Shown: one piece after another, positions 1 through 64,000 of the stretch
Position numbering within the stretch: position 1 is the first letter of the stretch
Layout of the letters: each line of letters starts with the position of its first letter
NCBI GenBank assembly: GCA_024692715.1
Contig: JAILMH010000003.1
Coordinates: 1-64,000 of the forward strand
Direction: 5' to 3'
Source of the DNA: Lachnospiraceae bacterium
GTDB lineage: Bacteria > Bacillota > Clostridia > Lachnospirales > Lachnospiraceae
Length of the DNA stretch: 64,000 nt
Notes under the pieces: model-generated
What the model saw: only the letters and a program-made list of their open reading frames with translations
What the model was told of the DNA's origin: nothing
Database searches by the model: none
Made by a program: the position numbers and the translations under genes

Positions 1-101
1 ACAAACATGAGAAACAGATAGATACCAAGTGATTCTTTGATAAAACGCTCTGAGAGAAGTTCTTTGACTTTATTCCCTGCGCTCTTCAGATTTGCACTCA
101 T
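1..101 (-). CDS. N-terminus of a gene running off the left edge; product unknown
   Basis: Reverse complement from 101 reads MSANLKSAGNKVKELLSERFIKESLGIYLFLMF..., preceded by an SD-like TAGGAGAG. Truncated by the window edge. Confidence 0.55.
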   Translation of the reverse strand, partial: MSANLKSAGNKVKELLSERFIKESLGIYLFLMF

Positions 102-149
102 CTTTAACTCTCCTATAAAATAATAATATTATTCGCTATAAGCTATTAC

Positions 150-155
150 AGTATA
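150..155 (-). promoter_or_regulatory. Candidate extended -10 for the left-edge gene
   Basis: Minus strand reads TATGCTATACT (TGn + TATACT) just downstream of the flagellar terminator; the -35 is poor. Confidence 0.35.
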
Positions 156-179
156 GCATAAACATTGTTAAAAATAAAA

Positions 180-204
180 GAAGAGCGGATGTCTTCCGCT
201 CTTC
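180..204 (-). terminator. Rho-independent terminator at the end of the flagellar operon
   Basis: GAAGAGCGGA-tgtct-TCCGCTCTTC inverted repeat, followed on the minus strand by CTTTTATTTTT. Confidence 0.8.
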
Positions 205-222
205 TCACAGTTCCTGATCTTA

Positions 223-702
223 TTAATGTCTTTTATCCAGAAAATAAGGCTGCGCCTGCATTTCCGCCTTTCCCATCGCATGTTTATACTGGTTAAGTGC
301 CTTTACTGCGCTGCGCCTCGTTCCGAGATTTCTCCGTTCTCTGGTAAAGAATTCTGTTACCGCAAGCTTATTTCTGGCTTCAGTTGTCTGAATTTTTATA
401 GCTTTTTCAGTAACTTCAGCAACAAGCTCTTTTAATCTTTTGATCTCATCTTTATGCGCATTTTTATTGTTTAAGATCTCATCTCTCACTTTTTCATAAA
501 TAACTTCAAATCCATCATCGAGCTTTGAAATTTTTTTCGCAAGCTCTCCAAGTGAATCAAAATTATTCTTTATCGCATCGAGATCCGGCTTCTCTGCACC
601 TATAAGCTCAGTCTGCTCCTGATCCCTTTCAATTACCTCATCTAAAGCCTTTGATTTTTCTATCATACTATCGATCAGAATTGAAATATAGGAATCGTTC
701 AT
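223..702 (-). CDS. Small helical protein downstream of fliS, probably a FliT/FlgN-type flagellar chaperone
   Basis: 159 aa, predicted mostly helical and charged; overlaps fliS by 4 nt. Confidence 0.55.
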   Translation of the reverse strand: MNDSYISILIDSMIEKSKALDEVIERDQEQTELIGAEKPDLDAIKNNFDSLGELAKKISKLDDGFEVIYEKVRDEILNNKNAHKDEIKRLKELVAEVTEKAIKIQTTEARNKLAVTEFFTRERRNLGTRRSAVKALNQYKHAMGKAEMQAQPYFLDKRH

Positions 703-1106
703 GCTTCACCTGCCATTCCGCCGGTTCCGGAACCATTGCCGGCTCTCTTCATTACCTCTCTCCAGGTATCTCTTAAAGACCTTATATGATCGGCACACTC
801 CTCAAGGATTTCTTTATCCTTCTTAAGATTTGCCTCTACAAGTCTTTTTTTAACGTATACATAGATTCTGTCAAAATCTTCTGCCACCGGGTATTTCCGG
901 TCCAATGTAGCCTGAAATTCATCGATTATGCGCTCTGCTTTTCTGATATTATTATGTGCTTTTTCAACATCATTATTATCTACTGCGCTAATAGACATAT
1001 TTATGAACTTAAGACATCCATCATAGAGCATTAACGTAAGTTCTGCAGGTGTTGCAGTTAAAATTTTGTTTTTACCGTATCGTGCATATACATTCTGTGC
1101 TAACAT
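699..1106 (-). CDS. fliS: Flagellar export chaperone FliS
   Basis: MLAQNVYARYGKNKILTATPAELTLMLYDGCLKFINMS is a typical FliS N-terminus. Confidence 0.93.
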   Translation of the reverse strand: MLAQNVYARYGKNKILTATPAELTLMLYDGCLKFINMSISAVDNNDVEKAHNNIRKAERIIDEFQATLDRKYPVAEDFDRIYVYVKKRLVEANLKKDKEILEECADHIRSLRDTWREVMKRAGNGSGTGGMAGEA

Positions 1107-1158
1107 CGTACCCCACCTCTAACTCTCTTGCCTGTTGCTTTTATGTCTCGAATATCAA

Positions 1159-2727
1159 TTACATGTAAAGAAGCTGTGAAACTGCGCTCTGATTGCTCTG
1201 CAGTCTCGACAATGCTGTCTCCATTGCAGCAAACTGATCATAATAGCGATCTTCAAGAGCTGAAAGAGCATCTTCCATCTCCTCTATCTCGTCTGTCATG
1301 TCGTCATATTCTGTCTGGAGCTCTTTGTCGTTATAAACTTTATATTTACTTCTTGTTCCCGCAATACTGGTCATATTTGCATCAAGATTCTTATAAAATG
1401 CCTGTGCAAGACCTGTAAAGAATGAAGTAAATGTGTCCGGATCATTGACAAGCGCTGCTCTGAGTTTATCTTCATTTCCTGATGTGTCGCTGTCATCTGC
1501 ATTACCATCTATATGGTATGCATGTTTTTCATTATCTCCTGCCAGGAAGTAGCTCAGCGTCTCAATACCGAAACTTGAAAGGGTATATGTATTATCATCA
1601 TCATCTGTGTATGTATAATTAGCCATTGCATTGGTGAAAATACTTCTTACCGAATCAAGCGTATCATCTCTTCTAAGCAGTGCATCTTTGATCTTGGTCT
1701 CCCAGGATTCTATTTCATCATCTGACATCGAAGATTTTTCATCTGACGAAAGAATATCATAATCGCTGGCATCATCTGCATTATAAAGCGCATCCATTTT
1801 GTTTATCAGCGAGTTATATTCATCGAAGAAATCAACTATGCTTTCGTAGATACTGTCAATATCTTTATCTGTTGTTATACTTGTCGCTGTATAAGTATCT
1901 GTTGATGAGTCATATGCAGAAACAGCCGTTGCCGTGATAGTAAGACCGTTTATGCTGAAAGTATTTGATGTTGACTCATACTCAGCTCCATTCAGATCTA
2001 TTACTGCATTTGATCCTTCAACATATGATGCTCCGGATACTGTTGCTGTATTATCAGTAACCTCGATTCCAAGTGTGCTTGCAAGTCCCGAAGTTCCATC
2101 TCCATCTTCTATCGTAAAGTTCTGATCCTCTCCTGATTCTGAAGCACTTATGAAAAAGCGTCCGTTTGTTGAATCATAAGATGCTGTAAGTCCTGTTGCA
2201 GATTTTATCTTGGATGCAACTGAAGCCAGTGTATCTGTGCTGGAAAGGCTTACATCATACTCTGTAGAATCAACTGTGATCTTCAAGGATGAATCTGAAG
2301 TATATCCAAGATCTGCCAGTGTAGTACTTGATCCGAGAACATCCCCGCTGCTGTCCTCAAGCTTTGCGCCTGTAAGGTATGCAGATTTTGCAAGGGATTT
2401 AACTGTTAGAGACTGAGTTCCTATTACAGCGGATGTTGATGCTGTAACTGTTGCAATACTTGTATCTGCAACCTTTGAAGTCTTTGAATTAAAAGCTGTA
2501 GAAGTAGTAAATTTATCAAGACTTCCCTTAAAAAAGCTGTATATTTCAGAGTTCAGAGACTCCCATTTTTCCTGTTTCCAGCTAAGTTTAGTCTGCTCAT
2601 TCTTTTTCTTGGTTATTTTTGCACTATGCACCGAGACCAGTGCCGAAACCAATGTTGTTGTATCAAGACCAGAGAGCAAACCGGTCATTCTTAATGTATC
2701 TGACATATAAATCCTCCGTTTTGACAC
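1159..2727 (-). CDS. fliD: Flagellar filament capping protein FliD
   Basis: N-terminal RMTGLLSGLDTTTLVSALVSVHSAKI, C-terminal coiled coil, located next to fliS. Confidence 0.92.
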   Translation of the reverse strand: MSKRRIYMSDTLRMTGLLSGLDTTTLVSALVSVHSAKITKKKNEQTKLSWKQEKWESLNSEIYSFFKGSLDKFTTSTAFNSKTSKVADTSIATVTASTSAVIGTQSLTVKSLAKSAYLTGAKLEDSSGDVLGSSTTLADLGYTSDSSLKITVDSTEYDVSLSSTDTLASVASKIKSATGLTASYDSTNGRFFISASESGEDQNFTIEDGDGTSGLASTLGIEVTDNTATVSGASYVEGSNAVIDLNGAEYESTSNTFSINGLTITATAVSAYDSSTDTYTATSITTDKDIDSIYESIVDFFDEYNSLINKMDALYNADDASDYDILSSDEKSSMSDDEIESWETKIKDALLRRDDTLDSVRSIFTNAMANYTYTDDDDNTYTLSSFGIETLSYFLAGDNEKHAYHIDGNADDSDTSGNEDKLRAALVNDPDTFTSFFTGLAQAFYKNLDANMTSIAGTRSKYKVYNDKELQTEYDDMTDEIEEMEDALSALEDRYYDQFAAMETALSRLQSNQSAVSQLLYM

Positions 2728-2748
2728 ATTAAGTGTCTAACTGAAATC

Positions 2749-3192
2749 TTATTTTTTCGTATCAACCATAATGCCGGCCATTTCCCAGACTTTAGCCAGC
2801 ATGTCAAGCGTTTTTTCCGGTGGGTATTCTTTTATGACTTCTTTTGTCTGCTTGTCAACTATCTTGATAGTCACGCGATTTGTATCCTCGTGAAATCCGA
2901 ATATAGCTTCAGAATGGTCGATCATCTCTTTATTGATCTGCTCGATCCTCTTCCTTATCTCTTCATTAGCAGTTTTAGAATTACCCTTAGACTCGGATAT
3001 TATCACTGCCCCATCGGAAGCGGAAGCCTGCGCATCACCTGCGCTTCCTTTTTCTGTAGGCTTTGATGTTTTCTTCAACTCCTCCGGTGCCACATTTGAT
3101 GATGCAGCACTAATGGCCGCACTTTCTGCGGGCTTTCCTGCCGAGTAGCCTGTCAAATTTCCTGCCTTTTCGACCGCTGTCACACCTATCAC
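2749..3192 (-). CDS. flaG: FlaG family protein
   Basis: C-terminal ...FGFHEDTNRVTIKIVDKQTKEVIKEYPPEKTLDMLAKVWEMAGIMVD matches the FlaG domain. Confidence 0.88.
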   Translation of the reverse strand: MIGVTAVEKAGNLTGYSAGKPAESAAISAASSNVAPEELKKTSKPTEKGSAGDAQASASDGAVIISESKGNSKTANEEIRKRIEQINKEMIDHSEAIFGFHEDTNRVTIKIVDKQTKEVIKEYPPEKTLDMLAKVWEMAGIMVDTKK

Positions 3193-3272
3193 CTCCTTGT
3201 GATCAAAACTACAAAATGCACGCCTCTGCCGGAGTTCCTTCTCACATACCTAGGCGATATCTTTCATGTTAA

Positions 3273-3299
3273 ATATCGGCACTTGTACTCAAAAAATAA
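3273..3299 (-). promoter_or_regulatory. Candidate sigma-28 promoter for flaG-fliD-fliS
   Basis: Minus strand TTATTTTT-N11-GCCGATAT against the consensus TAAAGTTT-N11-GCCGATAA; -10 is 7/8, -35 is weak and overlaps the csrA terminator tail. Confidence 0.5.
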
Positions 3300-3332
3300 T
3301 AGCCCGAGGTGTTTTTTAACCTCGGGCTATTA
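3297..3332 (-). terminator. Rho-independent terminator downstream of csrA
   Basis: TAATAGCCCGAGGT...ACCTCGGGCTATTA perfect stem, then TTTTTT on the minus strand. Confidence 0.88.
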
Positions 3333-3343
3333 AAATTTAATAT

Positions 3344-3565
3344 TTATAAAAGATTTTTTAATGCATCGACCGTATCAGGACTCAGCGACTTAGACTGCTT
3401 ATTTGCTTCCTGAATCTCAAGATAAATTTCTTTACGGTATATCGGAACATCCTTGGGCGCACTTATCCCAAGCTTGATCTGATCACCTCTGACTTCAAGA
3501 ACTGTAACTTCGATATTGTTATTGATAACCAGAGATTCACCTTTTTTTCTCGATAATGTCAGCAT
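3344..3565 (-). CDS. csrA: Carbon storage regulator / translational regulator CsrA
   Basis: MLTLSRKKGESLVINNNIEVTVLEVRGDQIKLGISAPKDVPIYRKEIYLEI. Confidence 0.97.
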   Translation of the reverse strand: MLTLSRKKGESLVINNNIEVTVLEVRGDQIKLGISAPKDVPIYRKEIYLEIQEANKQSKSLSPDTVDALKNLL

Positions 3566-4036
3566 TTATTCCCCCGCCTTTCCGGCCTCTTCTTTCGCCT
3601 GTGCAAGTATATCGTATATAGGGAATTTAATCTGGTAGCTGTCATCATTCAGTATGATCTGTGCCGCATTTCTTGTCTTAATGTCAATGATGATCGGCGC
3701 CATAAGATTAACTGTCATCTTGGTCAGATCATGCGGAACTGCCACCGTTACCAGCACAAGCGCTCCTTCTTCAAAGCCTCCCAGCGGCATGATCAGTTCG
3801 TCCTCGACTACAGGATCATAATCAGGGCTCACTATCTTCGGATCAAGCACCGGAAGTGAAAATTCAGGCTCATCTAATGATACCAAAAATTGCAGAGATT
3901 TTCCATCTGACTTTTCCGAATCATACATAAGAGCGAATTTCGTCATATTGGGAAAACCCACTATCCCCTTTGGAAAAGTTATTATTCGATCGTCCTCAAT
4001 TATAACGCTGCCGAAAAGTCTGGTATTTACTTCCAT
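3566..4036 (-). CDS. fliW: Flagellar assembly factor FliW (CsrA antagonist)
   Basis: ITFPKGIVGFPNMTKFAL... FliW signature; directly abuts csrA. Confidence 0.95.
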   Translation of the reverse strand: MEVNTRLFGSVIIEDDRIITFPKGIVGFPNMTKFALMYDSEKSDGKSLQFLVSLDEPEFSLPVLDPKIVSPDYDPVVEDELIMPLGGFEEGALVLVTVAVPHDLTKMTVNLMAPIIIDIKTRNAAQIILNDDSYQIKFPIYDILAQAKEEAGKAGE

Positions 4037-4072
4037 TTTTACCCCCCGATTATATGAATCCCTTCTAAATGA

Positions 4073-5635
4073 TTAAATGTAGTTCAAAAGTGTCTGCTGC
4101 GAGATCTTTCCTGTTACTATGAGCGAAGAATTATATATAAGCGTTGCTTCCTGTATATCTATGGCAATATCAGAAAGCTGTACATTCTCATTATTAGATG
4201 CCTGCTCCTGAACCGTTGTCTTGTTTTCTGTCAGTCTGGCAGTTATGATCGTTATACGATTCTGAACTGTACCGGACTGTGTAGCCGCAAGGTTGACCTG
4301 ATCGTAATAATTTCCGGAGGAAGTTATCCCATCCTTAAACATATCTTTGAGCTTACTGGTATAAAAATCAAGTTCCTTTTCAGCAGCAGCTTTCAGATAT
4401 GTAAGCTCCTCATTCGTCGGATCTTCTTCAAGTGCTGCTTTTATCTTTTCAAGCTTCTGCTCTGCAGATTTAGTTGAATCAAGGATATCCTCCATTTCGT
4501 CGATATCCCTTCCCACATCTGTCATAAACGCGTCATTGGCATTTGTGTTTATTGCGATCGACTGCGCATTTCCAACGGCGTATTCCATCGACTGTTCTGC
4601 GTCATCATACTCTAAAATCGTAGGATATTTTGTACTGTTCGCTTCATTCAGAGCGACATCCACACAATTAAAATAATGCTCAGGTTTGAGATCTCCCGTA
4701 CTCCATTCGGTCTTTTCATAGACGAAAGAGATATCATCTGCCGCTGCCATCGCAGTTTTGATAGTTTCTCCAAAGATCATATTTCCGGTGGTTGTATTTA
4801 CATATATAGTTCCATCCGTGATCTCATTTGTTGTCGTATCTATTGCCGCTGTATCATCTGTGATGTATTCCACAGAATATTCCGTACCATCTATTGTAAC
4901 TTTTCCCGGCACAAGGTCCGTTGTAGTCCTCTCTGTTGTGGAATCATCGATATTGTCATAAGCAAGCCTGATCCTGTAGCCACTTATCTCGTTGATATCT
5001 GTCTCAACTGCCACATTTGTAGGTGTTGTCTCAGCTGTCGCCTCTGTAATATCGGTGTCACTTACATTGTTGGAAAGGAAGCTGTAGCTTGTGATATCGT
5101 CTTTATCAAACTCTTCTTCTATTACGTAGTCATACGCCGGATTTCCGTCTCCAACGAGCTTTGTACGTTCTTCGATATTATTTTCTGTAAATGTAAGGCT
5201 GTCGCTTGTACGATATCCTGTAAAGAGATATCTGTCTTCATTGGTTGAATTTCCAATCGAATAATACTGATCCACCAGCGCTCTGATCTGTGTCAGATAA
5301 GTCTCCCTGTCTGAAGTCTTATTAGTACCATTTGCTCCGGAGGTAAACTCATGTTTTATAGACTGTACAATATCTCTTGCCTCTGTCAGTGCCGTCTGTG
5401 AACTGTCTACCCAGCTCTTCGCATCAGCAAGGTTCTTATCCAAATACTGAGAGATATCTGAATACGATGAACGAAATCTCAACGAACGCATTGCAACAAC
5501 GGGATCGTCCGACGGATCATTTATCTTCTTTTCTGTCGCCTGCTGTGTTGCAAGTTTATCCAGCGCCCTTTTATTTATCTGAATGTTATAGCCTGCATTA
5601 TTACTTATGATCTTATTTGTAATTCTTGTACCCAT
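4073..5635 (-). CDS. flgL: Flagellar hook-associated protein FlgL
   Basis: MGTRITNKIISNNAGYNIQINKRALDKLATQQATEKKINDPSDDP flagellin/FlgL N-terminus and a flagellin-like C-terminus. Confidence 0.92.
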   Translation of the reverse strand: MGTRITNKIISNNAGYNIQINKRALDKLATQQATEKKINDPSDDPVVAMRSLRFRSSYSDISQYLDKNLADAKSWVDSSQTALTEARDIVQSIKHEFTSGANGTNKTSDRETYLTQIRALVDQYYSIGNSTNEDRYLFTGYRTSDSLTFTENNIEERTKLVGDGNPAYDYVIEEEFDKDDITSYSFLSNNVSDTDITEATAETTPTNVAVETDINEISGYRIRLAYDNIDDSTTERTTTDLVPGKVTIDGTEYSVEYITDDTAAIDTTTNEITDGTIYVNTTTGNMIFGETIKTAMAAADDISFVYEKTEWSTGDLKPEHYFNCVDVALNEANSTKYPTILEYDDAEQSMEYAVGNAQSIAINTNANDAFMTDVGRDIDEMEDILDSTKSAEQKLEKIKAALEEDPTNEELTYLKAAAEKELDFYTSKLKDMFKDGITSSGNYYDQVNLAATQSGTVQNRITIITARLTENKTTVQEQASNNENVQLSDIAIDIQEATLIYNSSLIVTGKISQQTLLNYI

Positions 5636-5655
5636 GATCTTTACTCCCTAATAAC

Positions 5656-7593
5656 TTAAACACCTGTCTCCAAAATAAGCCGATCATATATCTGAGCCAT
5701 TACGGAAATGACCTTTGAATTCAGCGAATAACACTTCTGATACTTCAAAAGATCAAGTGTTTCTTCTTCTATATCCACACCGGCAACTGAAAGTCTCTGA
5801 TTTTCAATAGAATTTTTTATATTTTTTGCATTGGACGAAAAAGTCTCAGCATTGGCTGATGCAAGCGCCATATCTGAAAGAACTACTGTAAGAAATTCCG
5901 AAGATGTTCCGCCGCGGAATTTCATCTTTGTCTTATTAGTCTTGATGTCTATAAGTTCTTTTACAATGTCATTCGCAGTGAGATTGACATCTCCATCTGT
6001 AGCTGTCGTCGACATAAGCGTCGTATCATCCACAATATCGCCATTTACATTAAAATTACCGGCAGTGATGTTGTAGTAGCTGAATGCTGTTGTATCTGTG
6101 CCATTGACCGCAGCCTGATAGGCTTGTCCGGTGGTGCTGTCGGTTATATCTGCAATGGTGATCGTGGCGTCAGAATCTGCCTCCGTAAATCCAGTCTCTA
6201 TGCCTGTTATCTCATTTTCCCAGACAAAGTAATTTCTGTTTTCATCAGAAAGACTATCACCATTCATGTCTTCGCCTGTCTTTTCGATGGTGTTAAAGAC
6301 TCTGGCATAATCCCGCACCCACTGATTCATCTGAGCCTGATAATATGCTATTCCCTTATAATCAATAGACTCACCGAAGGTTGCAGATGTTCCTGTAGAT
6401 ATATCTGCTATCTCAACATCATTATTGGTCCCCGGCTCAACACCTGTAAACACAAAGGTAGCTGTATTATCGGTTTCATTGTAGGTAAGGCTCCAGCCTG
6501 TATAAGTAAAACTTCTTCCATCAACCTTTACATTTCCTGATGCCGCTATATTAAGCTTTGAAATGATCTCATCAAGGCTTGTCTCTTCGTTATAGGTATC
6601 GACCAGCATTGTAAATGTATTATCACCTACCGCTGTAAGCGTACCCTTAAGATTCTCTTCATTATTTCCGTCTCTGAGCTGGAATAATGCCTTAAGGCTT
6701 CCTGTCAGGTTATTCGCAAGTACAGAGAATGTATTTCCTGTCTCTTTCCACCTGAGATCGTAGAGTCCGTCCGCATCGCACATATTTGTCTTATTTTCTC
6801 TGGAAACACATTCTATTTCATGGTATCTGTATCCATCGACAAGGCTGTTTCCATTGCAGATATTTACTCTGTAGACATTTGCTCCGCTTTCAGTTCCCGT
6901 GCTTTCATCTATCACCGGAGTCTCCGTGACCGTCACATCTACATATTCTGAAAGCTCATCAATTAGAAGTGCTCTCGAATCCCTAAGGTCATTCGCTGCA
7001 ACTCCCTGTATCTCAAGCACATTTATCTGCTGGTTAAGTGCTGCCACTTCCTGTGCGATGGAATTGATCCTTGTAACTGTTGTTTTGATCTCGCTGTTGG
7101 CGTCCACCTGAAGCTGTTTCAGATTATCTGCCATAAGATTAAAATACTCAGTCAGCGACTGGGAAGTACCAACCACAGATTCTCTTGCCGTTGTCGAGCT
7201 CGGATTGGTAGAAAGACTTTCAAGAGCTGCATAGAGCTTATCTGAGATAGTACTGAAGCCTTCGCTGGACGAATTATCCTTAAAATACTTCTCTATCTGA
7301 GTCATATAGCTGCTCAAAGTGGAATACATTCCACAGTCAGCATTGTTATTCCAGTATTTTGTATCGTAAAACAGGTTTCTCAGCTGAGTCACTGATGTGA
7401 CTGAAATTCCTGTACCTGTCATACCGTATCTCTGATAAACACGCAGAGCATCGCTTGCCGTTGTGTTTACCACCTGCCTCGAATACCCTTCAGTATTCGC
7501 ATTTGCCGAATTATGTGCAACTGTATTTTCCTGGACTTCCGAAGCAATTATTCCGGAATATCCGATCATTAGTCCAAAAAACTGTGATGCCAT
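5656..7593 (-). CDS. flgK: Flagellar hook-associated protein FlgK, paralog 2
   Basis: N-terminal rod-protein motif ...NTVAHNSANANTEGYSRQVV and a FlgK C-terminus. Confidence 0.85.
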   Translation of the reverse strand: MASQFFGLMIGYSGIIASEVQENTVAHNSANANTEGYSRQVVNTTASDALRVYQRYGMTGTGISVTSVTQLRNLFYDTKYWNNNADCGMYSTLSSYMTQIEKYFKDNSSSEGFSTISDKLYAALESLSTNPSSTTARESVVGTSQSLTEYFNLMADNLKQLQVDANSEIKTTVTRINSIAQEVAALNQQINVLEIQGVAANDLRDSRALLIDELSEYVDVTVTETPVIDESTGTESGANVYRVNICNGNSLVDGYRYHEIECVSRENKTNMCDADGLYDLRWKETGNTFSVLANNLTGSLKALFQLRDGNNEENLKGTLTAVGDNTFTMLVDTYNEETSLDEIISKLNIAASGNVKVDGRSFTYTGWSLTYNETDNTATFVFTGVEPGTNNDVEIADISTGTSATFGESIDYKGIAYYQAQMNQWVRDYARVFNTIEKTGEDMNGDSLSDENRNYFVWENEITGIETGFTEADSDATITIADITDSTTGQAYQAAVNGTDTTAFSYYNITAGNFNVNGDIVDDTTLMSTTATDGDVNLTANDIVKELIDIKTNKTKMKFRGGTSSEFLTVVLSDMALASANAETFSSNAKNIKNSIENQRLSVAGVDIEEETLDLLKYQKCYSLNSKVISVMAQIYDRLILETGV

Positions 7594-7630
7594 AGCTCCA
7601 CCTCATCTCATATCTCTCTGCCTCAGCTGC

Positions 7631-9295
7631 TTAAGCAAGCTGTGTCAGCAGATTTTCAAGCATATCATTGACTACATTAAAGTAACGGCTGCTGGCATTA
7701 TACGCATTCTGATAACGTATCATCTTAGTGAGCTCTTCACTGTCTGATACACCCGCAACTGACTGACGTGCAGCTTCAACATTGTCAAGCTCCACATCCG
7801 CACTTTCTGACATATTTTTATAAATTGCTCCAAGGTCAGAATATGCATTAACGATACCTATGTAATAATCGCTGAATGTAAGCGGTGTCAAAGTGTCAGG
7901 CGTTAAAGTCTCATATTCATCTGTGAATATTGCAGCTAATGCATCTGCTGTATCCTGGTCTGTATCTGCCATATTTTTTTCTGAAACAAAACCGTTATTT
8001 ATCTTAGTTGGCTGCTCCAGAAGTATCTTATTAATTTTCAGGTTAGAACATGTATATGTTATATCCTGTCCGTGATAATCTGTCTCTGAAGAATCTATCG
8101 GCAAAAACAGGTCGTAATAATATACCCCTGCTGATGACAGATATGTACCTGTATCAAGAGCATCTCCATTTTCATCATACTGAGATACAGTCACATCATC
8201 ATCTTCTGTATGATTGAGCAGAGTATTTATCTTCGTAACGATTCCATTTACAAGGTTGTCTAAAAGCGCCTGCACAGAAGCAAGACTAGAAGAATCAACA
8301 TTTTCAAAGTTTTCAGAAGCTGTTCCTGACTGGGTTACGCCGTCGTCATCCTCATAGCTGTACGCATCGAGGTCCGCAAAAGTTCCTCTCTTGGTGCCTC
8401 TTGCTTCTATAAGTGCCCTCAGCGAGCCTTTATCCGTGCCCTGCTTCGCATTTCCTGCTGTTCCGTCATACACATCCATATCGTATGATTTCCAGCGCAC
8501 AGTATAGAAACCTGTAGATACGTCATCATCTTCAATCACAGCTTCCATCTCATTTACAAATCCGTGATTGACAAGAGTTTCCCCTTCAAACAATACTGTG
8601 ACGTATTTAAAGGCATCTTCGGTGTATTCGACTTTTCCATATGAAGAAAGTTCATCAAGGATAAGATCACGCTTATCTCTAAGGTCGTTTGCAGTCTCAA
8701 TACCGCCTGCCTCTGCAGTTGCGATCTGTATATTCAGATCATGGATCTGCTGGGCATACTCATTGATTGCCTCCACCTGATCTACTATCTGCTCATTCAG
8801 ATTATCCTGATAATCCGAAATCCCATTGTAGATATCCTGCGCACGTGTAAGAAATTCCTGTGCCTTAGTAATGACAGTATTTTCATTCGTCGCATCTGTA
8901 GAATTCTTTGCAAGCTCTATAAATGCATTCTTAAGCTCCTGCAATGACGTCTGAAATTCTTCACCCTCAAGCTCACCAAATAAAGTATTTATTTCAGTTA
9001 TAACTTCCGAATTTGTGGAATAGTAGGAAGATTTTCCATTACTGCTTCGATATTGAAGATCGAGAAAATAATCCCTTACAGCTCTTACCTGCATTATATC
9101 AACGCCGAGGCCTGTCTGTTTCGGACTAGTTGCTCCCTCATCAAATTTAAGATAAGTCATATCTCCCTGCGAAACCTGCTGACGTGTATATCCCGTCGTA
9201 TCTGTATTCGCAAGGTTATGTGCAGTTGTGTTCAAGGCATTCTGGCTAGTCTGAATGCCTGACACACCCCTGTATAATGCGCTCATAAGTGACAT
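7631..9295 (-). CDS. flgK: Flagellar hook-associated protein FlgK, paralog 1
   Basis: MSLMSALYRGVSGIQTSQNALNTTAHNLANTDTTGYTRQQV and C-terminal YQNAYNASSRYFNVVNDMLENLL. Confidence 0.92.
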   Translation of the reverse strand: MSLMSALYRGVSGIQTSQNALNTTAHNLANTDTTGYTRQQVSQGDMTYLKFDEGATSPKQTGLGVDIMQVRAVRDYFLDLQYRSSNGKSSYYSTNSEVITEINTLFGELEGEEFQTSLQELKNAFIELAKNSTDATNENTVITKAQEFLTRAQDIYNGISDYQDNLNEQIVDQVEAINEYAQQIHDLNIQIATAEAGGIETANDLRDKRDLILDELSSYGKVEYTEDAFKYVTVLFEGETLVNHGFVNEMEAVIEDDDVSTGFYTVRWKSYDMDVYDGTAGNAKQGTDKGSLRALIEARGTKRGTFADLDAYSYEDDDGVTQSGTASENFENVDSSSLASVQALLDNLVNGIVTKINTLLNHTEDDDVTVSQYDENGDALDTGTYLSSAGVYYYDLFLPIDSSETDYHGQDITYTCSNLKINKILLEQPTKINNGFVSEKNMADTDQDTADALAAIFTDEYETLTPDTLTPLTFSDYYIGIVNAYSDLGAIYKNMSESADVELDNVEAARQSVAGVSDSEELTKMIRYQNAYNASSRYFNVVNDMLENLLTQLA

Positions 9296-9318
9296 TGATG
9301 TCCACCCCTCATTCTTTC

Positions 9319-9837
9319 TTACTGCTTCGCGTCAAAACCACCCTGAGCACCCCCAAGTACATCTCCTGCATTCGAAGCGTACCTGGTATAATTTCCTGTC
9401 TCCGGTCCGGCCCTCATAGACCGCTCCAAAGCCAGATTAAAATTTATCATATCCAGGGATTGGCGTATCAGCACACCGTTTTGCTCATTTACGAGTTTCA
9501 GATTGCTGACTGCTGTATTAAGCCTGTCACGAACTGATGCCAATGCATCATGTTCTTGCGGTCTCTTTTCCATTAACTGAATAAGATCCCTGAGCTTCAA
9601 AGTTTTAACATCCCTGTTTGTGACGTTAGCTATGTCTTTCATCACCCCTGCGCGTTTTTTATCAAGCGCTTCGACCCTAACTAACGTCTCTTGTTCTTCA
9701 TCCGTGATTTTTTGAAGTTCTTCCACTCCCCCCTTAACAATTATGGGGGTCTTTTTTTTGGCTAATTCTAGCAGCTCTGAGTACATATCTGCTTCCTGAT
9801 TAAGTACAGTTATCAGATCCTCCATTAAGGTTGCCAC
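9319..9837 (-). CDS. flgN: FlgN family flagellar chaperone
   Basis: MATLMEDLITVLNQEADMYSELLELAKKKTPIIVKGGVEELQKITDEEQ FlgN pattern; lies between flgM and flgK. Confidence 0.9.
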   Translation of the reverse strand: MATLMEDLITVLNQEADMYSELLELAKKKTPIIVKGGVEELQKITDEEQETLVRVEALDKKRAGVMKDIANVTNRDVKTLKLRDLIQLMEKRPQEHDALASVRDRLNTAVSNLKLVNEQNGVLIRQSLDMINFNLALERSMRAGPETGNYTRYASNAGDVLGGAQGGFDAKQ

Positions 9838-9870
9838 TTAAACTACCTCAGCTTTCTTCTGAATTAGTCC

Positions 9871-10149
9871 TCATGCAAGTTCATCTATCTTTGCCATGAG
9901 TTTGTCAGCAAATGACTCACCCGACACATCATAAGTTCCGGCATCGATCTTTGCCTTCAGCGGAGCCGTTAAATCTTCTCTAACGTCCTGCGCATCAGCA
10001 ACAGCCTTTTTTGCTGTCTGCAGATCATGTCCAAATTCTGAAAGTTCCAAGGCATCTTTAGCAGATGAAGCAGCTGATGTACTGTTTACTTTATTAGTCT
10101 TCTGCTTTCCGTAAATCTGCATTACCTGATTATAAGCTTCTACACGCAT
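9871..10149 (-). CDS. flgM: Anti-sigma-28 factor FlgM
   Basis: 92 aa with ...VREDLTAPLKAKIDAGTYDVSGESFADKLMAKI FlgM signature. Confidence 0.9.
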   Translation of the reverse strand: MRVEAYNQVMQIYGKQKTNKVNSTSAASSAKDALELSEFGHDLQTAKKAVADAQDVREDLTAPLKAKIDAGTYDVSGESFADKLMAKIDELA

Positions 10150-10237
10150 ATCCGACTCCTCCTTTCTGACAGGATTTCATAAGTCTCCTCATTTAATCAA
10201 CAGCCTGGGCACTGCCGTTAAAATCTTTACACATTAC

Positions 10238-10264
10238 TTATCGGAGAATTATGTCTTTTCTTTA
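10238..10264 (-). promoter_or_regulatory. Sigma-28 (FliA/SigD) promoter upstream of flgM
   Basis: Minus strand TAAAGAAA-N11-TCCGATAA against TAAAGTTT-N11-GCCGATAA; spacing exact. Confidence 0.75.
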
Positions 10265-10566
10265 GTTCAATAAATGTAAAAAATTTTTAAGCTTCTGTGA
10301 AAAATTTAGGTAATTTTGTATACAATATTTTTCATTCATTTAACAATCTGTCGTGACTTTGTATATCATTTGCTTGTGTTACCCCTATTATCGGTATGAC
10401 TACTCGTTTTCTAAATCCATTTTATGCGATTTTATCACTTATTTAAGTTTTTTCAGATTTGTGCAATTGTTTGTTACATAGTTTTCATTCTCTCAAAACA
10501 CCTTTTGGGTATAGTCCTGGACTTAATTTTATTTTTGTGTGCGAAGCCTGACGAAATGCAGTTGTA

Positions 10567-10609
10567 CAAGTAAAAAAGGAATGATCCATCCGACCATTCC
10601 TCTTACTTG
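10567..10609 (-). terminator. Terminator downstream of nrdG
   Basis: CAAGTAA...GGAATG / CATTCC...TTACTTG imperfect stem with a T-run on the minus strand. Confidence 0.6.
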
Positions 10610-10616
10610 CCTGAAT

Positions 10617-11147
10617 TTAACGAAATTCTTCGTTCCAGACAGGACTATTTTCTCTCAATGAACTCTGCACATCAAGAATACGCTGATTGCTGCTTCCCCT
10701 AAACTTAAGCATAAGATTTTTCTTATCGAGATGAAATTCACCATCTACAAGGCAATCTATATTGCTGAGAAGTTCATTGGTATACTCTGTGTGACAGGCT
10801 TTATTTTCCGGATCTGTCAGTTCCTCAAAAGTATATCCGGAATATATCCAGATATTTTTTTCCGGAAGTTTCTCACGTATCCTCTTTATAAGATGAAGTA
10901 CATGCGGCTGATTTTCCGGCTCCATAGGTTCTCCGCCAAGACACGTAAACCCGGCAATGTAGTTTGGCTCAAGTGACCTCAGAATCTCATCCTCCAGGTC
11001 AGTGTTAAACTCCTCACCAAAGTCAAAGGACCATGTTTCAGGCTGAAAACAACCCTCGCAGTGGTGTCTGCAGCCTGAAACAAAAAGTGATGTTCTTACG
11101 CCCGGGCCATTGGCAATATCGCAGTATTTAATGTTTCCGTAGTTCAT
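10617..11147 (-). CDS. nrdG: Anaerobic ribonucleotide reductase activating protein
   Basis: NGPGVRTSLFVSGCRHHCEGCFQPETW radical-SAM NrdG motif. Confidence 0.96.
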   Translation of the reverse strand: MNYGNIKYCDIANGPGVRTSLFVSGCRHHCEGCFQPETWSFDFGEEFNTDLEDEILRSLEPNYIAGFTCLGGEPMEPENQPHVLHLIKRIREKLPEKNIWIYSGYTFEELTDPENKACHTEYTNELLSNIDCLVDGEFHLDKKNLMLKFRGSSNQRILDVQSSLRENSPVWNEEFR

Positions 11148-11162
11148 AAAACGCTCTGCTCC

Positions 11163-13334
11163 TTACAGGTGAAGAACTCTTTCCTTAATTTCCTGTGTAC
11201 GTCCCTGATTCCAGAACTGTGTTCCGATGTATCCGCATGTACGACGGGCAACATTCATCTTGTCCTGATTACGGTTGTGGCAACACGGGCACTCCCATAC
11301 AAGCTTTCCTGTCTCATCATCCTTTACGATCTGAATCTCTCCTTCATAACCGCATACCTGACAGTAATCACTCTTAGTATTAAGCTCAGCATACATGATA
11401 TTGTTGTAAATATACTGCATGACTGAAAGAACCGCATCGATGTTGTTGTTCATATTAGGAACTTCAACATAACTGATAGCTCCGCCCGGTGAAAGCTCCT
11501 GGAACTGAGACTCAAACTTAAGCTTGGCAAACGCATCGATATTCTCTGTTACGTGTACATGATAGCTGTTTGTGATGTAGTTCTTATCTGTAACGCCTTC
11601 AATGATTCCAAATCTTCTCTGAAGCTTCTTTGAGAACTCATAAGTAGTTGACTCAAGCGGTGTTCCATAAAGGCTGAAGCTGATATTTGTCTCTTCCTTC
11701 CACTCGTTACACTTATCATTGAGGTGCTGCATTACTTCGAGAGCGAATGATGTACCCGGCTCCTGAGTATGTGAGCATCCCTTCATATAACGTGTCATCT
11801 CGCAGATACCGGCGTATCCGAGAGAGATTGTTGAGTAGTTATTGAAAAGCATCTTATCAATAGTTTCACCCTTCTTGAGACGTGCAAGCGCACCATACTG
11901 CCAAAGAAGAGGTGCAACGTCTGAAGGTGTTCCGATAAGTCTCTCATGGCGGCACATAAGAGCTCTCTTACAAAGATCAAGCCTTTCATCAAGGATCTTC
12001 CAGAATTTATCCTCGTCTCTGCCTGATGAACATGCAACATCTACAAGATTGATAGTGCAGACACCCTGATTGAATCTTCCGTAGTATTTATGCTTTCCGT
12101 TCTCTCCAAGGCCTTCTTTATCCGGTGTAAGGAAGCTTCTGCATCCCATACATGGATATACATCGCCCTTGAGCTCTTTCATGATCTTCGCAGAGATGTA
12201 GTCAGGAACCATACGCTTTGCAGTACACTTGGCTGCAAGCTCTGTAAGGTACCAGTACTTTGAACCCTCTGTGACATTATCTTCATCAAGAACATAGATA
12301 AGCTTAGGGAATGCAGGTGTGATAAATACACCCTTTTCGTTCTTAACACCGGTCATTCTCTGCTTAAGCATTTCCTCGATAACGAGTGCAAGGTCTTCTC
12401 TTGTCTGACCTTCAGGCACTTCATCAAGATACATAAATACTGTAACGAACGGAGCCTGTCCATTTGTTGTCATCAGTGTGATGACCTGATACTGGATCAC
12501 CTGTACTCCATCCTTGATCTCTTTTCTTACTCTCATTTCAGCAATAGCATTGATCTGCTCATCTGTTGCTGAAATATTCTCTGCCTCAAGCTCTTTTCTT
12601 ACTGCTTTACGATAATTCTGACGGCTTACATCTACGAAAGGTACAAGATGTGACAGTGTGATAGACTGTCCGCCGTACTGTGAACTTGCAACCTGCGCAA
12701 TGATCTGTGTCGCAATGTTGCAGGCTGTTCTAAAGGAATGTGGCTTCTCGATAAGTGTCTCTGAAATAACTGTACCGTTCTGAAGCATGTCCTCAAGATT
12801 AACCAGATCGCAGTTATGAATCTGCTGTGATACGTAGTCGAGATCATGTACGTGAATGATCCCCTTGTCATTCGCATCCATGATATCTGCAGGCATGAAG
12901 AAACGACGTGCAAGATCCTTTGAAACCTCTCCGGCCATATAATCTCTCTGAGTTGAAGCAAGTACAGGGTTCTTGTTTGAATTTTCCTGCTTTACATCCT
13001 CATTTTTGAAGCTTATAAGAGAGAGAATTTTATCATCAGTAGTGTTGGACTTACGCACAAGCGCTCTCTTATAGCGGTATGTGATGTACTTTCTGGCAAG
13101 TTCGTATTTTCCTGCCTTCATGATCTCGTCTTCTACCTGATCCTGAATCTCTTCCACGTTCATGGCTCTGGTCATTTCATTGCAGTGATCTTCAACATGA
13201 TTCTCGAGAACTCTGATCTCTTCCTCAGTCATTCTTGACCCTTCGGTCACTTCTCTGTTAGCCTTGAGAACTGCCGCAACGATCTTCTCACCGTCGAATT
13301 CGACTTCTTCGCCATTTCGCTTGATAATGTTCAT
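11163..13334 (-). CDS. nrdD: Anaerobic ribonucleoside-triphosphate reductase
   Basis: N-terminal ATP-cone, C-terminal CQVCGYEG...CPCCHNRN zinc site and RRTCGYIG glycyl-radical motif. Confidence 0.97.
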   Translation of the reverse strand: MNIIKRNGEEVEFDGEKIVAAVLKANREVTEGSRMTEEEIRVLENHVEDHCNEMTRAMNVEEIQDQVEDEIMKAGKYELARKYITYRYKRALVRKSNTTDDKILSLISFKNEDVKQENSNKNPVLASTQRDYMAGEVSKDLARRFFMPADIMDANDKGIIHVHDLDYVSQQIHNCDLVNLEDMLQNGTVISETLIEKPHSFRTACNIATQIIAQVASSQYGGQSITLSHLVPFVDVSRQNYRKAVRKELEAENISATDEQINAIAEMRVRKEIKDGVQVIQYQVITLMTTNGQAPFVTVFMYLDEVPEGQTREDLALVIEEMLKQRMTGVKNEKGVFITPAFPKLIYVLDEDNVTEGSKYWYLTELAAKCTAKRMVPDYISAKIMKELKGDVYPCMGCRSFLTPDKEGLGENGKHKYYGRFNQGVCTINLVDVACSSGRDEDKFWKILDERLDLCKRALMCRHERLIGTPSDVAPLLWQYGALARLKKGETIDKMLFNNYSTISLGYAGICEMTRYMKGCSHTQEPGTSFALEVMQHLNDKCNEWKEETNISFSLYGTPLESTTYEFSKKLQRRFGIIEGVTDKNYITNSYHVHVTENIDAFAKLKFESQFQELSPGGAISYVEVPNMNNNIDAVLSVMQYIYNNIMYAELNTKSDYCQVCGYEGEIQIVKDDETGKLVWECPCCHNRNQDKMNVARRTCGYIGTQFWNQGRTQEIKERVLHL

Positions 13335-13425
13335 GTTTTCCCTCGTCTCCTATTACATAATTTTCTAAGCGCAGAACGTCCTTTCTGCCACTTTGTTACC
13401 AGTAAAGTTTCTGCAGGCAGTACAC

Positions 13426-13445
13426 AAGCCGGCAAAAGCCGGCTT
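13426..13445 (-). promoter_or_regulatory. Hairpin in the nrdD 5' leader
   Basis: Perfect 8 bp inverted repeat AAGCCGGC-AAAA-GCCGGCTT about 90 nt upstream of the nrdD ATG. Confidence 0.5.
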
Positions 13446-13448
13446 ACT

Positions 13449-13496
13449 ACACTAAATATTGTATGCACATGTCAAAAGCTTTACTAAATATTGCGT
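13449..13496 (-). promoter_or_regulatory. Tandem NrdR boxes upstream of nrdDG
   Basis: ACACTAAATATTGTAT (13449-13464) and TTACTAAATATTGCGT (13481-13496), 32 bp start to start; both fit acaCwAtATaTwGtgt closely. Confidence 0.78.
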
Positions 13497-13551
13497 ATTT
13501 ATAATAACTCAATATCTGCATGTTGTGAAGTGGTCAATTTTAACAAAAAAT

Positions 13552-13613
13552 AAAATAAGCGTCATTGAATCTTCTACTTGATTTTTTCAAAATGATTCAA
13601 AGACGCTTATTTT
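13552..13613 (-). terminator. Terminator downstream of the type III glutamine synthetase gene
   Basis: AAAATAAGCGTCATTGAATC ... GATTCAAAGACGCTTATTTT long inverted repeat; T-rich on the minus strand. Confidence 0.75.
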
Positions 13614-13649
13614 TACTGACTTAGAACAATTGCACTAACCCCTTATAAT

Positions 13650-15773
13650 TTATACTTCAAAAAGAAGATCACCATATGAAGGCATCGGCCAATAGTCTTT
13701 ATCAACGATCATCTCAAGACGATCTATAGGTGCGCGAAGAGCCGCCATATCTGCCTTTACCACATCTCTGCAGAACTCAGCACTCTCTCTTACATCACCT
13801 TTGCTCACTGCCTCGGCATCATCATCAATAAGCTTCTGAAGGGCATTCTTTGCCTCTATCGTAAGGTCTGTTACTTCATAGAGAATTTCCTTTGCTGCTG
13901 TATCATCAGCACCTGCATCTCTAAGCTCCTTAACAGTTTCAGCAAGCACCTTTGAGTACTTGAGACATGAAGGAATAAGCGACTTTGAAGCCATATCGAT
14001 CATTGTTCTCGCTTCGATATTTACCTCTTTCGCATAGCCCTCATACTTGATCTCCTGACGAGACTCAAGTTCTTCTTTGGTAAAAATGCCGAATTTTTCA
14101 AACAGCTTAATTGATTTTTCAGAAGTAAGGCATTCATATGCATCAACCGATGACTTAAGATTTGGAAGGCCACGTCTTTCAGCCTCCTCGATCCATTCAT
14201 CAGAGTATCCGTTTCCGTTGAATACTATTCTCTGATGCTCTGTCGCATACTTCTTAATGAGGTTGTGTACTTCAATATCGAAGTTCTCAGCCTTTTCAAG
14301 TACATCGCTGGCTTCAGCAAATGCCTCGGCTACGATGGTATTAAGAATAATGTTCGGCGGAGCGATAGATTCACTTGAGCCGACCATTCTGAATTCAAAT
14401 TTATTTCCTGTAAATGCAAATGGTGAAGTACGGTTACGATCTGTGGCATCCTTCATGAAATCCGGAAGGGTACGCACACCTGTCTCCATCTTCTCACCCT
14501 GCTTTGAGCTTGTAGCCATACCGGTCGATATGAGCTGTGAAAGCACATCCTGAAGCTGCTCACCGACAAAAGCAGAAACAACTGCCGGCGGTGCCTCGTT
14601 TGCACCAAGTCTGTAGTCATTGCCAACAGAAGCTGCTGACTCACGAAGAAGATCTGCGTGCTCGTCCACTGCCTTTAAGATACATGTCAGAACAAGGAGG
14701 AACTGTACGTTGTCGTGAGGTGTATCTCCAGGCTCGAGAAGGTTGATACCGTCATCAGTAACGATGCTCCAGTTATCATGCTTACCTGAGCCGTTAACTC
14801 CGGCAAATGGCTTTTCATGGAGAAGGCAGGTCATTCCCTGACGTTCTGCTACTTTCTTCATTACCTCCATGGTAAGCTGGTTTGCATCAACTGCAACGTT
14901 ACAATCTGAGTAGATCGGTGCAAGCTCATGCTGTCCCGGTGCAACCTCGTTATGCTGAGTCTTTGCCGGAATTCCGAGCTTCCAGAGCTCTTCGTTGAGC
15001 ACCTTCATAAATGCTGCAACTCTTTCTCTTATAACACCAAAATACTGGTCATCAAGCTCCTGACCCTTTGGAGGCATAGCTCCGAAGAGGGTGTGGCCTG
15101 TATAAATAAGGTCTTTTCTCTGCAGGAAACGTTCGCGGTCCACAAGGAAGTACTCCTGCTCCGCTCCGACTGATGGCTTTACACTCTTTGAAGTAGTATT
15201 GCCAAAAAGTCGTATAAGTCTAAGTGTCTGGGTATTAAGAGCCTCCATAGAGCGAAGAAGAGGCGTCTTCATATCCAGTGATTCACCTGTGTAAGAGCAG
15301 AATGCTGTCGGAATGCAGAGAATAGCTCCCGCTGCATCGTGTCTTACAAAAGCCGGAGAAGTGCAGTCCCATGCCGTATATCCTCTGGCTTCAAAGGTTG
15401 ATCTGATTCCGCCTGACGGGAAGGAAGAGGCATCAGGCTCACTCTTTATGAGCTCTTTACCGGAGAACTCAAGTATAACCGTTCCATCCTTTCTCACAGG
15501 AGAGATAAATGAGTCATGCTTCTCTGCTGTAATACCTGTAAGGGGCTGAAACCAGTGTGTATAGTGAGTTGCGCCTCTCTCAATAGCCCATTCCTTCATT
15601 GCATGCGCAACGACATCCGCAAGATCCGGGGCAAGTTCTTTGCCCTCATCGATCGTGCGGCGAAGCTCTTTGTAATACTTCTTCGGAAGTCGTTCTCTCA
15701 TCACGGTGTCATTAAATACATCTTCGCCAAAAATCTCAGCGATGTTGACGTTTTCGCTCATGTGTTCCTCCAT
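13650..15773 (-). CDS. glnN: Type III glutamine synthetase
   Basis: 707 aa; QEYFLVDR, KTQHNEVAPGQHELAPIY, HEKPFAGVNGSGKHDNWS and the EFRMVGSS block are typical of GSIII. Confidence 0.95.
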   Translation of the reverse strand: MEEHMSENVNIAEIFGEDVFNDTVMRERLPKKYYKELRRTIDEGKELAPDLADVVAHAMKEWAIERGATHYTHWFQPLTGITAEKHDSFISPVRKDGTVILEFSGKELIKSEPDASSFPSGGIRSTFEARGYTAWDCTSPAFVRHDAAGAILCIPTAFCSYTGESLDMKTPLLRSMEALNTQTLRLIRLFGNTTSKSVKPSVGAEQEYFLVDRERFLQRKDLIYTGHTLFGAMPPKGQELDDQYFGVIRERVAAFMKVLNEELWKLGIPAKTQHNEVAPGQHELAPIYSDCNVAVDANQLTMEVMKKVAERQGMTCLLHEKPFAGVNGSGKHDNWSIVTDDGINLLEPGDTPHDNVQFLLVLTCILKAVDEHADLLRESAASVGNDYRLGANEAPPAVVSAFVGEQLQDVLSQLISTGMATSSKQGEKMETGVRTLPDFMKDATDRNRTSPFAFTGNKFEFRMVGSSESIAPPNIILNTIVAEAFAEASDVLEKAENFDIEVHNLIKKYATEHQRIVFNGNGYSDEWIEEAERRGLPNLKSSVDAYECLTSEKSIKLFEKFGIFTKEELESRQEIKYEGYAKEVNIEARTMIDMASKSLIPSCLKYSKVLAETVKELRDAGADDTAAKEILYEVTDLTIEAKNALQKLIDDDAEAVSKGDVRESAEFCRDVVKADMAALRAPIDRLEMIVDKDYWPMPSYGDLLFEV

Positions 15774-15856
15774 AAAAAGACCTATATGAATTTATTTAAT
15801 TACCGTACCGATTATAAAACAATATTTTGTATACGTCCACACAAAAGTTTACTACA

Positions 15857-16783
15857 CTAAAGTCTTATCCAACCGTCTATATGTTTGATATCACTGTCTT
15901 TATCAGAAATATAGCTCTTTGGATAAACAACTATTGCGTTTTCGTTATCATTCAAAAGTCCGGCCCATTCCGAGAACGTAGAATTGGCCGTGATATTGTG
16001 TCGGCACCTGCTCATGAGCAGCATATCGATATAACTTTTATCATCATCATTTCCCGTAACGATACGTTTATTTTCAAGCCAGCCGAAATTCTCTTCCAGA
16101 AATTCCTTATCATCTGAAAAAAGAAAATATCTGGGATTTTCGACTCTGCTCTCAATAAGCTCCACCGCTTTTTTATAATACTCCATCGGCATACTTAAAA
16201 AGCCCTGTTCTGCCCCTGTAGTAAGGTAATCACCTCTCCTTACGTGGATAGATACCGAGCTGCACGAGCTGATGTCTTTTAAGATATCATCATTTTCATC
16301 TCCGATGGAATGCAGATCAAAGCTCAGCGCTTTCCTCAGTTCCTTAAGATTGTCCTTATAGTAATCTTCTTTCAGAAAATAGCCTGTGATATACACGTTC
16401 TTCGAACAGTCTATATTATCGACTTTCTCCTTGAGTACATCCTCGTCTTCACGTCCTGTTTCGCTGATGCGCTGCTTTTCAAAATGTTTTCCGGCAAACA
16501 GTCTTACGATCCGGTTTATATACCTCACCTTTTCACTGGTCTGTGGAAAAACTCCCGAGCATTTGAAAGCTTCAAGCTCACTGGCCTCCTCAAAGACAAA
16601 GTCTTTGTTGTCAACTCTCTTAAAAAGCTTATTCAGCTCAAAGCCCTGATGGGCATCATTCCATTTATACCAGCTTGTATCAGCCAACACCTTCGTTTCC
16701 GGATATTTTTTCCGAAGATATGTATAAAAGGCATACTGAAACATCTGATTTCCTAATCCGCTTGTAAATCTGAGAACAATCAT
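15857..16783 (-). CDS. GT11-family alpha-1,2-fucosyltransferase-like glycosyltransferase
   Basis: MIVLRFTSGLGNQMFQYAFYTYLRKK and SIHVRRGDY motifs of GT11. Confidence 0.88.
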   Translation of the reverse strand: MIVLRFTSGLGNQMFQYAFYTYLRKKYPETKVLADTSWYKWNDAHQGFELNKLFKRVDNKDFVFEEASELEAFKCSGVFPQTSEKVRYINRIVRLFAGKHFEKQRISETGREDEDVLKEKVDNIDCSKNVYITGYFLKEDYYKDNLKELRKALSFDLHSIGDENDDILKDISSCSSVSIHVRRGDYLTTGAEQGFLSMPMEYYKKAVELIESRVENPRYFLFSDDKEFLEENFGWLENKRIVTGNDDDKSYIDMLLMSRCRHNITANSTFSEWAGLLNDNENAIVVYPKSYISDKDSDIKHIDGWIRL

Positions 16784-17703
16784 CTTTTTCTGACCTTTCC
16801 AAATTTAACGTGCAGGATATAGAACCCGAAGCATTTAGAAAACATGCTCCATGTACGTGCCGAAGGGTGCTTAAGCCAGAGTCCCGCTGCATTTTTGAAT
16901 CTTCCAAGCGCCTGTCCTATCTCGTAATCCGTAAGACCGGCATTTTTTTCGATCCATTTCATAAGGCTGCATTTATACTCGAATTCTTCTACCATGGTAT
17001 CCCTTTTAAGCTTGATGGAATTCCATGTACCTCCGCCCTGCTTTCTTATAACGCGGTGCGCCGCCATGACATCATCAAATCGATATATCTTTCCCTGCAG
17101 CAAAAGGAAGGTAAAGATCACCTCATCATCTATGAAATCATGAGCACGGTAGAGGATCGAATAGTCCATTTTTCCGTTTTTATAAAAATTACGGCAGACA
17201 TTCGATGCTGTCTGTCCCGGCCATTCTCCCCGCCTTTCCCAGTTCTCGTAGGTATAATCTCCGCTCCATGAATAGAGCTTTTCCTTCTGTTCATCACTCG
17301 AGGGATCACCGTTCTCATCGATTATGCAGAAAGAGTGTGTGGTTCCCATGTAATCCGGATGTGTATCAAGGAAATCAACCTGTTTCTGAAGCTTTGTATC
17401 ATCATTCCAGTAATCGTCTCCTTCAAGATACGCAAGGTATTCGCCCTCTGCCTCCATTGATGTCAGGTAGACATTGAGTGTAGGGCGTCCAAGATTCTTT
17501 TCTCGAAGCAGCAGCCTGAATTTCCCCGGATTTTTCATGGAATATTCTCTCAGTATGTCCTGGGTTCCATCTGTCGAGCAGTCGTCTCCGACAACTATCT
17601 CGTAGTCAAAATCTGTTTTCTGCATCAGAATTCCATCCAATGCTTTTCTTACATACTTTGCATGATTGTAGGTGATCAGAATCACCGAAAGTTTTGGTTT
17701 CAT
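16780..17703 (-). CDS. Family 2 glycosyltransferase
   Basis: KLSVILITYNHAKYVRKALDGIL...VVGDDCSTDGT; 4 nt overlap with the downstream gene. Confidence 0.88.
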   Translation of the reverse strand: MKPKLSVILITYNHAKYVRKALDGILMQKTDFDYEIVVGDDCSTDGTQDILREYSMKNPGKFRLLLREKNLGRPTLNVYLTSMEAEGEYLAYLEGDDYWNDDTKLQKQVDFLDTHPDYMGTTHSFCIIDENGDPSSDEQKEKLYSWSGDYTYENWERRGEWPGQTASNVCRNFYKNGKMDYSILYRAHDFIDDEVIFTFLLLQGKIYRFDDVMAAHRVIRKQGGGTWNSIKLKRDTMVEEFEYKCSLMKWIEKNAGLTDYEIGQALGRFKNAAGLWLKHPSARTWSMFSKCFGFYILHVKFGKVRKR

Positions 17704-17713
17704 TTTTCCTCTT

Positions 17714-19468
17714 TCACGCCTGTATGGTCGCAGGATCTACAGCATTTACCGTTCCATTTTCAACCCTAAAGATATACTCACAGTTTTTGATAGTCGTTAA
17801 TCGATGAGCGATTATGAGCAGTGTCTTCTTTCCGTGAAGCCTCTCTATAGCCTCCATGACCGCCTTTTCTGTTTCATTGTCAAGTGCACTGGTCGCCTCA
17901 TCAAGAACAAGTATCTCGGGGTTTCCATAGAGCGCTCTGGCGATACCGATCCTCTGGCGCTGTCCTCCGGAAAGTCTCACGCCACGCTCTCCAACCTCTG
18001 TATCAAGTCCCTCAGGAAGTGAGCGGACAAAATCTGCAAGCTGAGCCTCTTCAAGTGCGCTCCATACCTGTGCTTCATCTATTTTGTCCTTATCTATTCC
18101 AAAAGCGACATTACTTCTTATGCTCTCATCCGCAAGAAAGATAGCCTGTGGAATATAGGCAAGTTTCTCCGCCCATCTGAGCGGATTTTCATGAACATTC
18201 ATGCTTCCGTACTTAACACAGCCGCTTCTTGGGAAAAGAATTCCAAGAATGACATCCGCCATTGTCGATTTACCTGCACCACTAGGGCCTATAAGTCCTA
18301 TAGATGCGCCAAGCGGTATATCAAAGCTTACATTTTTCAAGACATCTTCATCTGTCTTAGGGTAACGATATACCAGATTTTCTACACTTATCTTATCCGG
18401 CTTTTCTTCAAGCTCTCCCTGATGCGCATCTGTGATCTCCACATCCACCATATCCTCAGTTTCTCTGAGATCATGATAGATAAGGTCTATCGAAGGCTTA
18501 AGAAATGTTATTCCGTTAAGATAATTACTGATCTTTCCGACTGACGGCAGAAGCTTGAAAGCCGCAACTGCAAAGGCGGCAAGCTGCGGAAGTATGCTGT
18601 TCAAGTCTGTGCCTGTACGAAGCTTGAATACCAGCACGAGCATAATTCCTGTAATGCAGACCGTCTCTATCAGATACTTCGGAACCTGTCCAAAGAAATT
18701 TGTGTTTATCAGTGCTGTCATCTTTTTATCACCGCAGTTTGTAAATTCCTTTACAAAGTATTTCTCACGATGAAGGATCTTAATATCCTTTACTGCTCCA
18801 AGAGCCTGATTGATAGCCTGATGCATCTTTCCGTCATACTTCTGATTCTGCTGCCCGTAAGCTCTGACTCTCTTACGCGTAAGCACACTGTAAAGTCCCA
18901 CACATACAAGCAGTATCACAGCCATTGTTATCGACATCACCGGATCACTGAAAAGCAGATACAGCGCGAGCATCATTGAAAGAAGGATCTCCGATGCAAC
19001 ATTCAGTACCGAAAGGATAAGCTGAAAAAGTCTGTCTGTATCCAGCATGATGTTTCTTATCATCTCTGAGGTATTATGATCGAGATGATAGGTATATGGT
19101 TTTTTAAGATAGCAGTCGACAAGCCTGCTCGCGCATTTAAGCTGATTTTTATAGATAAAAGAATACTGAAAATAGTACATAAGCGTAAGATACAGATTCT
19201 TTAAGAAGTAAATTGCGATTATCACAAATACAAGAAAAACAAAGAAATCTGTCACTGAATGCATACCGCACAATGTATATATTTCGTGAAGTATTCCGGG
19301 CTCATCCACAACTTCCGGCTTTGAAATGAGATTGATGAGCGGCATTATGAGCGATACGCCCACAAGCTCAAGCATAGCACCTATGAAGATTGCAAACATA
19401 AGCTGTATCATACGGTGTTTCTGTTTTTTGTCGAATATATAGTTTAATTTGTGTAAAATGTCATTCAT
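17714..19468 (-). CDS. ABC transporter with fused permease and ATPase, PglK/MsbA-like glycolipid flippase
   Basis: N-terminal membrane domain; Walker A GPSGAGKST, signature LSGGQRQRIGIARAL, Walker B ILVLDEATSALD. Confidence 0.85.
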   Translation of the reverse strand: MNDILHKLNYIFDKKQKHRMIQLMFAIFIGAMLELVGVSLIMPLINLISKPEVVDEPGILHEIYTLCGMHSVTDFFVFLVFVIIAIYFLKNLYLTLMYYFQYSFIYKNQLKCASRLVDCYLKKPYTYHLDHNTSEMIRNIMLDTDRLFQLILSVLNVASEILLSMMLALYLLFSDPVMSITMAVILLVCVGLYSVLTRKRVRAYGQQNQKYDGKMHQAINQALGAVKDIKILHREKYFVKEFTNCGDKKMTALINTNFFGQVPKYLIETVCITGIMLVLVFKLRTGTDLNSILPQLAAFAVAAFKLLPSVGKISNYLNGITFLKPSIDLIYHDLRETEDMVDVEITDAHQGELEEKPDKISVENLVYRYPKTDEDVLKNVSFDIPLGASIGLIGPSGAGKSTMADVILGILFPRSGCVKYGSMNVHENPLRWAEKLAYIPQAIFLADESIRSNVAFGIDKDKIDEAQVWSALEEAQLADFVRSLPEGLDTEVGERGVRLSGGQRQRIGIARALYGNPEILVLDEATSALDNETEKAVMEAIERLHGKKTLLIIAHRLTTIKNCEYIFRVENGTVNAVDPATIQA

Positions 19469-20568
19469 CTGTTAAACGCCCTGTATTTCATTAGATTCAT
19501 CATCTTTTTGCGATTCATACCCGGATAAAAATAATCCTCTAATATTCCTGTTTCTGTTCTGAGTGCTCTTGATTTCCTTGTGAGATCATAAAGCCTTATC
19601 TCTCTTCCCGGTATCTTTAAGAAAATATTTGCATCCATCGGTCTGAGCACAAGTCCATAATGCTCCATCACATGATACGGCAGAGACTGTGTCGAAAGAA
19701 GATAGTTCATTTTGACTGCATGATCTCTTATTTTCAAGCCATAAAGGTCGGATTCATAAGGCATGAGCGCATTTTCAAAATATGCGTCATATACTGCTCT
19801 TGAGTCAGCAAGCCCCGAGAAGTGGAAGGTATGTGTCGTTCCAAAGGAAAGCGGGACCTGCAGATCTGTAACTGCATGAAAAGCGTGTTCTCCAGCATCT
19901 GCAAAGTTTGTAGTATAAGAAATTCGCGGATAAAGGAAGTATCTGTCAGTTTCTATAAGATACTTTATAGCATATTTAAGCCATGAATTTTCTGACCACG
20001 CAGCAGCATCTGAAGGCATACCGTTTCCATGGAGATCATCTCCGTCATGCTCTTTCTGCCAGTCTCTGAAATCATCCCACTGCTTTGCTGTCCACGCCTG
20101 TCCCCAGCTTGAAGCAAACTGGAAGTACCAGTTATCATAGCCATCGTCGATAGGCTCAAAGGGAAGACGGGCAAATACATTGAATCTGTGATTGTAAAGG
20201 GAAATTCCACCGATCTCATCCCTCATCGCCGAAAAATCCAGCGCACTTGATGCAAACCTGTAAAATTCCGGAGACACATATAGATCATCCTCAAGCATGA
20301 TGATACTTCCAAATTCATTTGTGTAATTACCGCACTCTAAAATATGCTTTTTAAGCCCGAGTCTGTCCGCATGACGGACAACTCTCTTATTTCCATGCTT
20401 CCAGTTGAATTTTTCCGCGATTCTCGCAACTTCAGGATTGTCACTGTTGTCTATACTTATGATGAGCTGTATATCATCATAGTCATAGCTGGCTTCCGCC
20501 ACGGACACCAGGATCCTCTTTAATGAATCCACTCTGTTGTATGCTGCTATAACTATTGCCGGTTTCAT
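19465..20568 (-). CDS. Glycosyltransferase with a GNT-I-like (GT13-like) motif
   Basis: [22 protein letters not shown]...[17 protein letters not shown]...[11 protein letters not shown]. Confidence 0.7.
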
Positions 20569-21257
20569 GATCTTCCCATTGCCTCCAAAAATACCTTAAT
20601 ATCCTTAAATTCATCTATATGAGCTCTGATCCATTCATCAGAATTTTCCCACCACTTTAACTCTTCAAGTCTTTTTACCGTCTCTTCATCAAAACGATAT
20701 CGGATCACTCTGGCAGGTACGCCAGCACAAATACTGTATGGCGGGGTATCCTTAACTACCAACGCTCCGGCACCAACGACCGCGCCGTCTCCTATGGTGA
20801 CACCATCCATTATTTTTACGTGGTTTCCGATCCACACATCATTTCCTATCTTTATATTTCCTACTTCACCCTTAAAGGTCTTTTCCTTTGCAAAGGAGAA
20901 ACCAAATGTCTCTGCCGGGTCTGTGAATGCCGGATGCATGGCAACCTGATCTTTTATCGGATGCCTTCCAACGACAGTTGAAACTCCTGCACCTATCGAA
21001 GTATATCTTCCGATCTCGGTGTCGGTAAAGTCCCCGTCTCTATTGATATATGAACCTCTGCCAAGCTTTCCATTTACAAATGAGGTATTGCGTCCGAGAA
21101 AATTTCTTCCCTCAAGTACTGCTCCTCTCACATATGAACCCTGCTTTAATATGCTGTTTGTCTTTATTTCGCAGGACAACCGTATAAACGGAAAAAAAAG
21201 GCAGCGATAAATACCGCTCGCTGCCTCATTTAATTTTCTTTTCCAGATTTTTTTCAT
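20565..21257 (-). CDS. Hexapeptide-repeat (CatB-like) acyltransferase
   Basis: Left-handed beta-helix repeats; [55 protein letters not shown]. Confidence 0.9.
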
Positions 21258-22072
21258 TTTACTTCTACCCGCTTCTGGTGCCGCATCTTGCGCTGCACCT
21301 TACGAATCCAGTATTTAAGCCAGCCCGGAAAATAATCCATTCCAAACTGCCTTATATTGATCGACCACATCTGCTTCTTTATTTCTTCATCCCCCGGAGT
21401 CTCTATTCCGTTTTCTCTGCGTATTGCTATCGATTCAAGATAGGTGTCCTTAAGCCTTACGCTGGAAACCCCGGTCTTTGAAACCTTTGCAATGAGCACT
21501 CCCGTATCTGAAAACATGCAGCCTGCATTATATGCCTGGAGCAGAAAGTTATAGTCAGCTCCTATCTTCCACTTTAGATCAAAGGGAAAGCTTCTCATAA
21601 GCCTTGTCCTTGCAAATACGCTCTGATGAGAAAAAGGCATGCGCTCCTTTATTTTTTCAGGACATTTTCTGAAATAATGATACTCTCCAAACTCCTCCTC
21701 GGCTGTATCGCCAAAAAGAAGATCTGAAGCACTCCAGTCACGGCCCTCAAAGATATCCGAAAGCACATGATCTGAAAAATAGCAGTCTCCGGAGTTCATA
21801 AAGCTTATCCATTCACCTACAGCTCTTTTTACAGCTATATTCATGGCGTCATAGAGTCCCTTATCGGGCTCTGAAATGATCCTGAAGGATATCCCTCTCT
21901 CCTTAAAACGGCTTCTGTAACTTTCTGCAACTTTTACAGTACCATCCTTTGAACCGCCGTCCTTTATTATATACTCAAAATCTGAATATTTCTGAGAAAG
22001 CACCGACTCTATCGTAGCCGCGATAAATTTCTCTTCATTATAGCATACAGTGATCACTGTTATCATTAACAT
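21254..22072 (-). CDS. Family 2 glycosyltransferase
   Basis: [50 protein letters not shown]...MNSGDCYF. Confidence 0.88.
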
Positions 22073-22078
22073 TCTCCC

Positions 22079-23182
22079 TCAACGCTGTCTCAGATGCTCG
22101 TAAAGTTTTGCCACTATAGGATCCCATCTAAAATCATGCCAGGTATAATCTGCAATTTCCACCGCTCTCGACTCCCAGTCCGCCTTCGAATTCATAAGTC
22201 TTACAAAGGCACCTGAAAGCGCCATACTATCATCGACCGGAACTATATAACCGAACTTTCCGTCGTTATAGATATCCCTTCCTGCCGGAACACCCTTTGT
22301 AGTCACAAGGAAGTCCCCGTTTGCCGCAGCTTCAAGCAGCACTATTCCAAAGCTTTCTGACCTTGAAGGTAATGTAAATATCTTTGCCCTTCTGTAATAT
22401 TCATTCAGCTTTTCCTTATCGGTAATTGGTCCTGTGAAAATGATCCTGTCCTTAAGGTCCGGATGTCTTGCCATGAAGCTTGAAATATAGGTCTTAAACT
22501 CTTCTTCAATACTTCCCACAAGATAGAGCTTCCAGTCATTCTGCACTGCCGCACCTGCAAAAGCATTAAGGAGAACATCTGTAGCCTTTGCATAGGTACC
22601 GAGATTTCCGACCGCCAGTATCATATTTTCTTTATTGAATGTCTTAACAGGCTGTTCTTCATCTGTATAAAATCCATTCGGAATATATATGATCCTTGGG
22701 CCATACTTCTTTTCCATCCAACCTGCGATAAGTGTAGTCTCTACAGAAACCACATCTGCAAGCCTTATGGTCATCCTCTTTATAAATCCGACCGGATTCG
22801 GCATGAGAAGCCTTTTATAGCCCTTAAGATCCATATCGAGCTTAAGGTATCCCTTTCCGCCCGGTTTTTTCCTAAGTTTATAAATAAGCAGGTACACAAA
22901 GCTCGAAAGATTCAGGTGATAGACATTGAGCACATCTATCCCGGATGCATTTTTCCACACAAATTTTGCTCCCGCTATGATCGGTGAAATCATATCTTTT
23001 TTCAGAAATTTCACCTTAAGTCCCTTTACCTCTTTTTCAAGATAAGGATAACTTTCATCATTTTTATATGACACCATAATGCTGTTAACATTGTAGTCTC
23101 TGTGCAGCATGTATGGGATCATTCCAACATCCTTTAATAGATGTACATTTTTCAATCTGGTAAACAGCGTAACAAATACCAT
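22079..23182 (-). CDS. Family 4 glycosyltransferase
   Basis: C-terminal TLPSRSESFGIVLLEAAANGDFLVTTKGVPAGRDI. Start at 23182 (MVFVTLFTRLKN) chosen because GTGGAGG lies just upstream; the ORF track start is 23200. Confidence 0.8.
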   Translation of the reverse strand: MVFVTLFTRLKNVHLLKDVGMIPYMLHRDYNVNSIMVSYKNDESYPYLEKEVKGLKVKFLKKDMISPIIAGAKFVWKNASGIDVLNVYHLNLSSFVYLLIYKLRKKPGGKGYLKLDMDLKGYKRLLMPNPVGFIKRMTIRLADVVSVETTLIAGWMEKKYGPRIIYIPNGFYTDEEQPVKTFNKENMILAVGNLGTYAKATDVLLNAFAGAAVQNDWKLYLVGSIEEEFKTYISSFMARHPDLKDRIIFTGPITDKEKLNEYYRRAKIFTLPSRSESFGIVLLEAAANGDFLVTTKGVPAGRDIYNDGKFGYIVPVDDSMALSGAFVRLMNSKADWESRAVEIADYTWHDFRWDPIVAKLYEHLRQR

Positions 23183-23211
23183 TTGCCGCCTCCACTTCAA
23201 ACGATTATAAT
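23183..23211 (+). promoter_or_regulatory. Candidate sigma-A promoter for the 23219 glycosyltransferase
   Basis: TTGCCG (23183-23188)-N17-TATAAT (23206-23211), with the ATG only 8 nt after the -10. Confidence 0.55.
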
Positions 23212-23218
23212 AGGCATC

Positions 23219-24076
23219 ATGAAAACAACATTAATAATACTTAATTATAACGATGCTGAGCGAACAATCAAGCTCGCCCAGACAGTAAAAAATTATAACT
23301 CAATAAATCACATTGTAATCACTGACAATGCATCAAGTGACGATTCATTCGCAAGGCTTTTAGAAATCGCCGACGATAAAATTTCCGTAGTGACCTCCGG
23401 CTTTAACGGCGGCTATGCCAAAGGCAATAATTTCGGCTGCCGCTATGCCATAGCAAATTTTTCTCCGGATATTTTATTTGTGGCAAATCCGGATGTAGCC
23501 TTTGACAATGAAACTGCCGCTGCAATGGCTGCAGCTCTGACAAAATGCAAGAATCTCGGCGTAGTAGCTCCTCTTGTACGCAAAGGTTACAATGTATGGA
23601 ATCTCCCGGGCTTTGCCGGAATCATCGAGAGCCTTTTCCTTGTATGGTTCACTCTCGACAAGCTCCTTATACGAAAAAAGATATTAAATTCTGACAAGCA
23701 GCTTGTCCCTGCCGGAGTCGCCGAAGGTTCATTCTTCGCTCTCACTGCTGCCGCATTTAAGGAAGCAGGCGGTTTCGATGAGCGGACCTTCCTTTACTCT
23801 GAAGAGATAATCCTTGCATCGAGGCTTAAGGCACTCGGACTTCGTACCGGCATCTTAAGAGATTACCGCTACGACCATATGCACTCTGCAAGTATCAAAA
23901 AACACTACAACTCTTCAAAAGCCCGCACCTTCAAGCATTTTGCAGAAAGCTTTGCCATCTATAACAAGCACTATCTGCACACAACTCCTATGCAGGATAA
24001 AATTTATGATCTTGCCTGTAAGCTCGCCTATGGCGAAAGGCTTGTCTATGATTTTATCAAAAATCATATGCCTTAA
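23219..24076 (+). CDS. Family 2 (rhamnosyltransferase-like) glycosyltransferase
   Basis: MKTTLIILNYNDAERTIKLAQTVKNYNSINHIVITDNASSDDS...GFNGGYAKGNNFG. Start refined from 23141 by homology to GT2 N-termini. Confidence 0.85.
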   Translation: MKTTLIILNYNDAERTIKLAQTVKNYNSINHIVITDNASSDDSFARLLEIADDKISVVTSGFNGGYAKGNNFGCRYAIANFSPDILFVANPDVAFDNETAAAMAAALTKCKNLGVVAPLVRKGYNVWNLPGFAGIIESLFLVWFTLDKLLIRKKILNSDKQLVPAGVAEGSFFALTAAAFKEAGGFDERTFLYSEEIILASRLKALGLRTGILRDYRYDHMHSASIKKHYNSSKARTFKHFAESFAIYNKHYLHTTPMQDKIYDLACKLAYGERLVYDFIKNHMP

Positions 24077-25179
24077 AGGTCTGCGAGCTCACGTATACTC
24101 TTAACCATGTGCTCCCATGAAAAACGTCCACTATCGGCTTTGATCTCAGCTTTGAAATCGAAGCCGTTTTCTTTCATGGAATAAAATTTCTTTACAGCTT
24201 TCACAAGTTCATCTGCATCTGCGCTTTCACAAAGAACTCCTGTCTTGCCATCTGTTACAACCTCAGGAAGTCCGCCGACTCTTGTTGCTATGACCGGCTT
24301 TTCGAATCCGAAAGCTATCTGCGCTATACCACTCTGTGTCGCATCTATATACGGAAGTACGACTGCATCAGCTGCTGCAAAATATTTCTCCACTTCACGA
24401 TCTGGCGTATATCCGTCATGTATCTCAACCCTGTCTCTCACTCCAAGAGAATCTATGAGCTCATCATATTCTGCTCTGGCATTTCCAAAATCTCCGACAA
24501 CCATCAGCTTTACATCCTCAAGGGACTTCATCGCATCAAGCATGTATTTAAGCCCTTTATAAGGGCGGATAAATCCAAAGAAAAGGATCACCTTTTCCTC
24601 TGAAGTCTTCTCAGGCTGATCGTGAAAATTAAATGCACTATAAGTAGGATGCATATTCACTATATATTTAGGGTCCCGGATAATAGTCTTGAGCTCAGAG
24701 GCTTCTTTGGAAGAATGGAGCACAAAATAATCTCCTCCCCTGAGAGTAAGGCGCGTCAAAAACCTGTCCAACGGAAATCTTTCGTGTGGAAAGACATTAT
24801 GGCAGGTAAACAGGATCTTCGTCTTTATAAGCGCAGAAAGTATCCTGTAACACGGCGCAAAATATGGATGCCACCATTCGATGATCACAAGCTCCGGTTT
24901 CATCGCATTGATCTTCATCGCAGTGGCAATAATATTGAATGGATTGGCTGTATTCAGCCAGAAATGAGTGTTTTCAACCTTAAAGCTGTCATTTTTAAAA
25001 TCCCTCTGCTCCTTTTTGAAAAGAAGCTTCGGGTACTGCATGGAATAAGAGATCACTTCGGTATTAAATTCTTTCCTCAATGCTCGAGCCAGCAGCCCCG
25101 TATAATGAGAAATTCCGCCTTTAAATGGGTAAACCGGGCCGATCAGAACTATTTTCTTTTCAGTTTTTTCGGTTGTCAT
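24073..25179 (-). CDS. Family 4 glycosyltransferase
   Basis: KKIVLIGPVYPFKGGISHYTGLLARAL...QIAFGFEKPVIATRVGGLPEVVTDGKTG. Confidence 0.9.
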   Translation of the reverse strand: MTTEKTEKKIVLIGPVYPFKGGISHYTGLLARALRKEFNTEVISYSMQYPKLLFKKEQRDFKNDSFKVENTHFWLNTANPFNIIATAMKINAMKPELVIIEWWHPYFAPCYRILSALIKTKILFTCHNVFPHERFPLDRFLTRLTLRGGDYFVLHSSKEASELKTIIRDPKYIVNMHPTYSAFNFHDQPEKTSEEKVILFFGFIRPYKGLKYMLDAMKSLEDVKLMVVGDFGNARAEYDELIDSLGVRDRVEIHDGYTPDREVEKYFAAADAVVLPYIDATQSGIAQIAFGFEKPVIATRVGGLPEVVTDGKTGVLCESADADELVKAVKKFYSMKENGFDFKAEIKADSGRFSWEHMVKSIRELADL

Positions 25180-26140
25180 TCAAGATTTCCTCATTGCTTT
25201 TCTCTCCGGCTTCAATTCTTCTGAGTCTGAACTGAATATCCTCAAGAATCTTTCTATTAGCTGCAATAATATCAGCCTGAAGTCCCATGATAAATGTGGA
25301 GAATCCAAGCATCATCAATGTACTTGCAAGGATAAGTGACTGGATATGTCCAACTCCCTGTCCCTGTGAGAAGTAAATGATGAATCTGATCGCAAGCACA
25401 AGCCCGATGGTAAACGGAATTAGTCCTATCAATGAGAAAAATACCAACGGACGATACATCATATATGCTCTGATTATTGTGAGGATAGATTTTTTAATGT
25501 ATCCTGCCATACTGCTGAAAAGTCTTGACTTCCTAAGCTCCGGATTTGTATTTATCGGAACCGAAGTGATAGCCATACTGTTTCTTCCGGCCTGCACAAT
25601 TGTCTCAAGTGTATATGTGTAGTTATTGATAACATTTATATGCATTGCTGCATCTCTTGAAAAAGCTCTGAATCCGCTCGGAGCGTCCGGAATATCTGTT
25701 GCAGATGCTTTACGCACTACAAAGCTTCCAAGATGCTGAAGCTTCTTTTTAAGCGGTGAAAATCCCGGTGTATCATCAATAGGTCTTTCACCGATAACGA
25801 TCTCAGCTTTATGCTCGAGGATCGGTCTTACAAGTTTTTCAATGTCTGAACCGCAATACTGATTATCAGCATCTGTATTTACGATAATGTCTGCGCCATT
25901 TCTGAGACAGGCATCAAGACCTGCAATAAATCCCTTTGCAAGACCTTTATTCTTGACAAAGGAAACGACGTAATTAACGCCCCATTCCTTTGCCACTTCT
26001 ACAGTATTGTCTGTACTTCCATCGTTGATAATAAGGTACTCGATCTCATCAATGCCATCGATATGACGCGGCAGAGCATCAAGTGCTACCTTGAGTGTTT
26101 TTGCTTCGTTTAAACACGGAATCTGAATTATGAGCTTCAT
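25160..26140 (-). CDS. GT2 polyprenyl-phosphate-sugar synthase-like protein (DPM/GtrB-like) with C-terminal TM helices
   Basis: KLIIQIPCLNEAKTLKVALDALP...EYLIINDGSTDNTVEVAKEWG...VNTDADNQY, then two C-terminal TM segments. Confidence 0.85.
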   Translation of the reverse strand: MKLIIQIPCLNEAKTLKVALDALPRHIDGIDEIEYLIINDGSTDNTVEVAKEWGVNYVVSFVKNKGLAKGFIAGLDACLRNGADIIVNTDADNQYCGSDIEKLVRPILEHKAEIVIGERPIDDTPGFSPLKKKLQHLGSFVVRKASATDIPDAPSGFRAFSRDAAMHINVINNYTYTLETIVQAGRNSMAITSVPINTNPELRKSRLFSSMAGYIKKSILTIIRAYMMYRPLVFFSLIGLIPFTIGLVLAIRFIIYFSQGQGVGHIQSLILASTLMMLGFSTFIMGLQADIIAANRKILEDIQFRLRRIEAGEKSNEEILNDNRKN

Positions 26141-27384
26141 GACTCGTTTGCTTCTCCTCGTTTTTCTTTACGTCTGAGCAGGTCCTGCGCAGATGGGCTT
26201 CCTGAAAGCTTTACCCAGATCTTCTGCTTAGGATGAGGTGCAGATTCCATATCTCCATCCTCTTCGCTGCGGATCGACTCGACTCTTACAAATTCATTTG
26301 TAAAGTCAGGCTTCATTATCTCGATCTCTTCTCCAACGCAGAATTTATTTTTCTGATGAATTACAGCTTCACCATTTTCATTAACTTCCTCGATCACACC
26401 AAGATAAGTATAATCTGTTGAGTAAGTGTTGTTATCATAGATCTGAGACTCGTATGAAGGTTTTCCAAACCAGAATCCTGTACAGAAGTTTCTTGTTGTA
26501 CATTTACGAATCTCTTCTTTATACCATTCCATATTTGCCTGATATTTCTCAGGTGATTCAAAATAATCGTCAATAGCTCTGCGATATGTTCTTGCAGTTG
26601 CAGCAACATAAAGCGCAGTTTTCATTCTGCCTTCGATCTTAAGACTGTCGATACCTGCGTCCACAAGCTCCGGAATATGCTCGATCATGCAGAGATCCTT
26701 TGAGTTGAAAATAAAAGTTCCTCTCTCATTTTCTTCGATAGGAAGATACTGACCAGGTCTGCTGGCTTCGGCAACGGCATACTTCCAGCGGCATGGATGC
26801 TTACACTCTCCATGGTTGGCATCATGGCCTGTGAAATAGTTTGAAAGAAGGCATCTTCCAGAGTATGAAATACACATGGCACCATGGATAAATGACTCGA
26901 TCTCAAGATCATCGGGGATATTTGCCCTGATCTCTTTGACTTCCTCAAGTGAAAGCTCTCTGGCAGAAACTACACGCTTTGCACCCATCTTATGCCAGAA
27001 ATTGAAAGTTTTATAATTTGTATTATTAGCCTGAGTACTGATATGCAGCTCCATATCCGGCATATTTTCTCTGGCAGTCATAAACATACCCGGATCTGCA
27101 ACAAGTACAGCATCAGGCTTTATCTCTGCAAGCTCCTTAAAATAACGGGCTGCCTCATCCAGATCATTATTATGTGCAATGATATTTGCTGTAACATAAA
27201 CCTTTACTCCATGCTTATGAGCATAGGCAATACCTTCCTCCATTTCTTCCCTGGAGAAATTTTTAGCTCCGGCACGGAGACCCATTGTCTCACCACCGAT
27301 ATATACTGCATTGGCACCAAATGTTACTGCTGTTTTCAGTTCCTCAAGTCCCTTTGAAGGGATCAGTAATTCAGGTTTTCTCAT
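26137..27384 (-). CDS. trhP: U32-family tRNA hydroxylation protein (TrhP/YrrO-like)
   Basis: MRKPELLIPSKGLEELKTAVTFGANAVYIGG...FIHGAMCISYSGRCLLSNYFTGHDANHGECKHPCRWKY; synteny with trmR. Confidence 0.9.
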   Translation of the reverse strand: MRKPELLIPSKGLEELKTAVTFGANAVYIGGETMGLRAGAKNFSREEMEEGIAYAHKHGVKVYVTANIIAHNNDLDEAARYFKELAEIKPDAVLVADPGMFMTARENMPDMELHISTQANNTNYKTFNFWHKMGAKRVVSARELSLEEVKEIRANIPDDLEIESFIHGAMCISYSGRCLLSNYFTGHDANHGECKHPCRWKYAVAEASRPGQYLPIEENERGTFIFNSKDLCMIEHIPELVDAGIDSLKIEGRMKTALYVAATARTYRRAIDDYFESPEKYQANMEWYKEEIRKCTTRNFCTGFWFGKPSYESQIYDNNTYSTDYTYLGVIEEVNENGEAVIHQKNKFCVGEEIEIMKPDFTNEFVRVESIRSEEDGDMESAPHPKQKIWVKLSGSPSAQDLLRRKEKRGEANES

Positions 27385-27405
27385 ACTACTTTGATTCCTT
27401 AAATC

Positions 27406-28041
27406 TTAAATCCTAACTGCAAGTGTAACTCCATCTCCCACCGGAAGAACCGATGCAGAGAAATCAGCATCATGTGTGATACTGTATAAAAAATCTCTCA
27501 TACGCTTGTGAATCGTACGATTTCTGCGGTTTACCGCAAACTTTGACTCAAAAACATCTCCATCCTGAAGACAATTATCTGCAACCAATAATCCGCCTTT
27601 CTTCAAAAGCCTCTTGGCTTCTTCAAGATAATACGGATACTGAGCCTTGGCCGCATCAATAAATATCATATCATAACTCTCCGTCAATGCCGGAAGTATC
27701 TCCTCTGCATTTCCTTCAAGCAATTTTATCCTGTCCTTAAAACCCGACTTTTCAAAATTTTCTTTGGCTATCGGAATCCTTACATCATAATTCTCAATAG
27801 TTGTAATACTTGCATCTGAATACTGAGCCATAAGGATCGCTGAAAATCCAACCGCAGCGCCGATTTCAAGTATTGTACCGGGTTTATGCTCCGCAAGCAA
27901 AAATTTAAGCAGAGTCTGGGTTTCTTTACGTATGATCGGAACCCACGTCTGCCTTGCGGATTTTTCTATTTCGTTTAAAAAAGGCGTATTCCCTGAGTTC
28001 AGGGAATTTATATACGCCGTACATCTTTCATTTACTATCAA
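27406..28041 (-). CDS. trmR: SAM-dependent O-methyltransferase, TrmR/YrrM-like (tRNA U34)
   Basis: TILEIGAAVGFSAILMAQY...DMIFIDAAKAQYPYYLEEAKRLLKKGGLLVADN; next to U32 and the YceG-like gene. Confidence 0.85.
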   Translation of the reverse strand: MIVNERCTAYINSLNSGNTPFLNEIEKSARQTWVPIIRKETQTLLKFLLAEHKPGTILEIGAAVGFSAILMAQYSDASITTIENYDVRIPIAKENFEKSGFKDRIKLLEGNAEEILPALTESYDMIFIDAAKAQYPYYLEEAKRLLKKGGLLVADNCLQDGDVFESKFAVNRRNRTIHKRMRDFLYSITHDADFSASVLPVGDGVTLAVRI

Positions 28042-28493
28042 TTACTTTCGGTTACCTCTTCCGAAGCTTCACTGGAACCCTCATCTGATGCTTCAGAAGA
28101 CGAAGCCTTTTCTGAGGTTTCTTCAGTAGATGATTCACCATCACCAGCCATTATTTCCATCATTTCTTCAGCGGTCATAGCTGTACTCAGCTCGTATGTG
28201 CCGCCTTTTAGCTTTCCACTGTACTCAGAAAATTTTTCCTGAAAGCTGAAAAGCTTTGCATCACGAATAAGCCCATGATCTTCAAGGATCTCTCCAATTT
28301 CAGACGCAGACGCTCCACTGGGAATTTCTACTGTCACGTCAACACCGTCACCGGACGATACCGCCTTCTCGGCAAAGACGCGATAGCCAAAGCTATAAGC
28401 CTGCTTTCCCCAGCTGACGATCAGAATAAGCATGATCACAATTATCAGTATTCTGGCCATCATGGCACACATTGAAATGACCATATTTCTCAT
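28038..28493 (-). CDS. Short YceG/MltG-like membrane protein without the lytic transglycosylase catalytic region
   Basis: TM helix, then VTVEIPSGASASEIGEILEDHGLIRDAKLFSFQEKFSEYSGKLKGGTYELSTAMTAEEMMEIMAGD and a Ser/Glu tail. Start 28493 gives an ATGA overlap with the upstream gene. Confidence 0.7.
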   Translation of the reverse strand: MRNMVISMCAMMARILIIVIMLILIVSWGKQAYSFGYRVFAEKAVSSGDGVDVTVEIPSGASASEIGEILEDHGLIRDAKLFSFQEKFSEYSGKLKGGTYELSTAMTAEEMMEIMAGDGESSTEETSEKASSSEASDEGSSEASEEVTESN

Positions 28494-28828
28494 AATATGA
28501 TGTCCCAATCCTCTTTCATTCGCATTATAAAGAGATCCATGCAATCCCGAAGCAGGCGGTTAAGCTCCGCCTCTGCTTCGAGATAATCATGTATCCTCGG
28601 GTTATTATATACGCTTTCATTTTCATCTGCAAATCTGATCTCTTCTTCGAGAAGTTTTTCATCCGGCGTTCTCAGCAAAAGCTCATAGTGCTGGCGCCTG
28701 ATACGCCTTGCCTCCGCCAGCAGCGCAGGTTCTTTTTTCAATGAAAGCTCGGTTTCCTTAAGTTTGCGATACTCATCTGTATCGCGCACAGCTTTTACAA
28801 AATCTAAAATATTTTCTTCTGATATCAT
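28490..28828 (-). CDS. YlbF/YmcA-family protein
   Basis: MISEENILDFVKAVRDTDEYRKLKETELSLKKEPALLAEARRIRRQHYELL. Start 28828 gives an ATGA overlap with rnj. Confidence 0.72.
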   Translation of the reverse strand: MISEENILDFVKAVRDTDEYRKLKETELSLKKEPALLAEARRIRRQHYELLLRTPDEKLLEEEIRFADENESVYNNPRIHDYLEAEAELNRLLRDCMDLFIMRMKEDWDIIL

Positions 28829-30495
28829 ACTTCCATTATGATGGGAAGAATCATAGGGCGACGCTTCGTCTTTTTCCAAAGATAATCAGAAAGACTGTCT
28901 CTGAGCGTGCTCTTGATCTTGCTCCAGTCTGTAATACCTTTTTCCGAAAGTTCATCCATCTGATCCTGAAGGATCTCTGTCGAATCCTCAAGAAGTGCAT
29001 CAGATTCTCTTACATATACAAAACCTCTTGAAACGATGTCAGGTCCTGCAAGAACCTGTCCTGTTCCGCGCTGCATTGTAAGTACTATGATGACAATACC
29101 GTCCTCAGCAAGATGCTGTCTGTCACGGAGTACGATATTTCCAACATCACCGACTCCAAGTCCGTCAACATATATAGCGCCTGTCGGTACGTGCTTTGCA
29201 ACCTTTGCCCCGTCATCATCTATCTCAAGCACATCACCTGAATGAAGCATAAGGATGTGATCGTGATCATATCCGAGCTCCTCGGCAATAGTTGCCTGTG
29301 CATGGCGGTGACGGTACTCTCCGTGTGCAGGAATAGAATACTTAGGTTTTACAAGGGAGTAGATAAGCTTGATCTCCTCTCTGCACGCATGTCCTGAAAC
29401 ATGAGCATCCTGGAAAATAACCTCTGCACCCTTTTCTTCAAGTTCATCAATGATCCTTGAAACTGATTTCTCATTTCCGGGAATCGGATTTGAACTGAAG
29501 ATGATAACGTCGTTAGGCTTGATCGTAACCTTCTTATGCATGTTCATCGCCATTCTCGAAAGGGCAGCCATTGACTCTCCCTGGCTTCCTGTTGTGACGA
29601 TAACAAGCTTTTCATCCGGATAATTCTTGATCTCATCAACGCTGATAAGTGTATTATCCGTGATCTTAATGTAGCCAAGCTCTGTTGCTGTCTCGATAAC
29701 GTTGACCATTGAACGTCCTTCGACAACGACTTTTCTTCCATACTTTTCAGCAGAGTTGATTATCTGCTGAACACGGTCTACATTAGATGCAAATGTGGCA
29801 ATTATGATACGGTTTCTCTTGTGCTCTCCGAAAAGTGTATCAAACACCTTTCCAATAGTACGCTCAGATCTGGTAAAGCCCTCACGTTCAGCATTTGTAC
29901 TATCGCACATAAGCGCAAGAACACCCTTCTTGCCGATTTCACCGAATCTCTGAAGATCGATAGCATCACCGAATACCGGTGTGTAGTCAACCTTAAAGTC
30001 TCCTGTGTGAACTACGATTCCTGCCGGAGAATAGATGGCAAGTGCAGATGCATCGGCAATTGAATGGTTAGTCTTGATGAACTCAATTCGGAAAGCTCCG
30101 AGATTGATAGACTGACCATGCTTGATCACCTTACGTCTTACACACTTTAAGAGCCCATGCTCTTCAAGCTTACGGTCGATAAGGCCGATTGTAAGCTTGG
30201 TAGCATAAATAGGCGCATTTACCTCCTTCAGGACATATGGAAGCGCTCCGATATGATCCTCGTGTCCATGTGTGATAATAAATCCCTTTACCTTATCGAT
30301 GTTGTCTTTAAGGTAGCTCACATCTGGAATACAAAGATCAATTCCGAGCATGTCATCCTCCGGAAATGCAAGTCCGCAGTCCACTACAATGATGCTGTCC
30401 TCATACTCAAACGCTGTAATGTTCATTCCGATCTGTTCAAGACCGCCGAGAGGTATGATCTTCAGCTTAGAGTGGTCTTTATTCAGTTTTTTCAA
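28825..30495 (-). CDS. rnj: Ribonuclease J
   Basis: LKIIPLGGLEQIGMNITAFEYEDSIIVVDCGLAFPEDDMLGIDLCIPD, ITHGHEDHIGALPYVL metallo-beta-lactamase motif. Confidence 0.95.
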   Translation of the reverse strand: MKKLNKDHSKLKIIPLGGLEQIGMNITAFEYEDSIIVVDCGLAFPEDDMLGIDLCIPDVSYLKDNIDKVKGFIITHGHEDHIGALPYVLKEVNAPIYATKLTIGLIDRKLEEHGLLKCVRRKVIKHGQSINLGAFRIEFIKTNHSIADASALAIYSPAGIVVHTGDFKVDYTPVFGDAIDLQRFGEIGKKGVLALMCDSTNAEREGFTRSERTIGKVFDTLFGEHKRNRIIIATFASNVDRVQQIINSAEKYGRKVVVEGRSMVNVIETATELGYIKITDNTLISVDEIKNYPDEKLVIVTTGSQGESMAALSRMAMNMHKKVTIKPNDVIIFSSNPIPGNEKSVSRIIDELEEKGAEVIFQDAHVSGHACREEIKLIYSLVKPKYSIPAHGEYRHRHAQATIAEELGYDHDHILMLHSGDVLEIDDDGAKVAKHVPTGAIYVDGLGVGDVGNIVLRDRQHLAEDGIVIIVLTMQRGTGQVLAGPDIVSRGFVYVRESDALLEDSTEILQDQMDELSEKGITDWSKIKSTLRDSLSDYLWKKTKRRPMILPIIMEV

Positions 30496-30525
30496 ATATT
30501 TAATCCTCCGTTCATGTACCGTCCT

Positions 30526-31032
30526 TTATTTCAAAGACGTATTTCCTTCGTCCATTTTTTTCGCACACTCAGCACAATAGCCGTAAAATCTCACTTCGTG
30601 ATTGACAATTCTAAAACCGGTCGTTTCAGAAACATTTAATTCAAGATCATCAAGCAGATCTTTTTCGAAAGGAATTATATTCCCGCATTTAATACAGATA
30701 AGATGATGATGCCTGTGATGTGCTCCCACGCTTTCGTCAATGTCGCTAATTTCATAACGCGCATTTCCGTCATCGAGATTAATACGATCTACGAGCCCAA
30801 GCTGAACTAAAAGCTGGATCGATCTATAAACAGTGGCCAGTCCGATTCCCAGACCGAGCTCACATGTCTTTCTATATATTTCTTCAGCCGTAAGGTGCGC
30901 ACCTCTTGCCTCTGTAAGAATGCGCAAAATGAGGAGCCTCTGACTTGTTATCTTGAGGCCCTTCTCCTTAAGCCTTGCTTTCAATTGTTCTTCTTCAAAA
31001 GTTTCGAAATTCAACGGATTTTTTTCATTCAA
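30526..31032 (-). CDS. Fur/PerR-family transcriptional regulator
   Basis: KGLKITSQRLLILRIL, HHRHHHLICIKCG, CAEC motifs. Confidence 0.92.
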   Translation of the reverse strand: MNEKNPLNFETFEEEQLKARLKEKGLKITSQRLLILRILTEARGAHLTAEEIYRKTCELGLGIGLATVYRSIQLLVQLGLVDRINLDDGNARYEISDIDESVGAHHRHHHLICIKCGNIIPFEKDLLDDLELNVSETTGFRIVNHEVRFYGYCAECAKKMDEGNTSLK

Positions 31033-31282
31033 ACTCTACATCCCCTAACAGTTTGCCAAAGGCCTCCATCACCGGTGTAAGTTCTTCTTCATCGAAGACT
31101 GTCGCATAGACAACGTCGTCTGAACCTTCAGCTACTCCCTCTTCCTTGAGAATAAGTGCATCAGTATCGCCTTCCTCATCCTCTGTTACAAGTAAATACT
31201 GTGAACCCTTTACTGAAGTTTCAGCAAGTATAAAATACTCCATCTCTTCGCCATCTTCTGATGTGAATTTAAGCTTTTCCAT
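31025..31282 (-). CDS. DUF1292 domain protein
   Basis: EDGEEMEYFILAETSVKGSQYLLVTEDEEGDTDALILKE; conserved position between ruvX and fur. Confidence 0.87.
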   Translation of the reverse strand: MEKLKFTSEDGEEMEYFILAETSVKGSQYLLVTEDEEGDTDALILKEEGVAEGSDDVVYATVFDEEELTPVMEAFGKLLGDVEFE

Positions 31283-31289
31283 TTAATCC

Positions 31290-31715
31290 TCAATTCTCTA
31301 AACTGTTTATATAATCCTGAAGGATAACAGCCGCAGCAATGCTGTCGACACGTTCCTTTCTTTCACGCCTGTCCTTCATATCGTTGGCATCCATGATCTC
31401 GTCTGCTTCAACTGTCGTAAGGCGCTCATCTACCATGTGAATAGGAAGTCCTGTACGTCTTCCGATCATATCCGCAAAAGCCCTGGCTTTTTCAGCGCGC
31501 TCTCCCTCGCTCCCGTCCATGTTCAACGGAAGTCCTACTATTACCTCATCAACCTTACTGTCTACGATGATAGTCTCTATTCGGGCACAAGTGCGCCTCA
31601 ATCTTTTTTCGTTTTCACGGCGCACTATCTCCACGCCATGTGCAAGTTTACCTGTTGGGTCACTTAAAGCGACTCCAACGGTCTTTGATCCATAATCTAA
31701 TCCGATGTATTTCAT
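31290..31715 (-). CDS. ruvX: Holliday junction resolvase RuvX/YqgF
   Basis: [54 protein letters not shown]. Confidence 0.95.
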
Positions 31716-31990
31716 TTGTCCCAGCCATTGCTTTTAATATATTGTTTCAGAAGTTCCTCAACGAGCTCATCCCGTTCTACCTTCATAATAAGCGATCTTG
31801 CATTATTATGACTTGTGATATATGTAGGGTCTCCTGACATAATATATCCAACGATCTGACTTATCGGATTATATCCTTTTTCCGTTAATGCTTCATACAC
31901 TGTTGAAAGTACTACCTTTACGCCTGTTTCCGGCTCTGTTTCAACTTTGAAAAACTGAGTACTTCCAAGATCTTTATCTTTTAAATTCAT
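31712..31990 (-). CDS. ireB: IreB family regulatory phosphoprotein
   Basis: [12 protein letters not shown]...[39 protein letters not shown]. Confidence 0.93.
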
Positions 31991-32120
31991 TCCGTCCTGC
32001 TCTCCTTTTTTGAAGTGCACCTTTTATGAACGAAAATTGGCATTTTCATTCAATCTATTCTCTTAATTGTATATCACCAATGACAAAAATTCAAGAAAAC
32101 GTATATACCAACATCCGAAA

Positions 32121-32177
32121 GTGTAAAAAATCTGTATATGCAATTAGGGGGATTCCTATACAGAAATCCTCCTAATT
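32121..32177 (-). terminator. Hairpin/terminator-like element with a possible pseudoknot, downstream of the DUF4956 gene
   Basis: Minus strand AATTAGGAGGATT-TCTGTATAGG-AATCCCCCTAATT-GCA-TATACAGA-TTTTTT; 13 bp stem with one G-T pair; the loop TCTGTATA complements TATACAGA just before the T-run. Confidence 0.6.
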
Positions 32178-32223
32178 CTATGTCCATCGTTAAATTTTTG
32201 TGAATTATCTAAATTTACGAAAC

Positions 32224-32904
32224 TTATCCGTGATACTCGCCATTGTAAGCGATCATTGTAACATCATCGATTCCGCTGATAGCACGGATCTCATCTGCCA
32301 CCTTGAGATCCTTCTCAACACAGTCAACCTGAACCGTAAGCTCTGTGCTTCCTTCTCTTACAGTCTTTGACTTAACTGAATGCTCAAACTTCTTAAGCTT
32401 TTCAAGTGCCTTTTCCTCAGCATCACCATTTGCATGAATGACCATGATATAAGCCTTTGCAATACTGTGCTTTCCATTCATCGCAATGATAAGGATGAGC
32501 ATGAAGAACATTCCGATAGCTGCAAGAAGATACATACTTGCACCAACTGTAATACCTGTCGTTATCGCCCAGAAGAGATACAAAATATCCAGCGGTTCCT
32601 TGATCGCCGTACGGTATCTGACGATTGAAAGTGCACCGACCATACCAAGTGAGATAACTATGTTTGTACTAATAGCAAGTGTAACCATACATGTAAGAAC
32701 TGTCATTCCTACAAGAGTAAGTGCAAACGATCTGGAATAGATAACTCCCTTGTAAAACTTCTTATAAATTGCATAAATAAGAAGCCCAGCAATCAGTGCC
32801 AGTGCCATATCAACCATAATGGTAAGCAGAGTGCTGAGAGAAATTGTCTGATTATACATATCAGATTCCAGTACCGATTTCTTGATCATTGCTTTAACGC
32901 TCAT
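32224..32904 (-). CDS. DUF4956 membrane protein
   Basis: Multi-TM N-terminus with SLGMVGALSIVRYRTAIKEPLDILYLFWAITTGI; next to VTC and CotH genes. Confidence 0.88.
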   Translation of the reverse strand: MSVKAMIKKSVLESDMYNQTISLSTLLTIMVDMALALIAGLLIYAIYKKFYKGVIYSRSFALTLVGMTVLTCMVTLAISTNIVISLGMVGALSIVRYRTAIKEPLDILYLFWAITTGITVGASMYLLAAIGMFFMLILIIAMNGKHSIAKAYIMVIHANGDAEEKALEKLKKFEHSVKSKTVREGSTELTVQVDCVEKDLKVADEIRAISGIDDVTMIAYNGEYHG

Positions 32905-32981
32905 TATAATTCCAACCTTTCCTTTGCCCCTTGGTGATAAATATCCCCTTTAGATATTACACCTGATTTATTATTTTAACC

Positions 32982-33692
32982 TTAATTAAACCCATAAATA
33001 TTTCTTTTTACATCATCGCACATAACAAACTTGGATGCAGCAGTATATATCGACTGCTCCGGAGGAAGGATGCTTCTGAAAATATCCGGAAGAAATTCTG
33101 TGTATTTTACTTCCATGATAAGATATTCCGGCTCCATCGCATCATATACCGGGATATTTTTACTGAATATATCCCAATCAGTGAAAGCGGACCTTACCTT
33201 CATGTCAAATGTGATCCGCACCGTTCCCTGATCATATATCCACGGAATCCGGTCATAGTCTACGATGACCTCCGGCTTCATGCCATTAACAGTACATTCC
33301 AGATAAAATTCTCTGCACAGTTCATCATCACGTTTGAGAAGAAATGCATAGTCACCTTTTATGATCTTTTCTACTTCTTCTCTGCTCAGGCGGGCCGAAG
33401 CTTTGTATATATAGTTTCCCTGTTTACGTTTACATTCAAGGCTTATAAAATCATCACTATAATTATAAATTCTTATACGATATTTTTTTCTCACAGCTGT
33501 TCCGGCCATTTTTTCTTCATACGCATTGTGCCATAAATCATCAAAATACAGGCTTCGTATGAAGTACTGACCATCAATAGCATGAGAGTCAATCGATGCA
33601 AACGTTTTAAGACGACTTTCAATCACGTCTTTTTCTGCATAGCTAATCAAATATTTCATCTCATGCCTAAATTTGACTGTCTTATCGCTCAT
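32982..33692 (-). CDS. VTC-domain (polyphosphate polymerase-like) protein
   Basis: FRHEMKYLISYAEKDVIESRLK...YFIRSLYFDD...RKKYRIRIYNYSDDFISLECKRKQGNYIYKASARLS...YLIMEVKYTEFLP. Confidence 0.88.
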   Translation of the reverse strand: MSDKTVKFRHEMKYLISYAEKDVIESRLKTFASIDSHAIDGQYFIRSLYFDDLWHNAYEEKMAGTAVRKKYRIRIYNYSDDFISLECKRKQGNYIYKASARLSREEVEKIIKGDYAFLLKRDDELCREFYLECTVNGMKPEVIVDYDRIPWIYDQGTVRITFDMKVRSAFTDWDIFSKNIPVYDAMEPEYLIMEVKYTEFLPDIFRSILPPEQSIYTAASKFVMCDDVKRNIYGFN

Positions 33693-33757
33693 ATCCTCTT
33701 CTTTCCCCAATTAATTGATTCTACCGTAAACAGTTTAAAATGTCTAATAACAACTAA

Positions 33758-35848
33758 CTATTTACAATTTAACTCAACATCTTTAACTATGTATTCGTAA
33801 CGCTTTTCATAAAATTCCTTGAGCTTATCCACTTCAGCATCAAAATCGCTTATCGTCTTTTTCCCACTGTAATAGCGCTCATATGTAAGCTCCATCTGTG
33901 GTCTTATAAGCTCTGCCAGCGAATCTATCTTAGCATTCACCTGCTCTGTATCAAAGAGCTCTGTGCTTATTTCATCAAAGCGCTCCTTAAAATCTTTTCT
34001 AAACTGTTCACTCTTCATTAGCGACTTAAGGAGCCAGTTCTTACCGCTGACTTCTGTAAGACTTTCAAGCTCAACATTTTCAAGATCCATGGATGTGGAA
34101 TTCACATCAAATATGCAGAATCTCCACTTTCCATCTTCATATTCACCATTGCCGGTCTCTCTGACGCGCCACATTCCAACGTTAGATCCGGGCCAGTCGT
34201 TAGTATGCGCAATGTAGATCTGCGCAGTGTAATAATCCAAAAGACTGTCTATGTCCACCCGCTTTTTGAACTCTTCATAAACCGCCGGATCATTCAGATC
34301 AGCATGCGTAACATACGTGGTAAGCTCGTCATAAAGCTCTTTATCCTCAGGATCACCTGCACCGACAGCATCATTTTTTATCATTATGACATTGTTTTCA
34401 TCAACGCCATATTTATCCGAAAAATATGTTTTGCTGTACTTTTGTGCGATCCAGTATAATCCCCAGTACTCGCCATCCAGAAAAACCGCTGCCGGCTTTC
34501 CTTCAAGCACTGCTGCCGAGCTGTCTTTCATAATGTCCGCGAAAAGCATATCCTTAAGCTTTGTGCTGAGATCATCACCTCCGCTGAAAAGAGATATAGA
34601 TTTTTCTTTCCTGTCACCTGCGATCAGATTTTTATCAAAATATGAATCTCCATATGCACCTCTGGCGAAAAGATTAAAGCTCTTCTGCGCATATCCACGG
34701 CTTCCGCCGCCCTTTATCCTGACGCCAAGTGCCTGTGTCAGCTCAAGCTCATGGTTTTCATCAAAAAATGATACCACAGCAGCTCTTTCAGCTTTCCTTC
34801 CGGCAAGGTGATAGTTTCCCGGGGTCCACCACCATATCCCGGCTTTATCGTAGCTTTCTTCTGCTCCGGAAGTTACGTAATCCGCATAGGTCTTACCCAG
34901 CACATAAATTCCGTTCTCATAGGAGAAAAGCCCCTCAGGATCGCTTACAAGGCTTACAACGCTGATACCATCATATTTTTCTTTTTTATCGTATCCGACA
35001 AAATAAACCGATGTATAGGAATCACTCTTTTTCCCGGAATCATCAAAGGCTGCAGCTCTTACCACAACTGCCTTATCCACCGGCTTTGAAGGAATATAAG
35101 TCCTTATCGCAACATCTTCACTTGCAGAATACACATTTTCATTTTTACTTGCATCCGTTATCTCCAACGGTGCTGTATACTTCTCTGAATCACTGTCCGG
35201 CTCACTACCGTCAAGTGTATAACGGATCGTAAGTCCCGGCTCTGTACTTAGAGAAAGCTTGAAGTCTTCATCATAAAAGCCGCTGCTTTCGGAGAAATTA
35301 ACAGCCGCATTCAGTGTTTCTTTAAGACTCACTGCACTGTCATTACTGGCAATAGGCGTAGGTGTCAGCCTATCCCATTTCGAATCTCCATCCCTTATCC
35401 TTCCCCAGACTGTATCCGGTTTCAGATAAGGAACATCTATTTCATCAATTACTCTGCCGCTTGGAGTCGTCAGACTTATTGCAGTCCCCTCAGACGAGAT
35501 TGAAAAGTCAGCCTCTCCATCTACTCCATCACTATCTGCAAATATTATAAGATATCCATTCGCCGGTACTATCTTTCCATCGATCGTCCATCCTGAATCA
35601 AGCGCTTTGTTTTTAGAAAGACGCCACCCTGTAATATCCACATCTTCAGAAGTCGGATTATACAGCTCTATCCAATCCGGATATCTCCCGTAATTATCAG
35701 AAACTGTTGACAGATTTGAAGCACACACCTCATTTATAAGCACATGCCTGCCATCACTCCATAAACTTCTGCAGACTGCCAAAGTAATGATAAGTGCAAA
35801 GAATATCAGAAGTACCACATGAAGGTACCTGTTAAACCACTTTCGCAT
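33758..35848 (-). CDS. CotH kinase-family protein with lamin-tail and chitobiase-C-terminal-like domains
   Basis: INEVCASNLSTVSDNYGRYPDWIELYNPTSEDVDITGWRLS (LTD), GLTIRYTLDGSEPDSDSEKYTAPLEI, and the CotH region KSFNLFARGAYGDSYF...WKFCIFDVNS-like. Confidence 0.88.
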   Translation of the reverse strand: MRKWFNRYLHVVLLIFFALIITLAVCRSLWSDGRHVLINEVCASNLSTVSDNYGRYPDWIELYNPTSEDVDITGWRLSKNKALDSGWTIDGKIVPANGYLIIFADSDGVDGEADFSISSEGTAISLTTPSGRVIDEIDVPYLKPDTVWGRIRDGDSKWDRLTPTPIASNDSAVSLKETLNAAVNFSESSGFYDEDFKLSLSTEPGLTIRYTLDGSEPDSDSEKYTAPLEITDASKNENVYSASEDVAIRTYIPSKPVDKAVVVRAAAFDDSGKKSDSYTSVYFVGYDKKEKYDGISVVSLVSDPEGLFSYENGIYVLGKTYADYVTSGAEESYDKAGIWWWTPGNYHLAGRKAERAAVVSFFDENHELELTQALGVRIKGGGSRGYAQKSFNLFARGAYGDSYFDKNLIAGDRKEKSISLFSGGDDLSTKLKDMLFADIMKDSSAAVLEGKPAAVFLDGEYWGLYWIAQKYSKTYFSDKYGVDENNVIMIKNDAVGAGDPEDKELYDELTTYVTHADLNDPAVYEEFKKRVDIDSLLDYYTAQIYIAHTNDWPGSNVGMWRVRETGNGEYEDGKWRFCIFDVNSTSMDLENVELESLTEVSGKNWLLKSLMKSEQFRKDFKERFDEISTELFDTEQVNAKIDSLAELIRPQMELTYERYYSGKKTISDFDAEVDKLKEFYEKRYEYIVKDVELNCK

Positions 35849-35887
35849 ACATATAATGCCCTTCGCTTTTCTGTCTCGAAAAACAAA

Positions 35888-36622
35888 TTATTTGAAAAGC
35901 TCTGACGCTGCTCTGAGATCATTCTCATTATCGATCTCATACCATTTTTCTCCGTTAAGCCTGCGTGCCTTTAGAGTTTGCCCTTCAAGACTTCTTATTA
36001 TACCAATAACTGACTCATAGTAAACATTATCTCCCATAGCTTTTCTATATGCCTCCATAAAGGGAACATAATACTTAGTCGAAAAGCCACGGCTAAACTT
36101 GTACATATTGACTGTTTTATAATACTCTGATTTTTCTTCTTCACAAAATTTTTTTCCGGGAATAAAATCAATTATATTGTCATTTTCATCAAGTTTTAAG
36201 CAAGTTCCATCCATCCAGTCATCATATTTATCCACCAGTGCAACAGAGTCCCTTTCATCTTCCGCGAGTCCCTTTATCACTCCATGTTCAGTGATCAGAT
36301 CAGACTCCAGAAGCAGAGTATCATCTTCGAGAAGATATTTGTCCGCAATAAAGAGCGAATAAATATTATTTGTTGTATCATATATTTTATTTTCAACAAA
36401 CACAAGTGGGGTTTTTACACCAAGACTTTCTATATAGCCCTTAAGGAGCTCACTTTTATAGCCTGTGACGATTATTATCCGCTGGAGCTCTAATCCGTCA
36501 AGCTCGCGCAGCATCCTTTCAATGAGAGAAACCCCGTTTACCTTAACCATACACTTGGTATTATTCTCAGTATATTCTTTTAGCCTTTTACCCATTCCAG
36601 CTGCCAGAATCAATGCCTGCAT
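35888..36622 (-). CDS. LicC-like sugar/choline-phosphate nucleotidyltransferase
   Basis: MQALILAAGMGKRLKEYTENNTKCMVKVNGVSLIERMLRELDGL; start refined from 36724. Confidence 0.85.
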   Translation of the reverse strand: MQALILAAGMGKRLKEYTENNTKCMVKVNGVSLIERMLRELDGLELQRIIIVTGYKSELLKGYIESLGVKTPLVFVENKIYDTTNNIYSLFIADKYLLEDDTLLLESDLITEHGVIKGLAEDERDSVALVDKYDDWMDGTCLKLDENDNIIDFIPGKKFCEEEKSEYYKTVNMYKFSRGFSTKYYVPFMEAYRKAMGDNVYYESVIGIIRSLEGQTLKARRLNGEKWYEIDNENDLRAASELFK

Positions 36623-36623
36623 A

Positions 36624-37883
36624 TCAAATTCCTCCTGCTTTCTGTCCCAATTCTTCATACTTTCCAACAAGGTAATCCACTGTACGAACAGCAGCTTCTC
36701 CCGGAAGCTCCCATCTTTCGCCACGCACCTCAGCCCTTCCAGCCTTCAGTGGGTCCTCTTCTATCAACCTGTCGATGATTTCCTTTATATCTCCAAAGTC
36801 ACACTTTTCAAGCTTCTGTCCTATTCTCTTATGCGCATCAAAGCTGTATAGACCTTCTTTATCAAGCCACCACGCATCATAAGGTGAAAGATCAAAGGAT
36901 GTATCTGCGTACAACACCGGCTTATCAAAAACCAGTGCATAGTCAAATATAACACTCGAAAAGTCGGTTATCATGATATCTGCTTTATTAAGGACATCAA
37001 AATTGTCATTGTCCCTGTTCCATGAAAGCTTTTCGCTTTCAGGGTATTTACGCTGAAGCTCTTCCATAAGAGGAATTTCCGAAACAAATGACTGCGGATG
37101 TGGACGAACTATGATCTCATATCCTGTTTTCTGCAAGGCTTCGATCAATTCTCCGCCAAACCTTGACAGAATAGAGCTTTTACCCCAGGAAGATGCCACG
37201 AGCACTGTCCTTCCGGCCTTTTCGGCACGTCCTGTCTCTTCAAGCCGCTTCTTCATCACATCCATATATGCGGAGCCCACATAAGTAAGCTCTTTCTTCT
37301 TTATGGAAGGTCTTATTTTTTCCATATTTCTTATGTTCTTTTCCTGCACATTTCCGGAAAGAAGAACCGCATCATAATAATCAAGCCCGAACATCCTGTA
37401 AAGAGCACTGTCTCCAGTAGAATGATAGGTATGCACATACCAATCCACATTCTGTGAGCGTTTCCACTGATATACATCAAGCCCGGGAGTTGTCGCAAGA
37501 AGTATACCGGCCTTTGCAAAATTCAAACGGGCAAAGGCTTTGTTTCCCTCACCTATGAACTCACATTTAACATATTCATACTTTTCTTCAAGTGCCGGAT
37601 CATTAGAAGCTGCAGTCCAGTACTCAAGCGGTATTTTTCTCTTTTCAAACTCGTCACACACCGGCTTAAAAATATTCCAATACCATTTATTATCACTGAA
37701 TATCAGGTACGGTATCTTCTTTGCCGATGCAGTATCAACCTTGCCTCCGCTTATCATAAATTTAACCTTCAGAAAGATTTTTTGAAGAAAAAATACAACA
37801 GCAGCAGCTACTCCAACTATTACCGAAAACAGCATGCTTCCAGTACCCGGATCAATATATAGTAAAATTCCGGAATAATTCAT
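36624..37883 (-). CDS. Membrane-anchored CDP-glycerol glycerophosphotransferase (TagB/TagF)-family protein
   Basis: N-terminal YIDPGTGSMLFSVIVGVAAAVVFFLQKIF TM segment; C-terminal VLVASSWGKSS...IIVRPHPQS...ADIMITDFSSVIFDYALVFDKPVLY. Confidence 0.85.
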   Translation of the reverse strand: MNYSGILLYIDPGTGSMLFSVIVGVAAAVVFFLQKIFLKVKFMISGGKVDTASAKKIPYLIFSDNKWYWNIFKPVCDEFEKRKIPLEYWTAASNDPALEEKYEYVKCEFIGEGNKAFARLNFAKAGILLATTPGLDVYQWKRSQNVDWYVHTYHSTGDSALYRMFGLDYYDAVLLSGNVQEKNIRNMEKIRPSIKKKELTYVGSAYMDVMKKRLEETGRAEKAGRTVLVASSWGKSSILSRFGGELIEALQKTGYEIIVRPHPQSFVSEIPLMEELQRKYPESEKLSWNRDNDNFDVLNKADIMITDFSSVIFDYALVFDKPVLYADTSFDLSPYDAWWLDKEGLYSFDAHKRIGQKLEKCDFGDIKEIIDRLIEEDPLKAGRAEVRGERWELPGEAAVRTVDYLVGKYEELGQKAGGI

Positions 37884-37898
37884 AATTTCTGCCCTTCC

Positions 37899-40694
37899 TT
37901 ATTCTCCGGCACTTTTATTGCCGGCATAGACCCAGTTAGATTTATCGAAAATATTTTCACTTACCGTATACCATGAAGAATCGCCTGTGTTGAACACATT
38001 TCCACTGTTCTTCTCAAGATGCAGATTGTCGGAAAGTGTCACCATCATAGGCTCTTTATTCTTCGCATCAGAATTTACTTCATTTCCCGTAAACGGATTT
38101 ACCGGGTCACTGATCACTCCCTCCATTGCAAGCGTCGGAACATCCGCATTTGTCATAAAGGTGTTATCAGTAGTAAATTCTTTCGCATCAAAGTCTTTGA
38201 ACATAAGAAGCGGATTTACAGCTTCAACGTCAAGCTCATCATTTACGATCATATCTTCAAACTGTCCAAGATCATAGCCATGATCTGCAACGATTATAAT
38301 TCTTGTATTGTCATAAATCCCCTGTTCTTTAAGGTAATCAAACCAGTTTCCAAGCTGTATAAATGATGCCATATTTACATGATAATGATATTTACCAGGT
38401 TTTTCCTCTTTATAGGCATCGACTGTCTTTCCGTTAAGGGTAAACCTCGACGGGTCATCATACTGTGAATTATTGACATTTCCACTCGGCACATAGTCAG
38501 GCATCTGAAGCTCTGACGGATTATGTGTTGTATTATTGTGGATCATGAAAAAGCTTCCCTTGCCGTTATCTGTTATGTCAGTAAGCTTTGAGAGATTCTT
38601 AAGTACCGCATAGTTTCTAAGGAAATCCTGATCCATGTTATTAACTGTGGTTCCAAAGTAATCTCCGGAATCATAGATAAAGTTCTGCAGAAACAACGGT
38701 GAGGCCTTAAATAAGCTGTACCAGAAAAAGTTTCTGTATTTTATCTCTTTGTGATCAGCTGCAAGTTCATCATCACTTAAAAGATTAGTGTATTCACCAA
38801 GCTTTGTGTGATAAGCGCTGATCCCGGAATACTTCTCGTAGATAGAGAGATCCGGTATATCCTTGTACCCCGCATATGACGGATCACAGACCGTTGCCTG
38901 ATAGCCGTTATCAGAAAAAAGTACCGGCATCAGCAGATCTGCCTGATCGTTTTTTTCTGCCATTGTCTCATCTGTACGTGCATTTATAGCCGCGGGAGTA
39001 TATTCGTATCCGCCATATACCGCAGGGGCTGCCAGATTAGTATGCTCTCCGAAAGAAATAGTATTCGGATAATAGGTAAATCCGGAGAACTGCTCCTTAA
39101 GCTCAGGGCGCTCATTTAACATATAAGGAACATAGCCGCTTATTGCTCTGTCGAGAAGAATGACGACCACGTTCTTTTCATTCCTGCTGAGCTTGATTAT
39201 CGGCTCCACTTCATCATCGGAAGACTTTGCATTCTTTCTTCCCTCGTCTATATACTCGATATCTGAAATATCTTTATTAACTCCAACGACATTATAGGCT
39301 GTAAGAGCCACACCGCCGATAAGTATCACCGAAAGAGCCATAGCCACAAACTGCCTGCGTGCACGATATACAAACGCAAGTACACAGAAAAGTACCACAA
39401 GTACAGCGACATTTATAAGCTTCTCTGATGTCGAATAATGAACTGCCTCTTTATATTCAAGCAATGTTGAAAGTGTACCGAAATTCTTTCCAAAAAACAT
39501 GTAATTGACAAGCGAAGCTATCGCAAGTAAAAACATGACAAAGGTCTGGAACTTTTTAACTTTCTCAGTTCCAAAGAAATAGATTATAGCTCCGCCCCAC
39601 ACAAGGAAAAATCCGGCTGCTATCGATGCAGTGCTGAGCACATAATACAGCGGATTAACGTATGAATATACGTTTACAAAATCCTCAGGTGACGCGCTGA
39701 CAACAGACATAGGGATCAATACACCGTATACACATGTAAGGCATAAGCCTGAAAGAAGGAATATCTTCCCGGTCTTAACATCAGTATTAATAATTCCAGA
39801 TAAAATCTCTCTGAATTTCTTAAGCGCACCTGCAATGACACCATTCGGAGCTTTATCTTTGCAGGCTGCTGCAAATCTTATAAGAGTCGGAATATTCATA
39901 AGTCCGAATAAGAGGAGCATAAACACTGCTCTCTTTAGACTTCCGAGCTTTCCAACAGCCATACACGAAGCAAAGATCACCACCGATGCTGCGCTCAGTA
40001 TCACTGAAAGCACTTTCCCCGGATTCGGCACCAGCTTCAGGAAAATATTTTTCACAAGAGAAAACAGATTGTTTAAGGTCCAGTAAAATACCAGTCCTGC
40101 CGGTCTGTCATACAAAAATACAAGGAAGATCAGCGCAAGGATATAGAGCTGAGCCTTATCCTTTAACGGAAAGCCTCTTGTATAGATCACTCCGGATATA
40201 AAGTTTATAAGTGTCATTAAGATTGGAAAAATATTGATTGAAATACCGAACAGTACTAAGAGCTGATCCGGTGAGCCCATATCATTAATAATCCAAAAAG
40301 ATGTACCCTTTAATAACGATAAATTCGAAAGATATTTATACGCCGCCGTAAAAAACGGAATCTGAAGCAGCAGCGGAAGTGAACCTCTGAAAACATAAAG
40401 CGGTGAATAGTTCTGCTCACGGTAGTAAGCCTGCAGTATCATGAACCTTTCATCACCCTTAAAGGTCTTACGGATGTGTTTTATAGGAAGTGCCATAAGC
40501 TTCTGCATCCGGCGCTCCTCATCCTGAATCGCATCCGCCTTTCTATAAAGCGGAAGCGAAAGTACATTAACCGCTATGCTCACAGAAACGATCGCTATTC
40601 CTGCATTACCGAACATCCTGTAGGTTACAGAAAAGATCGTTTCCATAACCAGGACAAGCGGCATGATAAATATGTTGTATAAACAAGTAAGCAT
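37899..40694 (-). CDS. YidC/Oxa1-like domain fused to an alkaline-phosphatase/sulfatase-superfamily domain
   Basis: Residues ~1-220 YidC-like (NYSPLYVFRGSLPLLLQIPFFTAAYKYLSN, RPAGLVFYWTLNNLFSLVKN); multi-TM middle; C-terminal EKNVVVILLDRAISGYVPYML...FFMIHNNTTHNPSE...RIIIVADHGYDLGQF. Confidence 0.85.
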   Translation of the reverse strand: MLTCLYNIFIMPLVLVMETIFSVTYRMFGNAGIAIVSVSIAVNVLSLPLYRKADAIQDEERRMQKLMALPIKHIRKTFKGDERFMILQAYYREQNYSPLYVFRGSLPLLLQIPFFTAAYKYLSNLSLLKGTSFWIINDMGSPDQLLVLFGISINIFPILMTLINFISGVIYTRGFPLKDKAQLYILALIFLVFLYDRPAGLVFYWTLNNLFSLVKNIFLKLVPNPGKVLSVILSAASVVIFASCMAVGKLGSLKRAVFMLLLFGLMNIPTLIRFAAACKDKAPNGVIAGALKKFREILSGIINTDVKTGKIFLLSGLCLTCVYGVLIPMSVVSASPEDFVNVYSYVNPLYYVLSTASIAAGFFLVWGGAIIYFFGTEKVKKFQTFVMFLLAIASLVNYMFFGKNFGTLSTLLEYKEAVHYSTSEKLINVAVLVVLFCVLAFVYRARRQFVAMALSVILIGGVALTAYNVVGVNKDISDIEYIDEGRKNAKSSDDEVEPIIKLSRNEKNVVVILLDRAISGYVPYMLNERPELKEQFSGFTYYPNTISFGEHTNLAAPAVYGGYEYTPAAINARTDETMAEKNDQADLLMPVLFSDNGYQATVCDPSYAGYKDIPDLSIYEKYSGISAYHTKLGEYTNLLSDDELAADHKEIKYRNFFWYSLFKASPLFLQNFIYDSGDYFGTTVNNMDQDFLRNYAVLKNLSKLTDITDNGKGSFFMIHNNTTHNPSELQMPDYVPSGNVNNSQYDDPSRFTLNGKTVDAYKEEKPGKYHYHVNMASFIQLGNWFDYLKEQGIYDNTRIIIVADHGYDLGQFEDMIVNDELDVEAVNPLLMFKDFDAKEFTTDNTFMTNADVPTLAMEGVISDPVNPFTGNEVNSDAKNKEPMMVTLSDNLHLEKNSGNVFNTGDSSWYTVSENIFDKSNWVYAGNKSAGE

Positions 40695-40900
40695 TTTCTC
40701 TCCTCTACAAAAATGTAATATATATTATCTAACATAATTGTTTATAAAGTGAACATTATTTAACAATTATATTAATAATAGCTAAACTTAAGCTTAAAAA
40801 AATATTTTTGCCTTTAAGCCCTTCCGGTTCTTTTGACCATATTCCTGCTTTATGCTATCATATCTCTACTTATGTTTTAAAGTACCTGAAAGGAAAAATA

Positions 40901-41866
40901 ATGCAGTACAATAAATATACGATCAAGACCACTCCTGAAGCAGAGGATATACTCTCCGCTTTACTTCCGGATATCGGTGTTGACGGTATCGAGATCGAGG
41001 ATGCTTCTATCCCTGCTGAGATCAGTGCCAGCGAGATGTTCTATGACGAGCTTCCGGAAAACGATATCCCGGAGGATGTTGCTTTTGTCAGCTTTTATCT
41101 TGACTCCTCAAAGGATTCAAGAGCTGTTCTCCGTGAAGCCTCAGCGCTTATCAACAGCCTCAGAGAGACTGTTAACATCGGTGATGGTGGAATCAGTATA
41201 AGACAGACAGAGGACAAAGACTGGATCAATAACTGGAAGGAATTTTTCCACCAGTTCACAATAGATTTTGAAGACGGAAAACGCGCACTTTTCATCCCAT
41301 CCTGGGAAAGTTCTGAAAGCAGCGATGACTTTGACTGGACTATTCACATAGATCCCGGAACAGCTTTCGGCACAGGTGCCCACCACACCACAAGGCTCTG
41401 TATCAAAGCACTGGAAAAATATATAAAGCCCGGAGATAATCTTCTTGATATCGGTACCGGAAGTGGTATTCTTTCTCTTATGGCATTTAAATTCGGAATT
41501 TCTCATGCCAAGGGCACAGACCTTGACGAAGGTGCTATTCCGGCTGTTGCAGAAAATTTCGAAGTAAACGGCTTAAAGAATGCTGACTTCGAGCTGATCC
41601 TCGGAAATATCCTCGATGACAGCTCCGTACAGAAAAAGTGCGGCAAAAACTATCGTATAGTTGTCGCTAACATTCTTCCGGATGTTTTGAAGCCGCTCAC
41701 TCCTATGGTCCCATCACTTCTGGCCCCGGATGGAGTTTACATAACTTCCGGTATCATTGATGAAAAAGCCGACGAAGTTAAAGAATTCATTGAAGCTGCA
41801 GGCTTTGAGATCCTTGAGCGCCACGATGACGGCGAATGGGTTTCATATGTTTCTAAGCTTAAATAA
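40901..41866 (+). CDS. prmA: Ribosomal protein L11 methyltransferase
   Basis: IHIDPGTAFGTGAHHTTRLCIKALEKYIKPGDNLLDIGTGSGILSLMAFKFG; start refined from 40808. Confidence 0.95.
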   Translation: MQYNKYTIKTTPEAEDILSALLPDIGVDGIEIEDASIPAEISASEMFYDELPENDIPEDVAFVSFYLDSSKDSRAVLREASALINSLRETVNIGDGGISIRQTEDKDWINNWKEFFHQFTIDFEDGKRALFIPSWESSESSDDFDWTIHIDPGTAFGTGAHHTTRLCIKALEKYIKPGDNLLDIGTGSGILSLMAFKFGISHAKGTDLDEGAIPAVAENFEVNGLKNADFELILGNILDDSSVQKKCGKNYRIVVANILPDVLKPLTPMVPSLLAPDGVYITSGIIDEKADEVKEFIEAAGFEILERHDDGEWVSYVSKLK

Positions 41867-41880
41867 GAAGCGAGGCGCGT

Positions 41881-42624
41881 ATGTATCATTTTTTTGTTGA
41901 TCCATCAAATATTCAGGGTCAGGATATCTACATCGACGGTAAAGACTACAACCATATCAGAAATGTACTTCGCATGAAAAAAGGCGAAGTGATCTCCGTA
42001 GGCGACGGTGTTTCCGGAAATGATTATAGATGTCATATTGAAGATTTCACAGAAACCGCAGTTCACTGCCGTCTTGATTTTATAAAGCAGGAGGACGTCG
42101 AACTCCCGGTAAAAGTAACTCTTTACCAGGGACTTCCAAAGTCCGACAAAATGGAAACTATCATACAGAAGTGCGTTGAACTGGGCGTTGCAAGAGTCGT
42201 ACCTGTAAGCTGTTCACGCTCTATAGTCAAAATAGATGCAAAGCGTGAAAAGTCTAAACTCATGCGCTGGAATATGATCTCCGAAGCTGCAGCAAAGCAG
42301 AGTAAACGTGCTTTCATCCCGGAAGTCACACATATCATGAATTTCCGCGAAGCAGTCGAGGATTCCGGCTCACTTGACAAGGTATTTATCCCCTATGAGC
42401 TTGCCGAAGATTTCGACACCACCAGAGACCTTATCGAAAAGGTTTCTTCCGGTCAGTCTATAGGCATATTTATAGGCCCGGAAGGCGGTTTCAGCGAAGA
42501 TGAAATCGCGCTCTGCAAGGAATCCGGAATAACTCCTATCACCCTTGGAAAGCGCATTCTCAGGACAGAGACAGCTGCAATGGTAGTCCTTTCATGGTTC
42601 ATATATAAATTTGAAACTAAATAA
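41881..42624 (+). CDS. rsmE: 16S rRNA (uracil1498-N3)-methyltransferase
   Basis: HIRNVLRMKKGE...LYQGLPKSDKMETIIQKCVELGV...IGPEGGFSEDEI...LGKRILRTETAA. Confidence 0.96.
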   Translation: MYHFFVDPSNIQGQDIYIDGKDYNHIRNVLRMKKGEVISVGDGVSGNDYRCHIEDFTETAVHCRLDFIKQEDVELPVKVTLYQGLPKSDKMETIIQKCVELGVARVVPVSCSRSIVKIDAKREKSKLMRWNMISEAAAKQSKRAFIPEVTHIMNFREAVEDSGSLDKVFIPYELAEDFDTTRDLIEKVSSGQSIGIFIGPEGGFSEDEIALCKESGITPITLGKRILRTETAAMVVLSWFIYKFETK

Positions 42625-42647
42625 TTTTTTAGGAGAAGGTCACTAAA

Positions 42648-43799
42648 ATGGAATGCTATCTTGATAATTCTGCGACTACAAGGGTCCTCCCGGAAGCCGT
42701 AGAGCTAATGAACAAAATTTTCCTTGAAGATTATGGTAATCCTTCAAGTCTTCACAATAAAGGCTTTGATGCTGAAAAGTACATCCGAAGCGCAAGAGAT
42801 TCTTTTGCAGATTTTCTTAAATGCGGAAAGAATGACATCATCTTTACCTCCGGCGGTACAGAAAGCAACAATACAGCTATAATCGGCGCAGCGATCCATT
42901 ACGGAAGCCGCGGTCATCACATGATCACAACCCGCATTGAACACGCCGCAGTTTCTGCTCCGATGAAATTCCTTGAATCACGAGGCTGGCAGATCGACTA
43001 CCTCGATGTTGACTCCACAGGAAGAGTAAGTCTTGACCAACTCAAAGAACTTCTTCGTGAAGATACAGTGCTTGTTTCTGTCATGCACGTCAATAACGAG
43101 ATCGGAACAATTCAGCCAATAGCCGAGATCGGCGAGCTTATCCACAGCACTGCCCCTGACTGTCTCTTCCATGTTGATGACATACAGGGCTTCGGTAAGC
43201 TTCCGCTCATCCCTTCAAAGCTCCATATCGACCTGCTTTCAGCAAGTTCGCATAAGATACACGGACCTAAGGGAGTCGGACTTCTCTATGTAAGTCCGCG
43301 CACACATATTTCGCCGATAATCTTTGGCGGCGGACACCAGAATGGCATGCGTTCCGGCACAGAAAATGTACCGGGAGTTGCAGGTTTTGCTTACGCAGCC
43401 TCTGAAATGTACAAACATATGGAAGAAAACCAGAAGCACTTCAAAGAGCTTCACGATTATTTTGTCTCTGAAGTCACAAAGCTTGATGACGTTACAGTCA
43501 ACGGTTCTGCTGAATTCGGAGCACCATACATTATTTCACTTACAGTTAAGAACGTGAGGGCTGAGGTTCTGCTCCATGCTCTTGAAGAAAAGGAAATTTA
43601 TGTTTCAGCAGGTTCTGCCTGCTCATCAAACAAGCCTGCAGTTTCAGCAACACTTAAAGCGATCGATGTGCCGCGTTTTGCACTTGATTCCACAGTACGT
43701 TTAAGCTTCAGCGCACACACAACAAAGGAAGAGCTCGAATACACACTCGATACTCTTAAAGAGCTCGTTCCGACACTTAGAAAATTCACAAGAAAGTAA
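42648..43799 (+). CDS. Cysteine desulfurase (NifS/IscS family)
   Basis: YLDNSATTRVLPEAVELM...FTSGGTESNN...SSHKIHGPKGVGLLYV...SAGSACSSNKPAVSATLKAI; adjacent to thiI. Confidence 0.94.
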   Translation: MECYLDNSATTRVLPEAVELMNKIFLEDYGNPSSLHNKGFDAEKYIRSARDSFADFLKCGKNDIIFTSGGTESNNTAIIGAAIHYGSRGHHMITTRIEHAAVSAPMKFLESRGWQIDYLDVDSTGRVSLDQLKELLREDTVLVSVMHVNNEIGTIQPIAEIGELIHSTAPDCLFHVDDIQGFGKLPLIPSKLHIDLLSASSHKIHGPKGVGLLYVSPRTHISPIIFGGGHQNGMRSGTENVPGVAGFAYAASEMYKHMEENQKHFKELHDYFVSEVTKLDDVTVNGSAEFGAPYIISLTVKNVRAEVLLHALEEKEIYVSAGSACSSNKPAVSATLKAIDVPRFALDSTVRLSFSAHTTKEELEYTLDTLKELVPTLRKFTRK

Positions 43800-43808
43800 G
43801 GTATTTAA

Positions 43809-44996
43809 ATGTTTCAGGCTTTTTTATTAAAATACGCTGAGGTCGGCGTTAAGGGAAAAAATCGTTATGTATTCGAGGATGCACTTGTACGAAACGTAAA
43901 GAAGCATCTTGAAAAGATCAGCGGCGAATTCGATGTTTCAAAGATCAACGGACGTGTCTTCGTACAGTGTGCCAACTACGACTACGAAGAGACTGTCGAA
44001 GAGCTCAAAAAGGTTTTCGGTGTTGTAGGTATCTGCCCTGTACGCGTTCTTGACAGCATGGATCATGACGATGTAGTCAAGGCTGCTGTAGAATTTATCG
44101 GTGAAAACTACCCTGATAAGAACTTCTCTTTCAAGGTAGAGACACGACGTGCAAATAAGAGCTATCCAATCCCTTCAATGACTATGGATGCCGACGCCGG
44201 AGAAGCAATTCTCATGGCTTATCCCGAGACTCATGTGGACGTACACAATCCTGAAGTCAGACTCCACATCGAAGTCCGCGAAACAGTTTTCATGTACTCT
44301 AAGACGATAAAGGGCTGCGGCGGTATGCCTCTTGGAACCAACGGCCGTGCTCTTCTCCTTCTCTCAGGCGGAATTGATTCCCCTGTGGCCGGATACATGG
44401 TCTCACGCCGCGGTGTTGAGCTGGATGCAGTATATTTCAATGCACCGCCTTATACCTCAGAGCGTGCCAAGCAGAAGGTAATGGATCTTGCCCGTCAGAT
44501 CTCAAAATGGACAGGCCCTATCCACCTTCACATTATCAACTTTACAGATATTCAGCTCTATATCTATGAAAAATGCCCGCACGATGAGCTTACTATCATC
44601 ATGCGCCGCTATATGATGCGAATCGCTGAGCATATTGCAAGACAGAATGACCTTCTCGGCCTTATCACCGGTGAGTCCATCGGCCAGGTTGCAAGCCAGA
44701 CCATGAAAAGTCTTTTCTGCACCGACGAAGCCTGCAATATTCCGGTTTATCGTCCGCTTATCGGCTTTGACAAGCAGGATATCATCGATCTCTCCGAAAA
44801 GCTCGGAACCTACGAGACCTCTATCCTTCCTTATGAGGATTGCTGCACAATTTTCGTTGCAAAGCATCCTGTAACAAAGCCAAACCTTAATATTATCAAA
44901 AAATCAGAAACGAAGCTTGATGAAAAGATCGATGAGCTGTTCAAGACAGCTATCGAAACAGATGAGGTAGTTCTCATTGGAAACGAAGAGAGATAA
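43809..44996 (+). CDS. thiI: tRNA 4-thiouridine synthase ThiI
   Basis: THUMP domain; LLLLSGGIDSPVAGYMVSRRGVELDAVYFNAPPYTS PP-loop. Confidence 0.96.
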   Translation: MFQAFLLKYAEVGVKGKNRYVFEDALVRNVKKHLEKISGEFDVSKINGRVFVQCANYDYEETVEELKKVFGVVGICPVRVLDSMDHDDVVKAAVEFIGENYPDKNFSFKVETRRANKSYPIPSMTMDADAGEAILMAYPETHVDVHNPEVRLHIEVRETVFMYSKTIKGCGGMPLGTNGRALLLLSGGIDSPVAGYMVSRRGVELDAVYFNAPPYTSERAKQKVMDLARQISKWTGPIHLHIINFTDIQLYIYEKCPHDELTIIMRRYMMRIAEHIARQNDLLGLITGESIGQVASQTMKSLFCTDEACNIPVYRPLIGFDKQDIIDLSEKLGTYETSILPYEDCCTIFVAKHPVTKPNLNIIKKSETKLDEKIDELFKTAIETDEVVLIGNEER

Positions 44997-46635
44997 GATC
45001 TTAATATTTATTGGCTCCTTCCTCATTGGTGCAGCTCTGTTCATTGCCTGTTACGGGACAGGTGTGCTTGATGTCACCAATGTGGACTGGATCTTCGGCA
45101 TGGCAGACCCTGATATAAAACAGCATTTTCTCGGATGGTGTCACTACCGTGAAAGCGCATGGGATTTCCCCCTTGGGCTCATAAGCACGCTCTCCTATCC
45201 CTATAAAATGTCTGTTCTATATACGGATTCGATGCCGCTGGTCGCATTTATCTGCAAGCTCCTGAGTCCATTGCTTCCGCATACCTTTCAGTATCTTGGA
45301 TGGTATGGCCTGATCAGCACCGGACTTACCGGAGGTGTAGGCGCCCTGATCCTGCTAAGGCTCACGCACAGCCGGTATGCTTCAATCATCGGCTCCGCAG
45401 CCTTCTGTATAGCACCTCACATGCTTCAGCGGATGTTTTATCACACTACGCTGACAGCACAGTGGCTGATACTTTTACCTATTCTTCTCTGGCTAAATGA
45501 CACCCGTAAAAAGGCTCGCCGGAAAAAATGTCTCATCTGGGCAGTATATTCATTTGTCGCTGTCACGATACATCCGTACCTCTTTGCAATGGGCGCATTT
45601 ATCTGGGGATTTTCAGCCATCGAAGAGCTCATCCTAAACAAAAAGCTTCAGGATGTGTTGTTCCAGGCAGCATCTATAATCCTCACTGCGCTTTTAGGGC
45701 TTTGGCTCATGGGCGCATTTTATGGGGATGTGGAGCAGGTGTATCTTGCCGGTGGTTATACCGCAAATATGAATACCTTCTTCAATCCGATAGGCAAAAG
45801 TATGATCTTTCCTGATCTGCCGCTGCAGAACGGTCTGCAGTATGAAGGCTACGGCTATCTCGGCGCCGGAATGATATTGCTCATATTGATCGATATTACC
45901 TGCATTCTCTTTAAGAATCGCCGCAGTCTGCATCCTGTGAAATACTGCAAAAAACACCTGAGATTCACGCTGTTTCTCGGAACCTTTGTATTCTTCTGTG
46001 CGTTTGCGGTCTTTCCTGAGATCTCGCTTAATACGAAGCTCTTCCTGACTATTTCGCAGCCCGGTATAATCGGAGACTTCTTCGGAACATTCCGCTCAAC
46101 CGGACGTTTTATCTGGCCTGCTGTATGGATCCTGTACATCGGAGCTTTTACGCTGTGTGTCAGAAATTTCAAGACAACTGCAAGTATCGTGATAATCTTT
46201 GCCTGTGTATTTCTTCAGGTATATGATCTTTCAGGCGCGATCGCTGAAAAGAATGAAGATATCACAAAAGAGCACAGAAAAGCACACTCAGACCTGGATG
46301 ACGATGCAGTGACCTCAAAGATCAGCCGATATAAACATATAGTTATGACCTACGATGACAATATAGAGATGAATAATCTCGCATACTTCGCCTATCGTTA
46401 CGGTCTTACGATGAATAGCTATTACTATGCCCGCGGAATCGAGGAGCTTATAGCTCTGCAGCTGGATAAATATAACGAAGGGCTCCGCAGCGGCGAAGAC
46501 TATAGTGACTGCATATTCGTTTTAAAGGATAAAAACTTTGATGAATGGAAAGACTGTGGACTGAATTTTTACTATATAGACAACTCAATAATAGGAGTTA
46601 AAGAACCTTTGGACGGTCTGGAAAAAGTAGAGTGA
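44977..46635 (+). CDS. Multi-TM membrane protein, DUF6311-like
   Basis: VDWIFGMADPDIKQHFLGWCHYRESAWDFPLGLISTLSYPYKMSVLYTDSMPLVAFICKLLSPLLP; TTG start overlaps thiI by 20 nt. Confidence 0.78.
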   Translation: METKRDKILIFIGSFLIGAALFIACYGTGVLDVTNVDWIFGMADPDIKQHFLGWCHYRESAWDFPLGLISTLSYPYKMSVLYTDSMPLVAFICKLLSPLLPHTFQYLGWYGLISTGLTGGVGALILLRLTHSRYASIIGSAAFCIAPHMLQRMFYHTTLTAQWLILLPILLWLNDTRKKARRKKCLIWAVYSFVAVTIHPYLFAMGAFIWGFSAIEELILNKKLQDVLFQAASIILTALLGLWLMGAFYGDVEQVYLAGGYTANMNTFFNPIGKSMIFPDLPLQNGLQYEGYGYLGAGMILLILIDITCILFKNRRSLHPVKYCKKHLRFTLFLGTFVFFCAFAVFPEISLNTKLFLTISQPGIIGDFFGTFRSTGRFIWPAVWILYIGAFTLCVRNFKTTASIVIIFACVFLQVYDLSGAIAEKNEDITKEHRKAHSDLDDDAVTSKISRYKHIVMTYDDNIEMNNLAYFAYRYGLTMNSYYYARGIEELIALQLDKYNEGLRSGEDYSDCIFVLKDKNFDEWKDCGLNFYYIDNSIIGVKEPLDGLEKVE

Positions 46636-46642
46636 TAAAATC

Positions 46643-46713
46643 GGGCTTTCTCGTCTGCTGTAAAAAATTTTACGGCAAACGAAGAGAGGCCGATGTTTAT
46701 ACAACATCGAGCC
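46643..46713. other. Consecutive inverted repeats in the convergent DUF6311/HPr-like intergenic region; possible terminator
   Basis: GTAAAAAATTTTAC core, and CGATGTT-TATAC-AACATCG flanked by GGC/GCC. Confidence 0.45.
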
Positions 46714-46744
46714 CCACCCAATTCCTTAGAAATACCGATATTAA

Positions 46745-46978
46745 TTACTTTACGATGTAAGTATCAAGGATCTTAAGAACCTCGTCGACATTCTCCTCTG
46801 CGTGAATGTTAAGATCGATAGGCTTTGAAAGATCCAGACTGAAGATACCCATGATTGACTTAGCATCAATTACATATCTTCCTGATACAAGATCAAAATC
46901 GTAATCGAACTTTGTAATATCGTTTACGAATGACTTTACCTTATCGATAGAATTAAGAGAAATCTTAACTGTCTTCAT
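46745..46978 (-). CDS. HPr-like protein lacking the active-site histidine
   Basis: Retains AKSIMGIFSLDLSKPI (Ser46 region) but no HARP motif. Confidence 0.78.
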   Translation of the reverse strand: MKTVKISLNSIDKVKSFVNDITKFDYDFDLVSGRYVIDAKSIMGIFSLDLSKPIDLNIHAEENVDEVLKILDTYIVK

Positions 46979-47099
46979 ATTAAATACGCCTCCTTAAGCT
47001 TTATATGCTTATATCTTAAAGTTCGAGGCATTAAAAGTCAATATCCATCCTGCCCAAAATAATAAACATTTACGTACAAGTTAACGAAAGGAATCGAAA

Positions 47100-48467
47100 T
47101 TGAAATCAGCAGCATTACATAACCTTGGTTGTAAGGTTAACGCTTATGAACTTGAATTAATGCAGGATGCTCTCGAAAAAGACGGCTACAATATCGTACC
47201 CTTTGACGAAAGAGCTGACATCTACGTTATCAATACCTGCTCTGTAACAAATATTGCTGACCGTAAGTCTCGTCAGATGCTTCATAAGGCCAGAACCATG
47301 AATCCAAACGCCGTGGTCGTAGCTGCAGGATGTTATGTAAACACCCGTGGTGACGAAGAGGTCTTAAGTGATGATGTAGATATTGTTATATTAAATAATG
47401 ATAAAAAGAATATAGCTCAGATCATAGATAAATACGTTGCAGAGCACCCTGTTGAGGAAAGTGACGTGACAAAGGAAGCTGTTCCTGTAAACATGACAGA
47501 AGCCGCTGCAACAAGGCGCCGCAGCCAGCTTGAAGGTGACCACACACGTGCCTTTGTCAAAATCCAGGACGGATGTGAGATGTTCTGCTCATACTGCATA
47601 ATCCCTTATGCAAGAGGTGTCATAACAAGCCGCCCTGAAGAGGATATCATCTCAGAGCTTACAGCGCTCGTTTCAGAAGGATATCATGAGTTTGTCCTTA
47701 CCGGTATCCATCTTTCTTCATACGGTGTGGACCGTATGCCTTCAGAGAAAAATAAGAGCGGGCATCTGAACTTTGCAGAATTCATCGACGGATACCGTTC
47801 CGGCGAGATCGAATCGCCTCTTGTCGCACTTATAGAAAGGCTCAGTAAGATCGACGGCATAGACAGAATCCGTCTCGGCTCCCTTGAGCCAAGGATCATC
47901 ACCGATGATTTCGCCAAACGCCTTAGTGCCATTCCTGAGATCTGCCCGCAGTTCCACCTTTCACTGCAGAGTGGCTGTGACAGCGTTCTCCGACGCATGA
48001 ACCGTCATTACACCGCCGAAGAGTATCTTGACGGAGTAAAGCTCTTAAGACAGTATTTCGACTCACCAGCCATCACTACAGACGTTATAGTTGGATTTCC
48101 TCAGGAAACCGATGCCGAATTTGACGAAACACATGAATTTTTGAAAAAAGTTAACTTCTACGAAACACATATTTTCAAATATTCAAGACGTCAGGGCACT
48201 CCTGCCGACCGCATGAGCGGACAGCTCACAGATGCACAGAAGCACGCACGCAGTACAGTTCTTCTAGCACTCAACAACGAAAACAAACGTAAATTTGCCG
48301 ATTCATTTATCGGACGTGAGGTTGAAGTTCTCTTTGAGGAAAATAACGAAGGATATACTAAAGAATATGTCCGCGTTAAAGCCGCAGATAAAGAATATGC
48401 CACAGGCACTATTGTCAAGGGACATATAACAGGACGTCTGAATGACGATATAATGAGCTTTGAATAA
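47100..48467 (+). CDS. mtaB: tRNA t6A37 methylthiotransferase MtaB
   Basis: LGCKVNAYELELMQDAL...NTCSVTNIADRKSRQ...VKIQDGCEMFCSYCIIPYARG; TTG start. Confidence 0.94.
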   Translation: MKSAALHNLGCKVNAYELELMQDALEKDGYNIVPFDERADIYVINTCSVTNIADRKSRQMLHKARTMNPNAVVVAAGCYVNTRGDEEVLSDDVDIVILNNDKKNIAQIIDKYVAEHPVEESDVTKEAVPVNMTEAAATRRRSQLEGDHTRAFVKIQDGCEMFCSYCIIPYARGVITSRPEEDIISELTALVSEGYHEFVLTGIHLSSYGVDRMPSEKNKSGHLNFAEFIDGYRSGEIESPLVALIERLSKIDGIDRIRLGSLEPRIITDDFAKRLSAIPEICPQFHLSLQSGCDSVLRRMNRHYTAEEYLDGVKLLRQYFDSPAITTDVIVGFPQETDAEFDETHEFLKKVNFYETHIFKYSRRQGTPADRMSGQLTDAQKHARSTVLLALNNENKRKFADSFIGREVEVLFEENNEGYTKEYVRVKAADKEYATGTIVKGHITGRLNDDIMSFE

Positions 48468-48469
48468 TA

Positions 48470-48508
48470 AAAACGGATGTTGTATTTCTTGAATACAGCA
48501 TCCGTTTT
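48470..48508. terminator. Bidirectional terminator between mtaB and dnaJ
   Basis: AAAACGGATGTTGTATT-tcttg-AATACAGCATCCGTTTT. Confidence 0.88.
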
Positions 48509-48512
48509 ATAT

Positions 48513-49694
48513 TTAACCGAAGAATCCCTTCTTCTTTTTCTTTTCTTTTTCCTTTTCAGCACCGTTTCCGGTCTTTTTTTCAACTTCGTGAAGTGAATCG
48601 CCTGTGAGTTCATCAAACTGGCGCAGAAGCTCCTTTGAGCTTGATGTAAGACCTGTCGGAACCTGTACGACAAGTGTAACATACTGATCACCACGATCGT
48701 TCTCGTCTCTGAGTGAAGGAACACCCTTACCCTTAAGACGGATCTTTGTGTCTGTCTGAGTTCCAGCCTTAACAGTATATGCAACCTTTCCGTCAACAGT
48801 ATCAATGAGCACGTCTCCGCCAAGAGCAGCCTGTGCAAATGAAATAGGCGCTGTTGAGAAGATATTCATTCCCTGTCTCTGGAAGATAGGATGACGTGAA
48901 ACAACTGCCTCTACAAGAAGATCTCCTCTTCCGCCGCCGTTCTTTCCTGGTTCACCCTTTTCACGGATACGGACCATCTGTCCGTTATCAATACCTGCCG
49001 GGATCGTTACCTTAAGCTTCTTTCTGGAAGAAATGTATCCTGTTCCGTAACAGTCAGGGCACTTATCCTTGATGACCTTACCTGTACCTCCACAGTCAGG
49101 ACATGTCTGAACATTACGTACTGTTCCGAAAAGTGACTGCTGTGTAAATACTACCTGGCCTTTACCACCGCACTTAGGGCATGTCTGAGGCGAGGTTCCC
49201 GGCTTTGCACCTGTTCCATTACACTTTGTACATGTATCTTTAAGAGTAAGCTCAATTTCCTTTTCTGTACCAAATACAGCCTCTTCAAAAGTGATACGGA
49301 CCTGAGTACGGATATTTGCACCCTTCTGAGGGCCATTGCTGTTTGATCTTCTTGAACTTCCACCACCGAAGAAATCGCCGAAGATATCACCGAAGATATC
49401 ACCGAAATCGCCGCTGTTGAAGTCAAATCCACCAAAGCCGCCGGCACCGCCGCCTGCTCCGCCATCAAATGCTGCATGGCCGAACTGATCATACTGCTGA
49501 CGCTTCTTTGGATCTGAAAGAACTGCATAAGCTTCAGATGCTTCCTTGAACTTAGCCTCTGCGGTCTTATCACCAGGATTCATATCAGGATGATATTTTT
49601 TGGCCAGAGCACGATATGCTTTTTTGATCGTTGCATCGTCCGCGTTCTTATCAACGCCAAGGACCTCGTAGTAGTCCCTTTTCTGTTCTGCCAT
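48513..49694 (-). CDS. dnaJ: Chaperone DnaJ
   Basis: [38 protein letters not shown], four CxxCxGxG repeats. Confidence 0.98.
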
Positions 49695-49792
49695 ATTAAT
49701 AATTCCTCATTTCTTTTATGCACAGAATTCACAGGATACATTTCCATATACCCTGTGAATCCATATTTGGCTTTATCAATTAAAGATCAGAG

Positions 49793-52296
<2,504 letters not shown>

Positions 52297-52306
52297 TCCT
52301 CCTTAG

Positions 52307-53362
52307 CTATTTCTTTTTCTTGTAGAGGGTATCGAGCTCCTCCTGAAGCTTTTTCAGTGTCTTCGCAACCTTTTCGTAATCCATACGCTTAGGTCCGATG
52401 ATGCTCATCATTCCCTTCATCCCATCTTCCAATTCATAAGTTGCCGTAACAACTGAGCAGTCCTTCATTGATTTGATGGGTGACTCATTGCCGATATAAA
52501 CCTGAATTCCATGCTGCTCTGAGTCCAATTTATCGTCAATTTCGGAGAGCGATCTGCTCATCAGCTCTTCGAACTGGTTCTTTTCCTCCAGTGTGGAAAT
52601 AATCTCACTTGCCTTCTGATTATCTGAAAGCTCCGGATAACGGAAAATATTGTTTGCTCCACTGGTGTAGATCTCAAGATCTTCATCTGCGCGAATCGCT
52701 TCCGCAACCGCATCGATGACAGAGCCTATCATTTCCGAATGAATTCCAGCCCTTTCCTTGATCAAGGTGATCAGTCCAAGATTGATCTCCTCAAGAGAAA
52801 GTCCATTCAAATGTGTGTTAAGCAAAAGATTTAATTTAAGGATCGTATCCTGATCTATCTCTTCCTCCACTGGAATCATTTTGTTTTTAATGATATTTCC
52901 CTCAACTACAATAACAGCAAGTACGCTGTTTGCATCCACCTTTGAAAGTTGTATGAATTTCAACTTGTTATGATGAATCTGAGGTGAAGAAACCATCGCT
53001 GCATAATTAGTGCTCTCTGCAAGAAGCTTTGATACCTGCTGCAACAGTTCTGACAGCTGATCCGCCTTTTGTACGACCATGTCTTTCATATCAGACACTT
53101 CTTTTTCTTTTTCAGACATCATACGGTCGACGTAGAAACGATATCCTTTATCCGATGGAATACGTCCGGAAGAAGTATGCGGCTGTAATATATAGCCCAT
53201 CTCCTCGAGGTCTGACATCTCATTCCTTATCGTAGCAGGACTCACCTTTAGGCCTTCAAGTTTGGATATTGTCCTCGATCCTACCGGTTCACCTGTTTCC
53301 AGGTAATTTTTGATGATCGCTTCCAGTATTTTGGTTTTTCTCTCGTTCATCTCCATTCGCAT
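52307..53362 (-). CDS. hrcA: Heat-inducible transcription repressor HrcA
   Basis: RKTKILEAIIKNYLETGEPVGSRTISKLEGLKVSPATIRNEMSDLEEMGYILQPHTSSGRIPSDKGYRFYVD. Confidence 0.97.
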   Translation of the reverse strand: MRMEMNERKTKILEAIIKNYLETGEPVGSRTISKLEGLKVSPATIRNEMSDLEEMGYILQPHTSSGRIPSDKGYRFYVDRMMSEKEKEVSDMKDMVVQKADQLSELLQQVSKLLAESTNYAAMVSSPQIHHNKLKFIQLSKVDANSVLAVIVVEGNIIKNKMIPVEEEIDQDTILKLNLLLNTHLNGLSLEEINLGLITLIKERAGIHSEMIGSVIDAVAEAIRADEDLEIYTSGANNIFRYPELSDNQKASEIISTLEEKNQFEELMSRSLSEIDDKLDSEQHGIQVYIGNESPIKSMKDCSVVTATYELEDGMKGMMSIIGPKRMDYEKVAKTLKKLQEELDTLYKKKK

Positions 53363-53378
53363 TTGCCTCTTTCAGATG

Positions 53379-53405
53379 TTAGCACTCATTTTTATTGAGT
53401 GCTAA
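53379..53405. promoter_or_regulatory. CIRCE element (HrcA operator)
   Basis: TTAGCACTC-ATTTTTATT-GAGTGCTAA, a perfect 9-N9-9 match upstream of hrcA. Confidence 0.98.
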
Positions 53406-53489
53406 TTTCTTCAATCCATACATTACACCCCATGCCGGATTTTGTCAACACTTTGTACTGCAAAAATTGCTGTAAAAAAACTAAAAAAA

Positions 53490-53517
53490 GACATCTTCAT
53501 TTTATCCCGAAGATGTC
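53490..53517 (-). terminator. Terminator downstream of the 53526-55142 membrane protein
   Basis: GACATCTTC-N10-GAAGATGTC flanked by A and T runs. Confidence 0.85.
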
Positions 53518-53525
53518 CTTTTTTT

Positions 53526-55142
53526 CTATTTCAGTGTCCAGAATTCCACATCCCAGGTCCATCGTCCGGCCCTCAGGGTAAGTGTTTTTTCTTTCTTATA
53601 TTTCATATTGAGATCTGCCTCATCAAAGACTTCATCATAATCTTTGATATAAGAAACAACACTGTATTCTCCATTCTGAACTTTATTTTTAATCTCTTCT
53701 CTATAATCAAGATGTTGCTTAAAGAGCCCGCCCGCATACGGGAACTGCTCCTGTGAACTCTCTGATTTCAGATATCTGTCATAGAATTTCTGCGTTATTA
53801 CAAACGGCTGGCCCGTATTATAAACGTAGATATCATTTTTCACCCCATAATACGCAAGCAAAGGATATAGATACATATCCCCTTTATTGCTGTCCATTAT
53901 GGAGATTGCCTCATCCCATGCCTGATAGTTCTCAGCAGTCATCTGCGATTTAGGAAGTCTCGCATCAGTCCTATAGATCGTAAAGCACATAAGCATGACG
54001 TAGAATACCGAAAATATCACATATTTAGCATTCTTTCCGGCTGACGGCTTCCATCTTTCCATCAATATAAGAGCTTCGATGACCAGCGCTGGAACAAAAA
54101 GCTCCAGATAATACGAAAGCCAGGCGCCATCATTCTGTCCTATATAAAGGAGACAGATACCTGCGACCACCATGTGTCCAAACAGAAGAAAATCTATTTT
54201 TTCAAGTTTCTTCTTAAATATCGTGAGCAGGATGAAAAACGAAGCCGCTACAAAAAGCATAAGGAACATTCCGCCGATAGACATTATCTGCGAAAAGTTA
54301 TATGCCTCACCGCTCATCTTAACTGTTCCTCTGGTGACAGTTCCTGAAATCCCCTTTCCGGGGCCCTTTGCAAGATAGATCACAAAGGTCCAGAACATCG
54401 GACACTTCCACTGTATCAGTCCAGCAAGAGCACCTGCCGTCACTGCCATTGAGCCCAGATACTTAAAGCAGTCTTTCTTCGAAATAAACAAAAAGAAATA
54501 TGCCGTAGCCGTACCTGCTATAAGCAGGAAGTATTGCTTTGTGAAAAATATCAATACCGTAAGGACTGCGATCATGACCGGTCTGAACCTCATCTTTTCT
54601 TTAGATAAAAGATAAAGGATAAGAACCATCATGAACAAGCCCATACTGTCTGGAACTGCATTCACATAGCTGTAACGCCAGTGACAATTTATCAAAAACA
54701 AAAATGTCAGAATCGGCCCCACAGGTGTCTTCGCATATCTGGCGGTCATTTTGGCTCCAAGAATCGCAGAGCCGATTATGCACGCAAAGGTGACAAGATA
54801 GTGCAGCAGCACCAGATCTATATGTATAAAAAGGCCAAAAAATGCTGTAACCAGCGAATACAGCGGTCCATACAGATAGATCATAGCCGGCATATCCTGC
54901 TTTAATACCTCAGCTGAATACGGATTTATTCCCTTGAGAAATTCATCTGTAAGCAGTACATTTGCCGCTTCACGATATTCATTTGGAATATTGACATCCG
55001 TAAAGGTATGATTTAATATCCCCGCCAATAGATAGATCGTATAAAGTACCGCCGGTACTGCAAGCCACGAAACGGGATCACCGGTAAAAGATTGCCGGAT
55101 ACGGATGTATCCGGCACTTATCATATTCTTAAATTTATTCAT
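53526..55142 (-). CDS. Polytopic membrane protein, GT-C glycosyltransferase-like
   Basis: About ten hydrophobic segments; an early large loop (FTDVNIPNEYREAANVLLTDEFLKGINPYSAEVLKQDMPAMIYLYGPLY) resembles GT-C/DUF2029-like enzymes. Confidence 0.55.
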   Translation of the reverse strand: MNKFKNMISAGYIRIRQSFTGDPVSWLAVPAVLYTIYLLAGILNHTFTDVNIPNEYREAANVLLTDEFLKGINPYSAEVLKQDMPAMIYLYGPLYSLVTAFFGLFIHIDLVLLHYLVTFACIIGSAILGAKMTARYAKTPVGPILTFLFLINCHWRYSYVNAVPDSMGLFMMVLILYLLSKEKMRFRPVMIAVLTVLIFFTKQYFLLIAGTATAYFFLFISKKDCFKYLGSMAVTAGALAGLIQWKCPMFWTFVIYLAKGPGKGISGTVTRGTVKMSGEAYNFSQIMSIGGMFLMLFVAASFFILLTIFKKKLEKIDFLLFGHMVVAGICLLYIGQNDGAWLSYYLELFVPALVIEALILMERWKPSAGKNAKYVIFSVFYVMLMCFTIYRTDARLPKSQMTAENYQAWDEAISIMDSNKGDMYLYPLLAYYGVKNDIYVYNTGQPFVITQKFYDRYLKSESSQEQFPYAGGLFKQHLDYREEIKNKVQNGEYSVVSYIKDYDEVFDEADLNMKYKKEKTLTLRAGRWTWDVEFWTLK

Positions 55143-55150
55143 ATAAAAAA

Positions 55151-55519
55151 TTAAATTCCAAAGCTTCCTTCATCAGAGTCATTAACCACGAAATATGCAG
55201 CCGACTCTTCTGGTTTGATGTAATAAGTAACCTTTTTGACATCTGAAAGTGACTTGCCAAGATCCTTAGTCCAAACCTCTGCAAATCTTGCATTCAGATC
55301 ACTGCCTGATACTTCTTTTCCCTGAAACTGAAGAACATATTCATAAACCGGAGTCTTCTTTGCAGGTGATTTTTTTGCTGTAGTCTTCTTTGCCTCAGTT
55401 TTTTTTGCTGCAGGCTTAGCGTCTGCTGCCTTAACTTCCTCTGACTTCTTTTCTACTGCAGCCTTAGGTGTAATAGCTGCTGTTGTTGATGGTACAGCTC
55501 TTCTACGTGTAGGTGCCAT
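55151..55519 (-). CDS. DUF6465-like protein with a lysine/alanine-rich N-terminus
   Basis: AAKKTEAKKTTAKKSPAKKTPVYEYVLQFQGKEVSGSDLNARFAEVWTKDLGKSLSDVKKVTYYIKPEESAAYFVVNDSDEGSFGI. Confidence 0.65.
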   Translation of the reverse strand: MAPTRRRAVPSTTAAITPKAAVEKKSEEVKAADAKPAAKKTEAKKTTAKKSPAKKTPVYEYVLQFQGKEVSGSDLNARFAEVWTKDLGKSLSDVKKVTYYIKPEESAAYFVVNDSDEGSFGI

Positions 55520-55841
55520 AATACTCCTCCTTATTTAGTTCAAAAGGCTTTTGATGCCATTTTGTCGTTCCCTATAAATACTTTCAAGGCTCTCCGCAAA
55601 CCCTCCACGCATCAAGCCTGTTCCTACTTTTATACAAAAATAAGTATCTTATAAATAGTATCGCAGATTAGTTTTGGTGTCAAACTCCTAACTTGTATTA
55701 AAATCCGTGGAGTTTACATTTCGTTCAAACTTTCTTTTAAGAAAATTAATTTTAGAATAGATTTTATTTCATTTTCTTTACTTAATATATAATCATACAA
55801 ACAAACATGACAGATTCAAAGCAAAAACTTTTTCATAATAC

Positions 55842-55867
55842 TGCCGGAGTACGAAAGTGCTCCGGCA
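55842..55867. other. GAAA-tetraloop hairpin
   Basis: TGCCGGAGTAC-GAAA-GTGCTCCGGCA, 11 bp stem with one G-T pair. Confidence 0.6.
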
Positions 55868-55893
55868 TCCTCCCTTTTAAAGACAATTTAAAT

Positions 55894-55921
55894 GCCCTGC
55901 AGATTTTTCAACCTGCAGGGC
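55894..55921 (-). terminator. Terminator downstream of fba
   Basis: GCCCTGCAG-N10-CTGCAGGGC immediately after the fba stop. Confidence 0.7.
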
Positions 55922-55927
55922 TTATTT

Positions 55928-56866
55928 TTATGCTTTATTTTCACTTCCAAGAACATTTATGATCTTGTCGTGTACGATTTCTTTTACATAATTGCGACCG
56001 TCACCAATATACTGACGAGGGTCAAAGTGTGAAGGATGCTCTGTAAGATGCTCACGGATTCCGGCTGTCATTCCAAGACGAAGGTCAGAATCAATATTTA
56101 TCTTACAAACCGCACTCTTTGCAGCTTCCCTAAGCTGTTTTTCCGGAATGCCGACTGCATCTGCAAGTCCGCCGCCGAATTCATTGATTATCTTTACATA
56201 CTTAGGCGGTACTGATGAAGATCCATGAAGTACGATTGGAAAGCCCGGAAGCTTCTTTACGATCTCCTCAAGGATATCAAGACGGATATGCGGCTGTGTG
56301 CCGGGCTTGAACTTATAAGCACCATGGCTTGTTCCAATTGCGATAGCAAGTGAATCAACACCTGTTCTCTCAACAAACTCTACAACCTGATCAGGATCTG
56401 TATACTGTGCCTTTTCAGCAGAAACATTTACATCATCTTCTACTCCTGCAAGTGTTCCAAGCTCTGCTTCTACCACAACACCATGCTCATGAGCATAATC
56501 AGCAACTCTCTTTGAAACATCTACATTTTCATCGAACGGCTTTGAAGAACCATCGATCATTACTGATGTAAAACCACTATCAATACATTCTTTACATACC
56601 TCAAAATCAGCGCCATGATCCAGATGAAGTGCTATCGGGATCTCTGGATGAAGCTCAACTGCTGCCTCTACCAGTTTCTTAAGATATACTGAATTTGCAT
56701 ATTTTCTGGCTCCTGCAGATGCCTGCAAAATAACCGGAGAATGCAGCTCTGCTGCAGCCTCTGTGATACCCTGTACGATCTCCATGTTATTAACATTGAA
56801 TGCACCTACAGCATATCCACCAGCATATGCTTTCTTGAACATTTCTGTTGTTGTAACTAATGCCAT
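55928..56866 (-). CDS. fba: Class II fructose-1,6-bisphosphate aldolase
   Basis: MALVTTTEMFKKAYAGGYAVGAFNVNNMEIVQGITEAA...IALHLDHGADFEVCKECIDSGFTSVMIDGS...GTSHGAYKF. Confidence 0.96.
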   Translation of the reverse strand: MALVTTTEMFKKAYAGGYAVGAFNVNNMEIVQGITEAAAELHSPVILQASAGARKYANSVYLKKLVEAAVELHPEIPIALHLDHGADFEVCKECIDSGFTSVMIDGSSKPFDENVDVSKRVADYAHEHGVVVEAELGTLAGVEDDVNVSAEKAQYTDPDQVVEFVERTGVDSLAIAIGTSHGAYKFKPGTQPHIRLDILEEIVKKLPGFPIVLHGSSSVPPKYVKIINEFGGGLADAVGIPEKQLREAAKSAVCKINIDSDLRLGMTAGIREHLTEHPSHFDPRQYIGDGRNYVKEIVHDKIINVLGSENKA

Positions 56867-56933
56867 AACTTACCCCTTTCCTACGCCTCTCTCTTGTAAA
56901 ATATTTACACATTAACAGGTGTAATCAAGCGAA

Positions 56934-57863
56934 TTATAGCACCTTTTTACACTCCAAACAAGGTATCTCAATTCCCGATGGTACTACCATTTCAATACAT
57001 TTCTGCATATTTGTAAGGTCAGCCACCTTTGGTCTTCCACCATATTCACCATCCAACGTCCACGGAATCTCTTCCTCTGAAGTAAACCTTATATGTCTTG
57101 TTTTGAAGTTGATTATGAACTGATTGTCATTGGCTCCTGATATGATATCCGCTGCAATATCTGTGAAATCCTGCAGCTGTACCGGATTTCTGATCAATGT
57201 CACTTCAAAAAGTCCATCGTCAAGATAAACATCCGGTCCTGTTATACTTTCAATCCCACCGACAGAAAGCGAATTACTGATCATTCCAAACAGGAAATCA
57301 TCCTCAAGAAATCCACTATCATATTCTACCTTCATATGGTAGGTCTTGACCTGAGGAAGTCTTATGGCAGCTTCAATAAGATATGCTAAATGCCCAAAGG
57401 TATTTTTCATATCCTGCTTCGTCTCGTAGGAAACATCAGTGAACAGACCAAAGGCTGCCACATATACGAAATAATTATTATTAAATTTTCCCATATCAAA
57501 GGCTTCGATCCTTCCATCGACGATGGTTTCCGCCGCCTTTAACATATTTCTTGGTATTTTGATCGATCTGGCAAAGTCATTAGTGCTTCCTGCGGGAACA
57601 TATCCGATTGGAATTTTCTCCTCGCAACGAAGCATTCCTGTAACAACTTCGTCGAGTGTCCCATCTCCTCCGCTGCAGGCGATCATATCAAAGCCTTCTT
57701 TTCTATTAATAACGGCTTCAATAGCATCACCCTGTTTCTGCGTAGGAAATACAGTAACCTCGAATCCGGCTTTGGCAAAGATGTCTATGATGTCGAGCAG
57801 ATTGCTGCGTATCTTTGCCATTCCGGCATGTGGATTATAGATAAATAACATTTTACCTGTCAT
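56934..57863 (-). CDS. Diacylglycerol kinase-family lipid kinase (YegS/DgkB-like)
   Basis: KMLFIYNPHAGMAKIRSNL...MIACSGGDGTLDEVVTGML...IGYVPAGSTNDFARSI. Confidence 0.92.
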   Translation of the reverse strand: MTGKMLFIYNPHAGMAKIRSNLLDIIDIFAKAGFEVTVFPTQKQGDAIEAVINRKEGFDMIACSGGDGTLDEVVTGMLRCEEKIPIGYVPAGSTNDFARSIKIPRNMLKAAETIVDGRIEAFDMGKFNNNYFVYVAAFGLFTDVSYETKQDMKNTFGHLAYLIEAAIRLPQVKTYHMKVEYDSGFLEDDFLFGMISNSLSVGGIESITGPDVYLDDGLFEVTLIRNPVQLQDFTDIAADIISGANDNQFIINFKTRHIRFTSEEEIPWTLDGEYGGRPKVADLTNMQKCIEMVVPSGIEIPCLECKKVL

Positions 57864-57878
57864 AGCGAACTTACACCC

Positions 57879-58148
57879 TTAAACAGCTGCCTTAGCTTCT
57901 CCAGTCAGGTACTTAACGATATTTTCAGATGCTGCATCTTCATCAACACCATCTGTTACAACATCAACGTCATCACCATTTTTAAGTGCGAGTGTCATCA
58001 TTCCCATGATACTCTTAGCATTAACATGCTTTGAATCATACTCAATATAAACGCTTGAATCATACTGACTTGCCATCTGAACAAGCATGGCAATTGGACG
58101 GGTATCCATATCTTCTTTCATTGATACAGTTACAGTCTGTTTCTTCAT
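57879..58148 (-). CDS. Crh/HPr-like protein with Asp at the His15 position
   Basis: Ungapped alignment to remembered HPr: EDMDTRPIAMLVQMASQYDSSVYIEYDSKHVNAKSIMGMMTLAL; Ser46 kept. Located directly downstream of whiA. Confidence 0.85.
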   Translation of the reverse strand: MKKQTVTVSMKEDMDTRPIAMLVQMASQYDSSVYIEYDSKHVNAKSIMGMMTLALKNGDDVDVVTDGVDEDAASENIVKYLTGEAKAAV

Positions 58149-58187
58149 AAATAAATCTCCTCCATTTCAAGCCCGGCTATAACGATG

Positions 58188-59096
58188 TCAGTTTTCCTGC
58201 TTTCGTAAATCATCTGCGATCTCACTGAGCTTTCGCAATCTGTGATTGACTCCTGACTTACCTACCGGCGGATCTAATAGATTTCCAAGCTCCTTCAAAG
58301 CCGCCTCCGGATTAGCAAGCCTGATCTCCGCCATCTGTCTGAGCGGCTCACTCAAACGAATGAAGCCTCCATGATCTCTGATATATTCTATATCGTTAAC
58401 CTGCTTTATCGCAGCACTTACTGTTTTGGCTATGTTGGCCGTCTCACAGTTCACTCGGCGGTTTACAGCATTGCGCATTTCTTTAACTATACGGGTGTTT
58501 TCCATATTCATGAGTGCCTGATGTGCTTCCATTATATTAAGCATATCGATTATCTGCTCGCCCTCTTTAATATATACCACAAAATACCTTTTTCTTTGAA
58601 CTATTTTGCTTTCTATATCAAAACTGTTGACAAGCTCCTGAAGCATTTCTGCCTGTGATTGCCGGGCACAAACTATTTCAAGATGATATGACCTCACAGG
58701 ATTATTCATTGATCCTGAGGATATAAAAGCGCCGCTTATGAAAGCTCGGCGGCAGCACATTTTTTCTACAAGAAGTCGCGAAAAGTCCCCGCTGCCCTCT
58801 CCAATTTTTAACATTTCAGAGACAAGCACCGCGTCCTTACCATCGATCTCCAACATATAGACATTATCATGAGCACGTCTTACACGCACGTTACAACGTA
58901 TTCTACATGTTTTTTGCAATAATGTAAAGCAGATTTTAGCGATATCAACATTCTCTGTTTGTATGCTGATCTGTTGTTTTTTTGCATCATACGCGCCGCA
59001 AAATTGAAAGATAGCAGCAAGCTCTGCTATCTGACAATGTCGCGCTGATGGTATATATGAAGCAATCTCATGCTTCACTTCTGACGAAAATGACAT
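58188..59096 (-). CDS. whiA: DNA-binding protein WhiA
   Basis: MSFSSEVKHEIASYIPSARHCQIAELAAIFQFCG...FISSGSMNNPVRSYHLEIV. Confidence 0.95.
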   Translation of the reverse strand: MSFSSEVKHEIASYIPSARHCQIAELAAIFQFCGAYDAKKQQISIQTENVDIAKICFTLLQKTCRIRCNVRVRRAHDNVYMLEIDGKDAVLVSEMLKIGEGSGDFSRLLVEKMCCRRAFISGAFISSGSMNNPVRSYHLEIVCARQSQAEMLQELVNSFDIESKIVQRKRYFVVYIKEGEQIIDMLNIMEAHQALMNMENTRIVKEMRNAVNRRVNCETANIAKTVSAAIKQVNDIEYIRDHGGFIRLSEPLRQMAEIRLANPEAALKELGNLLDPPVGKSGVNHRLRKLSEIADDLRKQEN

Positions 59097-59102
59097 AAAT
59101 GA

Positions 59103-59969
59103 TTATTTCCTGAGTGCATCCTTGTAAATATCACGATGCTCTATTTTTATCCCGTAGCTGCCTTTAGCGCTGAGTCTTTCATAGAGCTTATTTGCAAGAG
59201 TTACACTTCTATGCTTTCCGCCCGTGCAGCCAATTGCTATCACAAGCTGATTTTTTCCTTCGATCACATAATTAGGTATAAGGAATTCGACCATATCCTC
59301 GAGCTTATCGAGAAACATTCCTGCTTCCTTAAACTGCATTACATAATCCTGAACCTCTTTATCGTTTCCGGTATGAGCCTTAAGCTCTTCTATATAATAT
59401 GGATTTGGAAGAAATCTCACATCAAATACCAGATCTGCATCATTTGGAATACCATATTTATATCCAAATGAAAGGATCGTGATAAAAAGATTCTTATAGT
59501 CTTTATTTTTTGAATATATCTCACCGATCTCAGCCTTCAGCTCTCGTGTGAGCATATGACTTGTATCTATGATATAGGTAGCGTTTTTTTTCATCCAGGA
59601 AAGCATTTCACGCTCTCTTGTTATTCCATCCTCTACCCTGCCATGAGCAGTAAGAGGGTGCGCACGCCTTGTCTCCTTGAATCTCTTGATCAGAACATCG
59701 TCTGTCGCATCAAGATAGAGGATATCATAGCTGTATCCCTGCTCCATAAGCTCTCGAAGTGCTGCATCTGCATCCTTTAATCCGGTTCTTACATCTATAC
59801 CGATAGCAACCTTCTGAAGTTCACTGTTGGGAGCATAGGCAAGCTCGGCAAATTTACCGATCAGCTTGACCGGCAGATTGTCTACACAGAAATAACCCAA
59901 ATCTTCCAGCATTTTCAGTGCAGTGCTTTTTCCGGCACCACTCATTCCCGTTACAATGACAAACTTCAT
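59103..59969 (-). CDS. rapZ: RNase adapter / nucleotide-binding protein RapZ
   Basis: VIVTGMSGAGKSTALKMLEDLGYFCVDNLPVKLI...VFDVRFLPNPYYIEEL...AIGCTGGKHRSVTLAN. Confidence 0.96.
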   Translation of the reverse strand: MKFVIVTGMSGAGKSTALKMLEDLGYFCVDNLPVKLIGKFAELAYAPNSELQKVAIGIDVRTGLKDADAALRELMEQGYSYDILYLDATDDVLIKRFKETRRAHPLTAHGRVEDGITREREMLSWMKKNATYIIDTSHMLTRELKAEIGEIYSKNKDYKNLFITILSFGYKYGIPNDADLVFDVRFLPNPYYIEELKAHTGNDKEVQDYVMQFKEAGMFLDKLEDMVEFLIPNYVIEGKNQLVIAIGCTGGKHRSVTLANKLYERLSAKGSYGIKIEHRDIYKDALRK

Positions 59970-59971
59970 TC

Positions 59972-60883
59972 TCAGAATTCTCCTATCATACAGACTTCAG
60001 GCTCCAGCTTTACGCCAAAGCGTTCCTTCACCTTTTCCTGTACCTCAAAAATCACATCATGTACATCTGCTGCAGACGCATTGCCTGCATTGATCACAAA
60101 TCCGCAGTGCTTTTCAGAAACCTTGGCTCCGCCTATAGTGTATCCGGAAAGTCCCGCATCCATTATAAGCTTCCCTGCAAAATATCCCTCCGGCCTCTTA
60201 AAAGTACTTCCTGCACTCGGAAACTGGAGCGGCTGCTTTGCAAGTCTCTGAGCCTTCAGCTCATCCATCTTTGCTTTGATATCTTCCGGATTTCCTTTTT
60301 TCAGCTTAAAGGTTGCCGCTGTAACAACTATTTTAGCCCTGCGGCATATGCTTGTCCTATACCCAAATGCCATCTCTGCATTTGAATATCTGATGAATTC
60401 TCCATCCGGAGCCACTGCATCAACCTCGGTGACTATGTCCTTCATTTCTCCGCCATAGGCACCTGCGTTCATGACCATAGCGCCGCCCACTGAGCCCGGG
60501 ATTCCCGAAGCAAATTCCAGCCCTGTGAGCCCATGCTCAAGCGCTGTCGATGCCACCTTTGAAAGCATGGCACCCGCACCTGCGGTGATAACATCACCAT
60601 TTACCTTTATTTCATTAAAACCATTTCCTATCCATATCATGACTCCGTCGTAGCCATGATCTCCGACCAGCAGATTGCTGCCGTTTCCAAGGATAAAATG
60701 CTCTCTTTCAACAAGATTAAGGTATTTAATAAGCTTTTCAAGCTCTTCCTGATTAGCCGGCTTAATAAAGTATTTTGCGGGACCGCCTACACGAAATGTC
60801 GTATGCTTATTCATAGGCTCATCCTTGAGCACTTCACTTTCGGGTATCAGTTCCTTAATATAATCAAAAAAATATTCACTCAT
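59972..60883 (-). CDS. murB: UDP-N-acetylenolpyruvoylglucosamine reductase
   Basis: NKHTTFRVGGPAKYFIKP...GLTGLEFASGIPGSVGGAMVMNAGAYGGE...PSAGSTFKRPEGYFAGKLI. Confidence 0.97.
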   Translation of the reverse strand: MSEYFFDYIKELIPESEVLKDEPMNKHTTFRVGGPAKYFIKPANQEELEKLIKYLNLVEREHFILGNGSNLLVGDHGYDGVMIWIGNGFNEIKVNGDVITAGAGAMLSKVASTALEHGLTGLEFASGIPGSVGGAMVMNAGAYGGEMKDIVTEVDAVAPDGEFIRYSNAEMAFGYRTSICRRAKIVVTAATFKLKKGNPEDIKAKMDELKAQRLAKQPLQFPSAGSTFKRPEGYFAGKLIMDAGLSGYTIGGAKVSEKHCGFVINAGNASAADVHDVIFEVQEKVKERFGVKLEPEVCMIGEF

Positions 60884-60886
60884 TAA

Positions 60887-61825
60887 TCAAAGTACCAGCT
60901 TAGCTGCTCCATAAATTCCACCGTCGTTTCCAAGTATGGCACGTGTGAACTTTGTCTCACGGCTTGCATGGAAGACATATTTCTTAAAGTTCTTTGTGAT
61001 GAAAGGCATGATGACTTCACCTGAAAGGCTTACTCCTCCGCCGATCACGAAGATCTCCGGATTGAGAACACCTGCGATATCTGCAAGTCCTTTGCCAAGG
61101 TACTCTCCGAACTTCTCTGCAACTCTTGTTGCTACAGCGTCTCCGGCCTCTACAGCATCCCATACATCCTTTGCTGTATGCTTCTTCTCTCTCATAAGAC
61201 TTGGCTCATCAGTATTTGCAAGCTCTCTCTCAAGAAGTCTTACGATGCCTGTTGCTGAAGCGTACTGCTCGAGACATCCGTGATTTCCGCAATTGCAGGC
61301 AAGCTCTTCATCGTCCTGGATGTGGATGTGTCCGATCTCACCGGCTGCTCCTGTTGTACCCTCAAGGATCTTTCCATTGATGATGACTCCGCCGCCGATA
61401 CCGGTTCCGAGTGTTACCATTACAAGGTTCTTAAAGCCCTTTCCGCTTCCCATCCATGCTTCACCAAGTGCAGCAACGTTGGCATCATTTCCGGCTTTTA
61501 CTTTCATTCCATTGAGATATCCTGCAAGCTCTTCTGCTACATTGAAGACATTTTCCCAGTGAAGATTGACTGCTTTACGGATAACACCTGTCTCATCAAC
61601 CGGGCCCGGAAGTCCGATTCCAGCGCCTTCAACTTCATCAGCCGCAATATTTCTCTCTTTCATTTTATCAAGCACTGAAGCTGCAATGTCAGGAAGGATA
61701 GCCTTTCCGTTATCCTCTGTACGTGTAGGGATGCTCCACTTCTCAACAAGCATACCATCATTTGTAAAAAGTCCAATCTTAACTGATGTTCCTCCAACAT
61801 CAATACCGAACGCATATTTTTTCAT
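60887..61825 (-). CDS. ROK-family glucokinase
   Basis: MKKYAFGIDVGGTSVKIGLF...VMVTLGTGIGGGVIINGKIL...GEIGHIHI...CNCGNHGCLEQYAS; start refined from 61861. Confidence 0.93.
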   Translation of the reverse strand: MKKYAFGIDVGGTSVKIGLFTNDGMLVEKWSIPTRTEDNGKAILPDIAASVLDKMKERNIAADEVEGAGIGLPGPVDETGVIRKAVNLHWENVFNVAEELAGYLNGMKVKAGNDANVAALGEAWMGSGKGFKNLVMVTLGTGIGGGVIINGKILEGTTGAAGEIGHIHIQDDEELACNCGNHGCLEQYASATGIVRLLERELANTDEPSLMREKKHTAKDVWDAVEAGDAVATRVAEKFGEYLGKGLADIAGVLNPEIFVIGGGVSLSGEVIMPFITKNFKKYVFHASRETKFTRAILGNDGGIYGAAKLVL

Positions 61826-61883
61826 CTCAACAAGTCTCCTTAATTTCCCAATTTTTCCCAAAGCTGTTTTAAGAGTATTTTAC

Positions 61884-62816
61884 TCACTCTTCTCTTTTTC
61901 TCATAAGATTTTCCTGAACTCTCTTATAGAGTTCCTGAGCGGCATTATAACCCATCTTCTTCTGACGGTAGTTGATAGCTGCTGTCTCGCAGATGATCGC
62001 AAGGTTACGACCCGGTCTGATCGGAATACTGTGACATACAACCTTTGTTCCAAGGTACTCTGTATATTCCTCCTCGAGTCCGAGGCGATCATATTCCTTA
62101 TCCTTATCCCAGTCCTCAAGCTTGATAACAAGGCTTATCTGCTCTGAATCCTTAACGCTCTGTGCACCAAAAAGAGCCTTTACATCAACGATACCGATAC
62201 CTCTGAGTTCGATGAAGTGCTTAGTTATATCAGGTGCAGAGCCCACAAGCGAATCATCAGAGACCTTACGGATCTCGACAACATCATCTGAAATAAGACG
62301 ATGGCCTCTCTTTATAAGCTCAAGAGCTGCCTCACTCTTACCGATACCGCTTTCACCTGTGATGAGTACACCTTCACCATCTACATCGACAAGAACACCA
62401 TGTATGGAAACACACGGTGCGAGCTCAGTATTGAGCCAGCGAATGATCTCAGCCATGAAATCAGAAGTTGAACGTGAAGTCTTGAGTACCGGAACTCCAT
62501 TTTCGATCGCATGTTTCATAAATATATCATCCGGATCAAGATCACGGCAGAAAATTATACATGGAACCTCTTCATTAAGAAGGTGTGCGTATATTTCTTC
62601 CTTACGGTCATCTTCCATACCTTCCATATAAGAATATTCAACAAAACCGATTATCTCAACACGTGTCTTCTCATAATGCTCAAAAAAGCCTGTGAGCTGA
62701 AGTGCCGGTCGGTTGATCTCAGGTGAACCGATCTTTCTGTTTGATATATCGATATCAGGTGTCAGATTAACAAGCTTCATTTTCTCAATGAGATTTTGCA
62801 GCGCAACAGTCGCCAT
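61884..62816 (-). CDS. hprK: HPr kinase/phosphorylase
   Basis: GVLITGESGIGKSEAALELIKRGHRLISDDVVEIRK...IELRGIGIVDVKALFG; start refined from 62831. Confidence 0.97.
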   Translation of the reverse strand: MATVALQNLIEKMKLVNLTPDIDISNRKIGSPEINRPALQLTGFFEHYEKTRVEIIGFVEYSYMEGMEDDRKEEIYAHLLNEEVPCIIFCRDLDPDDIFMKHAIENGVPVLKTSRSTSDFMAEIIRWLNTELAPCVSIHGVLVDVDGEGVLITGESGIGKSEAALELIKRGHRLISDDVVEIRKVSDDSLVGSAPDITKHFIELRGIGIVDVKALFGAQSVKDSEQISLVIKLEDWDKDKEYDRLGLEEEYTEYLGTKVVCHSIPIRPGRNLAIICETAAINYRQKKMGYNAAQELYKRVQENLMRKREE

Positions 62817-62969
62817 AATTGTACCTCCCATTCTGGCGCATTTAAGCCGCGCCAGTGCATTGTATTCTAGTCTATAATTGTATCATTCTCTCAAAAATAT
62901 GTGAAGCATCTTTTGCATCATCATGCTACAATCTACATAAGCATTTAGATATTTTAGAAAGGTGTTTTT

Positions 62970-64000
62970 ATGGAATTTGATATCGAAGAAAACCTCGCCC
63001 ATCTTCCAAAAAGACCGGGTGTTTATATAATGCACGCCGCAAATGATGAAATAATCTACATCGGAAAGGCTGTAAACCTTTTCAACCGCGTGCATTCTTA
63101 TTTTAGAAAAACCAAAAAGAGTCCCAAGATTCAAAAGATGGTGACTCATATAAATTATTTTGAATATATAATAACCGACTCCGAACTTGAGGCTCTGGTA
63201 CTGGAAAGTAACCTCATAAAGAAGCATCGTCCGCGCTATAATACGATGCTGAAGGACGATAAAAGCTACCCTTATATAAAGGTGACTGTAAATGAACCTT
63301 ACCCCAGGATACTTTTTTCCAGAAAGCCACAGGGTGACACCGCTGTCACCAGGTCAAAGGCAAAGTTTTTCGGCCCCTATACCTCTGCGTGGGGAGTCCA
63401 TGACACCATAGAGCTTATAAATAAAATCTACAAACTCCGCACCTGCAACCGTGTTCTCCCAAGGGATATCGACAAAGTAAGGCCCTGTCTCAAGTACCAC
63501 ATCAAAATGTGTCAGGGGCCTTGTAAAAGCGGCTGCACCTCTAAGGAGGAGTATCAGAAGTCTGTAGACGGAGCTCTGAACTTCCTCAACGGAAACTACA
63601 AGCCCATTCTCGATATGCTTGAGAAAAACATGATGGACGCCTCTGAGGATATGCGCTATGAAGATGCGATAGAATGGAGAGACCTCTTAAATTCTGTAAA
63701 AACTGTGGCCCAGAAGCAAAAGATAACCGCTGCCTCTGATGCAGAAGACCGGGATATCATTGCCTGCTACAGTGAAGAGGATGAATCTGTTATAGTGATC
63801 TTTTTTGTAAGGAACGGACGTCTTGTCGGACGTGATCATCACTATATGACAGGGACCTCTGACCAGACTAAGGGCGAGATCCTGGACAGCTTTGTGAAAC
63901 AGTTTTATTCCGGAACGCCTTTTATCCCTAAGGAGATAATGCTCGAAGAGGATATCGAGGAAAAGAGTGTCGTCGAAGAATGGCTCACTAAGAAACGCGG
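62970..64000 (+). CDS. uvrC: Excinuclease ABC subunit C, 5' portion; runs off the right edge
   Basis: Translated by hand: MEFDIEENLAHLPKRPGVYIMHAANDEIIYIGKAVNLFNRVHSYFRKTKKSPKIQKMVTHINYFEYIITDSELEALVLESNLIKKHRPRYNTMLKDDKSYPYIKVT... GIY-YIG domain. Absent from the ORF track. Confidence 0.96.
   Translation, partial: MEFDIEENLAHLPKRPGVYIMHAANDEIIYIGKAVNLFNRVHSYFRKTKKSPKIQKMVTHINYFEYIITDSELEALVLESNLIKKHRPRYNTMLKDDKSYPYIKVTVNEPYPRILFSRKPQGDTAVTRSKAKFFGPYTSAWGVHDTIELINKIYKLRTCNRVLPRDIDKVRPCLKYHIKMCQGPCKSGCTSKEEYQKSVDGALNFLNGNYKPILDMLEKNMMDASEDMRYEDAIEWRDLLNSVKTVAQKQKITAASDAEDRDIIACYSEEDESVIVIFFVRNGRLVGRDHHYMTGTSDQTKGEILDSFVKQFYSGTPFIPKEIMLEEDIEEKSVVEEWLTKKR

Follow-up and report, generated by a model that had tools for sequence, protein, structure and literature searches.

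The YidC/Oxa1 family, as represented by its SpoIIIJ/YidC2-like members, is built on a core of five transmembrane (TM) helices with a cytosolic hairpin, and protein insertion is its canonical function. E. coli YidC and other Oxa1 proteins were also reported to scramble lipids in vitro (PMC10491306), and lipid scrambling seems to be generic to the Oxa1 superfamily. The extracellular enzymes LtaS, EptA (MCR-1), OpgB (MdoB) and PbgA carry five TM helices followed by an extracellular catalytic domain, and how lipid-linked donors reach transferases such as LtaS and EptA is an open question, as is what follows cytidylyl activation in the tailoring of phosphonates. In the Lic and Pnt pathways, PntC forms CMP-AEP and LicC forms CDP-choline, while the later Pnt steps were called enigmatic by Rice et al. 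(2019), who did not mention YidC (PMC6697681).

Parts resembling each of these systems lie side by side in the window (the whole 64,000-nucleotide stretch of Lachnospiraceae DNA analysed here). The sequence-only reading had described 37899-40694 as one 931-aa gene joining YidC to an LtaS-like enzyme. The gene is real and contains all of the motifs quoted for it, with the correction that it lies on the minus strand; the plus strand across 37899-40694 is full of stops. The features, with their evidence, are as follows.

37899..40694, minus strand: YidC-LtaS-like fusion gene, 931 aa, with an ATG start and without an internal stop (AF2, Pfam, homologues)
40032..40694, minus strand: YidC/Oxa1 core, residues 1-221, including a cytosolic helical hairpin at about 50-93 (Pfam/TIGRFAM, PDB profile match, AF2 helices)
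39780..40031, minus strand: linker containing two additional TM-like helices, residues about 225-279 (AF2, hydropathy, alignment)
39222..39779, minus strand: five-helix membrane module of the LtaS/EptA type, residues about 309-491 (AF2, Foldseek)
37917..39197, minus strand: alkaline-phosphatase-superfamily (LtaS/EptA-like) catalytic domain, residues 500-926 (Pfam, Foldseek, conservation)
36624..37883, minus strand: GPT, a TagF-like CDP-alcohol-type phosphotransferase, 419 aa, with an N-terminal YIDPGTGSML hydrophobic hairpin (Pfam Glyphos_transf, E 7e-12; adjacency; motifs)
35888..36622, minus strand: PntC/LicC-like nucleotidyl (probably cytidylyl) transferase (nucleotidyltransferase profiles; home-made profiles, best PntC, then LicC)
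33758..35848, minus strand: CotH kinase-like secreted protein (Pfam), probably in the same operon, membership of the system uncertain
32982..33710, minus strand: VTC-domain protein (Pfam), probably in the same operon, membership uncertain
32224..32904, minus strand: DUF4956 membrane protein (Pfam), probably in the same operon, membership uncertain

The first 220 or so residues, previously read as a YidC core, match Pfam 60KD_IMP over residues 32-219 (E 3e-24, 86 bits vs. a cut-off of 35) and TIGR03592 yidC_oxa1_cterm (90.5 bits vs. 84.3), both above the curated cut-offs, and a PDB profile search with the N-terminal part found E. coli YidC (3wvf, E 6e-11) and B. halodurans YidC. The AF2 model of the fusion (mean pLDDT 82, pTM 0.64), calculated like our other AF2 models from a shallow alignment (here 19 homologues), consists of a YidC-like core (1-221), two further helices (225-279), five membrane helices (309-491) and, at 500-926, a catalytic domain of mixed alpha/beta structure. 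The five-helix core fold with its cytosolic hairpin is kept in the YidC part, which also contains family-specific invariant residues. The linker helices, at about 225-279, are shorter or missing in several homologues according to the alignment.

The assignment of the C-terminus to the alkaline phosphatase superfamily, with an LtaS-like character, was likewise borne out. Pfam Sulfatase matches residues 507-852 weakly, slightly above its cut-off (E 4e-6, 26.7 bits vs. 25), and a Foldseek search of the PDB returned sulfatases, LtaP, LtaS, MCR-1 and PbgA, among which full-length MCR-1 (9nww) and PbgA (6xlp) align through both the membrane and the catalytic parts over 640-720 columns. The residues D515, T552, H724, D804, H805 and K833 are invariant in 115/115 fusions, suggesting that the enzyme part is very probably active; T552 as the putative nucleophile and D515, D804 and H805 as metal ligands were assigned from motif position, not from coordinate superposition. 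The fusion shares with LtaS, EptA, OpgB and PbgA the order of five TM helices and catalytic domain, with Asp, Thr and Asp-His in place, whereas it differs from them in having YidC in front and a constant GPT partner. Instead of a bulk phospholipid, its donor lipid would probably be one loaded with a head group from a CDP or CMP donor.

Co-linear homologues of the fusion, aligned over more than 900 aa, were found in 16 of 298 Lachnospiraceae genomes. More broadly, many Clostridia carry full-length homologues with 40-52% identity, and there are scattered cases outside this class. In GTDB genomes the related stretches numbered at least 564, from which 79 loci matching at full length were kept, a choice that favoured close relatives of the query fusion and included many short contigs. 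Cultured carriers include Butyrivibrio sp. INlla21, Lachnospiraceae XBD2001 and Schwartzia succinivorans DSM 10502. These 79 loci come from Lachnospiraceae, Oscillospiraceae, Coriobacteria, Selenomonadaceae, Erysipelotrichaceae and two Treponema bins, mostly of rumen and gut origin. Because the full-length homologues, in the 16 genomes and at no fewer than 79 GTDB loci, are co-linear over 900 and more residues, a frameshift or an assembly chimera joining two genes is excluded. A congener of the window's organism (G079) lacks the fusion; the genes on either side are the same there but enclose different DNA, which makes the block in the window look like an exchangeable island.

Tandem copies occur at 17 loci, and in Clostridiales RGIG5968 eight tandem fusion ORFs, two of them short, surround one GPT on a 20-kb stretch, which suggests amplification or differing specificities for acceptor or head group. 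The two rumen Treponema bins carry their fusion genes on short contigs, and these could reflect horizontal transfer or mis-binning. A 17th Lachnospiraceae genome (G097) matches the YidC half only, without a full fusion; its 543-aa YidC, near the end of contig C3 (L004, L050), has E 1e-62 to PF02096 and is unlike the family's other YidCs, and this contig is possibly a contaminant.

The fusion is literally the sole YidC assembled in the window's genome (90% complete, 79 contigs), which bears on the suggestion that it might be the organism's only one. The canonical yidC usually sits together with rnpA and mnmE, and neither rnpA nor a bona fide mnmE was found in this 90%-complete assembly either. 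A separate canonical YidC of 356-456 aa is, however, present in 14/16 fusion genomes, the exceptions being the window's own and one that is 84% complete. With rnpA and mnmE also absent, and a canonical copy present in 14 of the 16 fusion genomes, an assembly gap is the likely reason why none is seen here, and we rejected the notion of the fusion as the only YidC. The fusion is most likely, in normal circumstances, an extra YidC beside the canonical one. A stand-alone YidC of the fusion type was sought and not found.

Relative to the YidC/Oxa1 family, then, the fusion has the same core and hairpin by profile and fold, whereas it carries an enzyme, groups in a separate clade with a long branch and is additional to canonical YidC. 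It also differs in the hydrophilic groove. The groove position that is Arg or Lys in many canonical proteins is N43 in the window's fusion and Asn, Gln or Ser in 114/114 scorable fusions, so that the positive charge is lost. In a control set from the same family and phylum, 45/65 canonical YidCs have Lys or Arg at this position and the other 20 have Asn or Tyr. The literature describes this position in canonical YidC as strictly positively charged, yet 20/65 are without the charge. The loss of Arg was considered as proof of lost insertase function and set aside as undiagnostic, given these 20 canonical proteins. The need for the charge varies with neighbouring residues and it is dispensable in some cases, while S. 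mutans YidC2, in which the neighbouring groove residue is Trp, could not do without its Arg (PMC8920935). The window's fusion shares this Trp with S. mutans YidC2. The replacement is thus compatible with, but not proof of, a changed substrate.

The usual neighbour of the fusion is the GPT. A GPT is present at 74/92 non-duplicate fusion loci and in 0/20 control regions (20 kb, from the same genomes; Fisher p 5e-12), and it directly adjoins 82 of 120 fusion copies. At E<=1e-20, GPT matches occur in 28 of the 298 genomes, all of which (28/28) carry either the YidC-LtaS-like fusion (architecture I) or a second fusion described below (architecture II, YidC-GPT). The GPT shares the Glyphos_transf profile with TagF/TarL-type phosphotransferases; in contrast to these, it is short, it has an N-terminal membrane hairpin or a YidC domain, and the genes around it provide choline or aminoethylphosphonate instead of glycerol. 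In the window, the PntC/LicC-like gene has its ATG at 36622, separated by 1 nt from the stop codon of the GPT, and its ORF is open back to 36724.

Genes for head groups recur around other fusion loci. Those of the choline type are choline kinase, LicC-like cytidylyltransferase (in some cases fused to choline kinase), EamA (LicB-like) and BCCT choline-type transporters; those of the phosphonate type are PEP mutase, phosphonopyruvate decarboxylase, AEP transaminase, a PntC type fused to an aminotransferase, and Fe-alcohol dehydrogenase. One or more head-group genes are found at 49/92 fusion loci (choline-type 23, phosphonate-type 21) vs. 2/20 control regions, by profiles that were built from these same loci; the genome-level PEP mutase test given below used an independent, curated model. 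Our association tests are uncorrected for phylogeny, with nearly every sampled genome representing a different genus. The other 43 loci, several on short contigs, show no head-group gene and may use other head groups or genes in trans. Loci of this kind, including those of the L079 type, have glycosyltransferases, methyltransferases and LCP proteins as neighbours.

The GPT tree shows clustering by head-group label (7 changes vs. 11.7 in shuffles, a value reached by 1-2 of 500), and on it the window's GPT groups with two loci carrying PEP mutase and Fe-alcohol dehydrogenase. The window's own genome (90% complete) has the putative LicC/PntC-type cytidylyltransferase at 35888-36622, whereas neither LicD nor, with the curated model, PEP mutase was found in it. 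PEP mutase is present in 30/298 genomes, and 13 of these are among the 30 genomes that carry architecture I or II (expected 3.0, p=3e-7). Taken separately, architecture I is weakly tied to PEP mutase (5/16 genomes, p=0.015) and architecture II more closely (9/15, p 1e-6). Compared with the Lic and Pnt pathways, the activation genes are of the same kinds, namely those for choline kinase, LicC, LicB-like EamA, PEP mutase, the decarboxylase and PntC (PMC6697681), whereas the downstream step seems to consist of GPT, YidC and the LtaS-like enzyme. LicD rarely lies close to the fusion (about 7 kb away on contig C10 of G260) and coexists with it in 10/16 genomes, and mutual exclusion of the two is unsupported.

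Architecture II was found in 15/298 genomes. In one example (G022; contig C57, L226 1438-3342), a 634-aa YidC-GPT protein, with Pfam matches to 60KD_IMP (23-212) and Glyphos_transf (277-542), comes right after a separate LtaS-like gene. Such a separate gene accompanies 10 of 18 YidC-GPT loci by profile and one more by Pfam, and head-group genes are found at 15/18; YidC-GPT loci include L226 and L273-L290. The AF2 model of an architecture II protein (pLDDT 85.5) has TagF with CDP-glycerol (3l7k) as its best Foldseek match and also matches YidC 3wo6 with a TM-score of 0.73. Invariant residues in His, RPHP and D-x-S motifs (H154, R260-P-H-P, D307 and S309 in the window's numbering) are common to the GPTs of architectures I and II. 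On the tree, each fusion type forms its own clade apart from canonical YidC, on long branches; the test does not reject that both arose once from a common ancestor (AU p 0.78), and we do not claim independent, convergent origins. Mutual exclusion of the architectures was also considered and is unsupported, with 1 shared genome vs. 0.8 expected.

The fusion of YidC to a cytosolic enzyme in architecture II and to an extracellular one in architecture I is the strongest argument that the three modules cooperate. That YidC, the cytosolic GPT and the extracellular LtaS-like transferase belong to one system is, as judged from the sequences, highly likely. We propose that they form a transmembrane relay, and we give this explanation as a whole a probability of about 0.5. 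A LicC/PntC-type enzyme would activate the head group with a cytidylyl moiety, giving CDP-choline, CMP-aminoethylphosphonate or a related compound, and the TagF-like GPT, at the inner face of the membrane, would move the head group from CMP onto a membrane lipid. The hydrophilic groove of YidC would then provide a path by which the head group, still linked to its lipid, is scrambled across the bilayer, and the spent lipid likewise; the five-TM LtaS/EptA-like domain, via Thr552 and the metal site, would move the head group to a surface glycan or polymer. In this scheme we infer the lipid on which the GPT acts, the scrambling by YidC, the choice of head group, the direction in which it is transferred and its final acceptor. 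The topology is consistent with such a relay in the AF2 models: the end of the YidC core lies on the cytosolic side, and the GPT is attached there in architecture II, whereas in architecture I five TM helices after the end of YidC place the catalytic domain outside. This topology reading takes over the membrane orientation of YidC and LtaS.

The extracellular domain is probably a transferase rather than a hydrolase, and a role of the YidC module in lipid passage has slightly less than even chances. The earlier idea of a repurposed YidC working with an extracellular phosphotransferase fits the GPT partner, the choline and phosphonate genes and the YidC-GPT fusion, while the channel or scramblase role in it is one that we infer. 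The definition of the system by the GPT and cytidylyl-activated head groups, and the existence of a second fusion architecture, go beyond that idea. A property that seems to be shared across the Oxa1 superfamily, as scrambling does, would not on its own account for the recruitment of this YidC. Also speaking against the relay are the presence in 10/16 fusion genomes of LicD, which is known to transfer head groups from these donors, the lack of LicD and PEP mutase in the window's own genome, the 43 loci at which no head-group gene was seen, and the weak tie of architecture I alone to PEP mutase.

The rival that we take most seriously, while considering it unlikely, gives the YidC module a role with proteins alone: as a dedicated insertase or chaperone, it would insert and fold the large polytopic transferase (or the GPT) and handle no lipid. 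Insertion is what the family canonically does, the fusion keeps the hairpin and the groove fold, Asn occurs at the groove position of some canonical YidCs, and the positive charge is not needed in every case (PMC8920935); however, the charge is gone from all 114 scorable fusions, and S. mutans YidC2, with the same adjacent Trp as the fusion, needed its Arg (PMC8920935). Moreover, most fusion genomes (14/16) have a canonical YidC anyway, and in architecture II the LtaS-like proteins stand alone without a YidC domain, which sits instead on the cytosolic GPT. That exchange of partners is also what one would expect of a scaffold, and the module might accordingly be a structural tether joining GPT and LtaS-like enzyme, with the lipid flipped by another protein or spontaneously. 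We regard a tether as less probable still, given that the groove-forming fold and the conserved groove and hairpin sequence exceed a tether's needs, and that family-specific invariant residues sit in the YidC part.

The lipid itself could be an ordinary one: the extracellular domain might use phosphatidylglycerol or PE, or hydrolyse head groups, while the GPT and cytidylyl genes make a separate cytosolic teichoic-acid-like polymer. The weak sulfatase match and the fold relatives, which include phosphonate monoester hydrolases as well as LtaS and EptA, would agree with this; the invariant Thr at the nucleophile position (115/115) would not, and a GPT that occurs solely with a YidC fusion (28/28 genomes) is unlike an independent pathway, which makes this reading improbable. 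The chance of an accidental or recent fusion, or a chimera, without special meaning is close to nil. For it speaks the lack of another assembled yidC in the window's draft genome, and it is already refuted by hundreds of related stretches, co-linear homologues, a conserved partner and two architectures.

Natural YidC fusions to a cytosolic or an extracellular transferase point to a candidate for the missing membrane step, and offer an in vivo test of lipid movement by Oxa1-superfamily proteins, the basis for which has so far been reconstitution and simulation. The proposed three-part head-group machine would be widespread and is apparently undescribed; judged by titles and abstracts, no description of either fusion (YidC-LtaS-like or YidC-GPT) was found in the open-access literature. 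Phosphocholine and phosphonates on gut bacteria have a bearing on host recognition and phage attachment. Our broadest suggestion, which we offer tentatively, is that a YidC-family protein left protein insertion and became the part that passes lipids in a machine dedicated to the export of head groups, where it would link a cytosolic CDP/CMP-head-group transferase with an extracellular transferase. Many Clostridia of the gut would thereby have a way to decorate their surface with phosphocholine and phosphonate that does not depend on LicD.

Two further observations concern neighbouring genes. The CotH, VTC and DUF4956 block (32224-35848) follows immediately downstream of the system, in the same orientation, and is missing from the related region of G079, including its VTC gene, and a CotH homologue recurs close to the fusion at L081. 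At L080 (9413-11776, genome G052), a divergent 787-aa fusion with 28% identity to that of the window, whose sulfatase part is missed by Pfam, has a GPT and a DegT aminotransferase as neighbours.
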